Shown here: positions 1 to 64,000 of the stretch, piece after piece | Position numbering within the stretch: position 1 is the stretch's first letter | Layout: each line of letters starts with the position of its first letter | NCBI RefSeq assembly: GCF_003097535.1 | Contig: NZ_CP029187.1 | Location: 2,728,001 to 2,792,000, forward strand | Direction of reading: 5' to 3' | Length of the DNA stretch: 64,000 nucleotides | From: Flavobacterium pallidum | GTDB taxonomy: Bacteria > Bacteroidota > Bacteroidia > Flavobacteriales > Flavobacteriaceae | Position numbers and translations under genes: made by a program | The notes under the pieces: model-generated | The model's database searches: none | Told to the model about the DNA's origin: nothing | Seen by the model: the letters and a program-made list of their open reading frames with translations, nothing else

Positions 1-1
1 G

Positions 2-694
2 ACTTCGGTTTCACAAAGCCTGAAGGACGATACGTATAATTTATTCAATATAAAAAAGGAAATTCACGTGATTCCGAATTTCATCGAGCTTGATAAAAAC
101 CTTGACGATTCGAGCATTCCCTGTCATAGGTCTGTTATGGCAAAGCCTGAAGAACGCATCATCACGCACATCAGCAATTTCAGGAAAGTAAAAAGGATTC
201 CGGATGTAATCCATATTTTTTACAAAATCCAGCAAAAAATTCCCGCCAGGCTCATGATGGTAGGAGATGGTCCGGAAAAAATAAAAGCAGAACAGCTGTG
301 CGCCAAACTCGGTATCAGTGATAGGGTGATTTTTTTCGGCAACAGCAACGAAATTGATCGGATCCTGAGCTATACCGATTTGTTCCTGCTGCCATCCGAG
401 ACCGAAAGTTTCGGGCTTGCCGCATTGGAAGCGATGGCTTGGAGCGTACCAGTAATTTCGAGTAATTCGGGTGGATTGCCCGAAGTAAATTTCGATGGAA
501 TTTCAGGGTTTTTAAGCGATGTAGGCGATACGGATGCCATGGCTGAAAATGCTATCAAAATATTATCGGATGACGCTGCGTTATCATCGTTTAAAAAGAA
601 TGCGCTTGAGGTGGCAAAGCAATTCGATATCAAGAATATCCTTCCGTTGTATGAAGCGCTTTACCATCAGGCATTATCTAAAATTACATTATGA
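2..694 (+). CDS. bshA: N-acetyl-alpha-D-glucosaminyl L-malate synthase BshA, 3' part
   Basis: This is the C-terminal 230 residues or so of a GT4 glycosyltransferase; the 5' part lies outside the window and the frame is open from base 2. The visible part is the nucleotide-sugar-binding Rossmann half, with the typical ESFGLAALEAMA stretch followed by a GGLPEV motif (the E-x7-E region of GT-B enzymes). The PNFIEL segment near its start and the overall sequence resemble BshA, which transfers GlcNAc from UDP-GlcNAc to L-malate in the first step of bacillithiol synthesis, in the cytoplasm. Bacillithiol is common in Flavobacteriia. The stop codon overlaps the start of the next gene (ATGA). A generic GT4 enzyme is the alternative. 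Confidence 0.8.
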   Translation, partial: TSVSQSLKDDTYNLFNIKKEIHVIPNFIELDKNLDDSSIPCHRSVMAKPEERIITHISNFRKVKRIPDVIHIFYKIQQKIPARLMMVGDGPEKIKAEQLCAKLGISDRVIFFGNSNEIDRILSYTDLFLLPSETESFGLAALEAMAWSVPVISSNSGGLPEVNFDGISGFLSDVGDTDAMAENAIKILSDDAALSSFKKNALEVAKQFDIKNILPLYEALYHQALSKITL

Positions 695-1116
695 AAAAAA
701 TTGGATTACTTTTGATGGCCTTGGTGCTTTTTTCGTGCAAAACGACTAAAACTAGCGGAACGTCGCCATTATATGAAGTGCTTGCGGAAAGGAGTACGGG
801 TGGTGCACAGATTAAGTTTTATGAAATCATTTCAGAGCCGAATGAATTCAAAATGATTAAAAATGATCCGGCATTAAAGAAAAAAATAAAACCGACAGAT
901 ATCGATACGTCAAATTTTGTGATTCTAAGTGCAGGGGAGAAAAATACAGGCGGCTACAGTATCGGTATCGAGAAGATTGAAGAAACGGCAAACAACATCA
1001 TCGTTACGATCAAGGAAGAAGGACCGAAGCCGGGTGAAATGGTGACAGAATCACTGACGACGCCATTTACAATCATAAAAATAAATTCAAAAAAGGAAAT
1101 CATTTTCAACGATTAA
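691..1116 (+). CDS. PrcB-like lipoprotein (protease complex subunit family)
   Basis: A 141-residue protein with a lipoprotein signal peptide: a basic start, a hydrophobic stretch, then a FSC lipobox with Cys at residue 16. The rest resembles the PrcB C-terminal domain family, with an early region predicting a mixed sheet and a NTGGYSIGIEKIEE segment that is the recognisable core. PrcB was named as a partner of the PrtP/dentilisin protease of Treponema; in flavobacteria the role is unknown. The start overlaps the bshA stop by four bases, so the two are probably co-transcribed and translationally coupled. It is presumably anchored in a membrane facing the periplasm. The family call comes from motif memory only. 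Confidence 0.7.
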   Translation: MKKIGLLLMALVLFSCKTTKTSGTSPLYEVLAERSTGGAQIKFYEIISEPNEFKMIKNDPALKKKIKPTDIDTSNFVILSAGEKNTGGYSIGIEKIEETANNIIVTIKEEGPKPGEMVTESLTTPFTIIKINSKKEIIFND

Positions 1117-1132
1117 ATAAAACCATTAAATA

Positions 1133-1161
1133 AAAAATCCCGCCTGTTGAGCGGGATTTTT
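1133..1161. terminator. Bidirectional intrinsic terminator
   Basis: An 11-bp perfect stem (1133-1143 paired with 1151-1161) is GC-rich at the loop side and flanked by A and T runs, between the convergent PrcB-like gene and the barrel gene. It can terminate both. Confidence 0.85.
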
Positions 1162-1168
1162 CTGTTAT

Positions 1169-1663
1169 TTAGAACCTGTATCTCAGGCCAAGTGCAATAT
1201 CCGGACCGAAATCATCATCCCTGAATTCGTCACCAAAATATAATTCTGGTCGGATGTCAAGGGAAATCTGCAAAGGAATATCAAAATTGTACTCAATTCC
1301 AATGTCTCCGGCAGCCAGAAGGAACGTTCCGCTGTCGTCGTATCCCGGAGGCGCTTTGTCAATGCTGTAGCTTCCGATACCTCCACCAACTCCTGCAAAC
1401 CAATAAAATCCGGCATCGATATTCCAAAACCACTGGTAAACACCTACAAGTTTGTAAGCATCATAGTTTTTGTTATCACGCCATCCTAAATCCAGCTCCA
1501 GGCGGTTGTTCCCTGAAAAACGATGCTGATAAGAAAGTTCCCCACCAAAACCGTCATTGTCTCCCAAACGCAATCCCAGGGCATTTTTTGAAACCTCCTG
1601 AGCTTCAGCGCTGAATGCCAAACCGAGTAGCATTACAGCAGATAAAATCAATTTTTTCATCAT
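1169..1663 (-). CDS. Small outer-membrane beta-barrel protein
   Basis: A 164-residue protein with a clear Sec signal peptide ending in AEAQE (cleavage near residue 21). The mature part shows alternating hydrophobic and polar residues, many Gly, Tyr and Trp, and ends in LGLRYRF, with the terminal Phe typical of outer-membrane barrels. The size fits an eight-stranded OmpW/OmpX-like barrel. No specific substrate can be inferred. It stands alone, convergent with the PrcB-like gene and separated from it by a bidirectional terminator. Confidence 0.75.
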   Translation of the reverse strand: MMKKLILSAVMLLGLAFSAEAQEVSKNALGLRLGDNDGFGGELSYQHRFSGNNRLELDLGWRDNKNYDAYKLVGVYQWFWNIDAGFYWFAGVGGGIGSYSIDKAPPGYDDSGTFLLAAGDIGIEYNFDIPLQISLDIRPELYFGDEFRDDDFGPDIALGLRYRF

Positions 1664-1788
1664 AATTGTTTTTAAAGGTTAGTTTTTTGAATTACTGATA
1701 TTTATAGTATCAATTAATTTATTCCAAAAGTAGACCTTAACTGCCTTACGTTTGTTATGAAATTTCCTCTTAAATTTTATAAATAAAA

Positions 1789-1812
1789 AAGGCTGCCTAA
1801 ATTGACAGCCTT
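1789..1812 (-). terminator. Intrinsic terminator after the lipoprotein gene
   Basis: The 7-bp stem AAGGCTG (1789-1795) pairs with CAGCCTT (1806-1812). On the minus strand it is followed by a T run, about 20 bases after the stop of the 1834-2637 gene. Confidence 0.75.
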
Positions 1813-1833
1813 AATGGAATCGATATTTTATCC

Positions 1834-2637
1834 TTAATTTGTCGTATTCTGCATTACGTGATAATCATCCAATACTTCTGTCTGGCTTTGGCTTCCTGAA
1901 GATGGGAAAGGGAATTGGATATTGAGCAGGGACAAATCCACCAGGTGATAACTGATATTGGTATTTGCATGCACCATCCCGATGCCTTCTGCATAATATT
2001 GTGTAGAAGTCACCACATCCTGTGCTTCAAGTAAAGTAAACGGAAATCCTTGATAAGTTCCCGTTACAGCAACATTTAAAATCGTCTTTACAGGTTTTAA
2101 ATTGTTATAAACGGTATTGTCCGGAGCGGTGTAAGTGGCTTCTTCCGCTTGTGCAATAGACTTCAAGGTATAGTTTATGGTCAACGGGAATCCCTGCAGC
2201 GTCTGCTGTAAGGTTCCTGAAACCGAACTCAATTGCTGGTTTTCGGTGGCGTTTTTATCAAAAACAACGAAATCCGTCAGTTCTAAATCAATAGGCAATG
2301 CATTGGCAACATTTAGGCCTGCACCACCTGTGAGCAACAGTTTACCATTCACTTCGCGCACGCTGTTCCCCCTTAAAGTATTCGAGAAAAAGCCAGTAGG
2401 GATGGACTCGGTTTTGAACTTTTTATAAGTATTGGTATTAATCACGGTGTCATTGGCTATATACAACGAATCCCTACCAATTGAATTATCGCTTCCTGTG
2501 ACATTATAAACCCAGTAATTCCCGATGGTCACAGGCATAAAATTAGTTTCCACGGCCGGCCCGGAAGAATCATCACTATTGGAGCATGAGACGAGGAAGC
2601 CAAATGCCACGGCGATCAATAACAACTTGTTTTTCAT
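1834..2637 (-). CDS. Hypothetical lipoprotein
   Basis: A 267-residue protein with a lipoprotein signal peptide (lipobox LVSC, Cys 18) followed by a Ser/Asp-rich tether. The mature part starts with a PVTIGNYWVYNV segment typical of Bacteroidota surface lipoproteins, where the first strand contains a W-Y motif, and continues as a predicted beta-rich domain with no catalytic signature. The function is not recognised. It is transcribed alone and has its own terminator downstream. Confidence 0.7.
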   Translation of the reverse strand: MKNKLLLIAVAFGFLVSCSNSDDSSGPAVETNFMPVTIGNYWVYNVTGSDNSIGRDSLYIANDTVINTNTYKKFKTESIPTGFFSNTLRGNSVREVNGKLLLTGGAGLNVANALPIDLELTDFVVFDKNATENQQLSSVSGTLQQTLQGFPLTINYTLKSIAQAEEATYTAPDNTVYNNLKPVKTILNVAVTGTYQGFPFTLLEAQDVVTSTQYYAEGIGMVHANTNISYHLVDLSLLNIQFPFPSSGSQSQTEVLDDYHVMQNTTN

Positions 2638-2677
2638 AAAATTGAGTTTAGTTTGCCGCTAATGTAAGCAAAACATC

Positions 2678-3505
2678 CTAATCTCTCAAAAAAATTGAAT
2701 ACTGTGCCAATTCTTTGCCAAGTTTATCCTCAAATTCAAAATAATCCACCTCTTTCAATAATGGATCATCATTATAGTTGTATAACTTCCAACGCTTTTT
2801 ATTGTATTCCAAAGCCGTCAGGTTTTCAATCCAGTCACCGGAATTCAGGTAGATCGTTTCGCCTCTTTTATCCGATTTCCGCAAAATCTTCGGCTCGTGG
2901 ATGTGCCCGCAGATTACGAAATCATAGCCGTTTTCCAAAGCAATATCTGTAGCGGTTTCTTCAAAATCAGAAATGAATTTCACCGCTTTTTTTACACTGG
3001 CCTTAATCTTTTTGGAAAATGAATAGGGCTCTTTTCCCATGCGCTTTAAGCACCAGTTCACAAACCGGTTTATCAATATAAGGTAATCATATCCGATCCC
3101 GCCCAGTTTTGCAATCCATTTTGCATGATTTACCGAAGCGTCGAAAACATCGCCGTGAAAAATCCATGCTTGCTGCCCATCCAGATCCAAAACCAGCTTG
3201 TCTGCAATCGAAAAGTTCCCGATGTGCGCCTCGCTGAATTTACGCAGCATCTCATCATGGTTACCTGTTAAATAATATACCTTGGTACCTTTCGTGGCAA
3301 AATCAAGGATTTTCTTGACTACCTTTAAATGCGACTTTGGAAAATACGATTTCCGGAATTGCCAGATATCGACAATGTCGCCATTCAGGATAAGCGTTTT
3401 CGGCTTGATTGTGGAAAGATAACGATGCAGTTCCTTCGCGTGGCAGCCGTAAGTGCCCAGATGCACATCTGAAATCACTACCAGTTCAACAGCTCTCTTT
3501 TTCAT
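2678..3505 (-). CDS. UDP-2,3-diacylglucosamine diphosphatase-type metallophosphoesterase
   Basis: A 275-residue calcineurin-like phosphoesterase. The metal-site motifs are all present: SDVHLG near residues 12-17, NGDIVD at 41-46, GNHDE near 81-85, and a later GHIH. This set is typical of the LpxH branch, which cleaves UDP-2,3-diacylglucosamine to lipid X in lipid A synthesis at the inner membrane. Length and motifs match the Bacteroidota LpxH-like group. The role is inferred; several paralogues of this family have no proven lipid A role. It is divergent from aroC, with 196 bases between them. Confidence 0.75.
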   Translation of the reverse strand: MKKRAVELVVISDVHLGTYGCHAKELHRYLSTIKPKTLILNGDIVDIWQFRKSYFPKSHLKVVKKILDFATKGTKVYYLTGNHDEMLRKFSEAHIGNFSIADKLVLDLDGQQAWIFHGDVFDASVNHAKWIAKLGGIGYDYLILINRFVNWCLKRMGKEPYSFSKKIKASVKKAVKFISDFEETATDIALENGYDFVICGHIHEPKILRKSDKRGETIYLNSGDWIENLTALEYNKKRWKLYNYNDDPLLKEVDYFEFEDKLGKELAQYSIFLRD

Positions 3506-3680
3506 AAATTGAAGTTTTACAAATGAAAGGAGGTAATGTAAACTGAAGGTCAGGAGAATATTATCAATTGGATAACATGATGGATTGTCAGATTACCGGA
3601 TTTTCAGAAATTTTTGCTGAATATTTAATGGCAATTATCCGATAATCTGAAGATCTGAAAATCTAACAATCTAAATTATC
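3506..3680. repeat. AT-rich spacer with imperfect inverted repeats
   Basis: The divergent spacer between the LpxH-like gene and aroC contains several copies of a GATTxTCAG-like word in both orientations (for example GATTTTCAG near 3598 and CTGAAAATC near 3654). It can fold into an imperfect hairpin. No gene is visible. Confidence 0.45.
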
Positions 3681-3688
3681 TATATTTG
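3681..3688 (+). promoter_or_regulatory. Bacteroidota -7 box upstream of aroC
   Basis: TATATTTG matches the TAnnTTTG consensus and sits 14 bases before the aroC ATG. No clear -33 TTG is seen. Confidence 0.5.
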
Positions 3689-3702
3689 TAAAAAACCAAA
3701 CC

Positions 3703-4761
3703 ATGGCCGGAAATTCTTACGGTACAATTTTCAAAATAACCACATTTGGCGAGTCACACGGCGAAGCCCTAGGCGGGATCATCGATGGCTGCCCTCCGGG
3801 CATTATACTCGATTTCGATACCATAAAACTAGACATGCAACGTCGTAAACCCGGCCAGTCCAATATAGTTACACAACGTCATGAAGAAGATGAAGTGCAA
3901 TTCCTGTCCGGTATTTTTGAAGGCAAGACCACGGGCACACCTATCGGTTTTATCATCCCAAACACCAACCAGAAATCCGACGATTATTCCCATATTAAGG
4001 ACGCATACCGCCCGAGCCACGCCGATTATGTTTACGAAAAAAAATATGGTATCCGTGATTACCGCGGCGGCGGACGCAGTTCGGCGCGCGAAACGGCAAG
4101 CAGGGTAGTGGCAGGCGCAGTTGCAAAACAGGTCATTGCTGATATAAAGATCAACGCTTTCGTGTCATCTGTAGGGGATATTTTCATCGACAAACCCTAC
4201 CAGGTATTGGATTTTTCCAAAACTGAATCCAATCCTGTACGTTGCCCGGATGGAGCTACGGCTGCCAAAATGGAAGAATACATCCGCCAGATCCGCAAAG
4301 AAGGCAATACCGTGGGCGGCACCATAACCTGTGTATTGCAAAATGTGCCCGTCGGACTTGGAGAACCCGTATTCGACAAACTTCACGCTGAACTCGGTAA
4401 AGCCATGCTCTCCATCAATGCCGTACACGGTTTCGAATACGGCAGCGGTTTCTGCGGTGCCAGGATGAAAGGCAGTGACCATAACGATTTATTCAACGCT
4501 GATGGCACGACCAAATCAAACCTGTCCGGCGGCATCCAGGGCGGCATTTCAAACGGCATGGATATTTATTTCCGTGTAGCGTTTAAGCCTGTAGCGACCA
4601 TTATGCAAACGCAGCAAACCATCGATAAAGATGGAAATATAATAGAAATGCAGGGCAAAGGCCGCCATGATCCTTGTGTCGTGCCGCGCGCCGTGCCGAT
4701 TGTCGAGGCGATGGCAGCGATCGTCCTGGCCGATTTTTATCTGATGAATAAAATGTATTAG
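3703..4761 (+). CDS. aroC: Chorismate synthase
   Basis: A 352-residue protein that makes chorismate from 5-enolpyruvylshikimate-3-phosphate, the last step of the shikimate pathway, using reduced FMN. The signature GESHG lies near residues 14-18, with the RPSHADY motif and the [22 protein letters not shown] block at about 122-143 (FMN and phosphate binding). The length is normal for the family. The start ATG follows a TATATTTG -7 box. Its stop codon merges with the first base of a palindromic extragenic element. Confidence 0.97.
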
Positions 4762-4838
4762 GAGCTATTCCGGCTGTACGCTGTATCTTTTATTTTTTAA
4801 AGAAAAAAATAAAAGGATGCCGCTTCCATCCGGGCTAG
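4761..4838 (-). repeat. Palindromic extragenic element, copy 1
   Basis: Read on the minus strand it begins CTAGCCCGGATGGAAGCGG and ends CCGGAATAGCTCC, with an AT-rich central hairpin (AAAATAAAAGATA against ATCTTTTATTTT-like arms). It has the same ends as the copy at 11930-12005 and the same inner CATCCTTTT / AAAAGATA arms as the copy at 6452-6533. It sits directly after aroC and before the symporter gene. It may act as a terminator for aroC. Confidence 0.75.
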
Positions 4839-4866
4839 TTCTTGTCAAAATAACGAAACAAGACTT

Positions 4867-6447
4867 ATGGAACATCCCGAAAACAAGAAATCAAAGCTGA
4901 CCCGCAACATTTTCATCGCGCTTGTCGTCGGTATCGCGCTGGGATTTGCGTTAAACAAGTATTACGTCTCCGACGAAAACGGCAAGATTGAATTTTATTC
5001 CAAAAAAACGGAGACCATCAATAATGAGATTAAAACCTATCTTCCTGATTCATCGGCTGTAGATTATAAAAAAGCTGCCGCTTCATTAAAAAAATATGAA
5101 AAGCTTAATGCAGATTTACTTGCGGAAATTAACAAAAGCAATGAAAAGTTCGGCGACAGCTATTTACTGATTCAGGCAACAAAGGACTCTATTTCAAAAT
5201 TTGGGAATCTGCTTAAAATACCTAAGAAAGATACACTTACAGCTGTTTTTACAAATTTGAAAAGCCAGAAAGATTTCGCGTCGGAAAAGCTCACAGACCT
5301 TACAAAAGCACGTGATAAGAAACTCGAGTGGTTCGCGCTGATCGCCGATATTTTCCTGAGATTAATCAAGATGATCGTCGCACCGCTGGTGTTTACGACA
5401 TTAGTTGTAGGTATTGCCAAACTCGGCGATATTAAAACTGTAGGCCGCGTAGGAGGGAAGACGATGCTGTGGTTCGTATCGGCTTCATTGATGAGCTTAA
5501 TATTAGGAATGATCCTGGTAAACATCTTCAAGCCCGGCGAAGCCATGCACCTTGCACTGCCGCTGGACAACCAGGTTACCGGGATTGACAAAGCCGCATT
5601 ATCGGTAAAAGATTTCGTCACGCACGTCTTCCCGAAAAGTTTCATCGAATCGATGGCCAATAATGAAATCCTGCAGATTGTCGTGTTTTCGATTTTCTTC
5701 GGGGTGGCTGCCGCCGCATTGGGAGAAAAAAGCGAGCGGATCATCAAGGCATTGGATTCGATATCACATATTATATTAAAGATTACCGGTTTCATCATGA
5801 ATTTCGCACCTTATGCTGTTTTCGGCGCGATGACGGTGGTGATCGGGAAGCAGGGCATCGGGATTTTGACCACTTATGCCATTTTCATCAGTGAATTCTA
5901 TTTCGGGTTATTGGTGCTTTGGGGGATCCTGATTTTAGCCGGTTCCGTTTTTATCAGGAAAAGGGTTTTGGTTTTGGTAAAAAGGATTAAAGACCCGATT
6001 TTGCTGGCGTTCAGTACCAGCAGCTCGGAAGCGGCATTCCCGAAAACCATGCTGGAACTCGAACGTTTTGGCTGCAGCCCGAAAATCACAAGTTTCGTGT
6101 TGCCGCTAGGTTATTCGTTCAATCTTGACGGCAGTATGATGTACATGACTTTTGCTTCGATTTTCATTGCGCAATCCTATGGCATTCACCTGCCTTTGGA
6201 AACACAAATCTCGATGCTTCTTGTGCTGATGCTTACCAGCAAAGGCATTGCGGGTGTACCAAGAGCTTCTTTGGTGGTGATTGCCGGAACGTTGGCCAGT
6301 TTCAATATTCCGGAAGTCGGGATTGCCTTGTTGCTCGGCATTGACCCGATCCTTGATATGGGGCGCAGTGCCACGAATGTTGTGGGGAACAGCATCGCGA
6401 CGGCTGTTGTCAGCAAAATGGAGGGAGAACTTTCGGATAGTCAGTAA
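4867..6447 (+). CDS. Dicarboxylate/amino-acid:cation symporter (DAACS family) with large periplasmic insertion
   Basis: A 526-residue sodium- or proton-coupled symporter of the GltP/DctA family in the inner membrane. The family core is intact: the LIKMIVAPLVFTTLVVGIA helix near residue 170, the SSSEAAFPKTM re-entrant loop (about 390), the NLDGSMMY motif in helix 7, the SKGIAGVPRASL loop, and the substrate-site segment DMGRSATNVVGN near the C terminus. What is odd is the N-terminal part. TM1 (about residues 14-31) is followed by roughly 110-120 extra charged, helix-prone residues before TM2, where ordinary members have a short loop. The protein is accordingly about 100 residues longer than usual. 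Palindromic elements in opposite orientation lie on both sides of the gene. The substrate is probably glutamate, aspartate or a C4 dicarboxylate. Confidence 0.88.
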   Translation: MEHPENKKSKLTRNIFIALVVGIALGFALNKYYVSDENGKIEFYSKKTETINNEIKTYLPDSSAVDYKKAAASLKKYEKLNADLLAEINKSNEKFGDSYLLIQATKDSISKFGNLLKIPKKDTLTAVFTNLKSQKDFASEKLTDLTKARDKKLEWFALIADIFLRLIKMIVAPLVFTTLVVGIAKLGDIKTVGRVGGKTMLWFVSASLMSLILGMILVNIFKPGEAMHLALPLDNQVTGIDKAALSVKDFVTHVFPKSFIESMANNEILQIVVFSIFFGVAAAALGEKSERIIKALDSISHIILKITGFIMNFAPYAVFGAMTVVIGKQGIGILTTYAIFISEFYFGLLVLWGILILAGSVFIRKRVLVLVKRIKDPILLAFSTSSSEAAFPKTMLELERFGCSPKITSFVLPLGYSFNLDGSMMYMTFASIFIAQSYGIHLPLETQISMLLVLMLTSKGIAGVPRASLVVIAGTLASFNIPEVGIALLLGIDPILDMGRSATNVVGNSIATAVVSKMEGELSDSQ

Positions 6448-6451
6448 ATGC

Positions 6452-6533
6452 GACAGGGATAGCAGCGGCATCCTTTTCCTGAATCCTGAAAGGTTCAGGA
6501 AAAGATAGAGCGGATAGCCCGGCCGTTCGCCCA
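6452..6533 (+). repeat. Palindromic extragenic element, copy 2
   Basis: It contains AGGGATAGCAGCGGCATCC, an 11-bp perfect hairpin (6473-6483 with 6494-6504), then AAAAGATAGAGCGGATAGCC. It lies between the symporter stop and the convergent DCC gene, in the opposite orientation to copy 1. The hairpin could terminate both genes. Confidence 0.75.
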
Positions 6534-6540
6534 AATAAAA

Positions 6541-6951
6541 TTAAAGAAATTTCGCTCTCAATTCTTCAGTCGGAATCATACACGCATCTTTTTTGCCAAA
6601 CCATTTGTAACGGTTCTTGGCGATATAATCATAAACGATATTACGCAGTGTACCAGGGATGATTTTAAAAATGGTACCTAAATGGAACAGTCCGCCGAAT
6701 TCCTTAACGATTTCAATGGCAGCTGATGACTTGTAATAATAGGCTTTCCCGGGTTCGTATAACACGACGCTGTCGATATGCTTTGTGTCAATCCCGATGT
6801 GTGCCAGGATTTCCTTCCCCAGATCTGATTGTAGCGCCACAAACCGGAAAATATCCCTCTTATCATGCCTGATGACATATTGCACCATGCTGTCGCAGAG
6901 GTTGCAGATGCCGTCGAAGAGGATGATTTTTTTTTCTTCAGGTAGATTCAT
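6541..6951 (-). CDS. DCC-family thiol-disulfide oxidoreductase (DUF393)
   Basis: A 136-residue protein with the DUF393 hallmark near the N terminus: FDGICNLCDSMVQYV (residues about 13-27), containing a CxxC redox pair in a DGxCxxC context. The later FVALQSDLGKEIL and SSAAIEI segments also fit the family. These small thioredoxin-like proteins are annotated as thiol-disulfide oxidoreductases, but their substrates are unknown. There is no signal peptide, so it should be cytoplasmic. It lies six bases downstream of mutS2 on the same strand, so the two are probably co-transcribed. Confidence 0.85.
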   Translation of the reverse strand: MNLPEEKKIILFDGICNLCDSMVQYVIRHDKRDIFRFVALQSDLGKEILAHIGIDTKHIDSVVLYEPGKAYYYKSSAAIEIVKEFGGLFHLGTIFKIIPGTLRNIVYDYIAKNRYKWFGKKDACMIPTEELRAKFL

Positions 6952-6957
6952 GGGATA

Positions 6958-9126
6958 CTATTTCTTCGCTTCGACAAATTCCAATGATTCCAGGCTTACC
7001 GTTGAAGTAAATAGCCCATAATTTACCACCGCTTTATTCTTCTCAATCTTATCGATGGACCCGACGGAGCGCCCGTCGAGCATGCGGACGCGGTCTCCGA
7101 CTTTGAGTACCGGTTTGGGTTTTTCAACAACCTGCGCCGCCTTGATTTTTTTTTCTTTCTTTTCCTTGCGGATTTCCTCGACTTTGACTTCGACTTCTTT
7201 TATGATCTGTTTTTGCTGGACTTCTTTGGCTTTTTGCTCTTTTACAGTAGCTTTTTTTCGTTTGGAACTTTCAATTTCAATTAATTTCAGAAATTCTCCT
7301 ATAATGGCTTTCTTATCTTTGTTGTTCACGTACTTATCGGCCATTTCATCCACCTTTTGCCCCATATAAATCAGCTTTTGGTTGCTGTCATACAATTCCT
7401 GGTAGCTTTCGAGTTTTTGCTGGATGCGGCTATTGATATGCTGCATTTTCTGGCTTTCCTCCCGCGCTCTGGTTTCTTCTTCTTTAAGTGTATTCGAGGT
7501 TTTTTCCAGTTTTGAACGTTCCTTTTGCAAGGTAGCAATGGTTTTATCGAAGCGTACTTTGCCAACTTCAATTTTCTTCTTCGCACGGTTGATCAGCCCG
7601 AAAGGGATGCCGTTTTTCTGCGCCACTTCAAATGTAAACGAACTTCCTGCCTGGCCCAAAACCAGTTTGTACATCGGTTCCAGGGACTTTTCATCAAAGA
7701 GCATGTTCGCATTCATGGCATAAGGCAGCTCGTTTGCCAATATCTTCAGGTTCGAATAATGTGTCGTAATGATACCAAACGCCTCCCGATGGTAAAATTC
7801 TTCAAGGAAAATTTCTGCCAATGCACCGCCCAGTTCAGGATCGGATCCCGTCCCGAATTCATCGATCAGGAACAATGTTTTCTTATTGCACTTTTTTAGG
7901 AAATAATTCATGTTCTTGAGCCTGTAACTATAAGTACTCAGATGATTTTCAATCGATTGGTTGTCGCCGATATCAGTCAAAATCCGGTCAAACAAGAAGG
8001 TTTCGCTCCGCTCATGTACCGGTATCAGCATTCCGGATTGCAGCATCAGTTGCAGTAGCCCCACGGTTTTTAAAGAAATGGTCTTTCCCCCGGCATTGGG
8101 TCCTGAGATGACAATAATGCGTTTGTCCTGCTTCAGTTCAATGGTCTGCGGGAACGTTGGTTCGTTTTTTTGTTTATTCGTAAGATATAAAATCGGATGG
8201 TAAGCATCGCGGAAGTACAAACGCTTTTCATCAGTAATTTGAGGCAAAATACCATTGATCCGTACAGCATATTTCGCTTTGGCAGCAATCACATCAATGT
8301 CGCCCAGGAAATCCTGGTATTGTATGATCAAGGGCAAATGGATACGGATTTCATTGCTCAGTTGCTTTAAAATGCGCATGATTTCCTCTTTTTCTTCGTA
8401 TTCGAGGTTGCTGAGCTCACGCGAATATTTCAAGGTGGCTTCGGGTTCGATGTAAGCGATGCTTCCGGTTTTGGAACTGCCCAGGATGGAACCTTTGACT
8501 TTCCTGCGGTACATCGCCAAAACTGCCAACACACGCCTGTTCTGTACAAAACTTTCCTTGATATCATCCAGATATCCCAAGCCGGAATATTGTGTGAGTG
8601 CGATGCCGAAACTTTGGTTGACTTTTCCGCGAACGGTATTCATTTCACGACGGATATTTTGCAATTCAGGGGACGCATTGTCTTTGATTTCACCATATTT
8701 GTCTACAATGGTATCAATCTTACTGACGATTTCCTTTGTCAGTTCAATCCCGGCTGCCTTGATATTTAAATTGGGATAATAATCGTCAAACTTCCTGAAG
8801 TATTGCAGCAAAATGTTCACAGTTTCAGACAATGATGCAATCTTGCGGAAACTTCCGGCCTCGAGCACACTATTTTCAATAGCGAGGAATTTTATTTCAT
8901 GGCCCACCGCATCGAATCCATGGTTGGGAATGGCATTATTGTTTTGGAAAGAAGAAACATATTCTGATGCCTGCAACAAAGCTTCCATCAGTGTTTCCTT
9001 ATCTTTAAAAGGGGTGATACCAAGCGCTTTCTCCTTACCGATATCGGTATTGCACATCGCGGAAATGGTTTCGAGTATGGTGGTGAACTGCAAATCCTGC
9101 AGCGTTTTTTCTGTAATAGAGATCAT
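6958..9126 (-). CDS. mutS2: MutS2 family protein lacking an Smr domain
   Basis: A 722-residue DNA-binding ATPase of the MutS2 family. The ATG at 9126 (MISITEKTL) is preferred over an upstream one at 9153 because it matches where family members begin. Walker A GPNAGGKT lies near residue 335, followed by the MutS ABC signature region and DEFGTGSDPELGGALAE (Walker B, D-loop). A long charged coiled-coil, Lys/Glu-rich to about residue 660, comes next. The C terminus ends with a short KOW/SH3-like VGDRVRMLDGRSVGSI segment and then stops. The Smr nuclease domain found at the C terminus of well-studied MutS2 proteins is not there. MutS2 suppresses homologous recombination and, in Bacillus, rescues collided ribosomes. 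Confidence 0.92.
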   Translation of the reverse strand: MISITEKTLQDLQFTTILETISAMCNTDIGKEKALGITPFKDKETLMEALLQASEYVSSFQNNNAIPNHGFDAVGHEIKFLAIENSVLEAGSFRKIASLSETVNILLQYFRKFDDYYPNLNIKAAGIELTKEIVSKIDTIVDKYGEIKDNASPELQNIRREMNTVRGKVNQSFGIALTQYSGLGYLDDIKESFVQNRRVLAVLAMYRRKVKGSILGSSKTGSIAYIEPEATLKYSRELSNLEYEEKEEIMRILKQLSNEIRIHLPLIIQYQDFLGDIDVIAAKAKYAVRINGILPQITDEKRLYFRDAYHPILYLTNKQKNEPTFPQTIELKQDKRIIVISGPNAGGKTISLKTVGLLQLMLQSGMLIPVHERSETFLFDRILTDIGDNQSIENHLSTYSYRLKNMNYFLKKCNKKTLFLIDEFGTGSDPELGGALAEIFLEEFYHREAFGIITTHYSNLKILANELPYAMNANMLFDEKSLEPMYKLVLGQAGSSFTFEVAQKNGIPFGLINRAKKKIEVGKVRFDKTIATLQKERSKLEKTSNTLKEEETRAREESQKMQHINSRIQQKLESYQELYDSNQKLIYMGQKVDEMADKYVNNKDKKAIIGEFLKLIEIESSKRKKATVKEQKAKEVQQKQIIKEVEVKVEEIRKEKKEKKIKAAQVVEKPKPVLKVGDRVRMLDGRSVGSIDKIEKNKAVVNYGLFTSTVSLESLEFVEAKK

Positions 9127-9215
9127 GTATTCAAAGCGAATTTTGTATTGCAAATTTACTCAAATATTATGCCATTTTATAAACCAGGCAGTAAGGTTTT
9201 ACATGTGGGAATCGT

Positions 9216-9223
9216 TATTTTTG
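9216..9223 (+). promoter_or_regulatory. -7 box upstream of ung
   Basis: TATTTTTG matches TAnnTTTG and lies 13 bases before the ung ATG, in the divergent mutS2-ung spacer. Confidence 0.45.
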
Positions 9224-9236
9224 TATAAAAAAGCGC

Positions 9237-9902
9237 ATGAATATTAAAATTGAACCTTCGTGGAAAGCAGTATTGTCGGCAGAATTCGACAAGCCTTATT
9301 TTAAAGCGTTAACTGACTTCGTAAGTGCAGAATATAAGGCAAACACCTGTTATCCTCCCGGACCCGAAATATTCAATGCGTTTAACAATTGTGCATTTAA
9401 TGAAGTTAAAGTAGTGATTATCGGGCAGGATCCGTACCACGGCCCGAAACAGGCGAACGGTTTGTGTTTTTCTGTTCATGACGGGATTCCGTTTCCGCCT
9501 TCACTGATCAATATTTTTCGCGAAATTAATACTGATTTGGGTTTGCCTATTCCACCATCGGGCAATCTTGAGCGTTGGGCGAAACAAGGCGTACTGCTTT
9601 TAAATGCTACCCTGACCGTCAGAATGGGAGAAGCTGCCAGCCATCAGGGACATGGATGGGAAACGTTTACTGATGCAGTGATCCAGGAACTTTCTGACAG
9701 GAAGGAGCATGTGGTTTTTTTGCTTTGGGGCGGTTTCGCTAAAAAGAAAGGGGCTAAAATCGACAGGAGCAAACACTATGTCTTGGAATCCGGGCATCCA
9801 TCGCCATTAAGCGCCAATAAAGGACATTGGTTTGGGAACAGGCACTTCAGCAAAACAAATTTATTTTTGGAATCAAAACAACTTCCTGAAATTAAGTGGT
9901 AA
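9237..9902 (+). CDS. ung: Uracil-DNA glycosylase (family 1)
   Basis: A 221-residue enzyme that removes uracil from DNA at the start of base excision repair. The catalytic motif GQDPYHGPKQANGLCFSV (residues about 62-79) has the activating Asp. The DNA-intercalation motif HPSPLSA lies near residue 184, and FLLWGGFAKKKG supplies the middle block. The length is standard for bacterial family 1 enzymes. It is divergent from mutS2. Confidence 0.97.
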   Translation: MNIKIEPSWKAVLSAEFDKPYFKALTDFVSAEYKANTCYPPGPEIFNAFNNCAFNEVKVVIIGQDPYHGPKQANGLCFSVHDGIPFPPSLINIFREINTDLGLPIPPSGNLERWAKQGVLLLNATLTVRMGEAASHQGHGWETFTDAVIQELSDRKEHVVFLLWGGFAKKKGAKIDRSKHYVLESGHPSPLSANKGHWFGNRHFSKTNLFLESKQLPEIKW

Positions 9903-9972
9903 ATAGTGAATTTCAAATTAAGAATTACGGGATGCGCATCATCATTCGTAATTTGTTATTCCTAATTCATAA
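9903..9972. repeat. AT-rich imperfect palindrome between convergent genes
   Basis: The spacer has AATTAAGAATTACG and, after a GC-richer centre, CGTAATTTGTTATTCC and AATTCATAATTA, which pair imperfectly. The same word type (AATTATGAATTATGAATC) returns at 24298-24370. It may serve as a terminator for ung and the transglutaminase gene. Confidence 0.45.
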
Positions 9973-10899
9973 TTAATACAGCGTCAGCGCTCCAAGTATT
10001 TCCTCCGACATGAACGGCCCACCCGGATAGGTAGCCGTATAATCAAGGTTTAGCCAGATCTGCCCGTGTTCATCGATGTGATAATGAACGGTTTTACCCT
10101 TGCTTTCTTCCTTAAACAGCACTTCTTTGATTATGTAATTAATGGCTTCAAAGTCTTTTTGCGTGCCAATCAGCATTTCCGGATACAAATGCGCATCGGT
10201 ACTGATAATCCTCGGCACACCACCGATGGCGCGGATGCAGGCTGCCATCAAAATCGAATGGTCGTCACAATCCCCTGAAAAATGCTGTACGGTTTCACTG
10301 GCCCGCGCGATGTATTCCCTGCCGCGCGGATCATTTACATAGTTCCACCGCTTTTTAATTTCCTTAAATACGGCGAAGCACTGCACGGTGGTGCGGTATT
10401 CCTTATATTTATTGATGTTGCGGAAATGCTTTGTAGTAGCCATCAATGCAAAATTACGCACATCGGGATTGTCATAATCGATCGCGTCCAGGATTTTGGA
10501 TTTGTTGGGGAACGGCAACAGCTTGGCAATGATAATGTCCTGCGGGTTGGGATCTTCGGACATATTATAAAGCATGGCGTTATAATCTTCTGCAACCGAC
10601 CAAAAACCAAAATTCCCAAAAATGCTGTTGAACAATAAAAAAAACAAATAAGCAGCAATACAGATGATGATCACCCTGCGCAACAGCCGTAACAGTAATT
10701 GCAGTAAAACGACTATGGCAATAAAAAGCAGGATGCGGTCAATTTCAAACGGCCATTCCGGATCGACAAGGTTTTGATGAATGATTATAAAAACCGGAAT
10801 TGCAATCAGGATGTTCAATATAAAAATGATTATATCGTCCCAGGGCTTTTTGACCCGGAGCTTCTGGATAATCGCTTTAATATTGGAAAGTTTCCACAT
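9973..10899 (-). CDS. Membrane-anchored transglutaminase-like protein
   Basis: A 308-residue protein. Two or three membrane helices occupy about residues 23-110 (IIIFILNILIAIPVFII, then a Leu/Ile/Val-rich block around residues 72-95). The remainder is a transglutaminase/protease-like domain: FSGDCDDHSILMAACIRAIG carries the catalytic Cys near residue 211, and STDAHLYPEML carries the His. Members of this superfamily are often proteases or amidases rather than cross-linkers. The domain side of the membrane is uncertain. It starts 15 bases after the stop of the upstream substrate-binding-like gene, so the two probably form an operon. Confidence 0.75.
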   Translation of the reverse strand: MWKLSNIKAIIQKLRVKKPWDDIIIFILNILIAIPVFIIIHQNLVDPEWPFEIDRILLFIAIVVLLQLLLRLLRRVIIICIAAYLFFLLFNSIFGNFGFWSVAEDYNAMLYNMSEDPNPQDIIIAKLLPFPNKSKILDAIDYDNPDVRNFALMATTKHFRNINKYKEYRTTVQCFAVFKEIKKRWNYVNDPRGREYIARASETVQHFSGDCDDHSILMAACIRAIGGVPRIISTDAHLYPEMLIGTQKDFEAINYIIKEVLFKEESKGKTVHYHIDEHGQIWLNLDYTATYPGGPFMSEEILGALTLY

Positions 10900-10914
10900 T
10901 TGGATTTGTTGCTG

Positions 10915-11766
10915 TTACAGGGCTTTGACTATTTCAGCAAAAGTACTTTTTTTCTCGATAAGAGACAGGCGCAACAGTTGATTTTGGACTTTGTTTAACA
11001 TATCTTCAGTTGGATTTTTTTGCGACCATTCCGTAAGCGAAAGCCAGGAAATAATGTCTTCTTCCTTTTGATTAAAATCATTTGCCAAACGGATTTCAAT
11101 ATGTTTTATCGCTTTGAATAAACGTGTTTTAGCATTTATTATTTCAAGTATTTTTTTTATAGAACCTGATTCTCTTTCAAGCACTTCATTACGAACTGCA
11201 ATTACAAAACAGGGCCATGGCGTGGGGCAGTCGGCAATGCGGCGGAAGAGGCCTTTATCAACCAGGGGTTTTGTCATGAAACGCTCCCACATGAAATAAT
11301 CGGCAGTACCGTTAGTGAGTGAATCTACTGCGCCATCAATGGTATTCACGATTTCAAACTGCAATTTTTGAGTGTTCCAGTTTTGGTTTTCGGCATTCAC
11401 ATAAGCCATTAATTGCGAACCGGAACCCACTCTGGAAATGGCCGCCTTTGTATTTTCAAGGTCAGATAATTGCTGATAATCAGAATTTGATGCAACATGA
11501 ATCCCCCAGATTAATGGCGTTTCAACATAAACCTGCACAATTTTGGAGGGATTGCCAGCTACGATATCCTTAACAATACCTTCAGTGAGGATGACGGCGA
11601 TGTCGGTTTCGCCGTGGCGAAGCATCTGGCACATTTTTCCGGTGCCTTCAGGAACGTTTGTCCATTGCAGATCAATATTGGCAGCTTCAAATTCTTTATT
11701 TTCAAGGCAAAGTTGCCACGGTAAATTGAAATGTTCCGGTACACCGGCTATTTTTATGGTAGTCAT
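10915..11766 (-). CDS. NMT1/ABC-type substrate-binding-like protein without signal peptide
   Basis: A 283-residue type-2 periplasmic-binding fold protein. It starts TTIKIAGVPEHFNLPWQL, the usual first strand and ligand-site turn of the NMT1/SsuA-like group. It continues with a RHGETDIAVILTEG segment, an SRVGSGSQLMA phosphate- or ligand-loop-like turn, and a ADYFMWERFMTKPLV block. Such proteins usually bind sulfonates, pyrimidine precursors or similar ligands for ABC import, but here no signal peptide or lipobox is present and no permease or ATPase gene is nearby. A cytoplasmic sensor or an enzyme-like role is possible. The transglutaminase gene follows directly. Confidence 0.7.
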   Translation of the reverse strand: MTTIKIAGVPEHFNLPWQLCLENKEFEAANIDLQWTNVPEGTGKMCQMLRHGETDIAVILTEGIVKDIVAGNPSKIVQVYVETPLIWGIHVASNSDYQQLSDLENTKAAISRVGSGSQLMAYVNAENQNWNTQKLQFEIVNTIDGAVDSLTNGTADYFMWERFMTKPLVDKGLFRRIADCPTPWPCFVIAVRNEVLERESGSIKKILEIINAKTRLFKAIKHIEIRLANDFNQKEEDIISWLSLTEWSQKNPTEDMLNKVQNQLLRLSLIEKKSTFAEIVKAL

Positions 11767-11929
11767 GATTTTATTTTTAAAGGAGAAATGATGATGTTGA
11801 ATCTCTGGGCTTAAAAATTACTGTTTTCATTCTAATGCGCTCGGCTGTTAACGTCGGAGCGCAAATAACTTTCGCCATGAGACGATAGTACTTCAAGTTC
11901 GGTAATGGTTTCTTTCATGGTTTGTGCGC

Positions 11930-12005
11930 CTAGCCCCGATTGTAGAGGAAATCCTTTGCGGAGTTTACGAAGCAAAGATTGCATCGGAAAGCGGGAAATA
12001 GCTCC
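11930..12005 (+). repeat. Palindromic extragenic element, copy 5
   Basis: It begins CTAGCCCCGATTGTAGAGG and ends CGGGAAATAGCTCC. The inner arms AATCCTTTGC and GCAAAGATT form the hairpin. The ends match copy 1 (4761-4838) in reverse orientation. It lies just after the nucleoside phosphorylase gene, which is on the minus strand, and ends seven bases before that stop. Confidence 0.75.
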
Positions 12006-12011
12006 TGAAAA

Positions 12012-12884
12012 TTATTTTGCTAAAGCGATTTTATCCAATGTATAGGCAATAAGTTCATCGACGGCTTTATACGGATCGTCACTGAAAGTCCCCGAAGCGC
12101 GGTTTGCGATAATGGCGTTGAGTGATAAAGCATTGTGGCCGAGCAGCGCTGAAAGCCCGTAAATCGCGGCAGTCTCCATTTCCAGATTGGTAATTCGGTT
12201 TTCATTGAAATTGAAATTGTCCATTTTGGAATTGAGTTCGTTGTCCTGGATGTCAAGGCGTAAAATCCTCCCTTGCGGTCCGTAAAATCCTCCTGCGGTG
12301 GCTGTGATTCCTTTATGCATGCGGTCGCTTTCAATCATTTTTTCGAGTTTTTCGGAACACGGAATGACATATGGGCGGCCTTTTTTGATGTCCCAATTCG
12401 TGTGCAGCATGAATGCATCTTCGAGTGCGGGATTTGAAACCTTGTCAATTAAGTAGGAGCGGAGCATGTTGTCGAGTCCGAGGCCGTATTTGGACATTAC
12501 AAAACTGTCGACAGGAATGTCGGCCTGCAATGATCCGGAAGTGCCGATGCGGATGATATTTAATGACGTAAGTGATTCTTTAGGTTTGCGGGTTTCAAGG
12601 TCGATATTGACTAACGCGTCGAGTTCATTCAGGACGATATCGATATTATCGGGCCCGATTCCGGTGGACATTACGGTAATTCTTTTCCCTTTGAAAAGTC
12701 CGGTCTGGGTCTTGAATTCACGTTTTTGCTGCGAAAATTCGATATGGCTGAAAAACTGCGTGATTTTTTCGACACGGTTTTGATCGCCTACAAAAATGAT
12801 GTCGTTGGCAATCTGTTCCGGCTTCAGGTTTAAGTGATAGACACTGCCGTCCGGATTAAGTATAAGTTCTGAAGATTTTATCAT
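12012..12884 (-). CDS. Nucleoside phosphorylase, uridine phosphorylase-like
   Basis: A 290-residue PNP/UDP family enzyme that would split a nucleoside with phosphate into base and ribose-1-phosphate in the cytoplasm. Family marks are VGDQNRVEKI near residue 33, TGIGPDNIDIVLNE in the first third, RIGTSGSLQ (phosphate and ribose binding), and NLEMETAAIYGLSALLG with the Glu-Met-Glu ribose-binding motif. Specificity for uridine is a guess from general likeness. The start at 12884 (MIKSSELIL) is preferred over an upstream ATG because the upstream region is repetitive spacer DNA (GTTGAAAGT-type repeats). Confidence 0.85.
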   Translation of the reverse strand: MIKSSELILNPDGSVYHLNLKPEQIANDIIFVGDQNRVEKITQFFSHIEFSQQKREFKTQTGLFKGKRITVMSTGIGPDNIDIVLNELDALVNIDLETRKPKESLTSLNIIRIGTSGSLQADIPVDSFVMSKYGLGLDNMLRSYLIDKVSNPALEDAFMLHTNWDIKKGRPYVIPCSEKLEKMIESDRMHKGITATAGGFYGPQGRILRLDIQDNELNSKMDNFNFNENRITNLEMETAAIYGLSALLGHNALSLNAIIANRASGTFSDDPYKAVDELIAYTLDKIALAK

Positions 12885-12953
12885 TTTGTTGAAAGTTGAA
12901 AGTCGAAAGTCAAAAGACTCATAGCTTCCCATTAATTATTAATTATCAATTGA
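12885..12953. repeat. GTTGAAAGT-type short tandem repeat in spacer
   Basis: Three to four imperfect copies of GTTGAAAGTC occur just upstream of the phosphorylase start. A similar run lies at 23283-23316 in another spacer. It then passes into a TTAATTATTAATTATCAATTG stretch. Confidence 0.4.
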
Positions 12954-13283
12954 TTACCCGCCGACACGTTTTACCTTAAAGCCTTTCATTTTTAGGACAT
13001 CCATAATCTTATCGCGGTAATCGCCCTGTATAATAATGGCATTGTCTTTAAATGTGCCACCGACGCTGAGTTTGGTCTTAAGTTCTTTTGCAAGAATTTT
13101 AAAATCTTCTTCAGAACCGGAGTAGCCTTCTATGATCGTCGTTGGTTTTCCCTTTCGCTTTTCATATTTGCAAATCATGGGTTCCTGCTGGATGTGAAGT
13201 TCGTGTGGAAGCTCCGGAAGTTTTTCTTCAGGTAGCGGCTCGTGGTCCGGGAATAATTTTTTAAGTTGTTCGTGTAAATCCAT
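12954..13283 (-). CDS. SUI1/eIF1-like translation initiation factor (YciH family)
   Basis: A 109-residue protein with the SUI1 domain in its C-terminal two thirds: KRKGKPTTIIEGY, then KELKTKLSVGGTFKDNAIIIQGDYRDKI and a final KGFKVKRVGG. This is the usual end of bacterial YciH/SUI1 proteins, which can bind the small ribosomal subunit; their role in bacteria is poorly settled. The ATG at 13283 (MDLHEQLKKL) is chosen because the upstream extension runs into spacer DNA. Confidence 0.9.
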   Translation of the reverse strand: MDLHEQLKKLFPDHEPLPEEKLPELPHELHIQQEPMICKYEKRKGKPTTIIEGYSGSEEDFKILAKELKTKLSVGGTFKDNAIIIQGDYRDKIMDVLKMKGFKVKRVGG

Positions 13284-13304
13284 TCTTTTTAATACTAAAA
13301 AAAA

Positions 13305-13360
13305 CAAATCCCAAATTCCATATGTATTCTGGAATTTGGAATTTGTATTTTGGAATTTGA
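13305..13360. repeat. TTCCAAATTCC-type spacer repeat
   Basis: AAATTCCA and TGGAATTTG words repeat several times in both orientations, giving an imperfect hairpin between two minus-strand genes. The same word builds the hairpin at 20156-20198. Confidence 0.5.
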
Positions 13361-13364
13361 TTTT

Positions 13365-14318
13365 TTACTTTTTGATTAATCCCAAATCAACAAGTCGCTC
13401 ATACAGGAATTCGCCTGCAGTGATATCATCGTATAATTTCGGGTGGTCTGCGTCGATGGTTTTGTCCAGTACATCGAGTTTCATCTCACTGATCGGATGC
13501 ATGAAAAACGGAATAGAGAAGCGTGACGTTCCCCACAATTCCCTTGGCGGATTTACCACCTGGTGTATGGTCGACTTCAACCTGTTATTGGTATGGCGTG
13601 AAAGCATGTCGCCTACGTTGATGACCAGTTCGTCCGGTTCGGCAATCGCATCGATCCATTCCCCATCGTGGTTTTGCACCTGAAGGCCTTTGCCCTGTGC
13701 ACCCATCAGGAGTGTAATCAGGTTGATATCGCCATGTGCTGCGGCACGTACGGCACCATCTGCAGGTTCATCAGTAATGGGTGGATAGTGGATTGGGCGC
13801 AGGATGCTGTTGCCGTTCTTGATGTAATTGTCGAAGTAGAACTCGTCAAGGCCGAGGTATAATGCCAGAGCGCGAAGTACATAAATACCTGTTTTTTCAA
13901 GCATCTGGTATGCTTCTTTGCCTACTTCGTTAAACTTGGGAAGCTCCGCCACTTCCACATTTTCCGGATATTCCTGGGCATATTTGGAATCTTTATCTAC
14001 ATATTGTCCGAAATGCCAGAATTCCTTTAAATCTCCTGCAGAACGGCCTTTAGCATGCTCTTTTCCAAAAGAGACATAACCTCTCTGGCCGCCGATTCCG
14101 GGAATTTCATATTTTTCTTTGGTTTCTACAGGCAGGCTGAAAAAATTACGGACTTCGCCATACAATTCGCTTACCAGTTTGTCATCTAAAAAATGACCTT
14201 TAAGTGCTACGAAGCCAATATCTTCGTAGGCTTTTCCGATTTCATTTACAAATTTTTGTTTGCGTTCCGGGTCGCCCGAAAGGAAATCACGCAAGTCCAC
14301 ACTAGGGATGTTTTGCAT
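13365..14318 (-). CDS. Isopenicillin N synthase-family 2-oxoglutarate/Fe(II) dioxygenase
   Basis: A 317-residue protein of the 2OG-Fe(II) oxygenase superfamily, IPNS branch. The N-terminal DIOX_N part is visible (GFVALKGHFLDDKLV). The iron ligands are clear: AHGDINLITLL gives the HxD pair and RLKSTIHQVVNPP gives the distal His. RFSIPFFMHP carries the RxS motif that binds 2-oxoglutarate in this family. The substrate is unknown; such proteins are common and uncharacterised in Flavobacteriia. No biosynthetic neighbours point to an antibiotic role. Confidence 0.85.
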   Translation of the reverse strand: MQNIPSVDLRDFLSGDPERKQKFVNEIGKAYEDIGFVALKGHFLDDKLVSELYGEVRNFFSLPVETKEKYEIPGIGGQRGYVSFGKEHAKGRSAGDLKEFWHFGQYVDKDSKYAQEYPENVEVAELPKFNEVGKEAYQMLEKTGIYVLRALALYLGLDEFYFDNYIKNGNSILRPIHYPPITDEPADGAVRAAAHGDINLITLLMGAQGKGLQVQNHDGEWIDAIAEPDELVINVGDMLSRHTNNRLKSTIHQVVNPPRELWGTSRFSIPFFMHPISEMKLDVLDKTIDADHPKLYDDITAGEFLYERLVDLGLIKK

Positions 14319-14452
14319 AAAGAAAAAATGTTTGTTAATAACTTTGTAAACCCTGAAGCCTTACAAACACAAATGTAAAGAATATTTCATAAAAAATATT
14401 TTAATTTTTATTAACAATCCGCAATCTCAATATTTCTTTCCATCAAAAAAAT

Positions 14453-14460
14453 TAGATTTG
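14453..14460 (+). promoter_or_regulatory. -7 box upstream of the 14484 gene
   Basis: TAGATTTG fits TAnnTTTG and lies 23 bases before the ATG. Confidence 0.45.
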
Positions 14461-14483
14461 TAAGTATCCAAAAACATTATGAT

Positions 14484-15233
14484 ATGAAGAACATTATCCT
14501 GGTCTCAATTTTCCTTTTGAGTTGTTTCATAGTTACGGCACAAGATTCAAAAATCCCGAAAGGAAATATTACATTAATTACCGGACAAAATATGGAATTC
14601 ACAGATTTGAAATTTATCGATGACAAGGTGAAATTCACTAATCTGGACACCAAAAGTGACTTTGAATATTTCTTAACTGCGGTGAAAACCATTATCGATG
14701 AAAATGGCGTAATTATTTATCAAAAAGCACAAGCTAAAGAGGAACCGAAATTCACACCGCAAATTTCGGTTGCACCAGAGCATACCCCATCGCCACCGTT
14801 GGTCGAGGCGTTACAATTTAAGAACATCGAAAACATCCGGAAAAATGGCAAAAAGCTTACACCTGAAGAAATCAGGACACTTTTGGCACAAAACGCCTAT
14901 GCATTAGATGCGTATAATCGAGGAAAGAAAACGGCATGGTGGGGCAATTTTACTCTTGGTTTCGGAATCGGGATGTTTGTAGGCGGTGCCATCATTAACC
15001 TCAGTAGTTCAGATGAAGTCGATCAGGACGGGAATGTCAAAGCCAAGGGATCGCCTGCACCACTCGTTATTGGGATTGCTTCCGCATTGATTTCAATCCC
15101 ATTGAAAGTCAGTGGCAGGAAAAATGTAAAAGAGGCCATCTCTGCTTACAGTGAAAACCGCACTTACGCTTTCAAACCGGAGTGGCGTGTAGTGGCAGGC
15201 ATGTCGCAGGCCGGTATTGCACTCCGGTTTTAA
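14484..15233 (+). CDS. Hypothetical secreted/membrane protein
   Basis: A 249-residue protein with a Sec signal peptide ending near VTAQ (residue 20). The first half is a small soluble region starting KGNITLITGQNMEFTDLKF, which may be a short beta domain. A Pro-rich linker follows (about residues 88-105). The C-terminal half has two hydrophobic stretches, one around residues 153-171 (GNFTLGFGIGMFVGGAIIN) and one around residues 190-206 (APLVIGIASALISIPLK), joined by an acidic loop. It ends in a beta-like AGIALRF. No family was recognised. The gene stands alone behind a TAGATTTG -7 box. Confidence 0.6.
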   Translation: MKNIILVSIFLLSCFIVTAQDSKIPKGNITLITGQNMEFTDLKFIDDKVKFTNLDTKSDFEYFLTAVKTIIDENGVIIYQKAQAKEEPKFTPQISVAPEHTPSPPLVEALQFKNIENIRKNGKKLTPEEIRTLLAQNAYALDAYNRGKKTAWWGNFTLGFGIGMFVGGAIINLSSSDEVDQDGNVKAKGSPAPLVIGIASALISIPLKVSGRKNVKEAISAYSENRTYAFKPEWRVVAGMSQAGIALRF

Positions 15234-15334
15234 ACATGATTAAAAATTCAAAAGCAGGTATTTTATTGTCGGATCCCTGCATTTGCTTCTGATTATAATT
15301 TATAACAAACAATCGTAAAGCTGTTATTTTTTTC

Positions 15335-15342
15335 TACTTTTG
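15335..15342 (+). promoter_or_regulatory. -7 box upstream of the E1 fusion gene
   Basis: TACTTTTG fits TAnnTTTG and lies 26 bases before the ATG at 15369. Confidence 0.4.
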
Positions 15343-15368
15343 GGGCATCAAAAAAATGACTTTTCAAA

Positions 15369-17345
15369 ATGAATTTCGACAGAAAAAGCCTCACCGACGA
15401 TACGTTAATCGATCTTTATAAAAGAATCCTCAAGCCCCGCCTAATTGAAGAAAAAATGCTGATCCTGATCCGTCAGGGGAAAGTATCGAAATGGTTTTCC
15501 GGAATCGGGCAGGAAGCGATCGCCTGCGGCATAACGGCAGTGCTGGATAAAGACGAATACATCCTGCCGATGCACAGGAATCTTGGTGTTTTTACAGGAC
15601 GCGATATTCCGTTGCACCGATTGTTTTCCCAATGGCAAGGCAAGGCGAATGGCTTTACGAAAGGCCGCGACCGTAGTTTTCATTTCGGTACGCAGGAGTT
15701 TAATATCGTTGGGATGATTTCGCATTTGGGTCCGCAGTTGGGTGTGGCCGATGGTATTGCTTTGGCCAATAAATTAAAGAAAAACGGCAAGATTACCGCA
15801 GTATTCACCGGGGAAGGTGCTACAAGTGAAGGTGATTTCCATGAAGCACTGAACATCGCATCAGTTTGGGAATTGCCGGTAATGTTTGTGATTGAGAATA
15901 ACGGCTACGGACTTTCAACACCTACGAACGAGCAGTATCGTTGTGAAAACCTGGCTGACAAAGGCATAGGTTACGGAATGGAAAGCCATATTATTGATGG
16001 TAATAACATCCTCGAGGTTTATAATAAATTATCCGAACTGAAAGCGGAAATGGTTGCGAATCCGAAACCGGTTTTACTCGAATTCAAGACGTTCAGGATG
16101 CGCGGGCATGAAGAGGCAAGTGGCACGAAATATGTCCCTCAGGAACTGATGGATATGTGGGCTATTAAAGATCCGGTCGACAATTACAAAAAATTCCTTA
16201 CTGATTCAGGAGTCCTTTCTGCTGAAAAAGACGAAGAAATCAGAGCAGCCATTAAAGCTGAAATTGATGAAAACTGGACGTTGGTACAGCAGGAGCCTGA
16301 GATTATCGCTTCATACGAAGAAGAGTTAAATGATGTTTACAAACCTTTTCAATATGAAGAAGTTACGCCTTCTGATAAAATTGAAAATATTCGTTTGATT
16401 GATGCCATTTCCCAAGGTTTAAAGCAATCGATGGAGCGCCATCCAAATTCCGTAATCATGGGGCAGGATATTGCAGAATATGGCGGTGCATTCAAGATTA
16501 CGGACGGATTTGTGTCCCAGTTCGGGAAAGAGCGCGTGATCAATACACCGATCTGCGAAAGCGCAGTCGTTTCGGCAGGGATGGGATTGTCGATCAATGG
16601 TTACAAGGCGATTGTGGAAATGCAATTCGCTGATTTCGTATCAACAGGCTTTAATCCAATTGTAAATCTTTTGGCAAAATCACACTACCGCTGGCTTGAG
16701 AATGCCGATGTAGTCGTTCGTATGCCTTGTGGCGGCGGAACTCAGGCTGGGCCATTCCATTCTCAGACCAATGAAGCATGGTTTACAAAAACACCTGGAT
16801 TAAAAGTCGTTTATCCAGCGTTTCCCTATGATGCAAAAGGATTGTTGAATACGGCCATCAACGATCCAAACCCGGTGATGTTTTTTGAGCACAAGCAATT
16901 GTACAGAAGCGTTTACCAGGATGTTCCTTCGGATTATTACACTTTGCCTTTTGGGAAAGCGGCATTGCTGAATGAGGGAAAAGACGTAACCATCATTTCG
17001 TTCGGGGCCGGAGTGCACTGGGCTTTGGAAACATTGAAAAATAATCCTGAAATTTCTGCCGACCTGCTCGACTTAAGGACATTACAGCCATTGGATACCG
17101 AAGCGATATTTGCCTCAGCGAAGAAAACAGGAAAAGTCATCCTCCTCCAGGAAGATTCCATGTTTGGTGGTGTTGCCAGCGATATTTCGGCGATGATTAT
17201 GGAAAACTGTTTTGAATACCTTGACGGTCCGGTAAAACGCGTGTCCAGCCTTGACAGCCCGATTCCGTTTACAAAGGCTTTGGAAGATCAATATCTTTCG
17301 AAAGGAAGATTTGAAGCGTCGTTAAAGGAATTACTGGCTTATTAA
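15369..17345 (+). CDS. 2-oxoisovalerate (branched-chain) dehydrogenase E1, fused alpha and beta subunits
   Basis: A 658-residue thiamine diphosphate enzyme in which E1 alpha (residues about 1-320) and E1 beta (about 335-658) are one chain, an arrangement common in Bacteroidota. The alpha part has AVFTGEGATSEGDFHEALNIAS followed by the VIENNGYGLST block, together the ThDP-binding GDG-N motif in its GEG form, and RMRGHEEASGTKYVP. The beta part has GQDIAEYGGAFKITDGF, the ThDP Glu region CESAVVSAGMGLSINGYKAIVEMQF, and a transketolase C-terminal domain. It decarboxylates branched-chain 2-oxoacids and loads the acyl group on E2, feeding branched-chain fatty acid and energy metabolism. The E2 and E3 genes are not in the window. 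Confidence 0.93.
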   Translation: MNFDRKSLTDDTLIDLYKRILKPRLIEEKMLILIRQGKVSKWFSGIGQEAIACGITAVLDKDEYILPMHRNLGVFTGRDIPLHRLFSQWQGKANGFTKGRDRSFHFGTQEFNIVGMISHLGPQLGVADGIALANKLKKNGKITAVFTGEGATSEGDFHEALNIASVWELPVMFVIENNGYGLSTPTNEQYRCENLADKGIGYGMESHIIDGNNILEVYNKLSELKAEMVANPKPVLLEFKTFRMRGHEEASGTKYVPQELMDMWAIKDPVDNYKKFLTDSGVLSAEKDEEIRAAIKAEIDENWTLVQQEPEIIASYEEELNDVYKPFQYEEVTPSDKIENIRLIDAISQGLKQSMERHPNSVIMGQDIAEYGGAFKITDGFVSQFGKERVINTPICESAVVSAGMGLSINGYKAIVEMQFADFVSTGFNPIVNLLAKSHYRWLENADVVVRMPCGGGTQAGPFHSQTNEAWFTKTPGLKVVYPAFPYDAKGLLNTAINDPNPVMFFEHKQLYRSVYQDVPSDYYTLPFGKAALLNEGKDVTIISFGAGVHWALETLKNNPEISADLLDLRTLQPLDTEAIFASAKKTGKVILLQEDSMFGGVASDISAMIMENCFEYLDGPVKRVSSLDSPIPFTKALEDQYLSKGRFEASLKELLAY

Positions 17346-17353
17346 ATCGAAAA

Positions 17354-17818
17354 TTATTCCTTTTCGCTATACTGCGTCAGCATTTCATCTGAAAAGAAAA
17401 GTGCCAGCAAAGCTTTGTTTTTAGCATCTTCAGGATTTTGAGCCGCTTCAACGAAACGGTTTTTGTATGCCTCAAGCTGCTTTTCTGTCAATAACCTCCG
17501 GAAATAGAATTCCTGCTTTACCGTGACATCGATAAGCGTTGCCAACTTTACAGGAGAACGGTCTTCGGCATAAGCTTTATAAGCTACGGCGATATCAATA
17601 TATTGCGAATTGAATAATTTATCCATAATGCCTGCCTGTGTGTCATTAAAATCCAGGAAATCAGTAACCCAGTTTTTTGTCTGGCGGTAAACAAGCTGTC
17701 CATTCGGGTTGTCCACGATAAACTGGATCATGGTAATCCGGTCTACGATATCATTCGGGTTTTGTGCCTTGCCGGCGAGAGGAAGCGCCAGCAATATAAG
17801 AAGTATCAATTTTTTCAT
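17354..17818 (-). CDS. Hypothetical secreted protein
   Basis: A 154-residue protein with a signal peptide ending in AGKAQ (cleavage near residue 18). The mature part is predicted mostly helical and includes a MIQFIVDNPNGQLVYRQTKNW segment and a LLTEKQLEAYKNRF segment, reminiscent of periplasmic LTxxQ-like helical proteins, but no family is assigned. It is convergent with the E1 gene, only eight bases apart. Confidence 0.6.
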   Translation of the reverse strand: MKKLILLILLALPLAGKAQNPNDIVDRITMIQFIVDNPNGQLVYRQTKNWVTDFLDFNDTQAGIMDKLFNSQYIDIAVAYKAYAEDRSPVKLATLIDVTVKQEFYFRRLLTEKQLEAYKNRFVEAAQNPEDAKNKALLALFFSDEMLTQYSEKE

Positions 17819-17904
17819 TTTGTAGATTTATTTTTGGCTAATGTAATAAAAATGTATCATTATGTGTTTATTTTAGCATGGCCACCATTTTGTAAATAAC
17901 TAAA

Positions 17905-18873
17905 ATGAAAAAAATACTTTTCTTCGCCGCAATCCTTTTGATTTCCTGTGACGATTCACACACAGATTCTGTTCCCGAATATGATTACAAACAGGAAATG
18001 CGGGACTTCGTTATCGGCATCAGCCAATATGCGAAAGCGGAAAACCCCAATTTTGCCATTATTCCCCAAAACGGTATCGAACTTGTCACTGAAGACGGCG
18101 AAGCGACGGGAAATCCTGCAGCGGCTTATTTAAATGCGATTGATGGCAACGGCCAGGAAGATTTTCTTTATGGTTATGATGCCGATAATATCGAAACGCC
18201 TTCGGCTGCAACAATTTACTTTAAATCGTATCTTGACGTTTCGAAAGCTGCGGGAAATACCGTTTTAGCGATCGATTATTGCTCGACACCATCTAAAATG
18301 GGGAATTCCTATACAAAGAATAATACGAATGGTTACATCTCATTTGCTGCCATTGAAAGGAATTTAAATGTAATTCCCGGCTATCCGGTATTCCATGAAA
18401 ATGCGGCTGATGTGGGGCAGTTGTCACAAGCGAAAAATTTTCTGTATTTAATCAACGCTGAAAACTTTAATTCAAAAGGGGATTTCATCAATGCTGTGAA
18501 GGCTACAAATTATGATGCTGTGATCATGGATCTGTATTTCAATGATGGTACAGCTTTCACCGCAGCTGAAATTCAGCAATTAAAGGAAAAGGCGAATGGC
18601 GGGAAACGAATCGTAATCTGCTACATGTCGATCGGAGAAGCGGAAGACTACCGTTATTACTGGCAAAATAGCTGGCTTTCAGATAAACCGGATTGGCTTA
18701 CAGCAGAAAACCCGGACTGGCCGGGTAATTATAAAGTAAAATATTGGAATGCGGATTGGCAGCAGATCATTTATGGGAATGATAATTCTTATTTAAAAAA
18801 GATCCTAGATGCCAGTTTTGATGGTGTTTACCTTGATATTATTGATGCTTTCGAATATTTTGAAAGCCGTTAA
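17905..18873 (+). CDS. GH114/TM1410-like endo-alpha-1,4-polygalactosaminidase-type lipoprotein
   Basis: A 322-residue lipoprotein: MKKILFFAAILLISC gives the lipobox, with Cys 15. Most of the rest is a TIM-barrel-like domain of the GH114/TM1410 group. Recognisable strands are NFLYLINAENF, YDAVIMDLYFNDG (an Asp-containing strand), KRIVICYMSIGEAEDYRYYW with the conserved GEAE, and FDGVYLDIIDAFEYF near the C terminus with the second acidic cluster. The family includes a bacterial enzyme cleaving alpha-1,4-polygalactosamine. Here the substrate is unknown and surface exposure is likely. Its stop codon shares TTAA with the convergent small gene. Confidence 0.75.
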   Translation: MKKILFFAAILLISCDDSHTDSVPEYDYKQEMRDFVIGISQYAKAENPNFAIIPQNGIELVTEDGEATGNPAAAYLNAIDGNGQEDFLYGYDADNIETPSAATIYFKSYLDVSKAAGNTVLAIDYCSTPSKMGNSYTKNNTNGYISFAAIERNLNVIPGYPVFHENAADVGQLSQAKNFLYLINAENFNSKGDFINAVKATNYDAVIMDLYFNDGTAFTAAEIQQLKEKANGGKRIVICYMSIGEAEDYRYYWQNSWLSDKPDWLTAENPDWPGNYKVKYWNADWQQIIYGNDNSYLKKILDASFDGVYLDIIDAFEYFESR

Positions 18874-19118
18874 ATACCGATATTTCCGTCATATTTACCT
18901 GAATTGGAAACTTCATCATCCGTTTCAGAAGCATCTTCATCAGTATCATCATATTTGTGGAAATCATCGGAATCATCAAATTCCTGCTGACTTTTACGCG
19001 ATGCATCATCCTGATTTAATCCGGGATCATCAATTTGCCGTTCAATATCCTTATCAAAGAGATATCCTTCACAATCGATATCGTCCCAGTTTTTGAAAGT
19101 GTTGTATGTCGATTCCAT
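18870..19118 (-). CDS. Small acidic hypothetical protein (82 aa)
   Basis: The ATG at 19118 (MESTYNTFKNW) is preferred over an ATG at 19202, because the longer form would overlap the upstream gene in another frame. The protein is very rich in Asp, Glu and Ser, with an extended DDSDDFHKYDDTDEDASE run, and looks disordered. No family was recognised. Its stop overlaps that of the convergent GH114-like gene within a TTAA. It is the last in a run of five small minus-strand genes. Confidence 0.6.
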   Translation of the reverse strand: MESTYNTFKNWDDIDCEGYLFDKDIERQIDDPGLNQDDASRKSQQEFDDSDDFHKYDDTDEDASETDDEVSNSGKYDGNIGI

Positions 19119-19134
19119 AATAGTAGAATTAAAT

Positions 19135-19338
19135 TTATTCGTCACGCCTGAAAGGTGCCTTATCAGGTATTTCATTGGGATCTGTATCGGGATCCTCATC
19201 ATCCGTCTGTGATTTCATATGCCCTTTGCTTTTGAAATCAGTATTTACTTTAGAATCCAGATCGTCATTGCCTTTGTGATTTTGCAATTGAGGATCTTTT
19301 TCGGGATTCGCGTTGTGGTACTTAAAATCCTTTTCCAT
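19135..19338 (-). CDS. Small polar hypothetical protein (67 aa)
   Basis: It starts MEKDFKYHNANPEKDPQL and is rich in Asp, Lys, Asn and Pro with almost no hydrophobic residues (TDDEDPDTDPNEIPDKAP near the end). It is likely disordered and cytoplasmic. It is spaced 16 bases from the downstream acidic gene and 12 from the upstream 38-residue gene, suggesting one transcript. The function is not known. Confidence 0.6.
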   Translation of the reverse strand: MEKDFKYHNANPEKDPQLQNHKGNDDLDSKVNTDFKSKGHMKSQTDDEDPDTDPNEIPDKAPFRRDE

Positions 19339-19350
19339 AGCTTATTTATT

Positions 19351-19467
19351 TTAAAAATATCCGAGCAGGTAATACACAATGATGAAAACAATAATCATCC
19401 CGAAACAGCCGCCACCTAATTTCTTGGCGCTGTAACCTGCTATTAATCCTTTGAAAAGTCCGTTCAT
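19351..19467 (-). CDS. 38-residue single-helix membrane protein
   Basis: A short gene from ATG at 19467 to TAA at 19351. The product starts MNGLFKGLIAGYSAKKLGGG and then has one hydrophobic segment (residues about 21-38, FGMIIVFIIVYYLLGYF). The Gly-rich and Lys-containing first half followed by a terminal helix fits small YtxH- or lipoprotein-free stress-related membrane peptides, but no family can be assigned. It is sandwiched between small genes on the same strand with short gaps, which supports it being real. Confidence 0.6.
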   Translation of the reverse strand: MNGLFKGLIAGYSAKKLGGGCFGMIIVFIIVYYLLGYF

Positions 19468-19496
19468 AATGTTTTGGTTTTAGGTTATTGATTTTT

Positions 19497-19736
19497 TTAT
19501 TCCTCGTGCTTGTCTACATTTTCATTTTTATCCCGAAAATCCATTTCTGCACTATTTCCGGGTTCGAAATTCGCATCATTGGTCAGCTCTTCATTATCGC
19601 GATATTCATGGTCACGCGTGGCATTCCGGACGTTGTCAGGATTTTTTTGATTTGAATGGGCATAATTTTTCTGTCCGTCGTGGTTAGGCCTGTGGTTGCC
19701 TTTTCCGTAATTGTTGTTGTTATTTAAAGATGGCAT
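19497..19736 (-). CDS. Small Asn/Asp-rich hypothetical protein (79 aa)
   Basis: The protein begins MPSLNNNNNYGKGNHRPNHD and is dominated by Asn, Asp, Glu, Lys and His. No hydrophobic core is visible, so it is probably disordered. It heads the group of four closely spaced minus-strand genes down to 18870. No signal peptide is present. The function is unknown; similar low-complexity small proteins occur in flavobacteria next to stress genes, but that link is only inference. Confidence 0.6.
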   Translation of the reverse strand: MPSLNNNNNYGKGNHRPNHDGQKNYAHSNQKNPDNVRNATRDHEYRDNEELTNDANFEPGNSAEMDFRDKNENVDKHEE

Positions 19737-19833
19737 GATATTGAAATTTTAAGTTTACCTAAAATTACATTTCATCTGTAATGAATTGTTACGCAGTTTT
19801 TTATAAATGTTACAGGATTTTACGAAACAAAAA

Positions 19834-19858
19834 AGCCTGCCCATAAAATGAGCAGGCT
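19834..19858 (-). terminator. Intrinsic terminator after the 50-aa gene
   Basis: AGCCTGC (19834-19840) pairs with GCAGGCT (19852-19858). On the minus strand it is followed by a T run, 25 bases after the stop at 19883. Confidence 0.8.
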
Positions 19859-19882
19859 CCTGTATTTTGAACATCAGGTCGG

Positions 19883-20035
19883 TTACCTCCCTGACAATTC
19901 GTAATACATATCGTTAGGATCGTAATCGAAATCGTAATCTTCGGCATCATCATCAGAATCGATTGAATTCATCAGGATAATGTTATTCACGTGGTCATCT
20001 TCGTGATTGTCAATTGAGGTGTAAATTGCTTCCAT
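19883..20035 (-). CDS. Small acidic hypothetical protein (50 aa)
   Basis: The ATG at 20035 (MEAIYTSIDNHEDD) is chosen; an upstream ATG at 20077 is possible. The C-terminal half is a DSDDDAEDYDFDYDPND run rich in Asp and Tyr. A strong terminator follows, which shows the region is transcribed on this strand. The function is unknown. Confidence 0.55.
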   Translation of the reverse strand: MEAIYTSIDNHEDDHVNNIILMNSIDSDDDAEDYDFDYDPNDMYYELSGR

Positions 20036-20155
20036 GGTTTCAAGATTTAGTTGGTTTATCTGGAATACAAAGTTCACTAAATCGTTGTAACTAACGTTTA
20101 CAGGGTTTTAAGAAAAGATTATGTTTAAACAAACTGTGCAGGAAATTCAAATAAA

Positions 20156-20198
20156 AAATTCCAAATCCCGACGTGAAAACCGTTGGAATTTGGAATTT
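20156..20198 (-). terminator. Long hairpin ending the aromatic operon
   Basis: An 18-base arm at 20156-20173 pairs with 20181-20198 with two mismatches, loop seven bases, with A/T ends. It lies 15 bases after the stop of the maleate isomerase gene, the last of the operon. Confidence 0.7.
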
Positions 20199-20213
20199 TA
20201 AGGAATTGAAATT

Positions 20214-20963
20214 TTAGTAGTTTCCACTCAATAACCTGCCGCCAATAGGGGCTACAGCATCAATGCCCAATTTCTTCATCATTTCGTAAGTAGTGCACAC
20301 CGCCGCAGAGGTAACCGGAATTCCCGTTGCCTGTTCAATAAGGTCAATGGCTTCCAGAGATGGCATCTGCACGCATGCTGAAGCAACGATGACATCAACA
20401 CCTTCAATATTCAGCCTTTTGTAAATCTCCAGTAAATTCATTGGATCCTGGGCTGCAACCTCCAGATTATCCGGAATTTCAAGCGCGATCGAATCCACGA
20501 CTTCAAACCCCTGGTGCTCGATGTAATCTACGACCATATCCGTCAACGGACGCATATAGGGCGTTATGATCGACACTTTCTTAGCACCTAAAGCTTTTAA
20601 ACCGTTGATTAAAGCGCCGGCACTCGTCACAATCGGGGTAGGGAAATCGTTCGCCACCGTTTCCTGATGCAGGTTCACTTCAGAAACGCAATGGTAACCG
20701 CGCCCCATGCTCATAATCGCCACAAGGCAGGCATATCCCATGACATCAACATGCGCGTCAGACAGTTCCTGAGCGCATTTCAGACTCATCGCATCCATTG
20801 CCTCGAGTTCTTCCTTGGTGACTTTTTTCATCCGCATCCGACTCGAATGAAAAGTAAAGCGTTCCGGTAATATCGTTTCACGCGCCCTGAAAATCGCCGG
20901 GATTTCAGTCTCCATCGTCACATTCGATGACGGTACGATTTGTCCTATTCTGTATTTTTTCAT
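20214..20963 (-). CDS. Maleate cis-trans isomerase (Asp/Glu racemase superfamily)
   Basis: A 249-residue protein that would convert maleate to fumarate. Both catalytic cysteines expected in maleate isomerase are present: Cys79 in GYACLVAIM and Cys197 in ASACVQMPSL. SNVTMETEIP near residue 13 fits the substrate loop of this group. The length agrees with Nocardia-type maleate isomerases. It is the last gene of a ten-gene minus-strand operon, directly after a fumarylacetoacetate-hydrolase-type enzyme. That position suits a role in channelling maleate, released by hydrolysis of maleylpyruvate, into the TCA cycle. Arylmalonate decarboxylase-like enzymes are the alternative within the superfamily. 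Confidence 0.85.
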   Translation of the reverse strand: MKKYRIGQIVPSSNVTMETEIPAIFRARETILPERFTFHSSRMRMKKVTKEELEAMDAMSLKCAQELSDAHVDVMGYACLVAIMSMGRGYHCVSEVNLHQETVANDFPTPIVTSAGALINGLKALGAKKVSIITPYMRPLTDMVVDYIEHQGFEVVDSIALEIPDNLEVAAQDPMNLLEIYKRLNIEGVDVIVASACVQMPSLEAIDLIEQATGIPVTSAAVCTTYEMMKKLGIDAVAPIGGRLLSGNY

Positions 20964-20976
20964 TTGATTTTATATT

Positions 20977-21041
20977 TGGGCGCGCCCCTGCGGGTCGGGC
21001 TCTACGCGCTACACGGTAGCTTGCTTCGATCCCTCGCGCGG
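20977..21041 (-). repeat. Palindromic extragenic element, copy 3 (inside operon)
   Basis: On the minus strand it contains GAGGGATCGAAGC, a short hairpin region, then TAGAGCCCGACCCGCAGGGG and GCGCGCCC. This resembles the outer part of copies 2 and 4. It lies in the 90-base gap between the FAA hydrolase and maleate isomerase genes, the largest gap in the operon. It is more diverged than copies 1, 2 and 5. Confidence 0.6.
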
Positions 21042-21053
21042 TCCACTGTCCAT

Positions 21054-21965
21054 TTAAAGTTTGACCTCCTTAATCGTGTTTGAAATCGTCCCGATCCCTT
21101 CCACCGTAGCTTCGACCACATCACCATCCCACATCCATTCCTGCGGATTTCTTCCTGCGCCTACACCGGCCGGAGTTCCCGTAGCGATAATGTCTCCAGG
21201 CTCCAATGTAAACACCGTACTCAAATCGGCAATGAGGTCATTGATATTGAAAAGCATGAATTTCGTATTCGAACTTTGCTTTTCAATACCATTCAATGTC
21301 AACGACAGATTCAGGTTGTGCGGATCTTCAATTTCATCCTTGGTTACTAAAACCGGGCCCATCGGTGCAAAAGTATCCTGCCCTTTGGAAACGATCCATT
21401 GCCCGGCACGACGGCAGTCACGCGCACTGATATCGTTGATCACCGTATATCCGAATACATAATCCATCGCTTCGGATTTCGGTACGTATTTTCCTTTCTT
21501 TCCGATAATTACGGCCAATTCCACTTCCCAATCCAATTGCTGTGTCAATTTGGTATTGTGCAGGATTTCTGTATTTGTAGCCGTTACGGAAGTAGGTGGT
21601 TTTGAAAAAATAACCGGCTGTTGCGGCAATTCGTTTGACGTATCTAGTGTTCTTGCGCTTTCCGCAACATGTTCCGTATAATTTAACCCAATCCCGATGA
21701 TGTTTTTTCTCGGCTTCGGAATTGGAGCAAGCAACGTCACTTTTGATAAAGGCAGCGAGCAGGCGGCAATCACATTTTCATTGGCGTTGTCCAGCGTGTG
21801 TTGCAGCTTGGAAACCATCTCCGTGCCTGCGTCTATCAGTTCAAGCATAGTGGCGGGAAATGTTTCGTTAGACTTAAATCCGAGTGTTTCCACATCGACA
21901 ACAGTATCATTGATTTGTATTCCGAGTTTTTGCCCCTCGTTATGAAGGTAGGTCAGTAGTTTCAT
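21054..21965 (-). CDS. Fumarylacetoacetate-hydrolase family enzyme (probable maleylpyruvate or fumarylpyruvate hydrolase)
   Basis: A 303-residue FAH-fold hydrolase. The core motif GIGLNYTEHVAESA lies near residue 92, followed by PVIFSKPPTSV. Metal-binding acids are visible in DWEVELAVIIG (two Glu) and GYTVINDISARD (Asp). The DTFAPMGPVLV and TPAGVG motifs near the C terminus complete the family pattern. Next to a gentisate-type dioxygenase and a maleate isomerase it most likely cleaves maleylpyruvate into maleate and pyruvate without prior isomerisation. That substrate is inferred from context. Its start overlaps the stop of the upstream small membrane protein by four bases. Confidence 0.88.
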   Translation of the reverse strand: MKLLTYLHNEGQKLGIQINDTVVDVETLGFKSNETFPATMLELIDAGTEMVSKLQHTLDNANENVIAACSLPLSKVTLLAPIPKPRKNIIGIGLNYTEHVAESARTLDTSNELPQQPVIFSKPPTSVTATNTEILHNTKLTQQLDWEVELAVIIGKKGKYVPKSEAMDYVFGYTVINDISARDCRRAGQWIVSKGQDTFAPMGPVLVTKDEIEDPHNLNLSLTLNGIEKQSSNTKFMLFNINDLIADLSTVFTLEPGDIIATGTPAGVGAGRNPQEWMWDGDVVEATVEGIGTISNTIKEVKL

Positions 21966-22165
21966 GCAGCGTTTTTGTTTTTTTTATAATTGTCGTAAAT
22001 AAGTTTGCCAAAGGCCAACAGCAATAATCCGCTCCAGAAGATGATATTCGCATAACCGATAATCTTTGCGAGCCGGTCTTCTTTCTGTATCAGGTAAAAT
22101 CCCATCACAATAAAAATGATTGCCAATCCGAAAGCCTTAATCAGGTTGAATAAAGTTTTATCCAT
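21962..22165 (-). CDS. Small membrane protein (67 aa) within the aromatic operon
   Basis: Two hydrophobic segments (residues about 8-26 and 38-56) are separated by a short basic loop KEDRLAKIIG. The protein ends NYKKNKNAA. The family was not recognised. It overlaps the FAA hydrolase start by four bases (ATGA) and follows the dioxygenase stop by one base, so it is translated as part of the operon. Being kept between two catabolic enzymes suggests a role linked to the pathway, for example in uptake or membrane association, but there is no direct evidence. Confidence 0.65.
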   Translation of the reverse strand: MDKTLFNLIKAFGLAIIFIVMGFYLIQKEDRLAKIIGYANIIFWSGLLLLAFGKLIYDNYKKNKNAA

Positions 22166-22166
22166 A

Positions 22167-23279
22167 TTAGTCGTTTAAGAGTTGATGGCCATCATTTTCC
22201 TGATAAGCTTTTTCCTGATACAATCCGAGTTTTTCAATTACAGGCAAATCATGAAATGAAAACAGGCACGCATCTTCGGTTTCAGAAGCATTCACATGCT
22301 CATGATACACCCATGAAGGCACGCAGAAAATATCGCGTTCCTTCCAGTCATACCTTTTACCGCCAATGATGGAATATCCTTTACCTTTGGCGCATTGGTA
22401 TACAAAAGAACCCGTGTGTTTGTGGGCTTTGGTATGCTCGCCAGCACGCAACAATTGCATTGAAGCGCCCATGGTCTGCATCACATGGCCACCGTTAAGC
22501 GGATTGGTGTAATGCATCAGGATGCCATCAAAAGGGCTGCCGTCATTCACTTTAGCGGCTTCAAGCAGGGCAGGGTAGACCTGCTTCCATGAATATTTGA
22601 ATAGCGGGGAATACGGCTTATCCCAAACCTTATCGGCAGGAATAAATCCCGGAGCGTTATAAGACAAAGGCGATTGGTTTACCGGGAAATCCAAAGGTTG
22701 CTTGCCGTCAAAAACAGCGTAATCATTGGCTTCCAAAGCATTTACCAGCGGAATATCCAGACCATCCTGCCAAACACAGGTCTTTCCATCAGCGGCTACA
22801 CCGTGTTCGTGCCAGGTAGAATTGGGCGTGATGACAAAATCATTGACTTCAAATGTAATTTTGTTTCCGTCAACGACCGTATAACCGCCTTCGCCTTCCA
22901 TGATGAAACGCAATGCTGAGGCTTTGTGGCGGTGCGCCGAAGTGCTTTCGCCGGGGCGTGTCACCTGGATTCCTGTATACAACCAACCGACAGCCGCGGA
23001 AACGTCACGGCGTTTATCATTAACCAAATAAACTACACGTCTTCCCGCTTGCTCTGGCGTAACCAATTCTGAAGATTTGAGTACGAGTTCGCGCAAGTCG
23101 TCATATTTCCAAAGCATCGGGACCGAGGAAGGACGCGGTTCCCATGGCTCGATGTCATTGGCTACGGTCCAGAGTGCGCCTGCACCGAGGTTCTTAAGTT
23201 CGTCATAATACGCTTCAAGCTCGGGTGTGTCCCGTACCCGCGCGCGGCCTATGACGTCATCGTTGTGTTTTTCTTCCAT
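22167..23279 (-). CDS. Gentisate 1,2-dioxygenase-type bicupin
   Basis: A 370-residue two-cupin dioxygenase. The first cupin has TSAHRHKASALRFIMEGEG near residue 113 with the two His and a later ITPNSTWHEHG His. The second has HTKAHKHTGSFVYQCAKGKG near residue 280 and CVPSWVYHEHVN. These match the gentisate/1-hydroxy-2-naphthoate/salicylate dioxygenase family, which cleaves the ring between the carboxyl-bearing carbon and the neighbouring hydroxylated carbon with Fe(II) and oxygen, giving maleylpyruvate from gentisate. 5-hydroxyanthranilate-type or salicylate 1,2-cleavage cannot be excluded. It sits in the operon between nitrilase and small membrane protein genes. Confidence 0.9.
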   Translation of the reverse strand: MEEKHNDDVIGRARVRDTPELEAYYDELKNLGAGALWTVANDIEPWEPRPSSVPMLWKYDDLRELVLKSSELVTPEQAGRRVVYLVNDKRRDVSAAVGWLYTGIQVTRPGESTSAHRHKASALRFIMEGEGGYTVVDGNKITFEVNDFVITPNSTWHEHGVAADGKTCVWQDGLDIPLVNALEANDYAVFDGKQPLDFPVNQSPLSYNAPGFIPADKVWDKPYSPLFKYSWKQVYPALLEAAKVNDGSPFDGILMHYTNPLNGGHVMQTMGASMQLLRAGEHTKAHKHTGSFVYQCAKGKGYSIIGGKRYDWKERDIFCVPSWVYHEHVNASETEDACLFSFHDLPVIEKLGLYQEKAYQENDGHQLLND

Positions 23280-23282
23280 TTA

Positions 23283-23316
23283 TTTCAGTCTAAAGTTGAA
23301 AGCTTAAAGTCGAAAG
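23283..23316. repeat. AAAGTTGAAAG-type spacer repeat
   Basis: A short run of AAAGTTGAAAGC and AAAGTCGAAAGT, similar to 12885-12920, lies in the 37-base gap between nitrilase and dioxygenase genes. Confidence 0.35.
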
Positions 23317-24297
23317 TTATCTTCCGAAAAAATCTTCGTTGTTGTCTATAAAAGTAATATTTTTTCTCGGCGTCACATTAACGCGCAAATCGAAAATATC
23401 AAAGCGGTTGTAATGGCCTAGTATATCGTGCATTTGCTTTGGCTGAATACATTTTGCCAAATCAATTTCTGCGTAAACGATACCTTCTTCATCAATCAGC
23501 GGTTCCCCGATAACGGCACCGTTTGGACCGATGAATCCTGAGAACGCGGAGTTTTTACGTGTCAATAATTCCTCAGCATCCGGAACGTCGGCTTTCATCG
23601 CATCCATAATTTCCTGTGAAATCGTGGAGCAGGAAACAATCGTAAATAATTTCCCTTCAAATGAATGGGCCGCGGCACGGATTTTAATCGCTTCGGCCAT
23701 ATTATAATCCGGCGGTGCTACCGGCAATGAAATGTAATTGGCAATGTGAATCAGCTCGCCTTGTGACAAAAGTGTGAAACGCGCTAAAGTATTGGTGTTT
23801 TCGCCACAGGCCAATGTCCCGATCGGGCCGATTTCAGTCTTATATACTTTTAAGGACGAACCGTCGCCGGATGTCCACGTCAGTTTTTCGGCCCAGGTGG
23901 GAACCAGTTTCCGGTGTTTCCCGATTAAGTTCCCGTTGCTGTCGATAATGAGGTTGGTATTGTAAATTTCGCCATAACTGTCGCCGCGCTCATTCATTCC
24001 GATAACGATCTGAATGTTGTATTCCCTGGCGGCATTGAAAATCCTTGTCATTTCAGGACCATCAGCGGCAACGGAATTGCGGTATAGTTTTTCATACCAG
24101 GCACTGCCGTGTACAGGTGTCATGATCCAGTTCCAATAGGGATAACCGGCCACAAACACTTCAGGGAAAGCAATCAGTTTTGCACCATTGGCAGCAGCTT
24201 CACTAATCAATGAGATGGCTTTGTCTATCGTTTTCTCTACGTTTAAGAAAACAGGAGATGTTTGTACCGTTGCGGCTTTAAATTTTGGGAAATCCAT
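23317..24297 (-). CDS. Nitrilase (carbon-nitrogen hydrolase family)
   Basis: A 326-residue enzyme expected to turn a nitrile into the acid and ammonia. The Glu-Lys-Cys triad is complete: Glu46 in AFPEVFVAGYP, Lys130 in HRKLVPT, and Cys164 in ACGENTNTLARF. The CGENTN form, rather than CWEH, and the C-terminal extent fit true nitrilases of branch 1 rather than amidases. A location inside an aromatic-acid operon, just upstream of the dioxygenase gene, suggests an aryl nitrile such as 2-hydroxy- or 2-aminobenzonitrile as substrate; this is inference from context only. An aliphatic or arylacetonitrile is also possible. Confidence 0.88.
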   Translation of the reverse strand: MDFPKFKAATVQTSPVFLNVEKTIDKAISLISEAAANGAKLIAFPEVFVAGYPYWNWIMTPVHGSAWYEKLYRNSVAADGPEMTRIFNAAREYNIQIVIGMNERGDSYGEIYNTNLIIDSNGNLIGKHRKLVPTWAEKLTWTSGDGSSLKVYKTEIGPIGTLACGENTNTLARFTLLSQGELIHIANYISLPVAPPDYNMAEAIKIRAAAHSFEGKLFTIVSCSTISQEIMDAMKADVPDAEELLTRKNSAFSGFIGPNGAVIGEPLIDEEGIVYAEIDLAKCIQPKQMHDILGHYNRFDIFDLRVNVTPRKNITFIDNNEDFFGR

Positions 24298-24370
24298 TAT
24301 AATGAGGAATTATGAATTATGAATCATGAATCATGAATTTCGGGCGTAATCCATAATTCGCAATTTGAAA
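24298..24370. repeat. AATTATGAATC-type spacer repeat
   Basis: Tandem GAATTATGAATTATGAATC words, followed by an imperfect inverse CATAATTCGC, fill the 73-base gap between the thioesterase and nitrilase genes. Confidence 0.45.
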
Positions 24371-24793
24371 TTAGTGTTGAATAAAATTAAAGATTTTAGC
24401 TTTGGTTTCTTCTGAAAAAGTTTCGGCTTTAATGTTGTTGCTTTCTTTGTTTAAACCCACATTTACCAACGTTACTTCGCCTTCAAGGCAGGTTTTTCCG
24501 CCTTCATCCTCGAATTTAAAACCGCATTGTATCGAAGCGCCGCCGAGATTGACGACCCAAAGCGACTTGGTCAAAACATCCCCAATGCGTGCCGGTTTTT
24601 TAAATTGTACTTTCAGGCCCACCGTCGGGATGCCTTTTCCATGTTCGTGCATTGCTGAAAATGGCCTGTGAAGTGCTTCTTCAAACCAATCTTCAACCAA
24701 ATCATTCAGCATTTCCAGAAATCTTGGATAAAAAACGATTCCGGCATAATCGACGTGTTTAAAGCGTATGGTTTCTTTTTTGGTAAATTTCAT
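24371..24793 (-). CDS. Acyl-CoA thioesterase, hotdog fold (4-hydroxybenzoyl-CoA thioesterase-like)
   Basis: A 140-residue single hotdog domain. The catalytic motif HVDYAGIVFYPRFLEM is at residues about 13-28, with Asp as nucleophile or base, as in the 4-hydroxybenzoyl-CoA thioesterase group. The PTVGLKVQFKKPARIGD strand fits the hotdog core. In this operon it would release the hydroxylated aryl acid, for example gentisate, from its CoA ester before ring cleavage. It lies 11 bases after the GltB-like gene. Confidence 0.85.
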   Translation of the reverse strand: MKFTKKETIRFKHVDYAGIVFYPRFLEMLNDLVEDWFEEALHRPFSAMHEHGKGIPTVGLKVQFKKPARIGDVLTKSLWVVNLGGASIQCGFKFEDEGGKTCLEGEVTLVNVGLNKESNNIKAETFSEETKAKIFNFIQH

Positions 24794-24804
24794 GGTAAAG
24801 TATT

Positions 24805-26388
24805 TTAAAAACTTTGTGGGCTTGCCTTTTTCCAGGCATAAAATAATTTGTCCGGCACGGTTTCGGATTGCAATAATGAGCCCTTTTTTGGTTCCGGAAA
24901 CAACTCGGCGAAGGTCTGGATGTTAATTTTATCAATCCGCATGCTTACCAGGTCACGTCCTACATCGTCGGGGTGCTCAATTCCGGCAGAGGCCATCAGT
25001 TCCATAGCCGCTTTGACGGTTTCATGCTGGTATCTTGCCACGCGGATGCTTTTTTGCTCAGGGACCAAACCTTTTGTCAGTGCCGGATCCTGCGTGGCTA
25101 CGCCGGTAGGGCAGGTGTTAGCATGGCATTCCAATGCCTGGATGCAACCGAGTGCAAACATCATCCCGCGTGCCGAGTTGCACAAGTCGGCTCCCATCGA
25201 AAGTGCCCTGATAATGTCAAAGCCGCTGACCACTTTTCCGCTGGCTATGATTTTTATCTCATGTTTAAGATCAAACCCGACGAGGCAATCGTATACAAAG
25301 GCCAATGCGTCCCGCAAAGGCATGCCTACGTGGTCCGAATATTCAATCGGGGCAGCGCCTGTACCGCCTTCACCGCCATCGACTGTGATGAAATCAAAAT
25401 AGGTTTTAGTTTCGACCATGGCTTTACAAATGGAAATGAATTCAGATTTATTTCCGATACACAATTTCATCCCGATCGGTTTCCCACCGGAAGCTTCCCT
25501 GAGGACTTTAATAAAATCCATGAGTTCCAAAGGCGTTTTAAAAGCGGAATGTTTTGGAGGTGAGATAATATCGCCACCTTTTTTGACGAGGCGTATCGCT
25601 GCAATTTCGTCGGTGACTTTTTCCTTAGGAAGAATGCCCCCGTGACCGGGCTTGGCACCTTGTGAGAACTTAATCTCAATCATTTTGACATGCTCATATT
25701 GTGCGCGTTCGGTGAAATGTTCCCGGGAGAAATTCCCGTATTCGTCACGGCAACTGAAATAGCCCGTGCCGATATTCCAAACGACATCACCGCCTTCCTG
25801 AAGATGGTAAGGTGACAGTCCGCCTTCTCCGGTATTGTGGTAAAAACCACCTTGCCTGGCGCCGGAATTCAAGGCCAGGATGGCGTTTTTGCTCAAAGAG
25901 CCATAACTCATCGCGCTGATATTGAACAGGCTTGCCATATAAGGCTTACTGCACTGTGAAGAGCCGATACGCACTTTTGGATTTTGGTCTATATTGGAAA
26001 AAGCAATGGCCTTGATGCTGTGGTTGATCCATTGGTAGCCTTCATCATACACGTTGAGTTGGGTCCCGAAAGGATGCGAATCCGTTTCTTTTTTGCTTCG
26101 TTGGTACACCAGGCTGCGCTGCAAACGCGTAAACGGCCGCCCTTCAGTATCTGTTTCAACGAAATACTGCCGCAGTTCGGGTCCGATAGATTCGAGCAGG
26201 TACCGCAAGCGTCCAACCAATGGAAAATTCCTCCTGATGGTTCTTTTGGACTGGAACATATCGAAAACGCCCAACGCAATTAATGGGAGAATGATGAACA
26301 GGCCGAAAGCAAATTTCCAGTTGACATAAATTAAAATGCCGGAAAGTGCAAGGACGGTAATGCTGGTAATTACGAATACTCTTCTCAT
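24805..26388 (-). CDS. Membrane-anchored FMN-binding glutamate synthase-family protein (GltB-like)
   Basis: A 527-residue protein with one or two N-terminal membrane helices (about residues 5-45). These are followed by a glutamate synthase central/FMN barrel. The GLSPYHLQEGGDVVWNIGTG, KFSQGAKPGHGGILP and DGGEGGTGAAP segments are the FMN and 2-iminoglutarate site blocks. A C-x5-C-x4-C cluster (CIQALECHANTC), as expected for a 3Fe-4S site, lies near residue 420. No amidotransferase domain is present, so glutamine hydrolysis cannot occur in this chain. The role is unproven in this family. Placed between thioesterase and CoA ligase genes, it may assimilate ammonia from the nitrile, or act as a flavin/Fe-S electron carrier for the hydroxylase. 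Confidence 0.88.
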   Translation of the reverse strand: MRRVFVITSITVLALSGILIYVNWKFAFGLFIILPLIALGVFDMFQSKRTIRRNFPLVGRLRYLLESIGPELRQYFVETDTEGRPFTRLQRSLVYQRSKKETDSHPFGTQLNVYDEGYQWINHSIKAIAFSNIDQNPKVRIGSSQCSKPYMASLFNISAMSYGSLSKNAILALNSGARQGGFYHNTGEGGLSPYHLQEGGDVVWNIGTGYFSCRDEYGNFSREHFTERAQYEHVKMIEIKFSQGAKPGHGGILPKEKVTDEIAAIRLVKKGGDIISPPKHSAFKTPLELMDFIKVLREASGGKPIGMKLCIGNKSEFISICKAMVETKTYFDFITVDGGEGGTGAAPIEYSDHVGMPLRDALAFVYDCLVGFDLKHEIKIIASGKVVSGFDIIRALSMGADLCNSARGMMFALGCIQALECHANTCPTGVATQDPALTKGLVPEQKSIRVARYQHETVKAAMELMASAGIEHPDDVGRDLVSMRIDKINIQTFAELFPEPKKGSLLQSETVPDKLFYAWKKASPQSF

Positions 26389-26397
26389 GCCATTCAG

Positions 26398-28011
26398 TTA
26401 TCTAGCGGTGGTTTTCAATTTGAACCGCTGGATTTTTCCGGTTTCGGTTTTTGGTAAAGCGTCGACAAAATGGATTTCACGCGGATATTTATATGGTGCG
26501 GCAGCTTTCTTAAACCATTCCTGAATTTCTTTCACCTTATCATCATTGGCATCAGCCTGACTTTTCAGGACAATATAAGCGCAAACCAGCATGCCGCGTT
26601 CTTCATTTGGTAAACCGACAACAGCACATTCTGCAATATCATCATGGCATAAGAGCACACTTTCGACTTCTATGGCAGCGATGTTGTAGCCTGATGAGAT
26701 GATCATATCATCGCCACGCGCCACAAACCAGAAGTAGCCGTCCTCATCCTGACGGAAAATGTCACCCGTAATATTCCATTTGTTTTCGACGTATTCCTGC
26801 TGCTTATCGGGCGAATTCAAATATTTGCATCCGGTAATGCCGCGTACGGCCAATCTTCCGGGTTCATTGACGGGCATTTCGTTTCCTTTGCCGTCAATGA
26901 TTTTAGCTTCGTAACCACGAACAGGAAGCCCTGTTGCGCCTTTCCGCATGTTCTCCTCATTTGAGGAAATGAAAATATGCAGGATTTCGGTTGAACCGAT
27001 GCCATCGATAATTTTAAGCCCGGTCGCGTCATACCAATCTTCCCAGACCTTCAATGGCAAGGTTTCCCCGGCTGAAACACATTTTCGGAGCGATGCAATA
27101 TTATAATCTTTAACCAGTGTCGTAATCACTCGCCAGGCCGTAGGTGCTGTAAAACAAATACTGACTTTATGATCCGAAATGGCTTTCAGCAACAATTCAG
27201 GTGTCGGTTTTTCAATCAAAAATGTTGAGGCACCGAAATAAAACGGGAATAATACCAATCCACCCAAACCGAAAGTAAAGCCTAAAGGCGGGCTTCCGGT
27301 GAAGATGTCTTCCGGTTTTGGCTGTAATGAATATTTTGGGAAAGCTTCACAAATCAGTAAGATATCGCGGTGGAAATGCGAGGTCATTTTCGGCTTTCCT
27401 GTTGTTCCGGAAGTAAACCCGATCAATGCCAAAGAATCCGCCATGGTATGGTAATTCTGGAACGTTTTAGGCTTGTTGTGCATCAGCGTTTCCAGTTTTG
27501 ACATGTGGGTTTCGGAACCGTCAAACGTGATCATTTGTTTGAGGAACGATGATTTGACCAAAGCCATTTCCTCTTCCAGTCGGTAATCACAGAAAGCATG
27601 CGAAATCTCTGCGCTGTCAATCATTACTGTCAATTCTTTTTCGCGAAGCAGTGGCATCGTGGCGACGACAATGCCGCCTGCTTTTAAGACAGCAAACCAA
27701 ACCGCAACAAACATCGGATTGTTTGCAGCACGGATCAGTACGCGATTGCCTGAAACAAAACCAAGTTCGTCGGTCAGTACATGCGCAATCTGATTCGATT
27801 TATCATATAAATCCTGATAGGTCCAGGTGGTTTCAAAAGTGCGGATGGCAACGGTATTTCCACGGCCTTCCCTGATGTGGTCGTCAAGTAATTTGTCTAC
27901 ACAATTTAAGCTTCCATTAAATTGAAAGTCCGGATGACCCAGAATAATATCCGGGCGAAGTGATTCATCCGGTAAATGTTCATGTGCAAAATTATCCTGA
28001 TAGTGCTTCAT
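26398..28011 (-). CDS. Aryl-CoA ligase (2-aminobenzoate/benzoate-CoA ligase family)
   Basis: A 537-residue AMP-forming acyl-CoA synthetase. The P-loop FTSGTTGKPKM lies near residue 204, the A5-like GIGSTEILHIF near residue 340, the TGD motif in NITGDIFRQDEDG near residue 418, and the catalytic Lys in ETGKIQRF at about residue 527. The general pattern, including GPPLGFTFG-like aromatic-pocket residues, resembles 2-aminobenzoate- and benzoate-CoA ligases. It should activate an ortho-substituted benzoate, such as salicylate or anthranilate, to the CoA ester used by the next enzyme. The gaps to its neighbours are 9 and 15 bases. Confidence 0.9.
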   Translation of the reverse strand: MKHYQDNFAHEHLPDESLRPDIILGHPDFQFNGSLNCVDKLLDDHIREGRGNTVAIRTFETTWTYQDLYDKSNQIAHVLTDELGFVSGNRVLIRAANNPMFVAVWFAVLKAGGIVVATMPLLREKELTVMIDSAEISHAFCDYRLEEEMALVKSSFLKQMITFDGSETHMSKLETLMHNKPKTFQNYHTMADSLALIGFTSGTTGKPKMTSHFHRDILLICEAFPKYSLQPKPEDIFTGSPPLGFTFGLGGLVLFPFYFGASTFLIEKPTPELLLKAISDHKVSICFTAPTAWRVITTLVKDYNIASLRKCVSAGETLPLKVWEDWYDATGLKIIDGIGSTEILHIFISSNEENMRKGATGLPVRGYEAKIIDGKGNEMPVNEPGRLAVRGITGCKYLNSPDKQQEYVENKWNITGDIFRQDEDGYFWFVARGDDMIISSGYNIAAIEVESVLLCHDDIAECAVVGLPNEERGMLVCAYIVLKSQADANDDKVKEIQEWFKKAAAPYKYPREIHFVDALPKTETGKIQRFKLKTTAR

Positions 28012-28026
28012 TTTTAATTGTTAGTT

Positions 28027-30327
28027 TCAATTTTTAATTCTCTTATGGCTTTCCGGTTTCAGGGCTTTTCTCATACCTTCCTTTTCTTTCCTTTCCGAAG
28101 CATGCAAAGGATAAAGGTGGGAAGTTCCAGCGATGTATTGCTTCGGGATGTCATCCGGGCGGAAATTTTCATAAGCTTGTGCATGGCGTACGAAATTAGG
28201 ATCCAGCAACAATGGCCTTCCCAAAGCCACCAAATCGGCACGGCCGTTTAACAATATCGTATTGATCTGGTCGATGTCCTGGATGAATCCGGTGGTGATC
28301 GTTGGGATATGAACCGTATTGCGGACCGTATCTGAAAATGGTGTCTGCCACATACGTCCTACCTGCGGCTTTTGGTCGCTGACCGTATTTCCTGTGGAAA
28401 CATTGATGACATCGGCGCCGGCTTCCTTAAATGCCATACTGATGGAAATAATCTCTTCGATAGTAATCCCGTTGCCTGCCCAATCTGAAGCAGAAATACG
28501 CACTGACATTGGTTTGTCTTCATTAAACGCCTTCCGCATGGAATGAAATACCTGCAAAGGAAAGCGCAGCCTGTTTTCAAGGCTTCCGCCAAAGTGGTCT
28601 TTCCGTGTATTTGTCAACGGGGAAAGGAATGATGCCAACAGGAATCCATGGTGTGCCTGTAATTCAATCATATCAAAACCGGCTTTGTCAGCGTTGATGG
28701 CGGCGCGGGTGAATTCTGAAATCACAATTTCCATATCTGAGGCATCGATTTCCTTCGGAACAGCCATATGTTCAGCAAAAGCGATTGGTGAAGCAGATAT
28801 TAATTCCCAGCCATTTTCCAACGGAATATTATTCCCTATTGAAGGAACATTGACACTGCCTTTGCGTCCTGAATGTCCAATCTGCATACCAATCTTAGTA
28901 CTGCTGTTATCGTGAACAAAATCAGTAACTTTCTTCCATGCAACCATTTGTTCTTCAGACCATATGCCTGTGCAACCTGGAGTAATACGTCCGGTTGTTG
29001 AAACGGCGGTCATTTCGGTCAGGATTAATCCGATGCCACCAATCGCACGTGCGCCATAATGCACGAGATGCCAATCGGAAACCAAACCGTCTTTTGCGCT
29101 GTATTGCCCCATTGGCGACATCACAATGCGGTTCGAAAGCTCCATATTGCGCAATTGGAAAGGGGTAAAGGCAGCAGGGATATTGTCGTTTTCCTTATTG
29201 GAATGAAAGCCTTGTAGGACTTTTTTCGTAAAGGAATTATCGCGTATGGCCAGGTTCTCGAACGTGACTTTCTTTGCGCGTGTCATCACGCCAAAAGCAA
29301 ACTGCATGAAATCGTGTTTCATGTGGCGGTCCATGTTTTCGAACCAATCCAGCGATACGTTTGCGGCGTGCTGGATCATCTCCACACGGTTGCGGCGCAG
29401 CTGCTCATATCTGGCGAAGGCCTGTTGCTTATCGGTGCCAAATTCAACAATAGCATCCGAAAGCGAAATGGCACATTCCATCGCCAGTTTTGTTCCGGAA
29501 CCGATGGAATAATGCGCTGTGGCCTTAGCATCACCTAATAGCACAATATTATCTTTGGACCAATGCTTATTGGTGACTGCAGGAAATTGCCGCCAGAAAG
29601 ATTTATTCGAAATCAATCCGTGGCCTTGTAATTCTTCCTTGAAAATTTCAGAGATTTTGCTGATGGTAGAGGCTTCATCAAACGTATCGAAGCCGGCTTT
29701 CTCCCAGGTTTCAGGCGTACACTCGAAAATCCATGTACTCATGCCTTGTTCGTATTGATAAGTATGCGCAACGAAACTACCGTAAGGGGTGGAGCGGAAG
29801 AAGTACGTGAACGCATCAAGTGGGCGTGTAGAACCCAGCCATACGAATTTGTTTTTCTTCATCTCAATTTCGGTGCCGAAATCTGCCGCATACTGATCGC
29901 GGACCTGACTGTTGATGCCATCTGCGGCCACGATATAATCAGAATCTGCAAAAGCGGAAAGATCATCGACATTGGCCTCGAAATGCAGGTTAATGCCTTC
30001 TTCAAGGCAACGCTGCTGCAGTAATTGCAATAAGGTTTTACGGGAGCAGCCGCAGAAACCGTTGCCTGTAATGCGCACGACTTCACCATTACGGGCTACG
30101 TCGAGGTCATCCCAGTAAGCAAACTTGCTTCGGATTAAATCGTATGATTTTGGGTCACGGGTCAGGAATTCACTCAGCGTTTCATCAGAAAAAACCACAC
30201 CAAAACCGAAACTGTCGTCAGATTTGTTCCGTTCATACACATCAATCTGTGCGTCAGGCAATGCTTTTTTGGTTAAGATCGAAAAGTACAATCCGCCGGG
30301 GCCACCGCCAATCACTGTTATCTTCAT
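28027..30327 (-). CDS. Two-domain aryl-CoA monooxygenase / OYE-type oxidoreductase (salicylyl-CoA 5-hydroxylase or 2-aminobenzoyl-CoA monooxygenase/reductase-like)
   Basis: A 766-residue fusion. Residues 1-375 are a FAD-dependent aromatic hydroxylase with GGGPGG (7-12), the DG motif (AADGINSQVR, 136) and the GD motif (LLGDAKATAHYS, 265). Residues about 385-750 are an Old Yellow Enzyme barrel (LSNRIVMSPMGQY near 400, then QIGHSGRKGS). This architecture is that of 2-aminobenzoyl-CoA monooxygenase/reductase and of proteins annotated as salicylyl-CoA 5-hydroxylase/oxidoreductase. It should hydroxylate the aryl-CoA at C5 with NAD(P)H and oxygen. The ATG at 30327 is chosen: the frame stays open to 30450, but that part would overlap the upstream gene, and MKITVIGGG is the usual start. 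Confidence 0.92.
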   Translation of the reverse strand: MKITVIGGGPGGLYFSILTKKALPDAQIDVYERNKSDDSFGFGVVFSDETLSEFLTRDPKSYDLIRSKFAYWDDLDVARNGEVVRITGNGFCGCSRKTLLQLLQQRCLEEGINLHFEANVDDLSAFADSDYIVAADGINSQVRDQYAADFGTEIEMKKNKFVWLGSTRPLDAFTYFFRSTPYGSFVAHTYQYEQGMSTWIFECTPETWEKAGFDTFDEASTISKISEIFKEELQGHGLISNKSFWRQFPAVTNKHWSKDNIVLLGDAKATAHYSIGSGTKLAMECAISLSDAIVEFGTDKQQAFARYEQLRRNRVEMIQHAANVSLDWFENMDRHMKHDFMQFAFGVMTRAKKVTFENLAIRDNSFTKKVLQGFHSNKENDNIPAAFTPFQLRNMELSNRIVMSPMGQYSAKDGLVSDWHLVHYGARAIGGIGLILTEMTAVSTTGRITPGCTGIWSEEQMVAWKKVTDFVHDNSSTKIGMQIGHSGRKGSVNVPSIGNNIPLENGWELISASPIAFAEHMAVPKEIDASDMEIVISEFTRAAINADKAGFDMIELQAHHGFLLASFLSPLTNTRKDHFGGSLENRLRFPLQVFHSMRKAFNEDKPMSVRISASDWAGNGITIEEIISISMAFKEAGADVINVSTGNTVSDQKPQVGRMWQTPFSDTVRNTVHIPTITTGFIQDIDQINTILLNGRADLVALGRPLLLDPNFVRHAQAYENFRPDDIPKQYIAGTSHLYPLHASERKEKEGMRKALKPESHKRIKN

Positions 30328-30328
30328 G

Positions 30329-30934
30329 TTAAGCTCTTTTGACTGTAAAGATTTCGCCCATACGGGAATAATTTGCGCCTGCCAGCCTTGAAACCGGTTT
30401 ATAGTGGTCCATGTCGATTTTGAAATCTTCCAAAAGTACGTCGTCATCAATATGGAACATGACTATTTTCCCGATGATCACTACTGCGCCGCCATATTGA
30501 TGGTTTTCGAGTTCATAATGGTGTACGAGTTCGCATTCCATCGTAATAGGGCTTTCCTTGACGCGGAATGGTTTTATCTTGACGGATTCCAAAGCGGTGA
30601 GGCCGGCGAGTTCAAATTCATTGACATCGGCTGCAACCATTTCAGAAGTCTTGTTCATCTGTTCGACGATATCTTCAGTGACCATATTGACGACGAACTG
30701 CCCGGTCGACAAAACATTGTTCAGCGTATCCTTATTCGAGCCGCTGGAGCGCGCCGCAGAAAACATCACATGTGGCGGATCATCGCCAACGACGTTGAAG
30801 AAAGAAAAAGGTGCAAGGTTTGGGATGTTGTCTTCGCTTAAGGTCGAAATCCATCCGATAGGACGGGGAATGACGGCGCCGGTAAGCAGTTTATAGACCG
30901 ATCGCCGGTCATTGAGTGCAGGATCGAATTGCAT
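30329..30934 (-). CDS. Flavin reductase-like domain protein
   Basis: A 201-residue FMN-binding split-barrel protein of the flavin reductase group. The VIPRPIGWISTLSEDNIPNLAPFSFFN block near residue 20 is the hallmark, followed by RSSGSNKDTLNNVL and TGQFVVNMV. It is the first gene of the aromatic operon; the hydroxylase ATG comes one base after its stop. It may supply reduced flavin or work on a flavin-dependent side reaction, though the hydroxylase has its own FAD domain. A -7 box lies 18 bases upstream. Confidence 0.85.
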   Translation of the reverse strand: MQFDPALNDRRSVYKLLTGAVIPRPIGWISTLSEDNIPNLAPFSFFNVVGDDPPHVMFSAARSSGSNKDTLNNVLSTGQFVVNMVTEDIVEQMNKTSEMVAADVNEFELAGLTALESVKIKPFRVKESPITMECELVHHYELENHQYGGAVVIIGKIVMFHIDDDVLLEDFKIDMDHYKPVSRLAGANYSRMGEIFTVKRA

Positions 30935-30951
30935 TAGTGGGTTTGTTTTTA

Positions 30952-30959
30952 CAAACTTA
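30952..30959 (-). promoter_or_regulatory. -7 box upstream of the aromatic operon
   Basis: On the minus strand TAAGTTTG matches TAnnTTTG and lies 18 bases before the ATG at 30934. No recognisable operator or regulator gene is next to it. Confidence 0.5.
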
Positions 30960-30983
30960 AATGAAAAAAACGGAAATTGATTA

Positions 30984-31039
30984 GCGGATTAGCAAATTAG
31001 ATAGCTTGATCTGATACATTGGCTAATTTGCCAATCCGC
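30984..31039 (-). terminator. Long hairpin between the 31049 gene and the aromatic operon
   Basis: A 17-base arm (30984-31000, GCGGATTAGCAAATTAG) pairs with 31023-31039 with one mismatch. It lies just past the stop of the minus-strand gene at 31049 and separates it from the operon promoter. Confidence 0.65.
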
Positions 31040-31048
31040 TTCATTTGT

Positions 31049-31645
31049 TTAAACAATGTCTTTCGATTCAATCAATGTATACGTAAAGGAATTGCCATGA
31101 ATATTTTTCGCTTTGTTGCAAATGACCATAAATTCATTAAAATCCTTGACTTTTTTAAAAACCTGACAGCCTTCGCTCCAGTTTTCCACATACTGGGATT
31201 CGGTCGTAGGGTTGCTCTTGTGAATGTTGATGTAGAATATGCCTTCTTCAACGACCGTTTCGTCAAATGTCATGTTCTTGTTCTTATCGCGCCATACTTT
31301 TACCGGCTTTTGCTGACGCAGCGCTTCATAAGTCTGCTTATGGAGGCCGATAGCATGCGAGTTCCTATATTGATTTGGGATCAGCCTGGCAACACCATTT
31401 GGGTTGGAGAATTGCTTCACGGCTTTGGTCCCCGGATCTGTCGTAATGGGCCAGACCTTAAATTGCCACACGCCGGCAATCTTGTAGGAAATGGTCAAAA
31501 AATCATCAAACACGTTTGTGACGCTTTTACCCGTTGCTGAATTCCGGATGCCTACGATGTTTACGTCATAATCCTTGGGGCCTTCGAACCAGGCATATTT
31601 TTTTGATTTCAACGCCGCTTCAATCTGTTCTCTTGTGTAGCTCAT
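31049..31645 (-). CDS. Hypothetical protein, possible cell-wall/L,D-transpeptidase-like fold
   Basis: A 198-residue protein without signal peptide. The segments HAIGLHKQTYEAL, VKVWRDKNKNMTFD and GIFYINIHKSNP, then NWSEGCQVFKKVKDFNEF, show a His-containing strand and an S-x-GC-type motif. This faintly resembles the H...SxGC active site of YkuD-like transpeptidases and related phage-associated wall proteins. The family could not be named. It is a single gene ending at a long hairpin. Confidence 0.5.
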   Translation of the reverse strand: MSYTREQIEAALKSKKYAWFEGPKDYDVNIVGIRNSATGKSVTNVFDDFLTISYKIAGVWQFKVWPITTDPGTKAVKQFSNPNGVARLIPNQYRNSHAIGLHKQTYEALRQQKPVKVWRDKNKNMTFDETVVEEGIFYINIHKSNPTTESQYVENWSEGCQVFKKVKDFNEFMVICNKAKNIHGNSFTYTLIESKDIV

Positions 31646-31701
31646 GATTTATAGTTTAATTGGTTTATTATCAGCCAAATCTACAATTACCGGATCAAAA
31701 A

Positions 31702-31727
31702 AAAAATACCCTCTAGGGGGTATTTTT
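31702..31727 (-). terminator. Terminator after the DinB-like gene
   Basis: AAAAATACCC (31702-31711) pairs with GGGTATTTTT (31718-31727), followed on the minus strand by a T run; 25 bases after the stop at 31753. Confidence 0.8.
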
Positions 31728-31752
31728 GTGCGAAAACCTGAAACGAAGGAAA

Positions 31753-32229
31753 TTACTTTTGCAACAGTTTATTGATCAAAGTAATCTGGCCCAAATGATA
31801 GTAACTGTGCTCGATGACACCTTCAATATTGCGCTGGTAGGTACCGTATTTTTCATCGATGAATGGCTTTTGGAGCATATCGTCAGTCATCATGGCAATG
31901 CATTTGCAAAACTGTTCCGCATTGCTTAAAAATTTGAAAACGAGCAAATCCCAATCTGCTGCATCATTTACAGGCGGAAGGTCGAAACTGTATTTGTCAC
32001 TGATTTTAAGTTCGCCGCTATCAAACGCATCGAGCAGTCCCGCAAGGTAATAGTTGATATGGTAAGTCAGGGCGGCAATAGAATTGAGGTTTTCAATTTT
32101 TTGGATGGCCTGCTCCCAATTCACTTTTTGGATCTGGTCTTTATAATTGGTATTGGCAATCCATGTACCGTCAAGGAAAACTTCCTGCAGCCTTGAAGCC
32201 ATTGCGGTGGTGTGCTGATTTGTTTGCAT
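31753..32229 (-). CDS. DinB-family (YfiT-like) protein
   Basis: A 158-residue predicted four-helix bundle. Typical of the DinB-like superfamily are AALTYHINYYLAGLLDAF with the first metal-ligand His, and the C-terminal VIEHSYYHLGQITLINKLL with the HxxYHxxQI ligand set. DinB members bind a metal and include thiol transferases that use bacillithiol or mycothiol. That may fit a bacillithiol-making organism (bshA is in the window), but the substrate is unknown. It starts nine bases after the T9SS-protein region on the same strand. Confidence 0.8.
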   Translation of the reverse strand: MQTNQHTTAMASRLQEVFLDGTWIANTNYKDQIQKVNWEQAIQKIENLNSIAALTYHINYYLAGLLDAFDSGELKISDKYSFDLPPVNDAADWDLLVFKFLSNAEQFCKCIAMMTDDMLQKPFIDEKYGTYQRNIEGVIEHSYYHLGQITLINKLLQK

Positions 32230-32238
32230 GATATGGTC

Positions 32239-35200
32239 TTATTTCCTGATGATTTTCCTGGTATAAGTATTTCCTGAAACGTCTTTTAAAGTCATTACAT
32301 AAATGCCCTGGCTTAGCGATGAGATATCAATCTTCAGGGGGTCTTTGGCTGAAAACACCAACTGCCCCAAATGATTGTAGAGGTCTGCATTTGTTATTTT
32401 AGTCGTCGCAGCAATGTTCAGGATGCCATCAGTAGGGTTTGGAGAAAGCGTTATGTTAGCGGCTTCAGATCCGTCGACAGACAAAACATCTACAAATTCG
32501 GTCGTTGCGGTATTGGTCACCACAGGCGGATTGAAATCAAAATAGATGCCTGCCGCTGCATTAACGGTATCGCCTGTAGCCACATTTGATTTTGGCTTAA
32601 TTTTATATGCGATAAATCCATGCGAATGGGCCTCATCGCTCGTGCTGTCCGGCAGGTTGATGTCGTCGAATACAAAACTTACTTCGCTGCCATTATGGAT
32701 ATCCACGCGGCCAGGATGGCTAAGGCTTTCGAGTTGCATCGTGGTCCAGTCGAGCTTGTCGTCAAGAGTTTGCGCTACGCGTACATTTATGGCACTTGCC
32801 GTTCCGGTATTTTGAAAACGGACCAGGTAATGCAGGTATTTTCCGGCATCAGCGATCAATACCTCGTTGCCTTCAAGACAGCTGATGTCGTTGGGGTCGT
32901 AGGAGCCGACAACGGTCTGGGTGCAGGAAAACACATTATCGCCTGCTGTATTGTCTCCCGCAACAGGACTGATGGTAGCCGTTGTGGTCAAAACATCGCC
33001 GATGTTGGTAACAGGAGGAGCAGACACATTAAAGTACAATTCGATGGTTTTTGTTTCGAAAGGATTCAGGTCTGTAAAATCAAATACCAACGTATTGCTG
33101 GTTTGGGAAGTGACCGCTTCACTCGCGTTCAGGAAGTTTAATTTTGAGCCATCATATCCAAAGGTGACAGCCCCGTTCAGTTGCGTTGTGCCCGTATTTT
33201 TATAAACGATCCTGTAAGCAGTGTTAAAACCTGGTCTTGGAGCGTTCGCCGTTGGATAAAAGCTTACATTCAAATCGTTGATGACCACAGTGGGAACGAT
33301 ACAAAAATTCACGTCATCATGGTTTCCCAACCCGGTAAAGTTCGATTCAAACGTTGCCGGATTAGGTTCGTAATAGTCTGGCAATTGTGATGTGATTTTT
33401 GTCGTAACCATACCTTCTTCAGTCGTGTAAAGCTGGAAGTGCCCGTTCTCCTGGGAGAATGTAGCGTTAGTACCCGCATCATCGGAAGCCACAACTAAAA
33501 TGCCGCTTAAAACCGCATCGGTATCGTTGCAGCCATCAGCCTGAAAGTCGAAACGCACCATACCGCCGATACTGTTAGAGGTTGGGAGCGGTATATTTTT
33601 GTGCCATACCACTTTGTCATCATATTCAGATGTGGATACGATGTCTAAAGTGTCATTGCCGTCAATATCTGCTGCGAACAAATAGTTGGGGCTGTTTAAA
33701 CCCTGTGAGATGATCTGTTGCGTATTTTCAAAATTTCCCTGGCCATCGGTATTGCTGTACCACGCCAGCACGCCACCGTTTCCGGCATCTGCGGAAGCGA
33801 CATCTGTATCTCCGTCATTATCGATATCAGCGGCAATAATATTTTTGGGTGTTGCAATGAGGGTTGTAATCAGGTGATTTCCACCAAATGTCCCGGAACC
33901 GTTGTTTTCTGACCAACGCAAGTAAGGCGCGTCACTGACATTTGTATTCTGACCGGTAAAGACGATATCATTATCTCCGTCATTATTAAAATCGGCGATT
34001 TTTACCGAGTACGTAGCATATTGATAGCCTGCAATAGGTTGCCTTGCGCTGTACGTGCCCTGCCCGTCGAGGTTCCGGTAATAGAAAACCCCGTAACTGA
34101 ATCCCGCAGCCATGTCCAGATCACCATCACCGTCAAGGTCGCCAAAATCAATATCGTAGGTATTGCTGTTGCCCATTGCGTCTATGACTATGGGCGTACC
34201 GAAGCTGCCCAGGCCATCGACGTTCTTATACAGCTTGATTTTTCCGTGGCCTGAAGCGATTACATCCAGGTCGCCATCATCATCGATATCAGCAGTGAAG
34301 ACATTTAATGCTGTATACAGATCATTGTCTATAATTTGCGGGCTCGCGAAAGTGCCCAATCCGTCAGTGTTCTTAAACCACATCACACTATTGTCAAGGT
34401 AAGACGTAGCAAGGATATCGGTAAACCCATCGCCATTCAGGTCTCCGGTGCAGACTGCAGATGCACCGTGCATGGTATCGGATACGACGCGTTGGGTATT
34501 ATGAAAATCACCCTGACCGTCCTTATTCTCAAACCATGAAATTTTGCTGTCCCAATAAGAAGCGCCGATGATATCCTTATCGCCGTCCCCATCTATATCG
34601 TCAGCACGTACGACCCGGCCGCCATCTATAAATTTTGTAATGATAGACGGTGTATAAGTACCAGTCCCAAACGTATTTTTATATAATTTGATGTTGTTAT
34701 CGATGTTCGTAGCGGTAAGGAAATCCAGATCCCCGTCGGCATCCATATCAGAAAAACAGATGTCGCGGATGTCGCCGGAATGTGATGCTATTAAGGTTTC
34801 ACTGCTGAAATTACCCTGACCATCCGTATTTTGGAACCAACCAATTTTCTTATCCTCATTTGACCCGAAGATAATATCGAGATCGCCGTCACCGTCCATA
34901 TCAGCCAGCCTCACCACCGAAGCACTAACGGCAGTTACCGATAAAACCTGTTGAGTACCGAAAGTGCCCAATCCGTCCGTATTTTCATACCACGCAATCT
35001 TATCGTCGCTTCCGGACGCAGACACTACATCCACATCACCATCGCCATCGATATCGCCCGCGTACACTGAAGTAACATAGCTCACAGCATTCGATATCAA
35101 CGTCCTGTTTCCAAAACTGCTTGTCCCGGTTTTTGGGTACCACACTACACCCTGTGAGCCACCACCGTCTATGGAATAAGCAGAAACGATGTCTACAGCT

Positions 35201-35802
35201 CCGTCACCATTTATATCTGCCGGGTAAAAACCAGGAATACTCGTCACATTGTTTTCGATATTCAGGGAGCCGTTAAAATCCCCCAGGCCATCGGTATTTT
35301 TGAACCATCCCATCTCACCTTCTGACCGGGAAGACCATATCAAATCCAGATCATTGTCATTATCAACATCGGCGGCCATTACAAAGTTGGCTTTGTAGGC
35401 ATACCTGGCCTGCTTTAGTACAAATGTGCCATGACCATCCGTGTTTTCATACCAGGCGACATTATTACCGGATAAGGAAGCAGACACAGCATCCATATCC
35501 CCGTCACCATCAAGGTCGGCAGCATAAACCGCCCATGGCGTAGGAATCGCATCTGTGATGGTATGCAGCGTAAAATCACCACCCGTACCATCCAGGTTCT
35601 CGAACCATACCAGCCTGTTGCCGAAGTAGGACGAGGTGAGTACATCCTTATCACCATCACCGTCAAAATCGGCTGAATAAACACCATTCGGCGATTGTAC
35701 GTACAATGCATTATCGATCACTGTGTGGTCCTCAAATTCTACCTGTGCGTTAGCGTAGAGGAAAGAATACAATATGGCCAGGAAAGTAATTTTTGATTTC
35801 AT
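32239..35802 (-). CDS. FG-GAP/VCBS-repeat T9SS cargo protein, type A sorting domain
   Basis: A 1187-residue secreted protein. A signal peptide (AILYSFLYANAQ) is followed by about 700 residues of FG-GAP/VCBS-like repeats with roughly 16-17 DxDGDGDxD Ca-binding loops, alternating with WFENTDGxGxF strands that suggest a beta-propeller array. Residues about 730-820 form a small domain with the FDFQADGCNDTDAVLSG motif. A DUF7619-like region with FDFNPPVVTNTA follows. It ends with a type A T9SS sorting domain (LSPNPTDGILNI to YTRKIIRK). The protein is exported by the type IX system and probably attached to the surface or released. Its function, perhaps adhesion or carbohydrate binding, is not shown. 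Confidence 0.88.
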   Translation of the reverse strand: MKSKITFLAILYSFLYANAQVEFEDHTVIDNALYVQSPNGVYSADFDGDGDKDVLTSSYFGNRLVWFENLDGTGGDFTLHTITDAIPTPWAVYAADLDGDGDMDAVSASLSGNNVAWYENTDGHGTFVLKQARYAYKANFVMAADVDNDNDLDLIWSSRSEGEMGWFKNTDGLGDFNGSLNIENNVTSIPGFYPADINGDGAVDIVSAYSIDGGGSQGVVWYPKTGTSSFGNRTLISNAVSYVTSVYAGDIDGDGDVDVVSASGSDDKIAWYENTDGLGTFGTQQVLSVTAVSASVVRLADMDGDGDLDIIFGSNEDKKIGWFQNTDGQGNFSSETLIASHSGDIRDICFSDMDADGDLDFLTATNIDNNIKLYKNTFGTGTYTPSIITKFIDGGRVVRADDIDGDGDKDIIGASYWDSKISWFENKDGQGDFHNTQRVVSDTMHGASAVCTGDLNGDGFTDILATSYLDNSVMWFKNTDGLGTFASPQIIDNDLYTALNVFTADIDDDGDLDVIASGHGKIKLYKNVDGLGSFGTPIVIDAMGNSNTYDIDFGDLDGDGDLDMAAGFSYGVFYYRNLDGQGTYSARQPIAGYQYATYSVKIADFNNDGDNDIVFTGQNTNVSDAPYLRWSENNGSGTFGGNHLITTLIATPKNIIAADIDNDGDTDVASADAGNGGVLAWYSNTDGQGNFENTQQIISQGLNSPNYLFAADIDGNDTLDIVSTSEYDDKVVWHKNIPLPTSNSIGGMVRFDFQADGCNDTDAVLSGILVVASDDAGTNATFSQENGHFQLYTTEEGMVTTKITSQLPDYYEPNPATFESNFTGLGNHDDVNFCIVPTVVINDLNVSFYPTANAPRPGFNTAYRIVYKNTGTTQLNGAVTFGYDGSKLNFLNASEAVTSQTSNTLVFDFTDLNPFETKTIELYFNVSAPPVTNIGDVLTTTATISPVAGDNTAGDNVFSCTQTVVGSYDPNDISCLEGNEVLIADAGKYLHYLVRFQNTGTASAINVRVAQTLDDKLDWTTMQLESLSHPGRVDIHNGSEVSFVFDDINLPDSTSDEAHSHGFIAYKIKPKSNVATGDTVNAAAGIYFDFNPPVVTNTATTEFVDVLSVDGSEAANITLSPNPTDGILNIAATTKITNADLYNHLGQLVFSAKDPLKIDISSLSQGIYVMTLKDVSGNTYTRKIIRK

Positions 35803-36340
35803 AACGTATTATTTTACAGGCGCAAATGTAACTAATTAATAAGTTGCAGTTTAGAAAAAAATTACCACTCGGAATGGCGCATTTAAATTGCCAAAAAAAT
35901 GATGCGCATGGCCTGGGATATTTGTAAGAAAAAAATTCACCGAAGGGCCGTAAACATTTTAAACGGAATGATTAATATTATCAGAAAAATACTTAAAAAA
36001 GTCGTTTGCGTCCTTGCAGTTTTGTTCGGGTTTTGTTCGAGTTTGCTTCGAGTCATCTTCTGGAGTAACAAAGCGTACTTTTTAGCAGCATTCTGATGTT
36101 GGTTTTTTATCCCGTTTTTTTGAGACCAACTGAACATACTTTTAGTAAGAATTTCTAAGCCTTTCGGATCCTTACCTTTTACTGGGAATTCGCGGCGGTT
36201 CCTAACATACCCGAACGAGACAAGAAGCAAATTCGGAAAAAACCACGTCAAGGCGCTCTTATGACTTAATAATTAGATAAAATAATCCGACTACAATAAA
36301 CAACGAATCCTTATTTTTGCTTTTACCAATACAATTAAAG
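35803..36340. other. 538-bp gene-free stretch with possible gene remnant
   Basis: The stretch between the T9SS gene and acs holds no confident gene. Its minus strand is open for 104 codons at 35937-36251, with basic residues (KMTRSKLEQNPNKTARTQ), but has no proper start context, and its plus strand is open for 65. The middle part (about 35960-36250) is less AT-rich than other spacers and may be a decayed or imported fragment. Only the acs promoter is recognised, at the right end. Confidence 0.4.
36312..36319 (+). promoter_or_regulatory. -7 box upstream of acs
   Basis: TATTTTTG matches TAnnTTTG and lies 21 bases before the ATG at 36341. Confidence 0.5.
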
Positions 36341-38248
36341 ATGAGCTATTACAAGATCGACAGTTTAGAGCAATACTTCAAGCATTATAATAAATCGATA
36401 CGTGAGCCGCGGAAATTCTGGGGCAAAATCGCAGAAGAAAATTTCACATGGTACCAGCAATGGGAAAAGGTCGTCGATTTCAATATGGCTGAAGCCGATG
36501 TAAAATGGTTTGTCGATGCAAAAGTCAATATCGTAAAAAATGCCATCGACAGGCACCTGGCGCGTCGCGGAAACAAAACCGCCATCATCTTTGAACCGAA
36601 CAACCCCGACGAACCTGCGTTGCATATTACCTACAACGAACTGCACCAGCGCGTGTGCAAAATGGCCAACGTATTGCGCGCTCAGGGGATTGCCAAAGGC
36701 GACCGGGTGTGCATTTACCTTCCCATGATTCCGGAACTGGCGGTAGCTGTGCTGGCATGCGCGCGGATTGGCGCGATACATTCTGTAGTGTTTGCAGGTT
36801 TTTCTGCGGCAGCGCTGGCCACAAGGATCAACGATTCGGATTGCAAAATGGTAGTCACATCTGACGGTGGTTTCCGCGGGAACAAAACCATCGGCCTGAA
36901 AAGCATCGTGGATGAAGCGTTGCAAAGCTGTCCCTCTGTAAAAAGCGTATTGGTGGCGAAAAGGACAAACGATGAAATCAGTATGCACGCGGACCGCGAC
37001 ATCTGGCTGCAGCCGTTGCTGGACGAAGCTTCAGATAATAATGTAGCCGAAATCATGGATGCAGAAGACCCGTTGTTCATTTTATATACTTCCGGCTCGA
37101 CCGGGAAACCGAAAGGGATGGTGCATACGACGGCGGGATATATGGTGTATACAGCGTATACTTTCAAGAACGTGTTTAATTACGAGGAGAATGATATTTT
37201 CTGGTGCACGGCGGATATTGGATGGATTACCGGGCATTCCTATATTTTATACGGCCCGTTGCTGAATGGCGCTACGACGGTGATGTTTGAAGGCGTACCA
37301 TCACATCCTGATTTCAGCAGGTTTTGGGAAGTGATTGAAAAGCACCGCGTCACGCATTTTTATACAGCGCCTACCGCGATAAGGGCTCTGGCGAAAGAGA
37401 ACATCGATTACATTCAGCCTTATCCCCTCAAGTCGCTCAAAGTTATCGGGTCGGTGGGGGAACCTATCAATGAAGAAGCCTGGCATTGGTATAACGACCA
37501 CGTAGGAGGGAAGCGCTGCCCATTGGTCGATACCTGGTGGCAAACCGAAACGGGTGGCATCATGATCTCTCCATTGGCATTTATCACGCCTACCAAACCT
37601 ACCTATGCATCGCTGCCTTTACCGGGAATCCAGCCTGTTTTGATGGATGAGAAGCGCAACGAAATCGAAGGTAACCAGGTGACCGGAAGTTTGTGCATCA
37701 AATTCCCATGGCCGGCGATTGCAAGGACGATATGGGGAAATCATCAACGATATAAGGATACTTATTTTTCCACATTTCCAGGCAAATATTTCACCGGAGA
37801 CGGCGCTTTGCGAGATGAAGTAGGGTATTACAGGATTACGGGCAGGGTGGATGATGTGGTGATCGTTTCGGGGCATAATTTAGGCACAGCACCTATTGAA
37901 GATGCGATTAACGAACATCCGGCGGTGGCTGAAAGTGCGATTGTAGGCTTCCCGCATGACATCAAAGGCAATGCCCTTTACGGGTATATCATCCTGAAGG
38001 AAACAGGGGAGAGCAGGGACCGTAACAATCTCGCGAATGAAATCAATATGATGATTTCGCACCAGATCGGCCCGATTGCCAAACTCGATAAGATACAGTT
38101 TGTAAACGGATTGCCGAAGACACGCAGCGGAAAAATCATGCGACGCATCCTGAGAAAGATTGCGGAAGGTGATTTTTCAAATTTCGGGGACATATCGACG
38201 TTGCTTAATCCTGAAATTGTAGAAGAGATCAAGGACGGTAGGATTTAA
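36341..38248 (+). CDS. acs: Acetate-CoA ligase (acetyl-CoA synthetase)
   Basis: A 635-residue AMP-forming enzyme making acetyl-CoA from acetate, ATP and CoA. The ATG at 36341 (MSYYKIDSL) is chosen; a TTG 24 bases upstream is in frame but overlaps the -7 box. The YTSGSTGKPKGMVHTTAGY P-loop lies near residue 245, DIGWITGHSYILYGPL follows, then WWQTETGG with the acetate pocket Trp, and TGDGALRDEVGYYRITGRVDD. The C-terminal Lys in RSGKIMRRILRK (about residue 602) is the site that is acetylated and catalytic in Acs. The length agrees with Acs. Confidence 0.96.
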   Translation: MSYYKIDSLEQYFKHYNKSIREPRKFWGKIAEENFTWYQQWEKVVDFNMAEADVKWFVDAKVNIVKNAIDRHLARRGNKTAIIFEPNNPDEPALHITYNELHQRVCKMANVLRAQGIAKGDRVCIYLPMIPELAVAVLACARIGAIHSVVFAGFSAAALATRINDSDCKMVVTSDGGFRGNKTIGLKSIVDEALQSCPSVKSVLVAKRTNDEISMHADRDIWLQPLLDEASDNNVAEIMDAEDPLFILYTSGSTGKPKGMVHTTAGYMVYTAYTFKNVFNYEENDIFWCTADIGWITGHSYILYGPLLNGATTVMFEGVPSHPDFSRFWEVIEKHRVTHFYTAPTAIRALAKENIDYIQPYPLKSLKVIGSVGEPINEEAWHWYNDHVGGKRCPLVDTWWQTETGGIMISPLAFITPTKPTYASLPLPGIQPVLMDEKRNEIEGNQVTGSLCIKFPWPAIARTIWGNHQRYKDTYFSTFPGKYFTGDGALRDEVGYYRITGRVDDVVIVSGHNLGTAPIEDAINEHPAVAESAIVGFPHDIKGNALYGYIILKETGESRDRNNLANEINMMISHQIGPIAKLDKIQFVNGLPKTRSGKIMRRILRKIAEGDFSNFGDISTLLNPEIVEEIKDGRI

Positions 38249-38271
38249 GGATGCCGAATCAGAAATTTTGA

Positions 38272-39546
38272 ATGATGATGAGATTAAAAAAAATAATCAG
38301 CACGCTCCTTATTTTCTTCATTTGCTATAATGCCTTTTCCTTTGTAAGACCGAGCCATTGCCTTGCCTTATTTGACATTCACCGTGGGTATAATGCGTTT
38401 AAGAATATTGCGTTATACAGCGTTGGATATCGTCCGGACCTTGCCGCTGCAGCCATAATTTTTGATCGGTTTCCGGAAGGTAATGAATCGATGAAAGCGG
38501 CGTCACAATTCCTGATGGATTATGCCGTACGCACCAATCATCCGGAAAAAGACATTATCCTTACTACTGAAAGCGATGCCAACGGGCATTTTCTGTCTTA
38601 CCTGAGCCTTGCCGAGGCTGTTGCCGAAAGTGGAAAAGATTGGCAATACAATTCAAAATTAAAGGAAACGCCCTCATACAACAGCCTGTACCATCAGACG
38701 ATTATCTGGGAATATGCATTTCAATGGGATTCCCGGAAACAAGGCGATGCATTTGCAAACCCCGGCAATGATTTTATCATATCATACGATGCTGTTTTGG
38801 CAAATTGCAAGCCACTCGCCGAAAGCGAATCCTTGTTATATGAGTTGTTTAAACTGCAAATCCGTTTGAATGCTGATAAGGATGTCACTGCGTTTTTATC
38901 TCAATTGGAGAGCCTTATCGCAAAACATCAAAAGCATTTTTCAATCATTAATTACAGGAAGTTCCTGGCGGAATATTATCCGGATTACAAGCCGGTTACT
39001 CAATTCGGAAATATATCAAATGATAGTTTTGAAACGGACAAAGAACATCCTAACCCCATTTTTGCAGGCATTAATAAGCCTGCTGACACTTTAGACGAAG
39101 CCATTGTTTTGTTAAAGCGAAATCCGTTCCGTACGGATTTGTTTGGCTACAGCCAGATTGAGAGGATGATGAACGGCGAAACATTTGAGCATATCATGAA
39201 GTGCCTTTCCGAACTGGAAACCATGGAAGCATCTTATCCCAAAGTCTGTTCCGTATCTGCAAATACTTTTGACTTGATCAAAAACATCATCGATAGTGAA
39301 AGCATTAAGTTTACAGAAGCACAACGCCTTGCATTAAAAAGCAAACTGCTTAAAAAATGGGCCGATTTCCATATTGCATGCCATATCACATTGATTTTCT
39401 ATATCGACGAAATGATGATCGATTACTGGGATGAACTCCCCGCAACAGCACAGGCGGGCCTGAATGCTTATTTCGAAAAGGAATTTGACAGGACCGACAA
39501 CCACAGTTACCTGCTGCAGTTGCAAAAATCATTGAAATTAAAGTAA
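38272..39546 (+). CDS. Hypothetical secreted or membrane-anchored protein
   Basis: A 424-residue protein with an N-terminal hydrophobic segment (IISTLLIFFICYNAFSF, about residues 8-24), which may be an uncleaved anchor or signal. The rest looks mostly helical and soluble, with no repeat or catalytic motif recognised. It follows acs by 23 bases and may be read from the same transcript. The ATG could also be one codon later, because the start is MMMRLKK. The terminator after it is shared with the convergent gene. Confidence 0.55.
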   Translation: MMMRLKKIISTLLIFFICYNAFSFVRPSHCLALFDIHRGYNAFKNIALYSVGYRPDLAAAAIIFDRFPEGNESMKAASQFLMDYAVRTNHPEKDIILTTESDANGHFLSYLSLAEAVAESGKDWQYNSKLKETPSYNSLYHQTIIWEYAFQWDSRKQGDAFANPGNDFIISYDAVLANCKPLAESESLLYELFKLQIRLNADKDVTAFLSQLESLIAKHQKHFSIINYRKFLAEYYPDYKPVTQFGNISNDSFETDKEHPNPIFAGINKPADTLDEAIVLLKRNPFRTDLFGYSQIERMMNGETFEHIMKCLSELETMEASYPKVCSVSANTFDLIKNIIDSESIKFTEAQRLALKSKLLKKWADFHIACHITLIFYIDEMMIDYWDELPATAQAGLNAYFEKEFDRTDNHSYLLQLQKSLKLK

Positions 39547-39555
39547 CATATACTA

Positions 39556-39582
39556 AAAAAGCAGCCATTAAAGCTGCTTTTT
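39556..39582. terminator. Bidirectional terminator
   Basis: AAAAAGCAGC (39556-39565) pairs perfectly with GCTGCTTTTT (39573-39582) between the convergent 38272 and 39607 genes. Confidence 0.85.
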
Positions 39583-39606
39583 ATGTTTCAGGATCCCGAC
39601 GCGGTA

Positions 39607-40512
39607 TTAATATTTTGTATAAGTTACCACCACTTCCATCACATATTGCAACCCGACCATGGGCGTATCGGCATTCAGGACGCTATCATATAAATCCGGC
39701 TGCCGGCCGTCGTAATAAAACGTGTTGCTTTTGCGCTCTTCCTGTTTTACATAGCTTTTATCCGAATAATAGTCACTTTTGAAAACCACGTCAGCACTTT
39801 CATAAGCGGTGTATTTTTTATACTGGTTTGCGGGTTGTATGCTGTAAAAGTTAATGCTGATCTTAGGTTTGCCGTATAAATCAGGATTATTGATGTCCTT
39901 ATTGGATGCTGTTTTCCGTATTTCCAGGATTTTATTGGCTTCGGAAAGCATGCTGTCATATACTTTCTGCTGGTCTTTACAGAAGTAATCGACTTTTGCG
40001 ATGTTATAGATGTCAAATTCGGATGCCGATTCCACCAATTCATCAAAGAGGGTCATTTTATGCAATCTTATGATGATATTTTTCTTGATTTCAAACCCCT
40101 TTTCCTGTTCTTCAAAACTGGTTTGTGCGCCATTTACGGCCGCTTTGAAATCGTATATTTTTGTCTGCGAAATAAAATCAACAGCGATATCATCATCATC
40201 AATGCCCCATTTTTTAAGCGCTGATTTAAAGCCGTCAATTCTTTTATTGATTTTCGCATTGCACTCTTTCGGACTCGTCGCTTCCTGGTTCAACCCTAAT
40301 GTTACGACGTAAGAATCTGCTTTAATATTGTCGAGAATATTCATGCGGTAAATCAATTGCGCCCCATTATCAGTAATCTTTTCAGCATAAGCATTGTGGA
40401 TGACTTCTGCATAGCCGGAATTGCCGTCTGGGTTGGCATACAGCTGGTTTCCGGTGTGTTGTGCGCTGGACAGGTTCAGGAATAAAAATCCCGCGATAAA
40501 TGTTGTTTTCAT
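39607..40512 (-). CDS. SIMPL-domain (DUF541-like) secreted protein
   Basis: A 301-residue protein with a signal peptide ending near SSAQ. It resembles the SIMPL (DUF541) group, seen in the early VTLGLNQEATSPKECNAKINKRIDGF segment and the QTKIYDFKA strand. It also has a long C-terminal region with several Tyr/Lys-rich stretches. SIMPL proteins are periplasmic or outer-membrane-associated; their role is unclear. It faces the convergent 38272 gene. Confidence 0.6.
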   Translation of the reverse strand: MKTTFIAGFLFLNLSSAQHTGNQLYANPDGNSGYAEVIHNAYAEKITDNGAQLIYRMNILDNIKADSYVVTLGLNQEATSPKECNAKINKRIDGFKSALKKWGIDDDDIAVDFISQTKIYDFKAAVNGAQTSFEEQEKGFEIKKNIIIRLHKMTLFDELVESASEFDIYNIAKVDYFCKDQQKVYDSMLSEANKILEIRKTASNKDINNPDLYGKPKISINFYSIQPANQYKKYTAYESADVVFKSDYYSDKSYVKQEERKSNTFYYDGRQPDLYDSVLNADTPMVGLQYVMEVVVTYTKY

Positions 40513-40649
40513 AATAATATATTTAAAATTGATGGGGCAACATTACAATCGCTGGCTGAAAATCCTTTGGTAAAGCCACTTTCCAGTCACTGTAAAATAT
40601 TTCAAAAGTTTTACAGTACATTTACAGCAGCTTTTCCAAAGACAAAAAC

Positions 40650-40657
40650 TACTTTTG
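40650..40657 (+). promoter_or_regulatory. -7 box upstream of the 40666 operon
   Basis: TACTTTTG fits TAnnTTTG, nine bases before the ATG at 40666, so the leader would be very short. Confidence 0.35.
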
Positions 40658-40665
40658 ATCAACCG

Positions 40666-41583
40666 ATGACCCAAACCGATCCGTTTCAGGAACTGAAAAA
40701 GGAAGTGCTCCTCGAATACATGAGGCATTATCCGTATTTCCAGGGTTCGTGGAAGAATTTCAGCAGCCAGGACATTCAAAACCTGATACTGCTTATCGAG
40801 CAGCATCTTAAGGAGCGCATCAGCGAGAAATGGATTTACACGCACCTGAAACCGGAAACCAACGAAAAGCTTCCGCGCAAGGATATGCTCGATATCTTAA
40901 GCCGTTTTGTAGGGTATTCAGGCTGGGATGAATTCCGGCTGAAGGATTTGTCGGCAGTGGAATTGAAGGCAGACAGAAGTCAGATCTGGAAAAAAAGAAG
41001 GCTTATCATCTACGCCATTTTGATGTTGATTATGGTATCCGGGCTGGCGGTCTATTTTTATCCTTCGGATCAAAAAAAGCATACGATTGAACTCAAAGAC
41101 GAATTCACCAAGAAAAACCTCAGGCCCGAAGATGTAAAGATTTACCAGATTGAGGATAATAAGAAAATTCCACTTGAAATAAGAGATGAGAAAGTCGAAG
41201 TCACGGTCAATAAAGGCAAAAGCACGAAAATCGTAATCGAAAGCCCATATTATCAAAACAAGACGGTTGAAATCAAACAGCCCGAGCAAAAACAAACCGA
41301 AGTATTGATGAAGCCCGATGATTATGCGATGATGCTCAAGGCGTTCATGCTATCGGATGTGAAGGACTGGCAGACGCGCAAGCAGCAACTCGACAAAATA
41401 CTCGCCGATGACGTGGAAGTACTACTGATGCTTCGCGATAATCTCGGCACGGAATATATGAACAAACAGGAATTTTCCGGAAAGATCGTCATCCCGACCG
41501 ATGCCGTCAGGAAAATGAAAATAGTCGAAATCAATAACAACAAGGATAACCGCATCAATTTTATCCGGATTACACAGGAATAA
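40666..41583 (+). CDS. Hypothetical single-pass membrane protein
   Basis: A 305-residue protein. The ATG at 40666 (MTQTDPFQELKK) is preferred over an in-frame TTG at 40567 that overlaps the spacer. About 100 cytoplasmic residues, including a KDMLDILSRFVGYSGWDEFRLKD segment found at the N terminus of several Bacteroidota proteins, are followed by one membrane helix (residues about 115-134, LIIYAILMLIMVSGLAVYFY). A periplasmic part with a PEGA-like strand segment (KIVIESPYYQNKTVEI) comes last. The stop TAA at 41581-41583 is directly followed by the next gene. Confidence 0.6.
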   Translation: MTQTDPFQELKKEVLLEYMRHYPYFQGSWKNFSSQDIQNLILLIEQHLKERISEKWIYTHLKPETNEKLPRKDMLDILSRFVGYSGWDEFRLKDLSAVELKADRSQIWKKRRLIIYAILMLIMVSGLAVYFYPSDQKKHTIELKDEFTKKNLRPEDVKIYQIEDNKKIPLEIRDEKVEVTVNKGKSTKIVIESPYYQNKTVEIKQPEQKQTEVLMKPDDYAMMLKAFMLSDVKDWQTRKQQLDKILADDVEVLLMLRDNLGTEYMNKQEFSGKIVIPTDAVRKMKIVEINNNKDNRINFIRITQE

Positions 41584-41584
41584 T

Positions 41585-42130
41585 ATGCTCAGGAGATTAT
41601 GCATTACCGGCTTATTGTTTTTTTCATTGTCTTTTTTCGGGCAGGCCTCAACTGCAGAAGTGAAAAAAGATATGAAATCCAATTTTTCACGCGCCGCTTT
41701 GGGCGCATGGCAGCAACATTCGCTGGATAAGGTGCGTGATTATTTCCAATACCTTGAAATGCTGGCCAATGAGACTTCCTCTGATGCATTGAAAGCGCAG
41801 CTGAAGGAAAACATCTATGCCTTATTCGCGTCAAAGAATACGATGGTCATAGACATCACCACTGCGGATAAAGTGCCTGTCGCACTGGACGCTTTGCTCG
41901 CTAAGATGGACAAGTTCAACCGGCCGTTAAAAATCAGCCTTAAAAGGAAACGCCTTTCCAGTTATTTCTCCGAAGATTCCTGGATGAATATCTATACCCT
42001 GGAAATCGCCGTCAACAACAGCATTATGGTGAATGATGTGTCGCAGAAAATCTATTTTGTGCCGCAGGTCAAGGATTTCGGTGGCAGGAAAAAGGAAATC
42101 TGGTCGATCCTGCTGGGTGAAATGGAGTGA
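41585..42130 (+). CDS. Hypothetical secreted protein
   Basis: A 181-residue protein with a signal peptide (ITGLLFFSLSFFGQA, cleavage near residue 20). It is a small soluble, mixed alpha/beta domain with no family recognised. It starts one base after the stop of the 40666 gene and so is probably translated with it, with both proteins in the same envelope process. The type III PKS cluster begins 33 bases downstream on the same strand but seems functionally separate. Confidence 0.55.
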   Translation: MLRRLCITGLLFFSLSFFGQASTAEVKKDMKSNFSRAALGAWQQHSLDKVRDYFQYLEMLANETSSDALKAQLKENIYALFASKNTMVIDITTADKVPVALDALLAKMDKFNRPLKISLKRKRLSSYFSEDSWMNIYTLEIAVNNSIMVNDVSQKIYFVPQVKDFGGRKKEIWSILLGEME

Positions 42131-42163
42131 TATTGCAGCGATTTTGCGTATATTTACTTTGCT

Positions 42164-43297
42164 ATGAAAAAGGTACTCATTATTGGTGGCGGCCTCGCTG
42201 GGTTAACGGCAGCGATACATCTTTCGAAATCCGGTATTCCCGTAACGCTTGTAGAAAAAAATGGATATCCGAAGCACAAGGTTTGCGGCGAGTATATCTC
42301 CAATGAGATCCTTCCTTATTTTGAATGGCTCGGCATTGATATCGATTCGCTGCATCCGGCGGGAATCAATACACTTCAGTTTACATCGGTAAGAGGCAGG
42401 ATGATTGGCTGTAAACTTCCGTTGGGCGGCTTTGGCATAAGCCGTTATACGCTGGATGATTATCTACACCAAAAAGCAAAAGGAGCCGGTTGTAAAATCA
42501 TTACGGCCACGGTCGAAAATGTGGTTTTCAAAGATGATATTTTCCAGATTGTATTGGATAACGGAAATGAAATGACAGCAGATATTGTGATTGGTGCGTA
42601 CGGAAAGCGGTCGTCATTTGATATTAAGTTACAGCGTAAATTCATAGGCCAAAAATCACCCTGGCTTGCCGTAAAATCACATTATAAAGGAAATTTCCCT
42701 GATGATGTTGTGGGATTATACAATTTCGAGGGTGGTTATTGCGGCATTTCAAAAGTAGAAAACGGCAACCTGAATGTGTGTTACCTCGCAGATTATGACA
42801 CCTTTAAAAAGCATAAAAATATTCTAGAATATGAAAAAAAGGTGCTTTACAAAAATCCATCGTTAAAACATATTTTCGAAAACGCGGCCCCTGTTTTTGA
42901 GAAACCACTATCGATCAGCCAGATATCATTCGAATCCAAAAATTGTGTTGAAAACCACATCTTAATGACCGGAGATTCTGCAGGATTAATACATCCGATG
43001 TGTGGCAATGGCATGGCGATGGCAATTCACAGCGCGAAAATGGCTTCGGAAGGCATTCTTAAATTCTGCCATGATCCAAAATACTCACGTTCTGATTTAG
43101 AGTCAGAATATACTGCGGAATGGCGTAAAAATTTCAGCAAAAGATTAAAAACCGGTAAAGCATTAGCAAAAGTCCTTCAAAATAGGTACCTTTCAGGGAT
43201 GTTGATGCAACTTGCGTTTTGGTTTCCAGTGGTGCTTCCCTTCATCATCCGCAAAACCCATGGAAAAGTTTTAACAATTAAAAACCCATGTCCCTAA
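42164..43297 (+). CDS. FAD-dependent oxidoreductase (geranylgeranyl-reductase/hydroxylase-like) of the type III PKS cluster
   Basis: A 377-residue flavoprotein. It starts KKVLIIGGGLAGLTAAIHL with the GxGxxG FAD-binding turn (residues about 8-13), then PKHKVCGEYIS. The GD-like motif LMTGDSAGLIHPMCGNGMAMAIHS is near residue 270. This pattern is shared by ring hydroxylases and geranylgeranyl reductase-like enzymes. As the first gene of the cluster, it would oxidise or reduce the polyketide product. Its stop overlaps the methyltransferase start by ten bases. Confidence 0.8.
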   Translation: MKKVLIIGGGLAGLTAAIHLSKSGIPVTLVEKNGYPKHKVCGEYISNEILPYFEWLGIDIDSLHPAGINTLQFTSVRGRMIGCKLPLGGFGISRYTLDDYLHQKAKGAGCKIITATVENVVFKDDIFQIVLDNGNEMTADIVIGAYGKRSSFDIKLQRKFIGQKSPWLAVKSHYKGNFPDDVVGLYNFEGGYCGISKVENGNLNVCYLADYDTFKKHKNILEYEKKVLYKNPSLKHIFENAAPVFEKPLSISQISFESKNCVENHILMTGDSAGLIHPMCGNGMAMAIHSAKMASEGILKFCHDPKYSRSDLESEYTAEWRKNFSKRLKTGKALAKVLQNRYLSGMLMQLAFWFPVVLPFIIRKTHGKVLTIKNPCP

Positions 43298-43995
43298 ATA
43301 CCAAATACCGATCTGATGCTGCAGAAATCATGGATGATTTCAGTCTTGAAGGTGACACGCTGCGTGATGCGCTGGATAAGATTGAAAGCATTAACCAATG
43401 GCTCGGCGGCAATAAGGCGATCCTGGGCGGCATCGACAAACTCATCGGCAATCATGATGCCTCACAAACGATCAGCATTTGTGACGTGGGCTGCGGCAAT
43501 GGTGCCATGCTGAGATGCATTGCAGATTACGGACTGATAAATGACCTGAAACTGGAGCTTACCGGCATTGATGCCAATAATTATACAATCAGGCATGCAA
43601 GGCAACTTTCGAATCATTACCCAAATATCATTTACCGATGCGAAGATGTGTTTAAAGAATCACTCGGAAAGCATGATATCATTGTGTGTACGCTGACGAT
43701 GCATCATTTCAAAGACGGCGAGATCTTGAGCCTGATGCAGCGGTTTTCTGACAGCGCCCGCATAGGCATTATCATCAATGATCTGCAAAGAAGTGCCCTG
43801 GCGTACCGTTTGTTTCAGGTGGTTTGCTTTGTTTTCAGGCTCAATAAAATGTCAAAAGAAGATGGCCTGGTTTCCATATTGCGTGGATTCAAAAAAAGGG
43901 AACTGATCGGTTATTCAAAAAAACTAAACTTTCAAAATTACAGTGTCCGTTGGCGGTGGGCCTTCCGCTACCAATGGATTATTTCAAAAATATGA
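43288..43995 (+). CDS. SAM-dependent methyltransferase
   Basis: A 235-residue class I methyltransferase. ISICDVGCGNGAMLRCIAD (residues about 64-82) is motif I, followed by LTGIDANNYTI (motif II acidic residue) and DIIVCTLTMHHFKDGEIL (motif IV/V). It should O- or C-methylate a phenolic or pyrone product. Overlaps of ten bases with the upstream gene and four bases (ATGA) with the type III PKS gene show translational coupling. Confidence 0.85.
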   Translation: MSLNTKYRSDAAEIMDDFSLEGDTLRDALDKIESINQWLGGNKAILGGIDKLIGNHDASQTISICDVGCGNGAMLRCIADYGLINDLKLELTGIDANNYTIRHARQLSNHYPNIIYRCEDVFKESLGKHDIIVCTLTMHHFKDGEILSLMQRFSDSARIGIIINDLQRSALAYRLFQVVCFVFRLNKMSKEDGLVSILRGFKKRELIGYSKKLNFQNYSVRWRWAFRYQWIISKI

Positions 43996-45044
43996 GTGTA
44001 CGAATCAAAACGGTCGCCAAACAGTTGCCGCAATACCATAAAAATACTGAAGAGATCCTTCCATTCCTTGATGCCTGGCTCTCAGGCCAGGACGAGCGTT
44101 TCATCAAAAAAGTCAAAAAGATATTTGAAGGTGCCGGCGTTGACAGGCGTTATTCGATTATGGAACCTTCCGAAGTTTTCACAGCGACATCCTTTGAGCA
44201 GAAAAATGACATTTATATCAGGGAAGTCATTGATCTTGGTGAAAAGGTTTTGACTAAAGCGTTGCAGAAAGCGGATTGGCAACCCGGACAGCTTGATTAC
44301 ATCATCACCGTCAGTTGCACCGGCATTATGATTCCGTCATTAGACGCGTATCTGATCAATAAATTGAAATTAAGGCAGGACATCGTGCGTTTGCCGGTCA
44401 CTGAAATGGGCTGTGTAGCTGGGATTTCCGGCATCATTTATGCCAAAAACTTCCTGGCTTCCAATCCGGGGAAACGCGCTGCGGTAATTGCTGTTGAAAG
44501 TCCGACGGCAACGTTTCAGCTGGACGATTTCTCAATGGCCAATATTGTCAGTGCGGCGATTTTCGGCGATGGTGCGGCCTGTGTCTTACTTTCGTCCGAC
44601 AAAAGCGATGAAGGTCCGGAAATCATTGACGAGGAAATGTATCATTTTTATGATAATGACCATATGATGGGCTTTCAACTCACCAACCACGGACTTAAAA
44701 TGGTGCTTGACATTGAAGTTCCTGAAACGATTGCGTCACATTTCCCGAACATCATCAATCCTTTCCTGGCTAAAAACAACTTGCGGATCGAAGATATCAA
44801 TCACCTGATTTTTCATCCGGGCGGAAAAAAAATCGTGCAGACTGTGGAGGAATTATTCTCTGGCTTAGGTAAAAATATTGACGACACGAAGGAAGTTTTG
44901 AAGTCATACGGAAACATGTCCAGCGCCACAGTCTTATATGTATTGGAAAGATGTATGGAACGCCATCCTGAAAAAGGAAACACTGGGGTGATGCTCAGTT
45001 TCGGGCCAGGTTTTACAGCCCAGAGGGTCTTATTAAAATGGTAA
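43992..45044 (+). CDS. Type III polyketide synthase (chalcone/stilbene synthase family)
   Basis: A 350-residue ketosynthase of the chalcone synthase superfamily. The Cys-His-Asn triad is complete: Cys141 in EMGCVAGISG, His275 in FHPGGKK, and Asn308 in YGNMSSATV. RRYSIMEPSEVF near residue 52 and a GPG loop near residue 340 (SFGPGFTAQ) agree. It condenses a starter, here probably an ACP- or CoA-bound acyl chain, with malonyl units to give pyrones or resorcinol-type rings. The ATG at 43992 overlaps the methyltransferase stop (ATGA). It is not a FabH, since the triad and lengths follow the type III pattern. Confidence 0.92.
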   Translation: MSVRIKTVAKQLPQYHKNTEEILPFLDAWLSGQDERFIKKVKKIFEGAGVDRRYSIMEPSEVFTATSFEQKNDIYIREVIDLGEKVLTKALQKADWQPGQLDYIITVSCTGIMIPSLDAYLINKLKLRQDIVRLPVTEMGCVAGISGIIYAKNFLASNPGKRAAVIAVESPTATFQLDDFSMANIVSAAIFGDGAACVLLSSDKSDEGPEIIDEEMYHFYDNDHMMGFQLTNHGLKMVLDIEVPETIASHFPNIINPFLAKNNLRIEDINHLIFHPGGKKIVQTVEELFSGLGKNIDDTKEVLKSYGNMSSATVLYVLERCMERHPEKGNTGVMLSFGPGFTAQRVLLKW

Positions 45045-45484
45045 TGATGGATATAGAAACGATTCCCGCCTTGTTGCCGTATGCAAAGCCGTTCCTTTTT
45101 GTGGATGGCTTATCACACATTGATGAAAACAGCGTGGAAGGCCATTATACATTCACTGAAGACCACGACTTTTTTAAAGGCCATTTTAAAGGGAATCCTG
45201 TCGTTCCGGGTGTAATACTTACAGAAACCATGGCACAGATAGGGCTCGTTTGCATGGGCATTTACCTTTCAAATGATACATTGGATAAAACTACTGTAAT
45301 CGCCTTGACATCAACAGAAATAGAATTTATAATCCCTGTTTACCCAAAAGAAAAAATAGTGGTGGTTTCTGAAAAAATATATTTCCGTTTCGGGAAATTA
45401 AAATGCCGCGTAAAAATGCTTAATGCACACGATAAAGTGGTGTGTGAAGGCACGATTGCAGGAATGATAACAAGCAAATCATGA
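45038..45484 (+). CDS. FabZ-like 3-hydroxyacyl-ACP dehydratase
   Basis: A 148-residue hotdog dehydratase. FFKGHFKGNPVVPGVILTETMAQ (residues about 45-67) carries the catalytic His and Glu. Three in-frame ATGs (45038, 45044, 45047) are possible; the one at 45044 overlaps the upstream stop (TAATG). It is expected to act with the ketosynthase and ACP of the cluster in chain building or reduction. The start of the next gene overlaps its stop by four bases. Confidence 0.88.
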   Translation: MVMMDIETIPALLPYAKPFLFVDGLSHIDENSVEGHYTFTEDHDFFKGHFKGNPVVPGVILTETMAQIGLVCMGIYLSNDTLDKTTVIALTSTEIEFIIPVYPKEKIVVVSEKIYFRFGKLKCRVKMLNAHDKVVCEGTIAGMITSKS

Positions 45485-46755
45485 ATAAAAGGGTTGTCAT
45501 TACAGGCTTGGGTGTCGTATCTCCGAATGGGATCGGGATTCAGGATTTTACACATGCCATAAAAAATGGCGTTTCGGGGATCCGTTTTGACCCGGAGCTG
45601 GAGCGGCTACAGTTTTCCTGTAAAATTTCGGCGAAACCGGATTTGGATGTGGGCAATATTTCTAAATATTTCACTGAACTGGAGCTCCGCAATTTCAATT
45701 CCACCGGGATATTATATGGTGTCATTGCCGGCATGCAGGCGTGGAATGATGCCAGTTTACCCGTTGATGGCATGGACAATCCTGATTGGGACAGCGGTAC
45801 GATATTCGGGACCGGCACATCAGGGATCGATAAATTCCGTGAAAGCATTTACAAGATAGACGACCTGCAAACAAGGAAACTGGGCAGTACTGCAGTCGCA
45901 CAAACCATGAACAGTGGTGTGAGCGCTTATCTGGGCGGGAAACTGGGTCTGGGAAACCAGGTCACCACGAATTCATCGGCCTGCACTACCGGAACTGAAA
46001 GCATTTTAATGGCTTACGAAAGGATTGTTTCCGGAAAGGCAAAACGAATGCTGGCAGGAAGCACCAGTGATTCGGGTCCATATATCTGGGGAGGGTTCGA
46101 TGCCATGAAAGTATGTACTTTCAAACATAACGAAGAACCTGAAAAAGGCTCGCGCCCGATGTCAGCCACTGCATCAGGCTTCGTTCCCGGAAGTGGGGCA
46201 GGTGCTTTATTGCTTGAAGATCTGGACAGTGCGCTTGAACGAAATGCAAAAATTTACGCAGAGGTTTTAGGCGGGAATGTCAATTCTGGCGGACAACGTG
46301 GCGGCGGGACCATGACTGCGCCAAATCCTGAAGCGGTAAAAAAGTGCATTAGAGCCGCTTTGGCAAATGCCGGAATCAATGCGTCGGAAATTGATGCTGT
46401 TAATGGGCACCTCACTGCCACTTCGAAAGACAGCCTGGAGATAGAGAATTGGGTGGAGGCGTTGGGTAGGAGCGGAGCTGATTTCCCCTATATCAACTCG
46501 CTGAAATCAACCGTCGGTCATTGCCTCTCTGCTGCGGGCAGCATAGAATCTGTGGCAGCCGTTTTACAAATCCACCATGGTTTTGTCTTCCCAAATACCA
46601 ATTGTGATGATCTGCATCCTGACATAGCGGAACGGATCGACAAGCAGAAAATACCCACACAACTTATCCATAAAAACATCAATATGGTTGCCAAAGCAAG
46701 TTTTGGCTTTGGCGATGTCAACGGCTGTGTTATTTTTAAAAAATATAAGAAATAA
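45481..46755 (+). CDS. Beta-ketoacyl-ACP synthase (FabF/KAS II-like)
   Basis: A 424-residue ketosynthase. Catalytic Cys168 lies in TNSSACTTGTES, and the two His residues are found in the NGHLTATSKDS block and the KSTVGHCLSAAGS block (the usual HGTxT is HLTAT here). The Cys-His-His set therefore appears complete with a variant second motif. It would elongate acyl chains on the cluster ACP. It starts within the dehydratase stop (ATGA overlap) and is separated by seven bases from the ACP gene. Confidence 0.88.
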   Translation: MNKRVVITGLGVVSPNGIGIQDFTHAIKNGVSGIRFDPELERLQFSCKISAKPDLDVGNISKYFTELELRNFNSTGILYGVIAGMQAWNDASLPVDGMDNPDWDSGTIFGTGTSGIDKFRESIYKIDDLQTRKLGSTAVAQTMNSGVSAYLGGKLGLGNQVTTNSSACTTGTESILMAYERIVSGKAKRMLAGSTSDSGPYIWGGFDAMKVCTFKHNEEPEKGSRPMSATASGFVPGSGAGALLLEDLDSALERNAKIYAEVLGGNVNSGGQRGGGTMTAPNPEAVKKCIRAALANAGINASEIDAVNGHLTATSKDSLEIENWVEALGRSGADFPYINSLKSTVGHCLSAAGSIESVAAVLQIHHGFVFPNTNCDDLHPDIAERIDKQKIPTQLIHKNINMVAKASFGFGDVNGCVIFKKYKK

Positions 46756-46762
46756 ATATACT

Positions 46763-47005
46763 ATGAACGATACGATTGCTAAGTTAAAAGAAATTATCAG
46801 GCCTTATGTAAAAGAACAGCAGGCGCTGGAAAACCTGACTGAAGACACCGACTTCATCAATGACCTCAAAATCAATTCTGCCAATCTGGTGGATATTGTC
46901 CTTGATATTGAAGAAGCATTCGGAATTGAAATCGACAATCAGTCGATGGAAAAAATGCTGTCGGTAAAAGCTGCTTTGGAGATTATCAATGAAAAACTGG
47001 ACTAA
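46763..47005 (+). CDS. Acyl carrier protein
   Basis: An 80-residue ACP with acidic character. The phosphopantetheine Ser lies in DLKINSANLVDIVLDIEEAF (Ser38, equivalent to the DSL motif, here NSAN). The ATG at 46763 is chosen because it gives a standard ACP; the frame is open further upstream into the ketosynthase gene. It would carry the growing acyl chain in the cluster. Confidence 0.9.
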   Translation: MNDTIAKLKEIIRPYVKEQQALENLTEDTDFINDLKINSANLVDIVLDIEEAFGIEIDNQSMEKMLSVKAALEIINEKLD

Positions 47006-47009
47006 AGCC

Positions 47010-47534
47010 ATGATAGGTAACGATTTGGTGGATTTGGCGGCAGCCGCAAAAGAAAGCAACTGGAGAAGAAAAGGTTATCTCCAGAAAATATTCACGGAAA
47101 CGGAACAATCATACATTATAAATTCACCAAAACCGGAAATTGTAGTCTGGATATTATGGAGCATGAAAGAAGCGGCTTATAAGATCTGGAACCGGGAAAG
47201 TGGTATGCGCAGCTTTAATCCAAAGGCGTTTGAATGTCAAATTTGCCAGATTTGTGAAAATACAGCGACAGGGAAAGTCTATTTCGGGAGTGCCGAATAC
47301 CTTTCTGAAACGATCATCAATACGGCGTTCCTCCACACGACCTGTCGAAACCATGACTATATAAAACCACTTTTTACGAGCATTGCCTGTCATGGAAGCG
47401 ATATTGAAATGAGGAACCACATTATCCGTGATAAAGCGGGAATCCCCATAGCCGCAAAGCAGCCTGAAGCATTCATTTCAAAAAGTCATCACGGCATGTT
47501 TTGTAGTTATTTATCTACATTTAAATTAAAATAG
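47010..47534 (+). CDS. 4'-phosphopantetheinyl transferase (AcpS-like)
   Basis: A 174-residue (or 181, if started at the ATG at 46989, which overlaps the ACP gene) phosphopantetheinyl transferase. IGNDLVDL carries the metal-binding Asp, and ILWSMKEAAYKIW carries the KE motif; the C terminus ends KSHHGMFCSYL with a GxxH-like turn. It probably activates the cluster ACP by attaching the phosphopantetheine arm. It is the last biosynthetic gene of the run. Confidence 0.85.
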   Translation: MIGNDLVDLAAAAKESNWRRKGYLQKIFTETEQSYIINSPKPEIVVWILWSMKEAAYKIWNRESGMRSFNPKAFECQICQICENTATGKVYFGSAEYLSETIINTAFLHTTCRNHDYIKPLFTSIACHGSDIEMRNHIIRDKAGIPIAAKQPEAFISKSHHGMFCSYLSTFKLK

Positions 47535-47586
47535 CTATAATAATTTAGTCTAAATTTGGCTAACCTTAACCAAAAAAATCATAGGA

Positions 47587-47685
47587 ATGTCTGCAGACGA
47601 TATGTTTGGAATATTGCTTATTGCCGCAGGCGTAGCATTGATAGCAATCTTCATTTATGTATATAATCGAAGCAGGAAAAAGTAA
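47587..47685 (+). CDS. 32-residue single-helix membrane peptide
   Basis: A short gene, ATG 47587 to TAA 47685. After MSADDMFG there is one hydrophobic helix (ILLIAAGVALIAIFIYVY) and a basic tail NRSRKK. It lies 52 bases after the transferase and ends three bases before the convergent stop. It resembles no family I can name; its charge pattern (basic inside) fits a real small membrane protein. Confidence 0.45.
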   Translation: MSADDMFGILLIAAGVALIAIFIYVYNRSRKK

Positions 47686-47688
47686 ATT

Positions 47689-48288
47689 CTACTTTAATCC
47701 AAGCTTAGATTTCAGTTTCAGGAACATCAATGCGATGGAGTAAGCATCTTCGGAAGCAGAAACTTTTTCGATAGCAGGCATCTTAAGCAGTGCGCTTAAT
47801 TCAGCAAGCGTAAAATGCTTGTCATCATTAAGGTCTTTCCATTTCTGATACATAATTTCAATATCTAGCGCCTCATTTTTGAGTCGGCCGCAATGGATTT
47901 TTTCCAATGCCGCATTAATCATCTCTACATCAAAGTTTACGCGATGCCCAATGATTGCCGCGTTTCCGAGATAATCTACGAAAGCCTTTATTCCGTCAGG
48001 TTCCAATGCTTTGGGTTGCTTGCTTTCGACAATAAATTCATTGGATAAATGATGGTCATGGTTGTAAACGTACTGGAGTAAAACCACTTCATAGCTGTCG
48101 CCAATAATGATTTCATCGTTCATGACCCCGAATGCACTGATGGAAAGGATCACATCCTTTTTATAATCATGCCCGGTCGTAGTAACACTTAACGCAACAG
48201 ATCGCGGTGAGCGCTTGTCAAATTTAGACAGGTACACTTTCCAGAAATCCGGATACTCTTTGTTGATATTTTTTAGCCAGTCAAGCAT
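47689..48288 (-). CDS. DnaQ-like exonuclease-fold protein with degenerate active site
   Basis: A 199-residue protein with the DEDD exonuclease fold. The first motif, normally D-x-E-T-T-G, reads LSVTTTGHD (both acids lost, S and T instead). Motif II is IIGHRVNFDVEMI with FD kept. Motif III is SASEDAYSIA with a normally His-containing H-x-x-x-D changed. The protein is therefore probably not an active 3'-5' exonuclease; a binding or regulatory role is likely. It follows the DUF294/CBS gene by two bases on the same strand, and this pairing is seen in many bacteria. Confidence 0.75.
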   Translation of the reverse strand: MLDWLKNINKEYPDFWKVYLSKFDKRSPRSVALSVTTTGHDYKKDVILSISAFGVMNDEIIIGDSYEVVLLQYVYNHDHHLSNEFIVESKQPKALEPDGIKAFVDYLGNAAIIGHRVNFDVEMINAALEKIHCGRLKNEALDIEIMYQKWKDLNDDKHFTLAELSALLKMPAIEKVSASEDAYSIALMFLKLKSKLGLK

Positions 48289-48290
48289 AT

Positions 48291-50207
48291 TTATGAGAAA
48301 AAAGTAAGCTGGTATTTGTTTTTAATGATTTCTTCAAGATCCTTGAGCGGCAGGAAACAGTTCTTGAGTTTTTCGCGATCCGGTTTCGTCAGTTCCTCGA
48401 TTGAAATGTACTGTCCGGTATTGCCGTTTTTAATCCCGCTGATGGTGCGGAATTTAAGCAGCATCAGGAATGCTTCGGCACAATTCATATAGATATCAGC
48501 GTATTTCGGTTCATTGGCCGCCAATTGCTTAAAACGCGAAAAAGTATTGTTGATGCCTTTGATGTGGTTGCTTAAAGTCAGCACTCTCGCCGCATCAACA
48601 TAAGGCATAATGGCGCGGTTCTTGATATCGAAAAGTTCTTTATGCTCTCCTTCTTCTTCAAGGTTGAATTGCTTGAAGAAACTTAAAGGCGGCGGTTTTC
48701 GTATCGCTTCGTTACCGAGGAATGCAAAGAATTTCTTGTTTTTCCTGGCGCTTAAATTACTGAAAATACTATCTGACAACGCTTCCTCCAGTTGGATTTC
48801 CCCAAATGCAATCTCAAAATCGAAGAAAATACTGTAGCTGTCTTCTGGCTTCGCGGCAGGATTCGTCATCCATTCGTCGTATTGGTTGGTCCAGTCGGTC
48901 AGGGATTTACACCAAACCATATTGCTGGCCATATGCCCGTATTTGCATAATGGATACCCGATGGTTTCGAGCATCCCGGTGACGCGTTTGGCCAGTTTCA
49001 GGAAATAATCCTTTACATCTTTGTATTTATCGGCGGCGACATCTTCAAACACCAGCATGCTGTCCTGGTCAGTGAGCAGCAGTTGTTCTTTGCGGCCCTG
49101 GCTTCCAATACTGAGCCATGCAAACCGGGCAGGGGCAGAGCCAATTTCAAGGATAACAAGGTCTACAGCGCGCTTGATAATCGCCATATTCACTTCCCCA
49201 GCGATATTATTGATGTGGGAAATCGGGATTTTGTTGTCTATGGAAATCCGGATGAAATCAGCGAGTTTCTCACGAAGGTGCTTGAGTTCCTCTGCATCGG
49301 GCGCTTTTTTGATTTCCTTGACCAAAATTCCCGGATTGTTGGATTGTGCCGAAATGATGTCGTGCTGTGAAATCACACCCCGGATTTGTGTTTTGTCGGT
49401 GCCGTCGATTGTTACACATAAATATTGTACATTTTGCCGAAGCATAAAAAGTTGTGCCTCAGCCAGGGAAAGGTTTTCAGGAACGGTGATTACCGGCGAC
49501 ATGATGCTGTTGATCAGCGTGGTGATGTAAAATCTCCCGGTAGCCACTTTGGAACGGAATTCCGCATCTGTTACAATCCCTAGCGGAATGTTATTTTCAT
49601 GGACGATCACGCATCCCAAAAGATTGTCCGTCATTAATTGCGCAACCTGCTGTACAATTGCAGTAGGGCTCACAGTCAGCGGTTTTTTATTATAATCCAA
49701 AGACTGGAAATACTGTATTTCCGTCTGGCTATCAATATATTGCACCGTGTCGTTGATGAGTTTGTTCTTGTTTTTGTCCAAAGAACTTCTTGAAGTACTG
49801 GCAAAACTCTGCAATAAGAAATCAAGTACAGCAGTATTATTGGCAACAAATGGCCTGAAAGTAGCGATGGGAATAGCATAAAGAATACTGTCCTCGCGCG
49901 CCTTTGCTGTCATCTGATAATTGTTCTTTGCAAAAAAAGGACGAAGCCCCATAATGTCACCAGGTTCGCAGCGGTTCAGTAAAGTTTCCTCTGCATCCGA
50001 AATTACTGACAAGTTGATGATTCCCGCACCTACAACATAAAAACAATCGTGCAGCGGGTCGTCAATCTTGAAGATGGCTTTGTTCTTTTCAAGCGTAATC
50101 ACCCTGATGTCCATAGCTACATGGGTGAGTTCATCAAAGGTCATGTTTGTAAACGGCGGATAGGCTGACAGGAAGTCGGCAATCCGTTCGGCAATACTAT
50201 TTTTCAT
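48291..50207 (-). CDS. cNMP-binding / CBS / DUF294 nucleotidyltransferase-like protein
   Basis: A 638-residue multi-domain protein. Residues about 15-135 are a cyclic-nucleotide-binding-like domain (EPGDIMGLRPFF). Residues about 175-300 are a CBS pair (VTDAEFRSKVA, GVISQHDIISA). Residues about 310-470 are a DUF294 nucleotidyltransferase-like domain with IGSQGRKEQLLLTDQDSMLVF (G-S-x-G-R and D-x-D motif). The C-terminal part is DUF294_C. It may sense energy or cyclic nucleotides and modify a partner; such proteins often accompany acetate metabolism genes. It is divergent from gapN. Confidence 0.88.
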   Translation of the reverse strand: MKNSIAERIADFLSAYPPFTNMTFDELTHVAMDIRVITLEKNKAIFKIDDPLHDCFYVVGAGIINLSVISDAEETLLNRCEPGDIMGLRPFFAKNNYQMTAKAREDSILYAIPIATFRPFVANNTAVLDFLLQSFASTSRSSLDKNKNKLINDTVQYIDSQTEIQYFQSLDYNKKPLTVSPTAIVQQVAQLMTDNLLGCVIVHENNIPLGIVTDAEFRSKVATGRFYITTLINSIMSPVITVPENLSLAEAQLFMLRQNVQYLCVTIDGTDKTQIRGVISQHDIISAQSNNPGILVKEIKKAPDAEELKHLREKLADFIRISIDNKIPISHINNIAGEVNMAIIKRAVDLVILEIGSAPARFAWLSIGSQGRKEQLLLTDQDSMLVFEDVAADKYKDVKDYFLKLAKRVTGMLETIGYPLCKYGHMASNMVWCKSLTDWTNQYDEWMTNPAAKPEDSYSIFFDFEIAFGEIQLEEALSDSIFSNLSARKNKKFFAFLGNEAIRKPPPLSFFKQFNLEEEGEHKELFDIKNRAIMPYVDAARVLTLSNHIKGINNTFSRFKQLAANEPKYADIYMNCAEAFLMLLKFRTISGIKNGNTGQYISIEELTKPDREKLKNCFLPLKDLEEIIKNKYQLTFFS

Positions 50208-50354
50208 ATGCAGGATAAAGTGATTAAAAATAAGGATTTTTTGCGGTGTTTAAAAGCACCTTCCCTCAAGATATCAATAAGTCTTCAACAATTTCGGTTA
50301 AAAAATGATACTCTTAAGTTTTAAGTTGTCCTGAGATCAAAAAAAAAATACTTA

Positions 50355-50368
50355 CAATCAGCTGATTG
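50355..50368. promoter_or_regulatory. 14-bp perfect palindrome, possible operator
   Basis: CAATCAGCTGATTG is its own reverse complement and lies between two divergent genes, 34 bases before a promoter-like TTG. It may be a dimeric regulator site. No matching regulator is known here. Confidence 0.4.
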
Positions 50369-50401
50369 CAAATGTTAAGTTTTCTTAAAACTATTATAAA
50401 A

Positions 50402-50434
50402 TTGACTTTTCTTTAAAAAGATGTACTATATTTA
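50402..50434 (+). promoter_or_regulatory. Promoter-like TTG / TATATTTA for gapN
   Basis: TTG (50402-50404) and TATATTTA (50427-50434), separated by 22 bases, resemble a Bacteroidota promoter with a last-base mismatch (TAnnTTTG). The leader to the gapN ATG would be about 110 bases. Confidence 0.4.
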
Positions 50435-50496
50435 CTATTCAAATTTTAAACTTCGTAAATAAACATCTGACGCATAATACTACTTATTAATTCACT

Positions 50497-50528
50497 AAAA
50501 GACATTGTTCCAAAAGACAATGTCTTTT
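50497..50528 (+). terminator. Terminator-like hairpin in the gapN leader
   Basis: AAAAGACATTGT (50497-50508) pairs perfectly over 12 bp with ACAATGTCTTTT (50517-50528), loop eight bases, followed by TT, 25 bases before the gapN ATG. No gene ends here. It may be an attenuator or the 3' end of a small RNA. Confidence 0.6.
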
Positions 50529-50552
50529 TTGTAACCAATAAATCCTGCCAAA

Positions 50553-52184
50553 ATGGACCAAAATCAATTTGAACAAGCTTTAGATCATTTATTTGTGGCC
50601 GAAGAAGCCATACCTGAGCCATTCAGGATTTCGGAAATGCACCAGCGCGAATACTTGTGCGACGGCGAAATGAAACCCTGGAACGGTGCGGTGCATGACG
50701 TATTTTCGCCAGTTTATATTGAAACCGCGGAGGGTTTAAAGCAAAAATTAATCGGAAGTTACCCTTTGGCAACTGAAAAAGAAGCGGCAGAAGCGCTGGA
50801 AGCCGCAGTAAACGCATATCACGATGGGAGGGGAGCATGGCCAGTGATGAGTGTCAGCGAAAGGATTCACTGTGTCGAGCAATTCACCGGTAAAATGATT
50901 GCCCAAAAGGACATCATTGTCAAGCTGATTATGTGGGAAATCGGTAAATCACATGCCGATTCGGTAAAAGAATTTGACCGGACGGTAGAATATATTTACG
51001 CTACAATCGATTCACTGAAAAATCTCGACAGGGATTCCTCCCGATTCGAAATCGTTGAAGGAATTGCAGCGCAGGTAAGGCGCTCACCACTTGGAGTAGT
51101 GCTTTGTATGGGTCCTTACAATTACCCTTTAAATGAGACTTTTACGACATTGATTCCTGCGCTTATTATGGGAAATACGATTCTCTTTAAACCACCCAAA
51201 TTCGGAACCTTATTGCATTATCCTTTGCAACGTGCTTTCCAGGAAAGTTTCCCGAAAGGCGTAGTCAATCTGCTATATGGAAGGGGAAATGTAATTATTC
51301 CTGGATTGATGAAATCTGGAAAAATCAACGTGCTGACATTGATCGGCTCAAGCAAAGTAGCCAATGAATTGAAAAAACTGCACCCTAAAGTCAACCAACT
51401 TCGCGCAGTTTTGGGATTGGATGCCAAGAATGCGGCCATTATTACTTCAAAAGCCGATATTCCACTGACTGTCAAGGAAGTGCTTACAGGCTCCTTATCG
51501 TTTAACGGCCAGCGTTGTACCGCACTGAAGATTGTTTGGGTACACCGAAGTATTGCCGAGGAATTCATTGCGCAATTCAGTGAAGCTGTGTCAAACCTCA
51601 AATTCGGATTGCCATGGGAAAGCGGCGTTTCATTAACGCCGTTGCCGGAGCCTGATAAAGTCGATTACCTGAATTCCTGCATTCAAGATGCCGAAGTTAA
51701 GGGGGCGAAAATCAGGAATGAAAACGGGGGAAAATCAAAAGCATCTTTCTTTTTTCCGGCAGTAGTTTATCCTGTGAACAAGGATATGCGGCTGTATCAT
51801 GAAGAGCAGTTCGGGCCAATCGTTCCCATAGTGCCGTTTGATGATGCCGAGGAAGTGATCCAATACCTTATTGATACCAAATATGGCCAGCAGGTCAGCA
51901 TTTTCACCAATGATGCTGATGAACTTTCAGAATTGATCGATCCGCTCGTAAACCAGGTCAGCAGGCTCAACGTCAATACACAATCGCAACGCGGGCCTGA
52001 TGTTTTTCCATTTACAGGAAGAAAGGACAGCGCGGAAGGTACATTATCGGTAACAGATGCAATACGTTCATTTTCAATAAGGTCATTAGTAGCATTTAAA
52101 ATGAATGAAAACAATACGCGACTCATTAATGAGGTCATTAACGAGGATAAATCAAATTTCCTGAGCACCAAGTTTATTTTCTAA
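50553..52184 (+). CDS. gapN: NADP-dependent glyceraldehyde-3-phosphate dehydrogenase-like aldehyde dehydrogenase
   Basis: A 543-residue aldehyde dehydrogenase of the GapN-like group. It has Asn190 in MGPYNYPLNETF and catalytic Cys322 in LSFNGQRCTALK. EEQFGPIVPIVPF and the P-F-x-G-R-K-D-S motif at the C terminus also fit. The expected products are 3-phosphoglycerate and NADPH from glyceraldehyde 3-phosphate. The canonical catalytic Glu of L-E-L-G-G-K is absent: the same place reads LGLDAKN, with Gly288 in the Glu position. A terminator follows. Another aldehyde substrate is possible. Confidence 0.8.
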   Translation: MDQNQFEQALDHLFVAEEAIPEPFRISEMHQREYLCDGEMKPWNGAVHDVFSPVYIETAEGLKQKLIGSYPLATEKEAAEALEAAVNAYHDGRGAWPVMSVSERIHCVEQFTGKMIAQKDIIVKLIMWEIGKSHADSVKEFDRTVEYIYATIDSLKNLDRDSSRFEIVEGIAAQVRRSPLGVVLCMGPYNYPLNETFTTLIPALIMGNTILFKPPKFGTLLHYPLQRAFQESFPKGVVNLLYGRGNVIIPGLMKSGKINVLTLIGSSKVANELKKLHPKVNQLRAVLGLDAKNAAIITSKADIPLTVKEVLTGSLSFNGQRCTALKIVWVHRSIAEEFIAQFSEAVSNLKFGLPWESGVSLTPLPEPDKVDYLNSCIQDAEVKGAKIRNENGGKSKASFFFPAVVYPVNKDMRLYHEEQFGPIVPIVPFDDAEEVIQYLIDTKYGQQVSIFTNDADELSELIDPLVNQVSRLNVNTQSQRGPDVFPFTGRKDSAEGTLSVTDAIRSFSIRSLVAFKMNENNTRLINEVINEDKSNFLSTKFIF

Positions 52185-52195
52185 ACCAGTATTAT

Positions 52196-52229
52196 AAAAA
52201 AAGCCATTTCAATAGAAGTGGCTTTTTTT
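52196..52229 (+). terminator. Intrinsic terminator after gapN
   Basis: An A-rich arm with AAGCCATTTC pairs with GAAGTGGCTT plus T run (52196-52206 with 52219-52229), 11 bases after the gapN stop. Confidence 0.85.
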
Positions 52230-52320
52230 TTATAAATCATACTTATATAAGGAGTATGCACAAAAATTCTATTTTACATAATATAAATTATAGTTCAATA
52301 ATCTAAATATAATGTTTTCG

Positions 52321-52710
52321 TCATTTACTGGCTAACGTGGCTTTTTTAGGCAAAATATCGCTATTGCCATTCATTAAAAATGTTAGGATATCATTTTCCA
52401 AAGTCAATACCGCTGAGCCAACCCGTGTAGCATCGCTTGACAATTGTATGTGCACCTTTTCGTTTTGAACATAACCTGTGAATTTTAATTCCGAATTTAC
52501 CTTATCTGTATTTTGGTAATTTAAGGTTCCTGTGACAACTGTCTTTGCCTGGCGGATTTCAATTGTCATACGACCCTCATTTTCAGCAACTTTTTTACTA
52601 TCATAGCTTCCGGTAAAAACTTTCAACTTTGCCTTACGGATTGTAGTTACATTTTGAGCGTAGCTTAATCCTGATATAAACATAAGAACAATCAATAATA
52701 AATTTTTCAT
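52321..52710 (-). CDS. Hypothetical secreted protein (129 aa)
   Basis: The ATG at 52710 (MKNLLLIVLMFISGLSYAQ) is preferred because it puts a typical signal peptide (cleavage near residue 19) at the N terminus; the longer ATG at 52743 precedes it by 11 codons. The mature part is a small beta-rich domain with ATLASK at the end. No family was recognised. It starts 38 bases after the histidine kinase stop on the same strand. Confidence 0.55.
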   Translation of the reverse strand: MKNLLLIVLMFISGLSYAQNVTTIRKAKLKVFTGSYDSKKVAENEGRMTIEIRQAKTVVTGTLNYQNTDKVNSELKFTGYVQNEKVHIQLSSDATRVGSAVLTLENDILTFLMNGNSDILPKKATLASK

Positions 52711-52748
52711 ATTCAGCAATTTAACAGGATTTCTATTTGACAATAAAT

Positions 52749-54152
52749 TTATTTCGGCAAATAAATATGGAATGCTGCTCCGTGATTTTCACTACCGAAA
52801 GCCCGAATGAAACCATTGTGGTTTTCTACTATTTTTTTGCAAATGGCCAAACCGATTCCTGTACCTGTGTAATTGGATTCGGTATCGAGGCGCCTGAATA
52901 ATACAAAAATATTTTCAGCATATTCCTGCCGGAAACCAATACCATTATCTGAAACAACAATTTTATTGAATTTTTCTGGATTAATTGATTTGCCGTCTTT
53001 AAAAGTATCGCCTGAAATAATTTCATTTGAAATCTTAATCTGTGGAGCAATATTGTCCTTCGCGTACTTGAGGGAATTGGATAATAAATTCAGGAATAAT
53101 TGCTGCATTTGGAATGGTACAGCATGCATAACTGGCAATTCAGCCCACTCAATGACAGCCTTCTTGTCCTCAATATCAACAGCCAGTTCCTCAACGACAG
53201 CCTTAAGCAGCAAATTCATATCGATTTCAACAAAAGACCTGTCCCCTTTGGCGGCTCTCGAATAACTCACCAGATCAACCATAAGGTTTTGCATGCGATT
53301 TGCTGATACCCTGATCCTACTGAAATAATCTTTTCCCTGATCGGATAAATGCCGGGTTTCATTTTCATCAAGCCTTGAGATAAACATCTGGATTTTCCGG
53401 AGCGGCTCCTGCATGTCATGGCTTACGATACTGTTGAACGACTCTAACTCTGCATTGATTTCAATAAGTTTCCGGTTTTGGATCTTGAGCTTTTTGGTAT
53501 TCTTAAGTTGCTCAGCAATGTCACGGTTCATTTTAAGGTAAGCCAGTAAAAAGACGGTTAATGAAAGTATGCCCAGAATGCCTGCGTTCCAACTTGATTC
53601 TTCGATTTTCTTACTGTGAAATTGCTCCTGCTTCCCTATTTTGTACTGCTGGGTATTGATTAATTTGTTGATGTATTCCTGTAAATTATCAGTATAGATA
53701 AAACTCTTTAATAAGTTATTTTTCAGGTAATTATCGTTGTAATCTTTTTCAGAAAGAGTCTTTAGGGTATTGTCGAAAACCAAATGCCTTTTGTTCACGA
53801 ACCATTTAAGGCTGTCCAAACCGGACTTAAACTCGGGATTGGTTAAACTGAGCCGGTGAAGCCTTGAAATACGCAGGTCAAATGCATCGTTGTCCAAATC
53901 CTGGTTCCTCAGGTAAAGGCTGTCTCTGGTGATGATAAAACTCCGTAATGCAGATTCATTTTTGTTGATTGCTGAAGCTATTTGCTCCAGTTCATAGCGG
54001 ACTGCATTCGAATTTTCTATGGATTTTACAGATGTGCTCAGCTCACGGATCTGAAAATAAAACTTTGTCGTCAGGTAGCCTACAACAATAATCGATAGCC
54101 CTAAGGCCAGCTTCAGCAGTATCGAAAACCTTAGCAAACCTGAGAATTTCAT
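52749..54152 (-). CDS. Sensor histidine kinase
   Basis: A 467-residue membrane kinase. TM1 (about residues 10-30) and TM2 (about 188-208) enclose a periplasmic CHASE3-like helical domain. The HisKA box is SHDMQEPLRKIQMF (phospho-accepting His near residue 245), followed by the N box NLLSNSLKYA, the DNGIGF G1 box and GTGIGLAICKKIVE G2 box. The ligand is unknown. It follows the response regulator gene by 12 bases. Confidence 0.92.
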   Translation of the reverse strand: MKFSGLLRFSILLKLALGLSIIVVGYLTTKFYFQIRELSTSVKSIENSNAVRYELEQIASAINKNESALRSFIITRDSLYLRNQDLDNDAFDLRISRLHRLSLTNPEFKSGLDSLKWFVNKRHLVFDNTLKTLSEKDYNDNYLKNNLLKSFIYTDNLQEYINKLINTQQYKIGKQEQFHSKKIEESSWNAGILGILSLTVFLLAYLKMNRDIAEQLKNTKKLKIQNRKLIEINAELESFNSIVSHDMQEPLRKIQMFISRLDENETRHLSDQGKDYFSRIRVSANRMQNLMVDLVSYSRAAKGDRSFVEIDMNLLLKAVVEELAVDIEDKKAVIEWAELPVMHAVPFQMQQLFLNLLSNSLKYAKDNIAPQIKISNEIISGDTFKDGKSINPEKFNKIVVSDNGIGFRQEYAENIFVLFRRLDTESNYTGTGIGLAICKKIVENHNGFIRAFGSENHGAAFHIYLPK

Positions 54153-54164
54153 TGATATTCATTA

Positions 54165-54620
54165 TTAAACGCTGTAGAAAAACGTTTCCTTATTAAGTCC
54201 TGAAGTATGGAATTGCCAGTTCATATTGACAACGTCCTTAATGACTTTTTTCAGTTTTGAAAAATCATTGGGTTTTTTGATGTACACGTTGGCACCTCCT
54301 ATAAAAGTATCTTCAATATCCTTTTCTGAAGAAGAAGTTGAATAAATAGCAATAGAGACATCTTTCAGCTTCGGATTTTCGCGAATTTCCTTAAGGCAGT
54401 CGAAACCGGTTTTGCAGGGCATATTCAAATCCAGGAAAATGATGTGGGGCAGCACCGTATCTGGCGCTTCGAGATAGTCAATCAGTTCCTTTCCATCCTT
54501 GAAAGTGATCAGGGTACTGTTCATTTTCAACTCCTGGATCGCGTCGTTAAAGAAATTCCTGTCATCTTCATCATCATCCGCAAGGATAATGTTCATTGGT
54601 GCTTTGTTGTCAATATACAT
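54165..54620 (-). CDS. Response regulator (stand-alone receiver domain)
   Basis: A 151-residue single-domain receiver with DDDEDDR acid triad, phospho-acceptor Asp in HIIFLDLNMPCKTGF, a Ser/Thr in SIAIYSTSSS and a Lys in VYIKKPNDF. No DNA-binding output domain is present. The start could also be at 54596 (MNIILADDDED), which is the usual beginning; the longer start adds eight residues. It is likely the partner of the neighbouring kinase. Confidence 0.9.
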   Translation of the reverse strand: MYIDNKAPMNIILADDDEDDRNFFNDAIQELKMNSTLITFKDGKELIDYLEAPDTVLPHIIFLDLNMPCKTGFDCLKEIRENPKLKDVSIAIYSTSSSEKDIEDTFIGGANVYIKKPNDFSKLKKVIKDVVNMNWQFHTSGLNKETFFYSV

Positions 54621-54649
54621 AAGACTGGGGTATTATGTTATCAGTAAAA

Positions 54650-55204
54650 TTAACTGTTCATGCTGCGGCGGCGGTCAACAATCCTTTTAAACATGGAAGG
54701 CGTGAGGCCTGTCACTTTTTTAAATTGTGCCGAAAGGTACGCAACACTGCTGTAATTCAGCTTATATGAAATTTCCGTTAATGTCAATCCGTCTTCAATA
54801 ATGAGTTTTTTGGCTCTTTCTATTTTCTGGATGATGATGAAATTTTCGATTGATGTATAAGTGTATTCCGAAAAAATATTGGCAATATAACCATAACTCA
54901 GGTTCAATTGGTCTGAAAGGTAATTTGAAATCGTTGAAAGTGGCAATTTATCTTTTTCATAAATCATTTCGATGATGGTATCCTTGATACGCTGCACCAG
55001 CTGGCTTTTTTGATTGTTTATGATTTCTATCCCATAATGCGCCAGCGACTGTTGCAGTTCTGCAAGATCCTCATCTGAAATATTATCAATAAGCTCTATT
55101 TCCCCGAATTCCAGCAGGTTATATTTGAGTCCGAGTTTCCCGATCTGTTCCTGCATGATGACGCGGCACGCCATATTGATATCATATTTGATGTATAGTT
55201 TCAT
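54650..55204 (-). CDS. AraC-family transcriptional regulator
   Basis: A 184-residue protein with an AraC C-terminal pair of helix-turn-helix motifs: the SNYLSDQLNLSYGYIANIFSEY and LTLTEISYKLNYSSVAYLSAQFKKVTGLTPSMFKR segments. The N-terminal part (about 80 residues) is a small alpha/beta region with no usual sensor domain. The ATG at 55204 (MKLYIKYD) is used; 55213 is also possible. With the response regulator and kinase downstream, it may form one regulatory unit, possibly controlled by phosphorelay. Confidence 0.88.
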   Translation of the reverse strand: MKLYIKYDINMACRVIMQEQIGKLGLKYNLLEFGEIELIDNISDEDLAELQQSLAHYGIEIINNQKSQLVQRIKDTIIEMIYEKDKLPLSTISNYLSDQLNLSYGYIANIFSEYTYTSIENFIIIQKIERAKKLIIEDGLTLTEISYKLNYSSVAYLSAQFKKVTGLTPSMFKRIVDRRRSMNS

Positions 55205-55335
55205 TAAAGGCAAGTTTTTGGTTAAATTGACGGATAAATATAGACAAAATTTATAAAAACAATAATGAATATTTGAACAAAATTAACATAGGACATTACA
55301 TTCATTACAGATGAAACCTATCTAAAAAACATAAA

Positions 55336-55368
55336 AAAAGGAGCCGATATCAGATATAAACTCCTTTT
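55336..55368 (-). terminator. Terminator after the NDH-2 gene
   Basis: AAAAGGAG (55336-55343) pairs with CTCCTTTT (55361-55368); T run on the minus strand. It is about 130 bases after the stop at 55501. Confidence 0.7.
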
Positions 55369-55500
55369 AGTGTCGATGACCGTTACGATTAACGATCTAG
55401 TATAAAAGATAAATAGTTTCGTTTTTACGATTCAAAAATAAGACGAATCCAGTCAATCCCCGTTTATACAATTTCAATTAAATATTACAGGATTCCCACA

Positions 55501-56757
55501 TTATTTCTTCTCAGGCCGGATGATCATGCGCAGCGATTGGTCTTTTGAAAAATAAGCCACCATCCAGTTATAAAATGTCTGTAATCTGTTCCTGTAACTA
55601 ATCAGTGAAATAAGGTGGATGAATAACCAGGCCAACCACGCAATCACACCGTTAAGATGGATTTTTGGTTTGGGAATGTCGACGACGGCTTTGTTCTTAC
55701 CGATAATTGCCATCGATCCCTTATCATTGTATTTAAAAGGTTTTAATGGATGTGACTTAAGCGTGTTCTTAAAATTCCTCGCAAGGTTCTTCCCTTGCTG
55801 TATTGCGACCTGGGCCACCTGCGGATGTCCTTCAGGAAACCCTTCGTCGCTGGTTTGCAGACAGGTATCCCCTATCGCATAAATATTTTCGGTGCCATTG
55901 ACTTTATTATATTGATCGACCAGCATCCTTTTGGCACGGCCATAACTTTCCTGGGGTATACCATCGAATTGCTTTGCGCTGACACCCGCAGCCCATATCA
56001 GATTTTTGGTCTGAATGGTTTCCCCATTGCCGAAAAAAACGGTATCGTTGTCATAATCTGCGACACGGGTATGCAATTTTATCACTACGCCCAGCTTCGT
56101 AAGCGCTTCCAGGGTGTCCTTTTGAGATTTTTCACTCATAGGAGACAGCAGCGCATCGCCACCATCAACCAGGTAAACGTTGCTTGCAGTAGTGGATAAT
56201 TCCGGATATTCTTTAACCAGGATGCTTTTGCGCATTTCAGCAAACATACCCGAAACCTCTACCCCTGTCGGGCCGCCACCGGCGACAACAATAGTCAATA
56301 ACTTCCTGCGTTCTCTGATGTCCTTGCAAATGGCAGCTTTTTCAATATTCTTTAGTAAGGTATTGCGCATTTCGATGGCATCGTTCAGTGTTTTCATCGG
56401 GATGGCATTCTTCTTGACATTTTCCATACCAAAATAATTCGTTTCGGCACCCGTAGCAAAAACCAATATATCATAATGCAGTTCACCGTTGTTGAGGACA
56501 ATCTTATTCTCAGCAGGAACAACGCTTTGAAGTTCGCCAAACCGGAACTGCAGGTTTTTTTTGCCTGCGAAAAATTTACGAAACGGATAGCTGATGCTCG
56601 AAGGTTCCAGGAAAGCCGTAGCAACCTGATATATGAGCGGTGGAAAGAAATTATAATTGTTTTTGTCTACCAAAGTAACCTTTATATCCTTGTGGTTTGC
56701 AAGTTCTTTACAGAGGTTGATTCCAGCAAACCCTCCTCCTATCACGACAATTTCCAT
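55501..56757 (-). CDS. ndh: Type II NADH dehydrogenase (NDH-2)
   Basis: A 418-residue two-dinucleotide-domain flavoprotein. IVVIGGGFAGINLCKEL (FAD, residues about 3-19), the VAGGGPTGVEVSGMFAEM NADH-binding GxGxxG near 160, and IYAIGDTCLQ with the second FAD motif, plus AQVAIQQGKNLARNF (quinone side) are all present. A C-terminal hydrophobic segment near residues 375-395 (GVIAWLAWLFIHLISLISY) fits membrane attachment. It oxidises NADH and reduces menaquinone without pumping. Confidence 0.9.
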   Translation of the reverse strand: MEIVVIGGGFAGINLCKELANHKDIKVTLVDKNNYNFFPPLIYQVATAFLEPSSISYPFRKFFAGKKNLQFRFGELQSVVPAENKIVLNNGELHYDILVFATGAETNYFGMENVKKNAIPMKTLNDAIEMRNTLLKNIEKAAICKDIRERRKLLTIVVAGGGPTGVEVSGMFAEMRKSILVKEYPELSTTASNVYLVDGGDALLSPMSEKSQKDTLEALTKLGVVIKLHTRVADYDNDTVFFGNGETIQTKNLIWAAGVSAKQFDGIPQESYGRAKRMLVDQYNKVNGTENIYAIGDTCLQTSDEGFPEGHPQVAQVAIQQGKNLARNFKNTLKSHPLKPFKYNDKGSMAIIGKNKAVVDIPKPKIHLNGVIAWLAWLFIHLISLISYRNRLQTFYNWMVAYFSKDQSLRMIIRPEKK

Positions 56758-56917
56758 ATTGTTTATGCTCTTTTTTTAGCACCTTAAATTTACGAATATT
56801 TATTGGTCCGGATTGGCTTTTGCAAACCGGAAAAACCATTTTATGAAAACTTTAGCGTATGCTGCCCTGATTCAAAATACGTCATCTGCCCTATTTCAGG
56901 AGCAGTCATTGCGGGTT

Positions 56918-56925
56918 AATTTTGT
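56918..56925 (+). promoter_or_regulatory. -7 box upstream of the MopE-repeat gene
   Basis: TAATTTTG matches TAnnTTTG and lies 58 bases before the ATG. Confidence 0.4.
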
Positions 56926-56983
56926 CACATGATGCAATATATGCTATCGTATACTGTACATAAAACAATCAAAAGGGGAAATC

Positions 56984-59900
56984 ATGAAAAAAAATCTACA
57001 ACACTTTCGCTTCGCGATATTGACACTCGCAATCTGTTGTTTGCAGCAGGTACGGGCGCAGTCCGCGGGGTTTGACTCGTCCTTTATCGTATTGAGCATC
57101 AATAACGGCTCCAATATCTATTATGATCTTCAGGCATCGTCAGGAAATCCTGATTTTAATGGGGCCAATCTTGGGACTTTCTGCGAAGGCAGTTCCAATT
57201 TAGTTTTCAGGGGAGCCGAGCACAACGTATATAAATGTGGTGGCTGTGATTTAAGCAGTACCCGTTTATATTACAGGGTTTACCCTGCAGGATTGCCGTC
57301 CGGTAGTTTTACGTCCAATAACATCGGCTATGCCGCAGGGGGCAGCAATGGTTGTGGCGGTGCGAACCAGCAATGGGCCGACACCGGATATTCGACCAAC
57401 CTGCTTTCCGGATTGGCACCAGGAAATTATACTATTGAAGTGTATTCTGATGCCACGGTAACCTGTTCCGGGGGCAGTGTTTATGCAGGAAATGATGGGA
57501 ACAATTACAAGGCCAATTTCACTGTAAGCGGCTACGTTACTTATTATGCAGATAGTGATAACGACGGTTTCGGGAATTATTACAGTCAGCAATCTTCCTG
57601 CATGGGTATGCCTGTAGGGTATGCTTCGAATGCCGCTGACTGCAATGACAATCAAAAACAATATACGGATGCTGATGGTGATGGTTTCGGGTCGACCACT
57701 TTTGCAGCTTGCGGCGTAACCAATAATGCGGATTGCAATGACAACCAAATCCAGTATCTCGACGGCGACGCTGATGGATTCGGAGCCAATGTATGGGTGG
57801 CATGCGGTGTAACCAATAATTCAGATTGCAACGACAATCAATTCCAATATCTTGATGCCGATGGAGACGGATACGGATCGACAACAAAAGTAGCTTGTGG
57901 TGTTACCAACAGTGTCGATTGCAATGACAACCAGTGGCAATATCTGGATGCCGATGGTGATACATTCGGGGCAAATATATTGGTTGCCTGCGGCGTAACG
58001 AACAATTCGGATTGCAACGACAACCAAATTCAATACCTAGATGCCGATGGTGACGGTTTCGGATCAACAATCCAGGTTGCCTGTGGATTGACTAACAATT
58101 ACGATTGCAATGACAATCAACTGCAATATCTTGATTCCGATGGTGACGGTTTCGGAGCCAATGTGCTTGTAGCCTGCGGCTTGACCAACAATTCGGATTG
58201 CAATGATAACCAAATCCAATACCTCGATGCCGATGGTGACGGTTTCGGATCAACAATCCAGGTTGCCTGTGGATTGACTAACAATTACGATTGCAATGAC
58301 AATCAACTGCAATATCTTGATTCCGATGGTGACGGTTTCGGAGCCAATGTGCTTGTAGCCTGCGGTTTGACCAATAACTCGGATTGCAATGACAACCAAA
58401 TCCAATACCTTGATGCCGATGGTGACGGTTTCGGATCAACAATCCAGGTTGCGTGTGGACTTTCAAATCATCTTGACTGCAACGACAATCAACTCCAATA
58501 TCTTGATGCTGACGGCGACGGTTTCGGAGCCAATGTAATTGTAGCCTGCGGCTTGACCAATAATTCGGATTGCAATGACAACCAAATCCAATACCTTGAT
58601 GCCGATGGTGACGGTTTCGGATCAACAATCCAGGTTGCCTGTGGATTGACTAACAATTACGATTGCAATGACAATCAACTCCAATATCTTGATGCTGACG
58701 GCGACGGTTTTGGTGCCAATGTTCTTGTAGCCTGCGGCTTGACCAATAACTCGGATTGCAATGACAACCAAATCCAATACCTTGATGCCGATGGTGACGG
58801 TTTCGGATCAACAATCCAGGTTGCGTGTGGACTTTCAAATCATCTTGACTGCAACGACAATCAACTCCAATATCTTGATTCGGACGGTGACGGTTTCGGA
58901 GCCAATGTAATTGTAGCCTGCGGCTTGACCAATAATTCGGATTGCAATGACAACCAAATCCAATATTCAGATGCTGATGGCGATGGTTTCGGATCTGATA
59001 TACAAGTGGCATGCGGACTCTCGAACAGCCTCGACTGTGATGACAATCAACTCCAATATCTTGATGCTGACGGCGACGGTTTCGGTGCCAATATTTTAGT
59101 GGCCTGCGGCGTATTCAATAATTCTGATTGCAACGACAACCAAATCCAATACCTTGATGCCGATGGCGACGGTTTCGGATCTGATATACAAGTGGCATGC
59201 GGACTCTCGAACAGCCTCGACTGTGATGACAATCAACTCCAATATCTTGATGCTGACGGCGACGGTTTCGGTGCCAATGTAATTGTAGCCTGCGGCGTAT
59301 TCAATAATTCCGATTGCAACGACAACCAAATCCAATACCTTGATGCCGATGGCGACGGTTTCGGATCTACTACGCAGGTGGCTTGCGGTTTGACAAACAA
59401 TATTGATTGCAATGACAACCAAAATCAATACCTGGATGCTGACGGCGATGGCTTCGGAGCAAATGTTTTAGTGGCCTGTGGTGTAACAAATAACAGCGAT
59501 TGCAATGACAACCAGCTTCGTTATGCTGACAGCGACGGCGACGGTTATGGCTCTATGCTAAAAGTGAGCTGCGGCGGCGTGCCTGACAATACCGATTGCA
59601 ATGACGGCGATATGCTCGTATGGCAAAGCAATCCATTATACATTGATATTGACGGCGATGGCTATGACGGCGGTACTGAAATCGTATGCTACGGCGCAAT
59701 CGTCCCAGCTTCTTATATGGAAACGACCAGTGGTGCTGACTGTGATGACAATAACAGCAATGTAAATCCGGGTGAATTCGAGATCCTCGACAACGGCATC
59801 GACGACGATTGCAACGGCATGACCGATGCCGTTCCTTATTGCACCGTAGCGACAATCTGGAACGGGTCAGCATGGACTAACAATTATCCTGTTGCCGACC

Positions 59901-61387
59901 AACCTGCCATCATTTCCGGGAATTTTGCCGCTTCCGCAGATTTACAGGCGTGTTCACTCACGATAACAAACAATGCTCAGGTAATAGTTGCCGGTGGATC
60001 CGACTTTAAGATTACAGGCGCAGTCCATGTGGACTCAGGTTCATCACTCACATTTGAAAGCAATGCCAATCTGGTGCAGGTAGACAATGCTGCCAATACC
60101 GGAAATATCCTTATCAAGAGAAATACGACCATGCGCCGCCTCGATTATACGTATTGGTCATCACCTGTGGCCGGGCAAAACCTGCTTGCATTTTCGCCAC
60201 AAACCGTGACAAACCGTTTTATGACGATTGATGAAACGACGAATGCCTTTGTAACCCAAAATCCGTCGATTGCTTCTTTTACAGCTGCAAAAGGTTATGT
60301 CATTCGTGCCCCCAATAATTTCACGACAGCACCATCTCCATTCGTTGGAAAATTTACTGGTGTGCCGAATAATGGCGATTTTACAATTCCTGTTACCAAA
60401 AACGGACAGGGCTACAATCTCATCGGAAACCCATATCCTTCCACACTTGATGCCAACGCATTCCTTGCTGAAAATCCCGGGACCTTGTACTTCTGGACGC
60501 ACAGGAACCAGGATGCCGGTTCTGGTGAAAATTATTCGACTTATACCGTCATCGGCGGGACAGCCTCGGCATCAGGCAGTATTGAGCCTAATGGCACCAT
60601 ACAGGTGGGACAAGGTTTTATCCTGCTTCCGACTGCCGCTGGAAATGTCAGTTTTTCAAATGATATGCGTGCCGGAAACAATCAAAACCAGTTCTTCAGG
60701 TCGGCTGATATAGAAAAGCACCGCATCTGGTTCAACCTTTTCCACGGCGAAACCCCGTCAAACCAGATCATGGTGGCCTATGCTACCGATGCTACCCAGG
60801 ATGTCGATGCCGGTATGGATGCATTAATGGTTCCATCAAATGACAGCTTTATTTCCAATCTTATCAACGGAGGGGATTATGTTATACAGGCGCGTGCATT
60901 ACCATTCGAAAATACTGATGAAGTGCCTTTGTCTTTCAACGCATCCGAAGCGGGAACGTACACTTTGTCCTTAGATCACTTCGACGGATTGTTCAGCAGC
61001 AATCAGGAAATTTACATTAAGGATAACCTGAACGGAATAGTGCATGATATGAGGCAATCGGCTTACAGTTTCGCTTCTGCTGCAGGAAATTTTACAAACC
61101 GCTTCTCCATTGTGTATCAGAATGCACCTTTAACAACCCAAAATCAAATCCTTAACGTAAATAGTATTGTGGTCTTCAAAAACAATGAAATGTTGACTAT
61201 CAATTCAGGAAACGCCCAAATGCTGAATGTAAAGATATTTGACATCCGTGGCAGGCTGATCGCTGAAAAAAACAACATCAACAGCAACAGCACCATCATA
61301 GATGAACTCAAAGCAGAAAAGCAGATATTGTTGGTCCAGATTACCGACACCAATAACAATTCGGTTACCAAAAAAGTAGTGTACTAA
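56984..61387 (+). CDS. Giant MopE-like Asp-rich repeat protein with type C T9SS sorting signal
   Basis: A 1467-residue secreted protein. The signal peptide ends near VRAQS. Residues about 30-180 form an N-terminal domain with several Cys. Residues about 185-915 hold about 22 repeats of roughly 31 residues, each with a D-x-D-G-D-G-F-G acid loop, a VACG Cys and a DCNDNQ motif. The final DCDDNNSNVNPG and DNGIDDDCNG are typical of MopE/Cu-binding metal motifs. Two repeat types (GST and GAN) alternate. The C-terminal part (about 930-1390) is beta-rich, and the last 80 residues form a T9SS type C sorting domain. It likely binds divalent metal at the cell surface. A terminator follows. Confidence 0.9.
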   Translation: MKKNLQHFRFAILTLAICCLQQVRAQSAGFDSSFIVLSINNGSNIYYDLQASSGNPDFNGANLGTFCEGSSNLVFRGAEHNVYKCGGCDLSSTRLYYRVYPAGLPSGSFTSNNIGYAAGGSNGCGGANQQWADTGYSTNLLSGLAPGNYTIEVYSDATVTCSGGSVYAGNDGNNYKANFTVSGYVTYYADSDNDGFGNYYSQQSSCMGMPVGYASNAADCNDNQKQYTDADGDGFGSTTFAACGVTNNADCNDNQIQYLDGDADGFGANVWVACGVTNNSDCNDNQFQYLDADGDGYGSTTKVACGVTNSVDCNDNQWQYLDADGDTFGANILVACGVTNNSDCNDNQIQYLDADGDGFGSTIQVACGLTNNYDCNDNQLQYLDSDGDGFGANVLVACGLTNNSDCNDNQIQYLDADGDGFGSTIQVACGLTNNYDCNDNQLQYLDSDGDGFGANVLVACGLTNNSDCNDNQIQYLDADGDGFGSTIQVACGLSNHLDCNDNQLQYLDADGDGFGANVIVACGLTNNSDCNDNQIQYLDADGDGFGSTIQVACGLTNNYDCNDNQLQYLDADGDGFGANVLVACGLTNNSDCNDNQIQYLDADGDGFGSTIQVACGLSNHLDCNDNQLQYLDSDGDGFGANVIVACGLTNNSDCNDNQIQYSDADGDGFGSDIQVACGLSNSLDCDDNQLQYLDADGDGFGANILVACGVFNNSDCNDNQIQYLDADGDGFGSDIQVACGLSNSLDCDDNQLQYLDADGDGFGANVIVACGVFNNSDCNDNQIQYLDADGDGFGSTTQVACGLTNNIDCNDNQNQYLDADGDGFGANVLVACGVTNNSDCNDNQLRYADSDGDGYGSMLKVSCGGVPDNTDCNDGDMLVWQSNPLYIDIDGDGYDGGTEIVCYGAIVPASYMETTSGADCDDNNSNVNPGEFEILDNGIDDDCNGMTDAVPYCTVATIWNGSAWTNNYPVADQPAIISGNFAASADLQACSLTITNNAQVIVAGGSDFKITGAVHVDSGSSLTFESNANLVQVDNAANTGNILIKRNTTMRRLDYTYWSSPVAGQNLLAFSPQTVTNRFMTIDETTNAFVTQNPSIASFTAAKGYVIRAPNNFTTAPSPFVGKFTGVPNNGDFTIPVTKNGQGYNLIGNPYPSTLDANAFLAENPGTLYFWTHRNQDAGSGENYSTYTVIGGTASASGSIEPNGTIQVGQGFILLPTAAGNVSFSNDMRAGNNQNQFFRSADIEKHRIWFNLFHGETPSNQIMVAYATDATQDVDAGMDALMVPSNDSFISNLINGGDYVIQARALPFENTDEVPLSFNASEAGTYTLSLDHFDGLFSSNQEIYIKDNLNGIVHDMRQSAYSFASAAGNFTNRFSIVYQNAPLTTQNQILNVNSIVVFKNNEMLTINSGNAQMLNVKIFDIRGRLIAEKNNINSNSTIIDELKAEKQILLVQITDTNNNSVTKKVVY
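57640..59620 (+). repeat. Tandem 93-bp repeats (about 21-22 copies) with 186-bp higher-order unit
   Basis: The coding repeats are 93 bp; most pairs form 186-bp units whose copies (for example 58077-58262 and 58263-58448) are nearly identical at nucleotide level, including synonymous positions. Divergence grows toward both ends. This is typical of recent unequal exchange within the gene. Confidence 0.9.
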
Positions 61388-61414
61388 ATCTGAATAAATC
61401 TAAAATCGCTGAAA

Positions 61415-61438
61415 GCGCCTTCCGTATTGGAGGGCGTT
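61415..61438 (+). terminator. Terminator after the MopE-repeat gene
   Basis: A GCGCCTTCC arm pairs with GGAGGGCG (one G-U and end mismatches), followed by a T run. Confidence 0.7.
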
Positions 61439-61471
61439 TTTGCTTTCAGGGGATGTTGCGATTGAAATGGA

Positions 61472-61563
61472 TTTTAAGATTTTAAGATTGTAGGATTATG
61501 ACTATTTCTGAATCAAGTATAAAAATTTAGAGTCCTATAAGTCTTATAATCTTAAAGTCTTAC
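61472..61563. repeat. TTTAAGATT-type imperfect inverted repeat
   Basis: AT-rich words such as TTTTAAGATT and TAGGATTATGAC recur in inverse form (ATAATCTTAAAGTCTT) in the spacer of two convergent genes. No gene is seen. Confidence 0.45.
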
Positions 61564-61576
61564 GGCGAAGCGGTCC

Positions 61577-63115
61577 TTAATCGGCTTCCCTGAAAATCTT
61601 CTCCCGGTATTTCTTTCCGATAAGCAGCAAAAGTTTCTGCTTGTAATCCTCAGTCAGCCATTCGCGGTAATTCTTACTGCAATGGCTTAAGCAATTGGAA
61701 TATTTACGGATTCGGAATTCCACATCTTCATCCAGCTCGCGGCTGAGTTGGCGCGCTTCCGTAAGTGTTTCCGTATTGTCAACACACATTGCCGCATGTT
61801 GCTCCAAAGATTTTTCCAACACGGTCTTCGAACGCAGGTTTTGCTTCAATGCCAGCTTATGTTCTTCCTCCACATCAAAATCGATGTTGGCGGTATTCGC
61901 AAATTTGGCACGCAAAGCGAGCGGCATCGTATACCTGAAGTTCAGCTCAATATCCGCATCATCACGCAGGTTTTCCAAATAAAATTCAGGGGCCTTGAAA
62001 ATGTGCTGCCAGTTTACCGGATCACTCCACAACCCAAAACGCGCTGCATTATTACCCAGGTCGATTACGGTAAATTCATCTTTATTATGCAATTTGCGCG
62101 ACCCGCGCCCAATCATCTGGAAATATAACGTCAGCGATTTCGTGGCACGGTTTAGAATAATCGACTCCACCGTCGGTTCATCAAAACCGGTAGTCAGGAT
62201 TCCCACCGAGGTTAAAATCGCATCCGGCGTTTCATTAAACCATTTCAAAATATCTTTACGTTCCTCGGCGCTGCTCGTATTGTCAAGGTGCCTGATTCCG
62301 AAACCGGCATTGCGGAACGTTTCATAGACATACAATGAAGTGTGGATCCCATTGTTGAAGATGAGCGTTTTCTTGCCCAGGGATTTTTCGGTATAAGCAT
62401 GCAAAAGTTTCTCCTGCATCACCATATTCGAATACAGTTCATCCGAAGATTTCACGGTATAATCACCATTAATCCCGACTTTGAGTGAAGTCAGCCCAAC
62501 ATCATAGGTATAGGTGGTCGCTTTAGCCAGAAAACCTTTTTCAATCAATGACGAAATCGTATCGCCCACAATCAGCTCGTCATAATTCTCATTCATCGGC
62601 AGCCTGATATTCGAGCTCAAAGGCGTGGCGGTCACACCCAGGATAAACGATTTTTTAAACGAGCTCAGCAATTTCCGGAACGAATTGTAATGCGCTTCAT
62701 CGATAATCACCAGCCCCACATTGTCAATGTGCAGCAGCTCGTCGTTAAGGCGGTTTTTCAGTGTTTCCACCATCGCCACAAAGCACGAATACTCGCCCTG
62801 GTCTGGCAATTCCTTGATTTTGCTGTTGATGACTTTATTCTTCACCCCGAAACCGTTCAGCATTTTGGAAGTCTGCCTGCAAAGTTCAATCCGGTGTGTG
62901 AGCACCACCACTTTCTTATCGTGCTGGGCAAGGTAACGCCTTACGATTTCAGAAAAAATCACCGTTTTCCCGCCGCCCGTGGGCAATTGGTATAGCAAAT
63001 GATAGTCCGGCGGGGTATTGTCCATACGGTCAAAAATGAGGTCAATATCGCCTTTTTGGTAGCCGTACAGCTCCTTTTTCTCAGTAATTTCGTAACCGGT
63101 TTCGTTGTGTTTCAT
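61577..63115 (-). CDS. DEAD/DEAH-type SF2 helicase
   Basis: A 512-residue helicase. LPTGGGKTVIFSEIV (Walker A, near residue 45), VIIDEAHYNSFRKL (motif II, DEAH), LGVTATPLSS (motif III), LTTGFDEPTVESIIL and QMIGRGSRKLHNKDEF (motif VI) are present. After about 390 residues of helicase core, a charged helical C-terminal part of about 120 residues has no clear domain. Its length and motifs resemble the RecQ-unrelated, UvrB/RadD-type SF2 proteins; the function is not fixed. A spacer of about 259 bases precedes it. Confidence 0.85.
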   Translation of the reverse strand: MKHNETGYEITEKKELYGYQKGDIDLIFDRMDNTPPDYHLLYQLPTGGGKTVIFSEIVRRYLAQHDKKVVVLTHRIELCRQTSKMLNGFGVKNKVINSKIKELPDQGEYSCFVAMVETLKNRLNDELLHIDNVGLVIIDEAHYNSFRKLLSSFKKSFILGVTATPLSSNIRLPMNENYDELIVGDTISSLIEKGFLAKATTYTYDVGLTSLKVGINGDYTVKSSDELYSNMVMQEKLLHAYTEKSLGKKTLIFNNGIHTSLYVYETFRNAGFGIRHLDNTSSAEERKDILKWFNETPDAILTSVGILTTGFDEPTVESIILNRATKSLTLYFQMIGRGSRKLHNKDEFTVIDLGNNAARFGLWSDPVNWQHIFKAPEFYLENLRDDADIELNFRYTMPLALRAKFANTANIDFDVEEEHKLALKQNLRSKTVLEKSLEQHAAMCVDNTETLTEARQLSRELDEDVEFRIRKYSNCLSHCSKNYREWLTEDYKQKLLLLIGKKYREKIFREAD

Positions 63116-63240
63116 AGTTTCCTTAACGGAAATTTTTTCAATTTTTGCAAAAGTACACCTAAAAACAGGTTTATCGGCAATCTTAAAAGTTAATTTAATT
63201 TTTTATTACCAATCGCCACTGATTACTGCCAACTTTTTTA

Positions 63241-63325
63241 TGGCGCCCCCTGCGGACCGGGCTATCCGCTTCAATATGCCTTTGCTGCGCACTGTCAGGA
63301 TTTCCGCTGATATCCCTGGCGCGGT
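63241..63325 (-). repeat. Palindromic extragenic element, copy 4
   Basis: Read on the minus strand: AGGGATATCAGCGGAAATCC, then a short diverged loop, then GAAGCGGATAGCCCGG and GGGGGCGCCA. It is closest to copies 2 and 3. It lies in the divergent spacer between the helicase and nfi genes. Confidence 0.65.
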
Positions 63326-63374
63326 GGCGGGTTCGCTTGAAATTTATTTTTCCAAAATGAAATCCGTAACTTTA

Positions 63375-64000
63375 TGATAAAACGCTCCATGCTCACCTAC
63401 GACCATTTTTCCATTACAGATGCCACGAAACTCCAACTCGAAATGCAGCAGCATATCAACCTAAAACCTTTGGAGAAACCAATCCATACCATCGGTGGTG
63501 CGGATATTTCATTTAATAAAAACAGTACAACGGTTTATGCGGGCATTGTCATCCTAGATTACCCTGCAATGACACTCCGCTCCTACTCGCTCATTGTCGC
63601 AGAAACGACTTTTCCGTATCAATCCGGTTACCTCGCTTTTCGTGAAGTTCCCGCATTGCTGCAAGCCTGGCAACAATCAGATGAAAAACCAGATCTAATG
63701 ATTCTTGATGGCCAGGGTATCACGCATCCCAGGAAAATGGGCATTGCGACGCATTTCGGCCAATTGGCAAACATTCCTGCAATCGGGTGTGCGAAAAGCA
63801 TGCTGTTTGGGAAATTCGATGCATTAGGCCAGGAGAAATTCAGCAGTGAACCCATTTATGGCAAAGGTGAATTGCTAGGCTATGCGTTACGTACGAAAGC
63901 CAAAGTACAACCTGTATATATTTCTCCCGGGCATTTGGTCACGGGCGAACAAAGCCTGGACATCATGAAAAGCTGCATCGGGAAATACCGTATTCCTGAA
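63375..64000 (+). CDS. nfi: Endonuclease V, 5' part
   Basis: A partial gene open to the window end (about 208 residues visible). It starts at ATG 63375 or, more conservatively, at 63390 (MLTYDHFSI). GGADISFNK carries the catalytic Asp near residue 45, TTFPYQSGYLAFREVP is the typical YxxG/LxFRE block, and LDGQGITHPRKMGIATHFG carries the second Asp and the HPRxxG motif, with IPAIGCAKS at the C-terminal side. The enzyme nicks DNA near deaminated adenine (inosine). A palindromic element precedes it. Confidence 0.92.

Follow-up and report, generated by a model that had tools for sequence, protein, structure and literature searches.

Seven open genes, all on the + strand, occupied positions 42164-47534 of the window (the whole stretch of 64,000 nucleotides that was analysed), and their Pfam and NCBIfam families agreed with the roles assigned to them (Table 1). 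From the FAD enzyme to the KS, consecutive genes overlapped by 10, 4, 7 and 4 bases, followed by gaps of 7 bases between the KS and the ACP and 4 bases between the ACP and the PPTase. An alternative in-frame ATG at 46989 would extend the PPTase to 181 aa. The tight coupling described in the original prediction was borne out by these coordinates, and the sequence confirmed that the cluster encodes a chain-building set of its own, consisting of KS, DH, ACP and PPTase.

Table 1. Genes of the type III PKS cluster, with their positions in the window and domain matches.
Product	Position	Strand	Domain match
FAD-dependent oxidoreductase/monooxygenase-like protein, 377 aa	42164..43297	+	Pfam FAD_binding_3 and others
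SAM-dependent methyltransferase (MT), 235 aa	43288..43995	+	Pfam Methyltransf_25
Type III PKS, 350 aa	43992..45044	+	Chal_sti_synt N + C domains
FabZ-like 3-hydroxyacyl-ACP dehydratase (DH), 148 aa	45038..45484	+	Pfam FabA
FabF-like ketosynthase (KS), 424 aa, distinct clade	45481..46755	+	Pfam ketoacyl-synt
Acyl carrier protein (ACP), 80 aa, attachment site N-S-A	46763..47005	+	Pfam PP-binding
Phosphopantetheinyl transferase (PPTase), 174 aa from 47010	47010..47534	+	Pfam ACPS

The cluster is common in Bacteroidota. Among 392 sampled Bacteroidota genomes, a sample that contains many kin of the window organism, a close form of the PKS was present in 35 (∼9%, own genome counted) and the KS in 40, including all 35 with the close PKS. 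In each of these 35 genomes the KS was located 439-1529 bases from the PKS on the same contig. A scan of genome contigs gave at least 579 relatives, of which 80 loci were kept, spanning among others Flavobacterium, Pedobacter, Chitinophaga, Polaribacter, Aquimarina and Spirosoma. The best-scoring ORF per gene was taken at each locus for the gene order of this set, for the PKS tree and for the residue alignments. The FAD enzyme was present at 79 of the 80 loci, the MT at 77, the DH at 76, the KS and the ACP at 75 each, the PPTase at 69 and an eighth gene, a putative enoyl reductase (ER), at 29; some of the 11 loci in which no PPTase was detected are cut by contig ends. The gene order was kept at the 33 close-form loci that were fetched and in most of the 80-locus set, while the genes flanking the 33 loci were not widely common to them, which indicates that the cluster is more than a chance arrangement. 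As the two sets share at least 4 genomes, their counts were not added up. Carriage of the close-form PKS on plasmids was considered and rejected, since the 227 plasmid records matching the PKS all had <60% identity.

The PKS belongs to the chalcone synthase superfamily by its Chal_sti_synt domains and its Cys-His-Asn triad, which had been predicted and was located at C141-H275-N308. The triad was present in 33/33 relatives and, together with an FGPGF loop, in 81/81 alignment rows. The active sites of the KS, DH and ACP were intact, as for a type II fatty acid synthase or a reducing type II PKS: the KS has Cys168 (76/76 rows), His310 and His347 (75/75) and the motifs GHLTAT and GFGD, the DH has His49 and Glu63 (77/77), and Ser39 of the ACP was kept in 76/76 rows. 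In the PPTase, D5 and D8 were conserved in 69/69 rows and K53-E54 in 70/70. The MT matched NCBIfam PRK06202 with 114.3 of 243 bits and its residues D66, G68, G70 and G72 were kept in 78/78 rows. The FAD enzyme matched NCBIfam GG-red-SF with 110.4 bits, under the cut-off of 158.8; its relatives carry the motifs GGG (77/77) and GD (79/79), and its nearest solved structures, all weak matches (≤36.7 bits), were a FADH2-dependent halogenase and the MHPCO oxygenase.

The adjacent PKS, MT and FAD genes resemble the three-gene srs, hid and pkq operons in gene set. In support of the srs-type likeness that had been pointed out beforehand, homologues of the MT were found near 19, and of the FAD enzyme near 14, of 37 distant-form type III PKSs picked from a longer list. 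In the excerpts available of PMC10896814, the srsABC, hierridin (hid) and polyketide-quinone (pkq) systems likewise have a type III PKS adjoining a methyltransferase and an oxidoreductase, and in planctomycetes the PKS also comes last, with the MT and FAD genes before it; that study was unable to demonstrate what the FAD gene and two MTs do. Unlike here, a dedicated KS, DH, ER, ACP and PPTase are not described for these operons in those excerpts (PMC10896814).

The genes of the window cluster include no ketoreductase and no enoyl reductase, so that the reductases of a self-contained type II fatty acid synthase or PKS are missing. The original prediction of their absence held for the window cluster, while among relatives the missing reductase is patchy: about half of the close-form loci (17/33), and 29/80 loci of the wider set, contained a short-chain dehydrogenase/reductase (SDR) between the PKS and the DH. 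One copy lies at 7436-8230 of locus L049; Flavobacterium agri MAH-1 (L126) has the gene and F. omnivorum (L114) lacks it. Tyr-x6-Lys was found in 17/17 SDR copies of the 33-locus set and in all 28 of the 29 copies of the 80-locus set that reach the site; the best solved-structure match was FabL (95.7 bits, the next reaching 74.2). Based on this spacing and match the SDR looks like an enoyl reductase, and the alternative assignment as a ketoreductase was rejected on the same grounds. The clusters examined showed no recognisable ketoreductase of their own. A relocated SDR copy elsewhere in the own genome was also dismissed, as the best match had just 30% identity. The window and 51/80 loci yielded no ER (one of these loci, L166, is cut immediately after the PKS), and saturation of the chain is therefore not assured. 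At one locus (L173), the 1.8 kb after the ER was without a DH. Mapped on a PKS tree of 79/80 loci (L166 dropped), 22/33 close-form loci and 3 outgroups, presence and absence of the ER required 13 changes, at least 9 of them forced. This patchy pattern is most simply read as repeated loss, as in the strain of the window.

The product of the operon is probably a lipid that carries a small oxygenated ring. An srs/hierridin-type PKS-MT-FAD core would receive its chain from a dedicated acyl-ACP builder, with reductases borrowed from fatty acid synthesis. A fatty chain would be built on the cluster's own ACP, with ketoreduction presumably provided by the primary FabG and, in this strain, where the FabL-like ER of relatives is absent, enoyl reduction by the primary FabI. 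The acyl-ACP would then pass to the type III PKS, which may add malonyl-CoA units and close a pyrone or resorcinol ring, and the MT and FAD enzyme would methylate and hydroxylate or oxidise this ring, as in the srs, hierridin and polyketide-quinone operons. Among known chain makers, ArsA is a multidomain type I enzyme, whereas the set here consists of discrete type II proteins and needs borrowed reductases to be complete. Like the builder proposed here, ArsA of the Azotobacter ars system is a dedicated chain maker that hands acyl-ACP to the type III PKSs ArsB and ArsC; GCS and SCO7671 are further type III PKSs named as taking acyl-ACP in parts of the same source (PMC6274091). In cylindrocyclophane assembly an ACP-bound chain is also finished by a type III PKS (CylB ACP, type I PKS, CylI), as outlined in excerpts of PMC8086630, but this chain comes from decanoate and a type I PKS, with no KS-DH cassette. 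The koreenceine system (excerpts of PMC6498172) was judged unrelated. The original prediction knew of no product for such a flavobacterial cluster, and a search of the open-licence literature likewise found none assigned.

Because a KS and DH without an ER leave double bonds, the cassette could instead make an unsaturated chain; the resulting polyenyl pyrone or resorcinol might be a pigment. The missing ER in the window and in the 51 loci fits this reading, and for flexirubin a polyene route has been postulated in which a KS works with a ketoreductase and a dehydratase (PMC3992019, excerpts). We nevertheless regard it as unlikely: relatives have the ER-like SDR within the operon, the repeated changes on the PKS tree look as if the primary FabI can replace the ER, and the cluster has one KS, the rest of the own genome adding a single further FabF-like KS. 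The single KS, and a DarB profile score of 21.8 bits of 550 for the PKS, also led us to reject membership in the aryl polyene/flexirubin clusters.

KS-DH-(ER)-ACP forms a lineage of its own, its KS being separate from the other FabF rows in a tree of 45 picked KS sequences. In a search covering Bacteroidota, this KS was inside the PKS cluster in 45 of the 51 genomes that have it, and in the other six (L203-L207, L209/L210) the cassette had no such PKS nearby, which shows that it is not specific to this PKS. In two genomes (L203, L204) a homologous ER-DH-KS-ACP cassette was found beside DarB of the dialkylresorcinol pathway; flexirubins and dialkylresorcinols are also resorcinol lipids of Bacteroidota, but their ring comes from DarB and DarA, not from a type III PKS. 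In three genomes the neighbours of a homologous cassette were genes for a GNAT-like protein and a glycosyltransferase, which were partly labelled by eye. The six cassettes lacking the PKS would suit a general lipid-elongation set that is beside a type III PKS by chance. This appears improbable given the 45 genomes with both, the distinct KS clade and a split case in which one locus (L167) had only the core and ER, with DH-KS-ACP on a separate contig of that genome (L202). The co-occurrence of type III PKS and cassette KS, the split case and the homologous cassette by DarB, another resorcinol-lipid enzyme, are observations that support the proposed pathway.

More tentatively, and at somewhat less than even chances, Bacteroidota may possess in KS-DH-ER-ACP-PPTase a portable cassette for building acyl-ACP. 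It would be a side lineage of type II fatty acid synthesis plugged into type III PKS, DarB dialkylresorcinol, and GNAT-like plus glycosyltransferase heads, and together with the PKS it would yield methylated pyrone or resorcinol lipids that form a widespread class. The usual view of type III PKSs is that of stand-alone enzymes that use CoA starters; here, a large Bacteroidota operon family ties one to its own ACP and elongation enzymes. If the proposal is correct, it offers a case in which the passing of acyl-ACP between a type II system and a type III PKS can be tested. It would also mean that common bacteria of soil and sea make a new class of lipids and that the chain-building cassette is reusable.

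A reversed flow, with a small aromatic starter supplied by the type III PKS in the manner of DpgA and then extended by the KS, DH and ACP, was prompted by the top NCBIfam match of the PKS, DpgA. The score of 179 bits is far under the cut-off of 425, and none of the seven genes encodes a ligase or other loading enzyme. Pks11, the nearest solved structure, takes acyl chains. The third-ranked structure, CylI, does so too (excerpts of PMC8086630), and the reversed flow is very improbable. That the PKS is a FabH-type enzyme initiating chains for an additional fatty acid synthase, which had been named beforehand as refuting the prediction, is hardly credible: the adjoining fatty-acid genes and weaker FabH-type profile matches are in its favour, but against it are the chalcone-synthase domains, the conserved triad and loop, the MT and FAD partners and the best 60 of 126 matched solved sequences, which bore type III PKS or chalcone/stilbene-type names and in no case FabH. 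On profile scores and nearest solved structures, both FabH and DpgA were rejected as identities of the PKS.

For the favoured product, a methylated and oxidised ring lipid, a resorcinol would be less certain than the broader assignment to a pyrone or resorcinol. Set against the srs, hid and pkq operons, the PKS here is a distinct clade, and the third position ahead of its catalytic His holds no Trp. This residue was Leu (Leu272) in the window PKS and Leu, Met or Phe in relatives (Trp in 0/33), the register of the site to Trp281 of ArsB being an inferred one; the pyrone enzyme Pks11 has Trp at this site.

The seven-gene cluster was re-derived at its predicted position on the forward strand of the window, with the predicted overlaps of 10, 4, 7 and 4 bases; the last two junctions are gaps of 7 and 4 bases. 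The roles assigned by the original prediction agreed with Pfam and NCBIfam families: an FAD enzyme, a methyltransferase (MT), a type III PKS, a FabA/FabZ-type dehydratase (DH), a FabF-type ketosynthase (KS), an ACP and a phosphopantetheinyl transferase (PPTase). None of the seven proteins reached an NCBIfam cut-off among the matches listed, and the labels are therefore family names, not functions. The Cys-His-Asn triad of the PKS was recovered, and the three catalytic residues were invariant across relatives. The GC content of the cluster (0.433) equaled that of the window (0.431), which lies in a 3.55-Mb single-contig genome, and the closest organism-labeled protein came from Flavobacterium magnum (91%). 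Judged by sequence, the cluster is real and widespread, and is a new form of the PKS-MT-FAD lipid operon equipped with its own putative chain builder. At 6 of 33 loci with a close-form PKS, the cluster is followed by two gene families that resemble, by eye, the pair downstream of it in the window.

Genome surveys were performed on samples drawn by tool, with thresholds that were not uniform between them. At E 0.001 a PKS match was present in 182 of 196 genomes of the order sample, and the close form (≥61% identity) in 28. At E 1e-25, 177 of 392 sampled Bacteroidota genomes matched; 35, counting the window's own, held a close PKS of 67–100% identity, and the remaining matches, among those listed, were at most 37% identical. 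We inspected 33 close-form and 37 picked distant-form loci. The close form was accompanied by FAD and MT genes in 33/33 loci (MT in 32/33 once overlaps were filtered), by DH, KS and ACP in 32/33 each (the exception, L064, is a 3.9-kb contig) and by a PPTase in 24/33. DH, KS and ACP were found near none of the 37 distant-form PKSs; 19 of these loci had an MT homolog next to the PKS, and in 14 an FAD homolog lay nearby. Apart from a short-chain dehydrogenase/reductase-like gene (SDR), no flanking family was shared by more than six of the 33 close-form loci. As the core (FAD, MT, PKS) and the cassette (DH, KS, ACP) stay together while their neighbors differ, the gene set persists as a unit. A YceI-looking family occurred in six close-form loci, in about four of them upstream. 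An ICMT-type gene followed the type III PKS in 10/37 distant-form loci, including L071 (Pfam ICMT), a pair that is probably a separate Bacteroidota lipid operon.

A scan of genome contigs, of which the best 80 of at least 579 relatives were kept, included Flavobacterium, Pedobacter, Chitinophaga, Polaribacter, Aquimarina, Winogradskyella, Dokdonia, Psychroserpens, Spirosoma, Siphonobacter and others. These 80 named loci contained FAD (79), MT (77), SDR (29), DH (76), KS (75), ACP (75) and PPTase (69) genes. DH was missing from L153 and L166, where the locus ends, from L173, where a further 1.8 kb held none, and from L167, which is not cut. L167 belongs to a MAG whose cluster is split: the second contig carries DH and ACP next to a cassette KS of 64% identity. 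That both parts occur in this genome, on separate contigs, is good evidence for core and cassette belonging together.

The cassette KS was present in 40 of 392 Bacteroidota genomes, a sample apparently identical to that of the PKS survey. Of these, 35 were the close-PKS genomes, with KS and PKS on one contig 439–1529 bases apart, and five held a distant-form PKS elsewhere. A second survey of 296 genomes of one class, with a different query and threshold, yielded 24 positives, 11 of them new and 10 of those with the PKS in the cluster. Both surveys together placed the cassette inside a PKS cluster in 45/51 genomes; the other six were G558 and those of L203–L207. In L203 and L204 the cassette is homologous to that of the window, and the full set reads PPTase-ACP-KS-DH-ER (enoyl reductase), the PPTase by weak blast only. 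The adjacent DarB, a member of a dialkylresorcinol/flexirubin cluster, scored 632 and 612 bits, respectively (cut-off 550), and DarG of L203 scored 198 bits (cut-off 170); a further neighbor appeared DarA-like by eye, for which NCBIfam gave no match. The adjacency is telling because DarB is another route to a resorcinol lipid. No type III PKS was recognized in the fetched stretches of L205–L207, of which only L205 has an ER; their gene sets suggest another lipid that uses acyl-ACP. G558 has two cassettes (L209 and L210).

Coordinates of the clusters, cassettes and neighboring genes
Locus	Position	Feature
Window	42164–47534 (+)	seven-gene cluster
Window	47689–50207 (−)	exonuclease-like and CBS/nucleotidyltransferase-like genes (by eye)
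L167	6191–9835	FAD-MT-PKS-ER
L202	6484–8491	DH-KS-ACP, second contig of the L167 MAG
L203	6779–13538	ER-DH-KS-ACP, divergent beside DarB
L204	6658–12832	ER-DH-KS-ACP, divergent beside DarB
L205	7100–12246	cassette beside family-2 glycosyltransferase (Pfam) and GNAT-like protein (Pfam)
L206	5825–10186	cassette beside family-2 glycosyltransferase (Pfam) and GNAT-like protein (by eye)
L207	6109–10356	cassette beside family-2 glycosyltransferase and GNAT-like protein (by eye)
L210	1–4678	FabH-like ketosynthase between DH and KS (187.5 of 249 bits)
L162 (G553 C1)	5130610–5131874	cassette KS in two overlapping frames, Spirosoma telluris
L071	6253–7823	type III PKS and ICMT-type gene
L053	3716–4228	YceI-family gene directly upstream of FAD gene (NCBIfam, below cut-off)
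L216	9596–10315	second MT (PRK06202, below cut-off)
L215	3111–4534	second MT (PRK06202, below cut-off)

The window's own genome has one other FabF-like KS, 34% identical to the cluster KS and presumed to be the housekeeping enzyme. In a tree built from 45 picked rows, the 38 cassette KSs were split from seven other FabF rows with full support. GHLT[ASG]T occurred in 37/38 cassette rows, the remaining one being the half-length L162, whose KS reflects a frameshift or sequencing error. Cassette rows carry GFGD (except L205 and L162) where all seven FabF rows carry GFGGHN. The earliest partner of the cassette was not settled by this tree, as its backbone was open and PKS-linked rows required three changes. 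The ACP site was N-S-A in 75/76 rows; the usual site is D-S-L.

The SDR lies between PKS and DH in 17/33 close-form loci (16 under stricter clustering). Tyr-x6-Lys, typical of enoyl reductases of the FabI/FabL kind (FabG has Tyr-x3-Lys), was found in 17/17 of these copies and in all 28 named copies reaching the site (26 by pattern, L148 and L155 by eye); the 29th, L153, is cut off before it. The top NCBIfam match was FabL (150 of 328 bits, under cut-off) and the top solved structure FabL 3oic (95.7 bits; next 74.2). Presence and absence required 13 changes on a 105-row PKS tree, at least nine forced by well supported branches. The simplest reading would be repeated loss, since the cassettes with other partners (L203–L205) and deep PKS-linked ones (L211–L218) possess the gene. 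Among 32 named Flavobacterium loci with DH, two have the SDR, one of them (L126) the window's neighbor in the KS tree. The window cluster lacks an enoyl reductase, as predicted, and the 7-base overlap of its PKS and DH leaves no remnant of the gene; no close copy was found elsewhere in that genome (best match 30%). KS, DH and ACP are steadily kept, suggesting that the missing SDR can be replaced by primary FabI.

In the proposed pathway, KS and DH would build an acyl chain on the cluster ACP with a borrowed ketoreductase and, in the window strain, a borrowed ER. The chain would pass to the type III PKS for ring closure, and the ring would be methylated and then oxidized by the FAD enzyme. Type III PKSs reported to use acyl-ACP include GCS, SCO7671 and the Ars enzymes (PMC6274091). 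For hierridin, Streptomyces and mycobacterial operons, an MT and an oxidoreductase are proposed or reported to convert alkylresorcinols to methoxylated phenols or quinones (PMC8086630, PMC9927152); in planctomycetes, roles for an FAD gene and two MTs reportedly could not be demonstrated (PMC10896814). T3PKS clusters in Bacteroidota have been counted by antiSMASH (PMC7440613, PMC12565237, PMC10752948), and neither "type III" nor "T3PKS" appears in the main text of a Bacteroidetes-wide survey (PMC9248904). In line with the original prediction, the open-licence literature covered yielded neither a product nor a description for these genes.

In Azotobacter, ArsB Trp281 versus ArsC Gly284 is reported to steer resorcinol versus pyrone formation (PMC6274091, PMC9927152). 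The position three residues before the catalytic His, presumed to correspond to ArsB Trp281, was Leu, Met or Phe in 33/33 close-form PKSs, Trp or Tyr in the five references, and Trp (17), Phe (15), Tyr (4) or Ile (1) in the distant form. The motif MGF was present in 33/33 close-form and MGW in 36/37 distant-form PKSs. The residues at the presumed Trp281 site appear to weaken the prediction of a resorcinol for the close form, and a pyrone is not thereby proven; Trp stands at that site in Pks11, whose deposited name is that of a pyrone synthase. A second MT of the same family, near or in the cluster at L215 and L216, may indicate two methylations.
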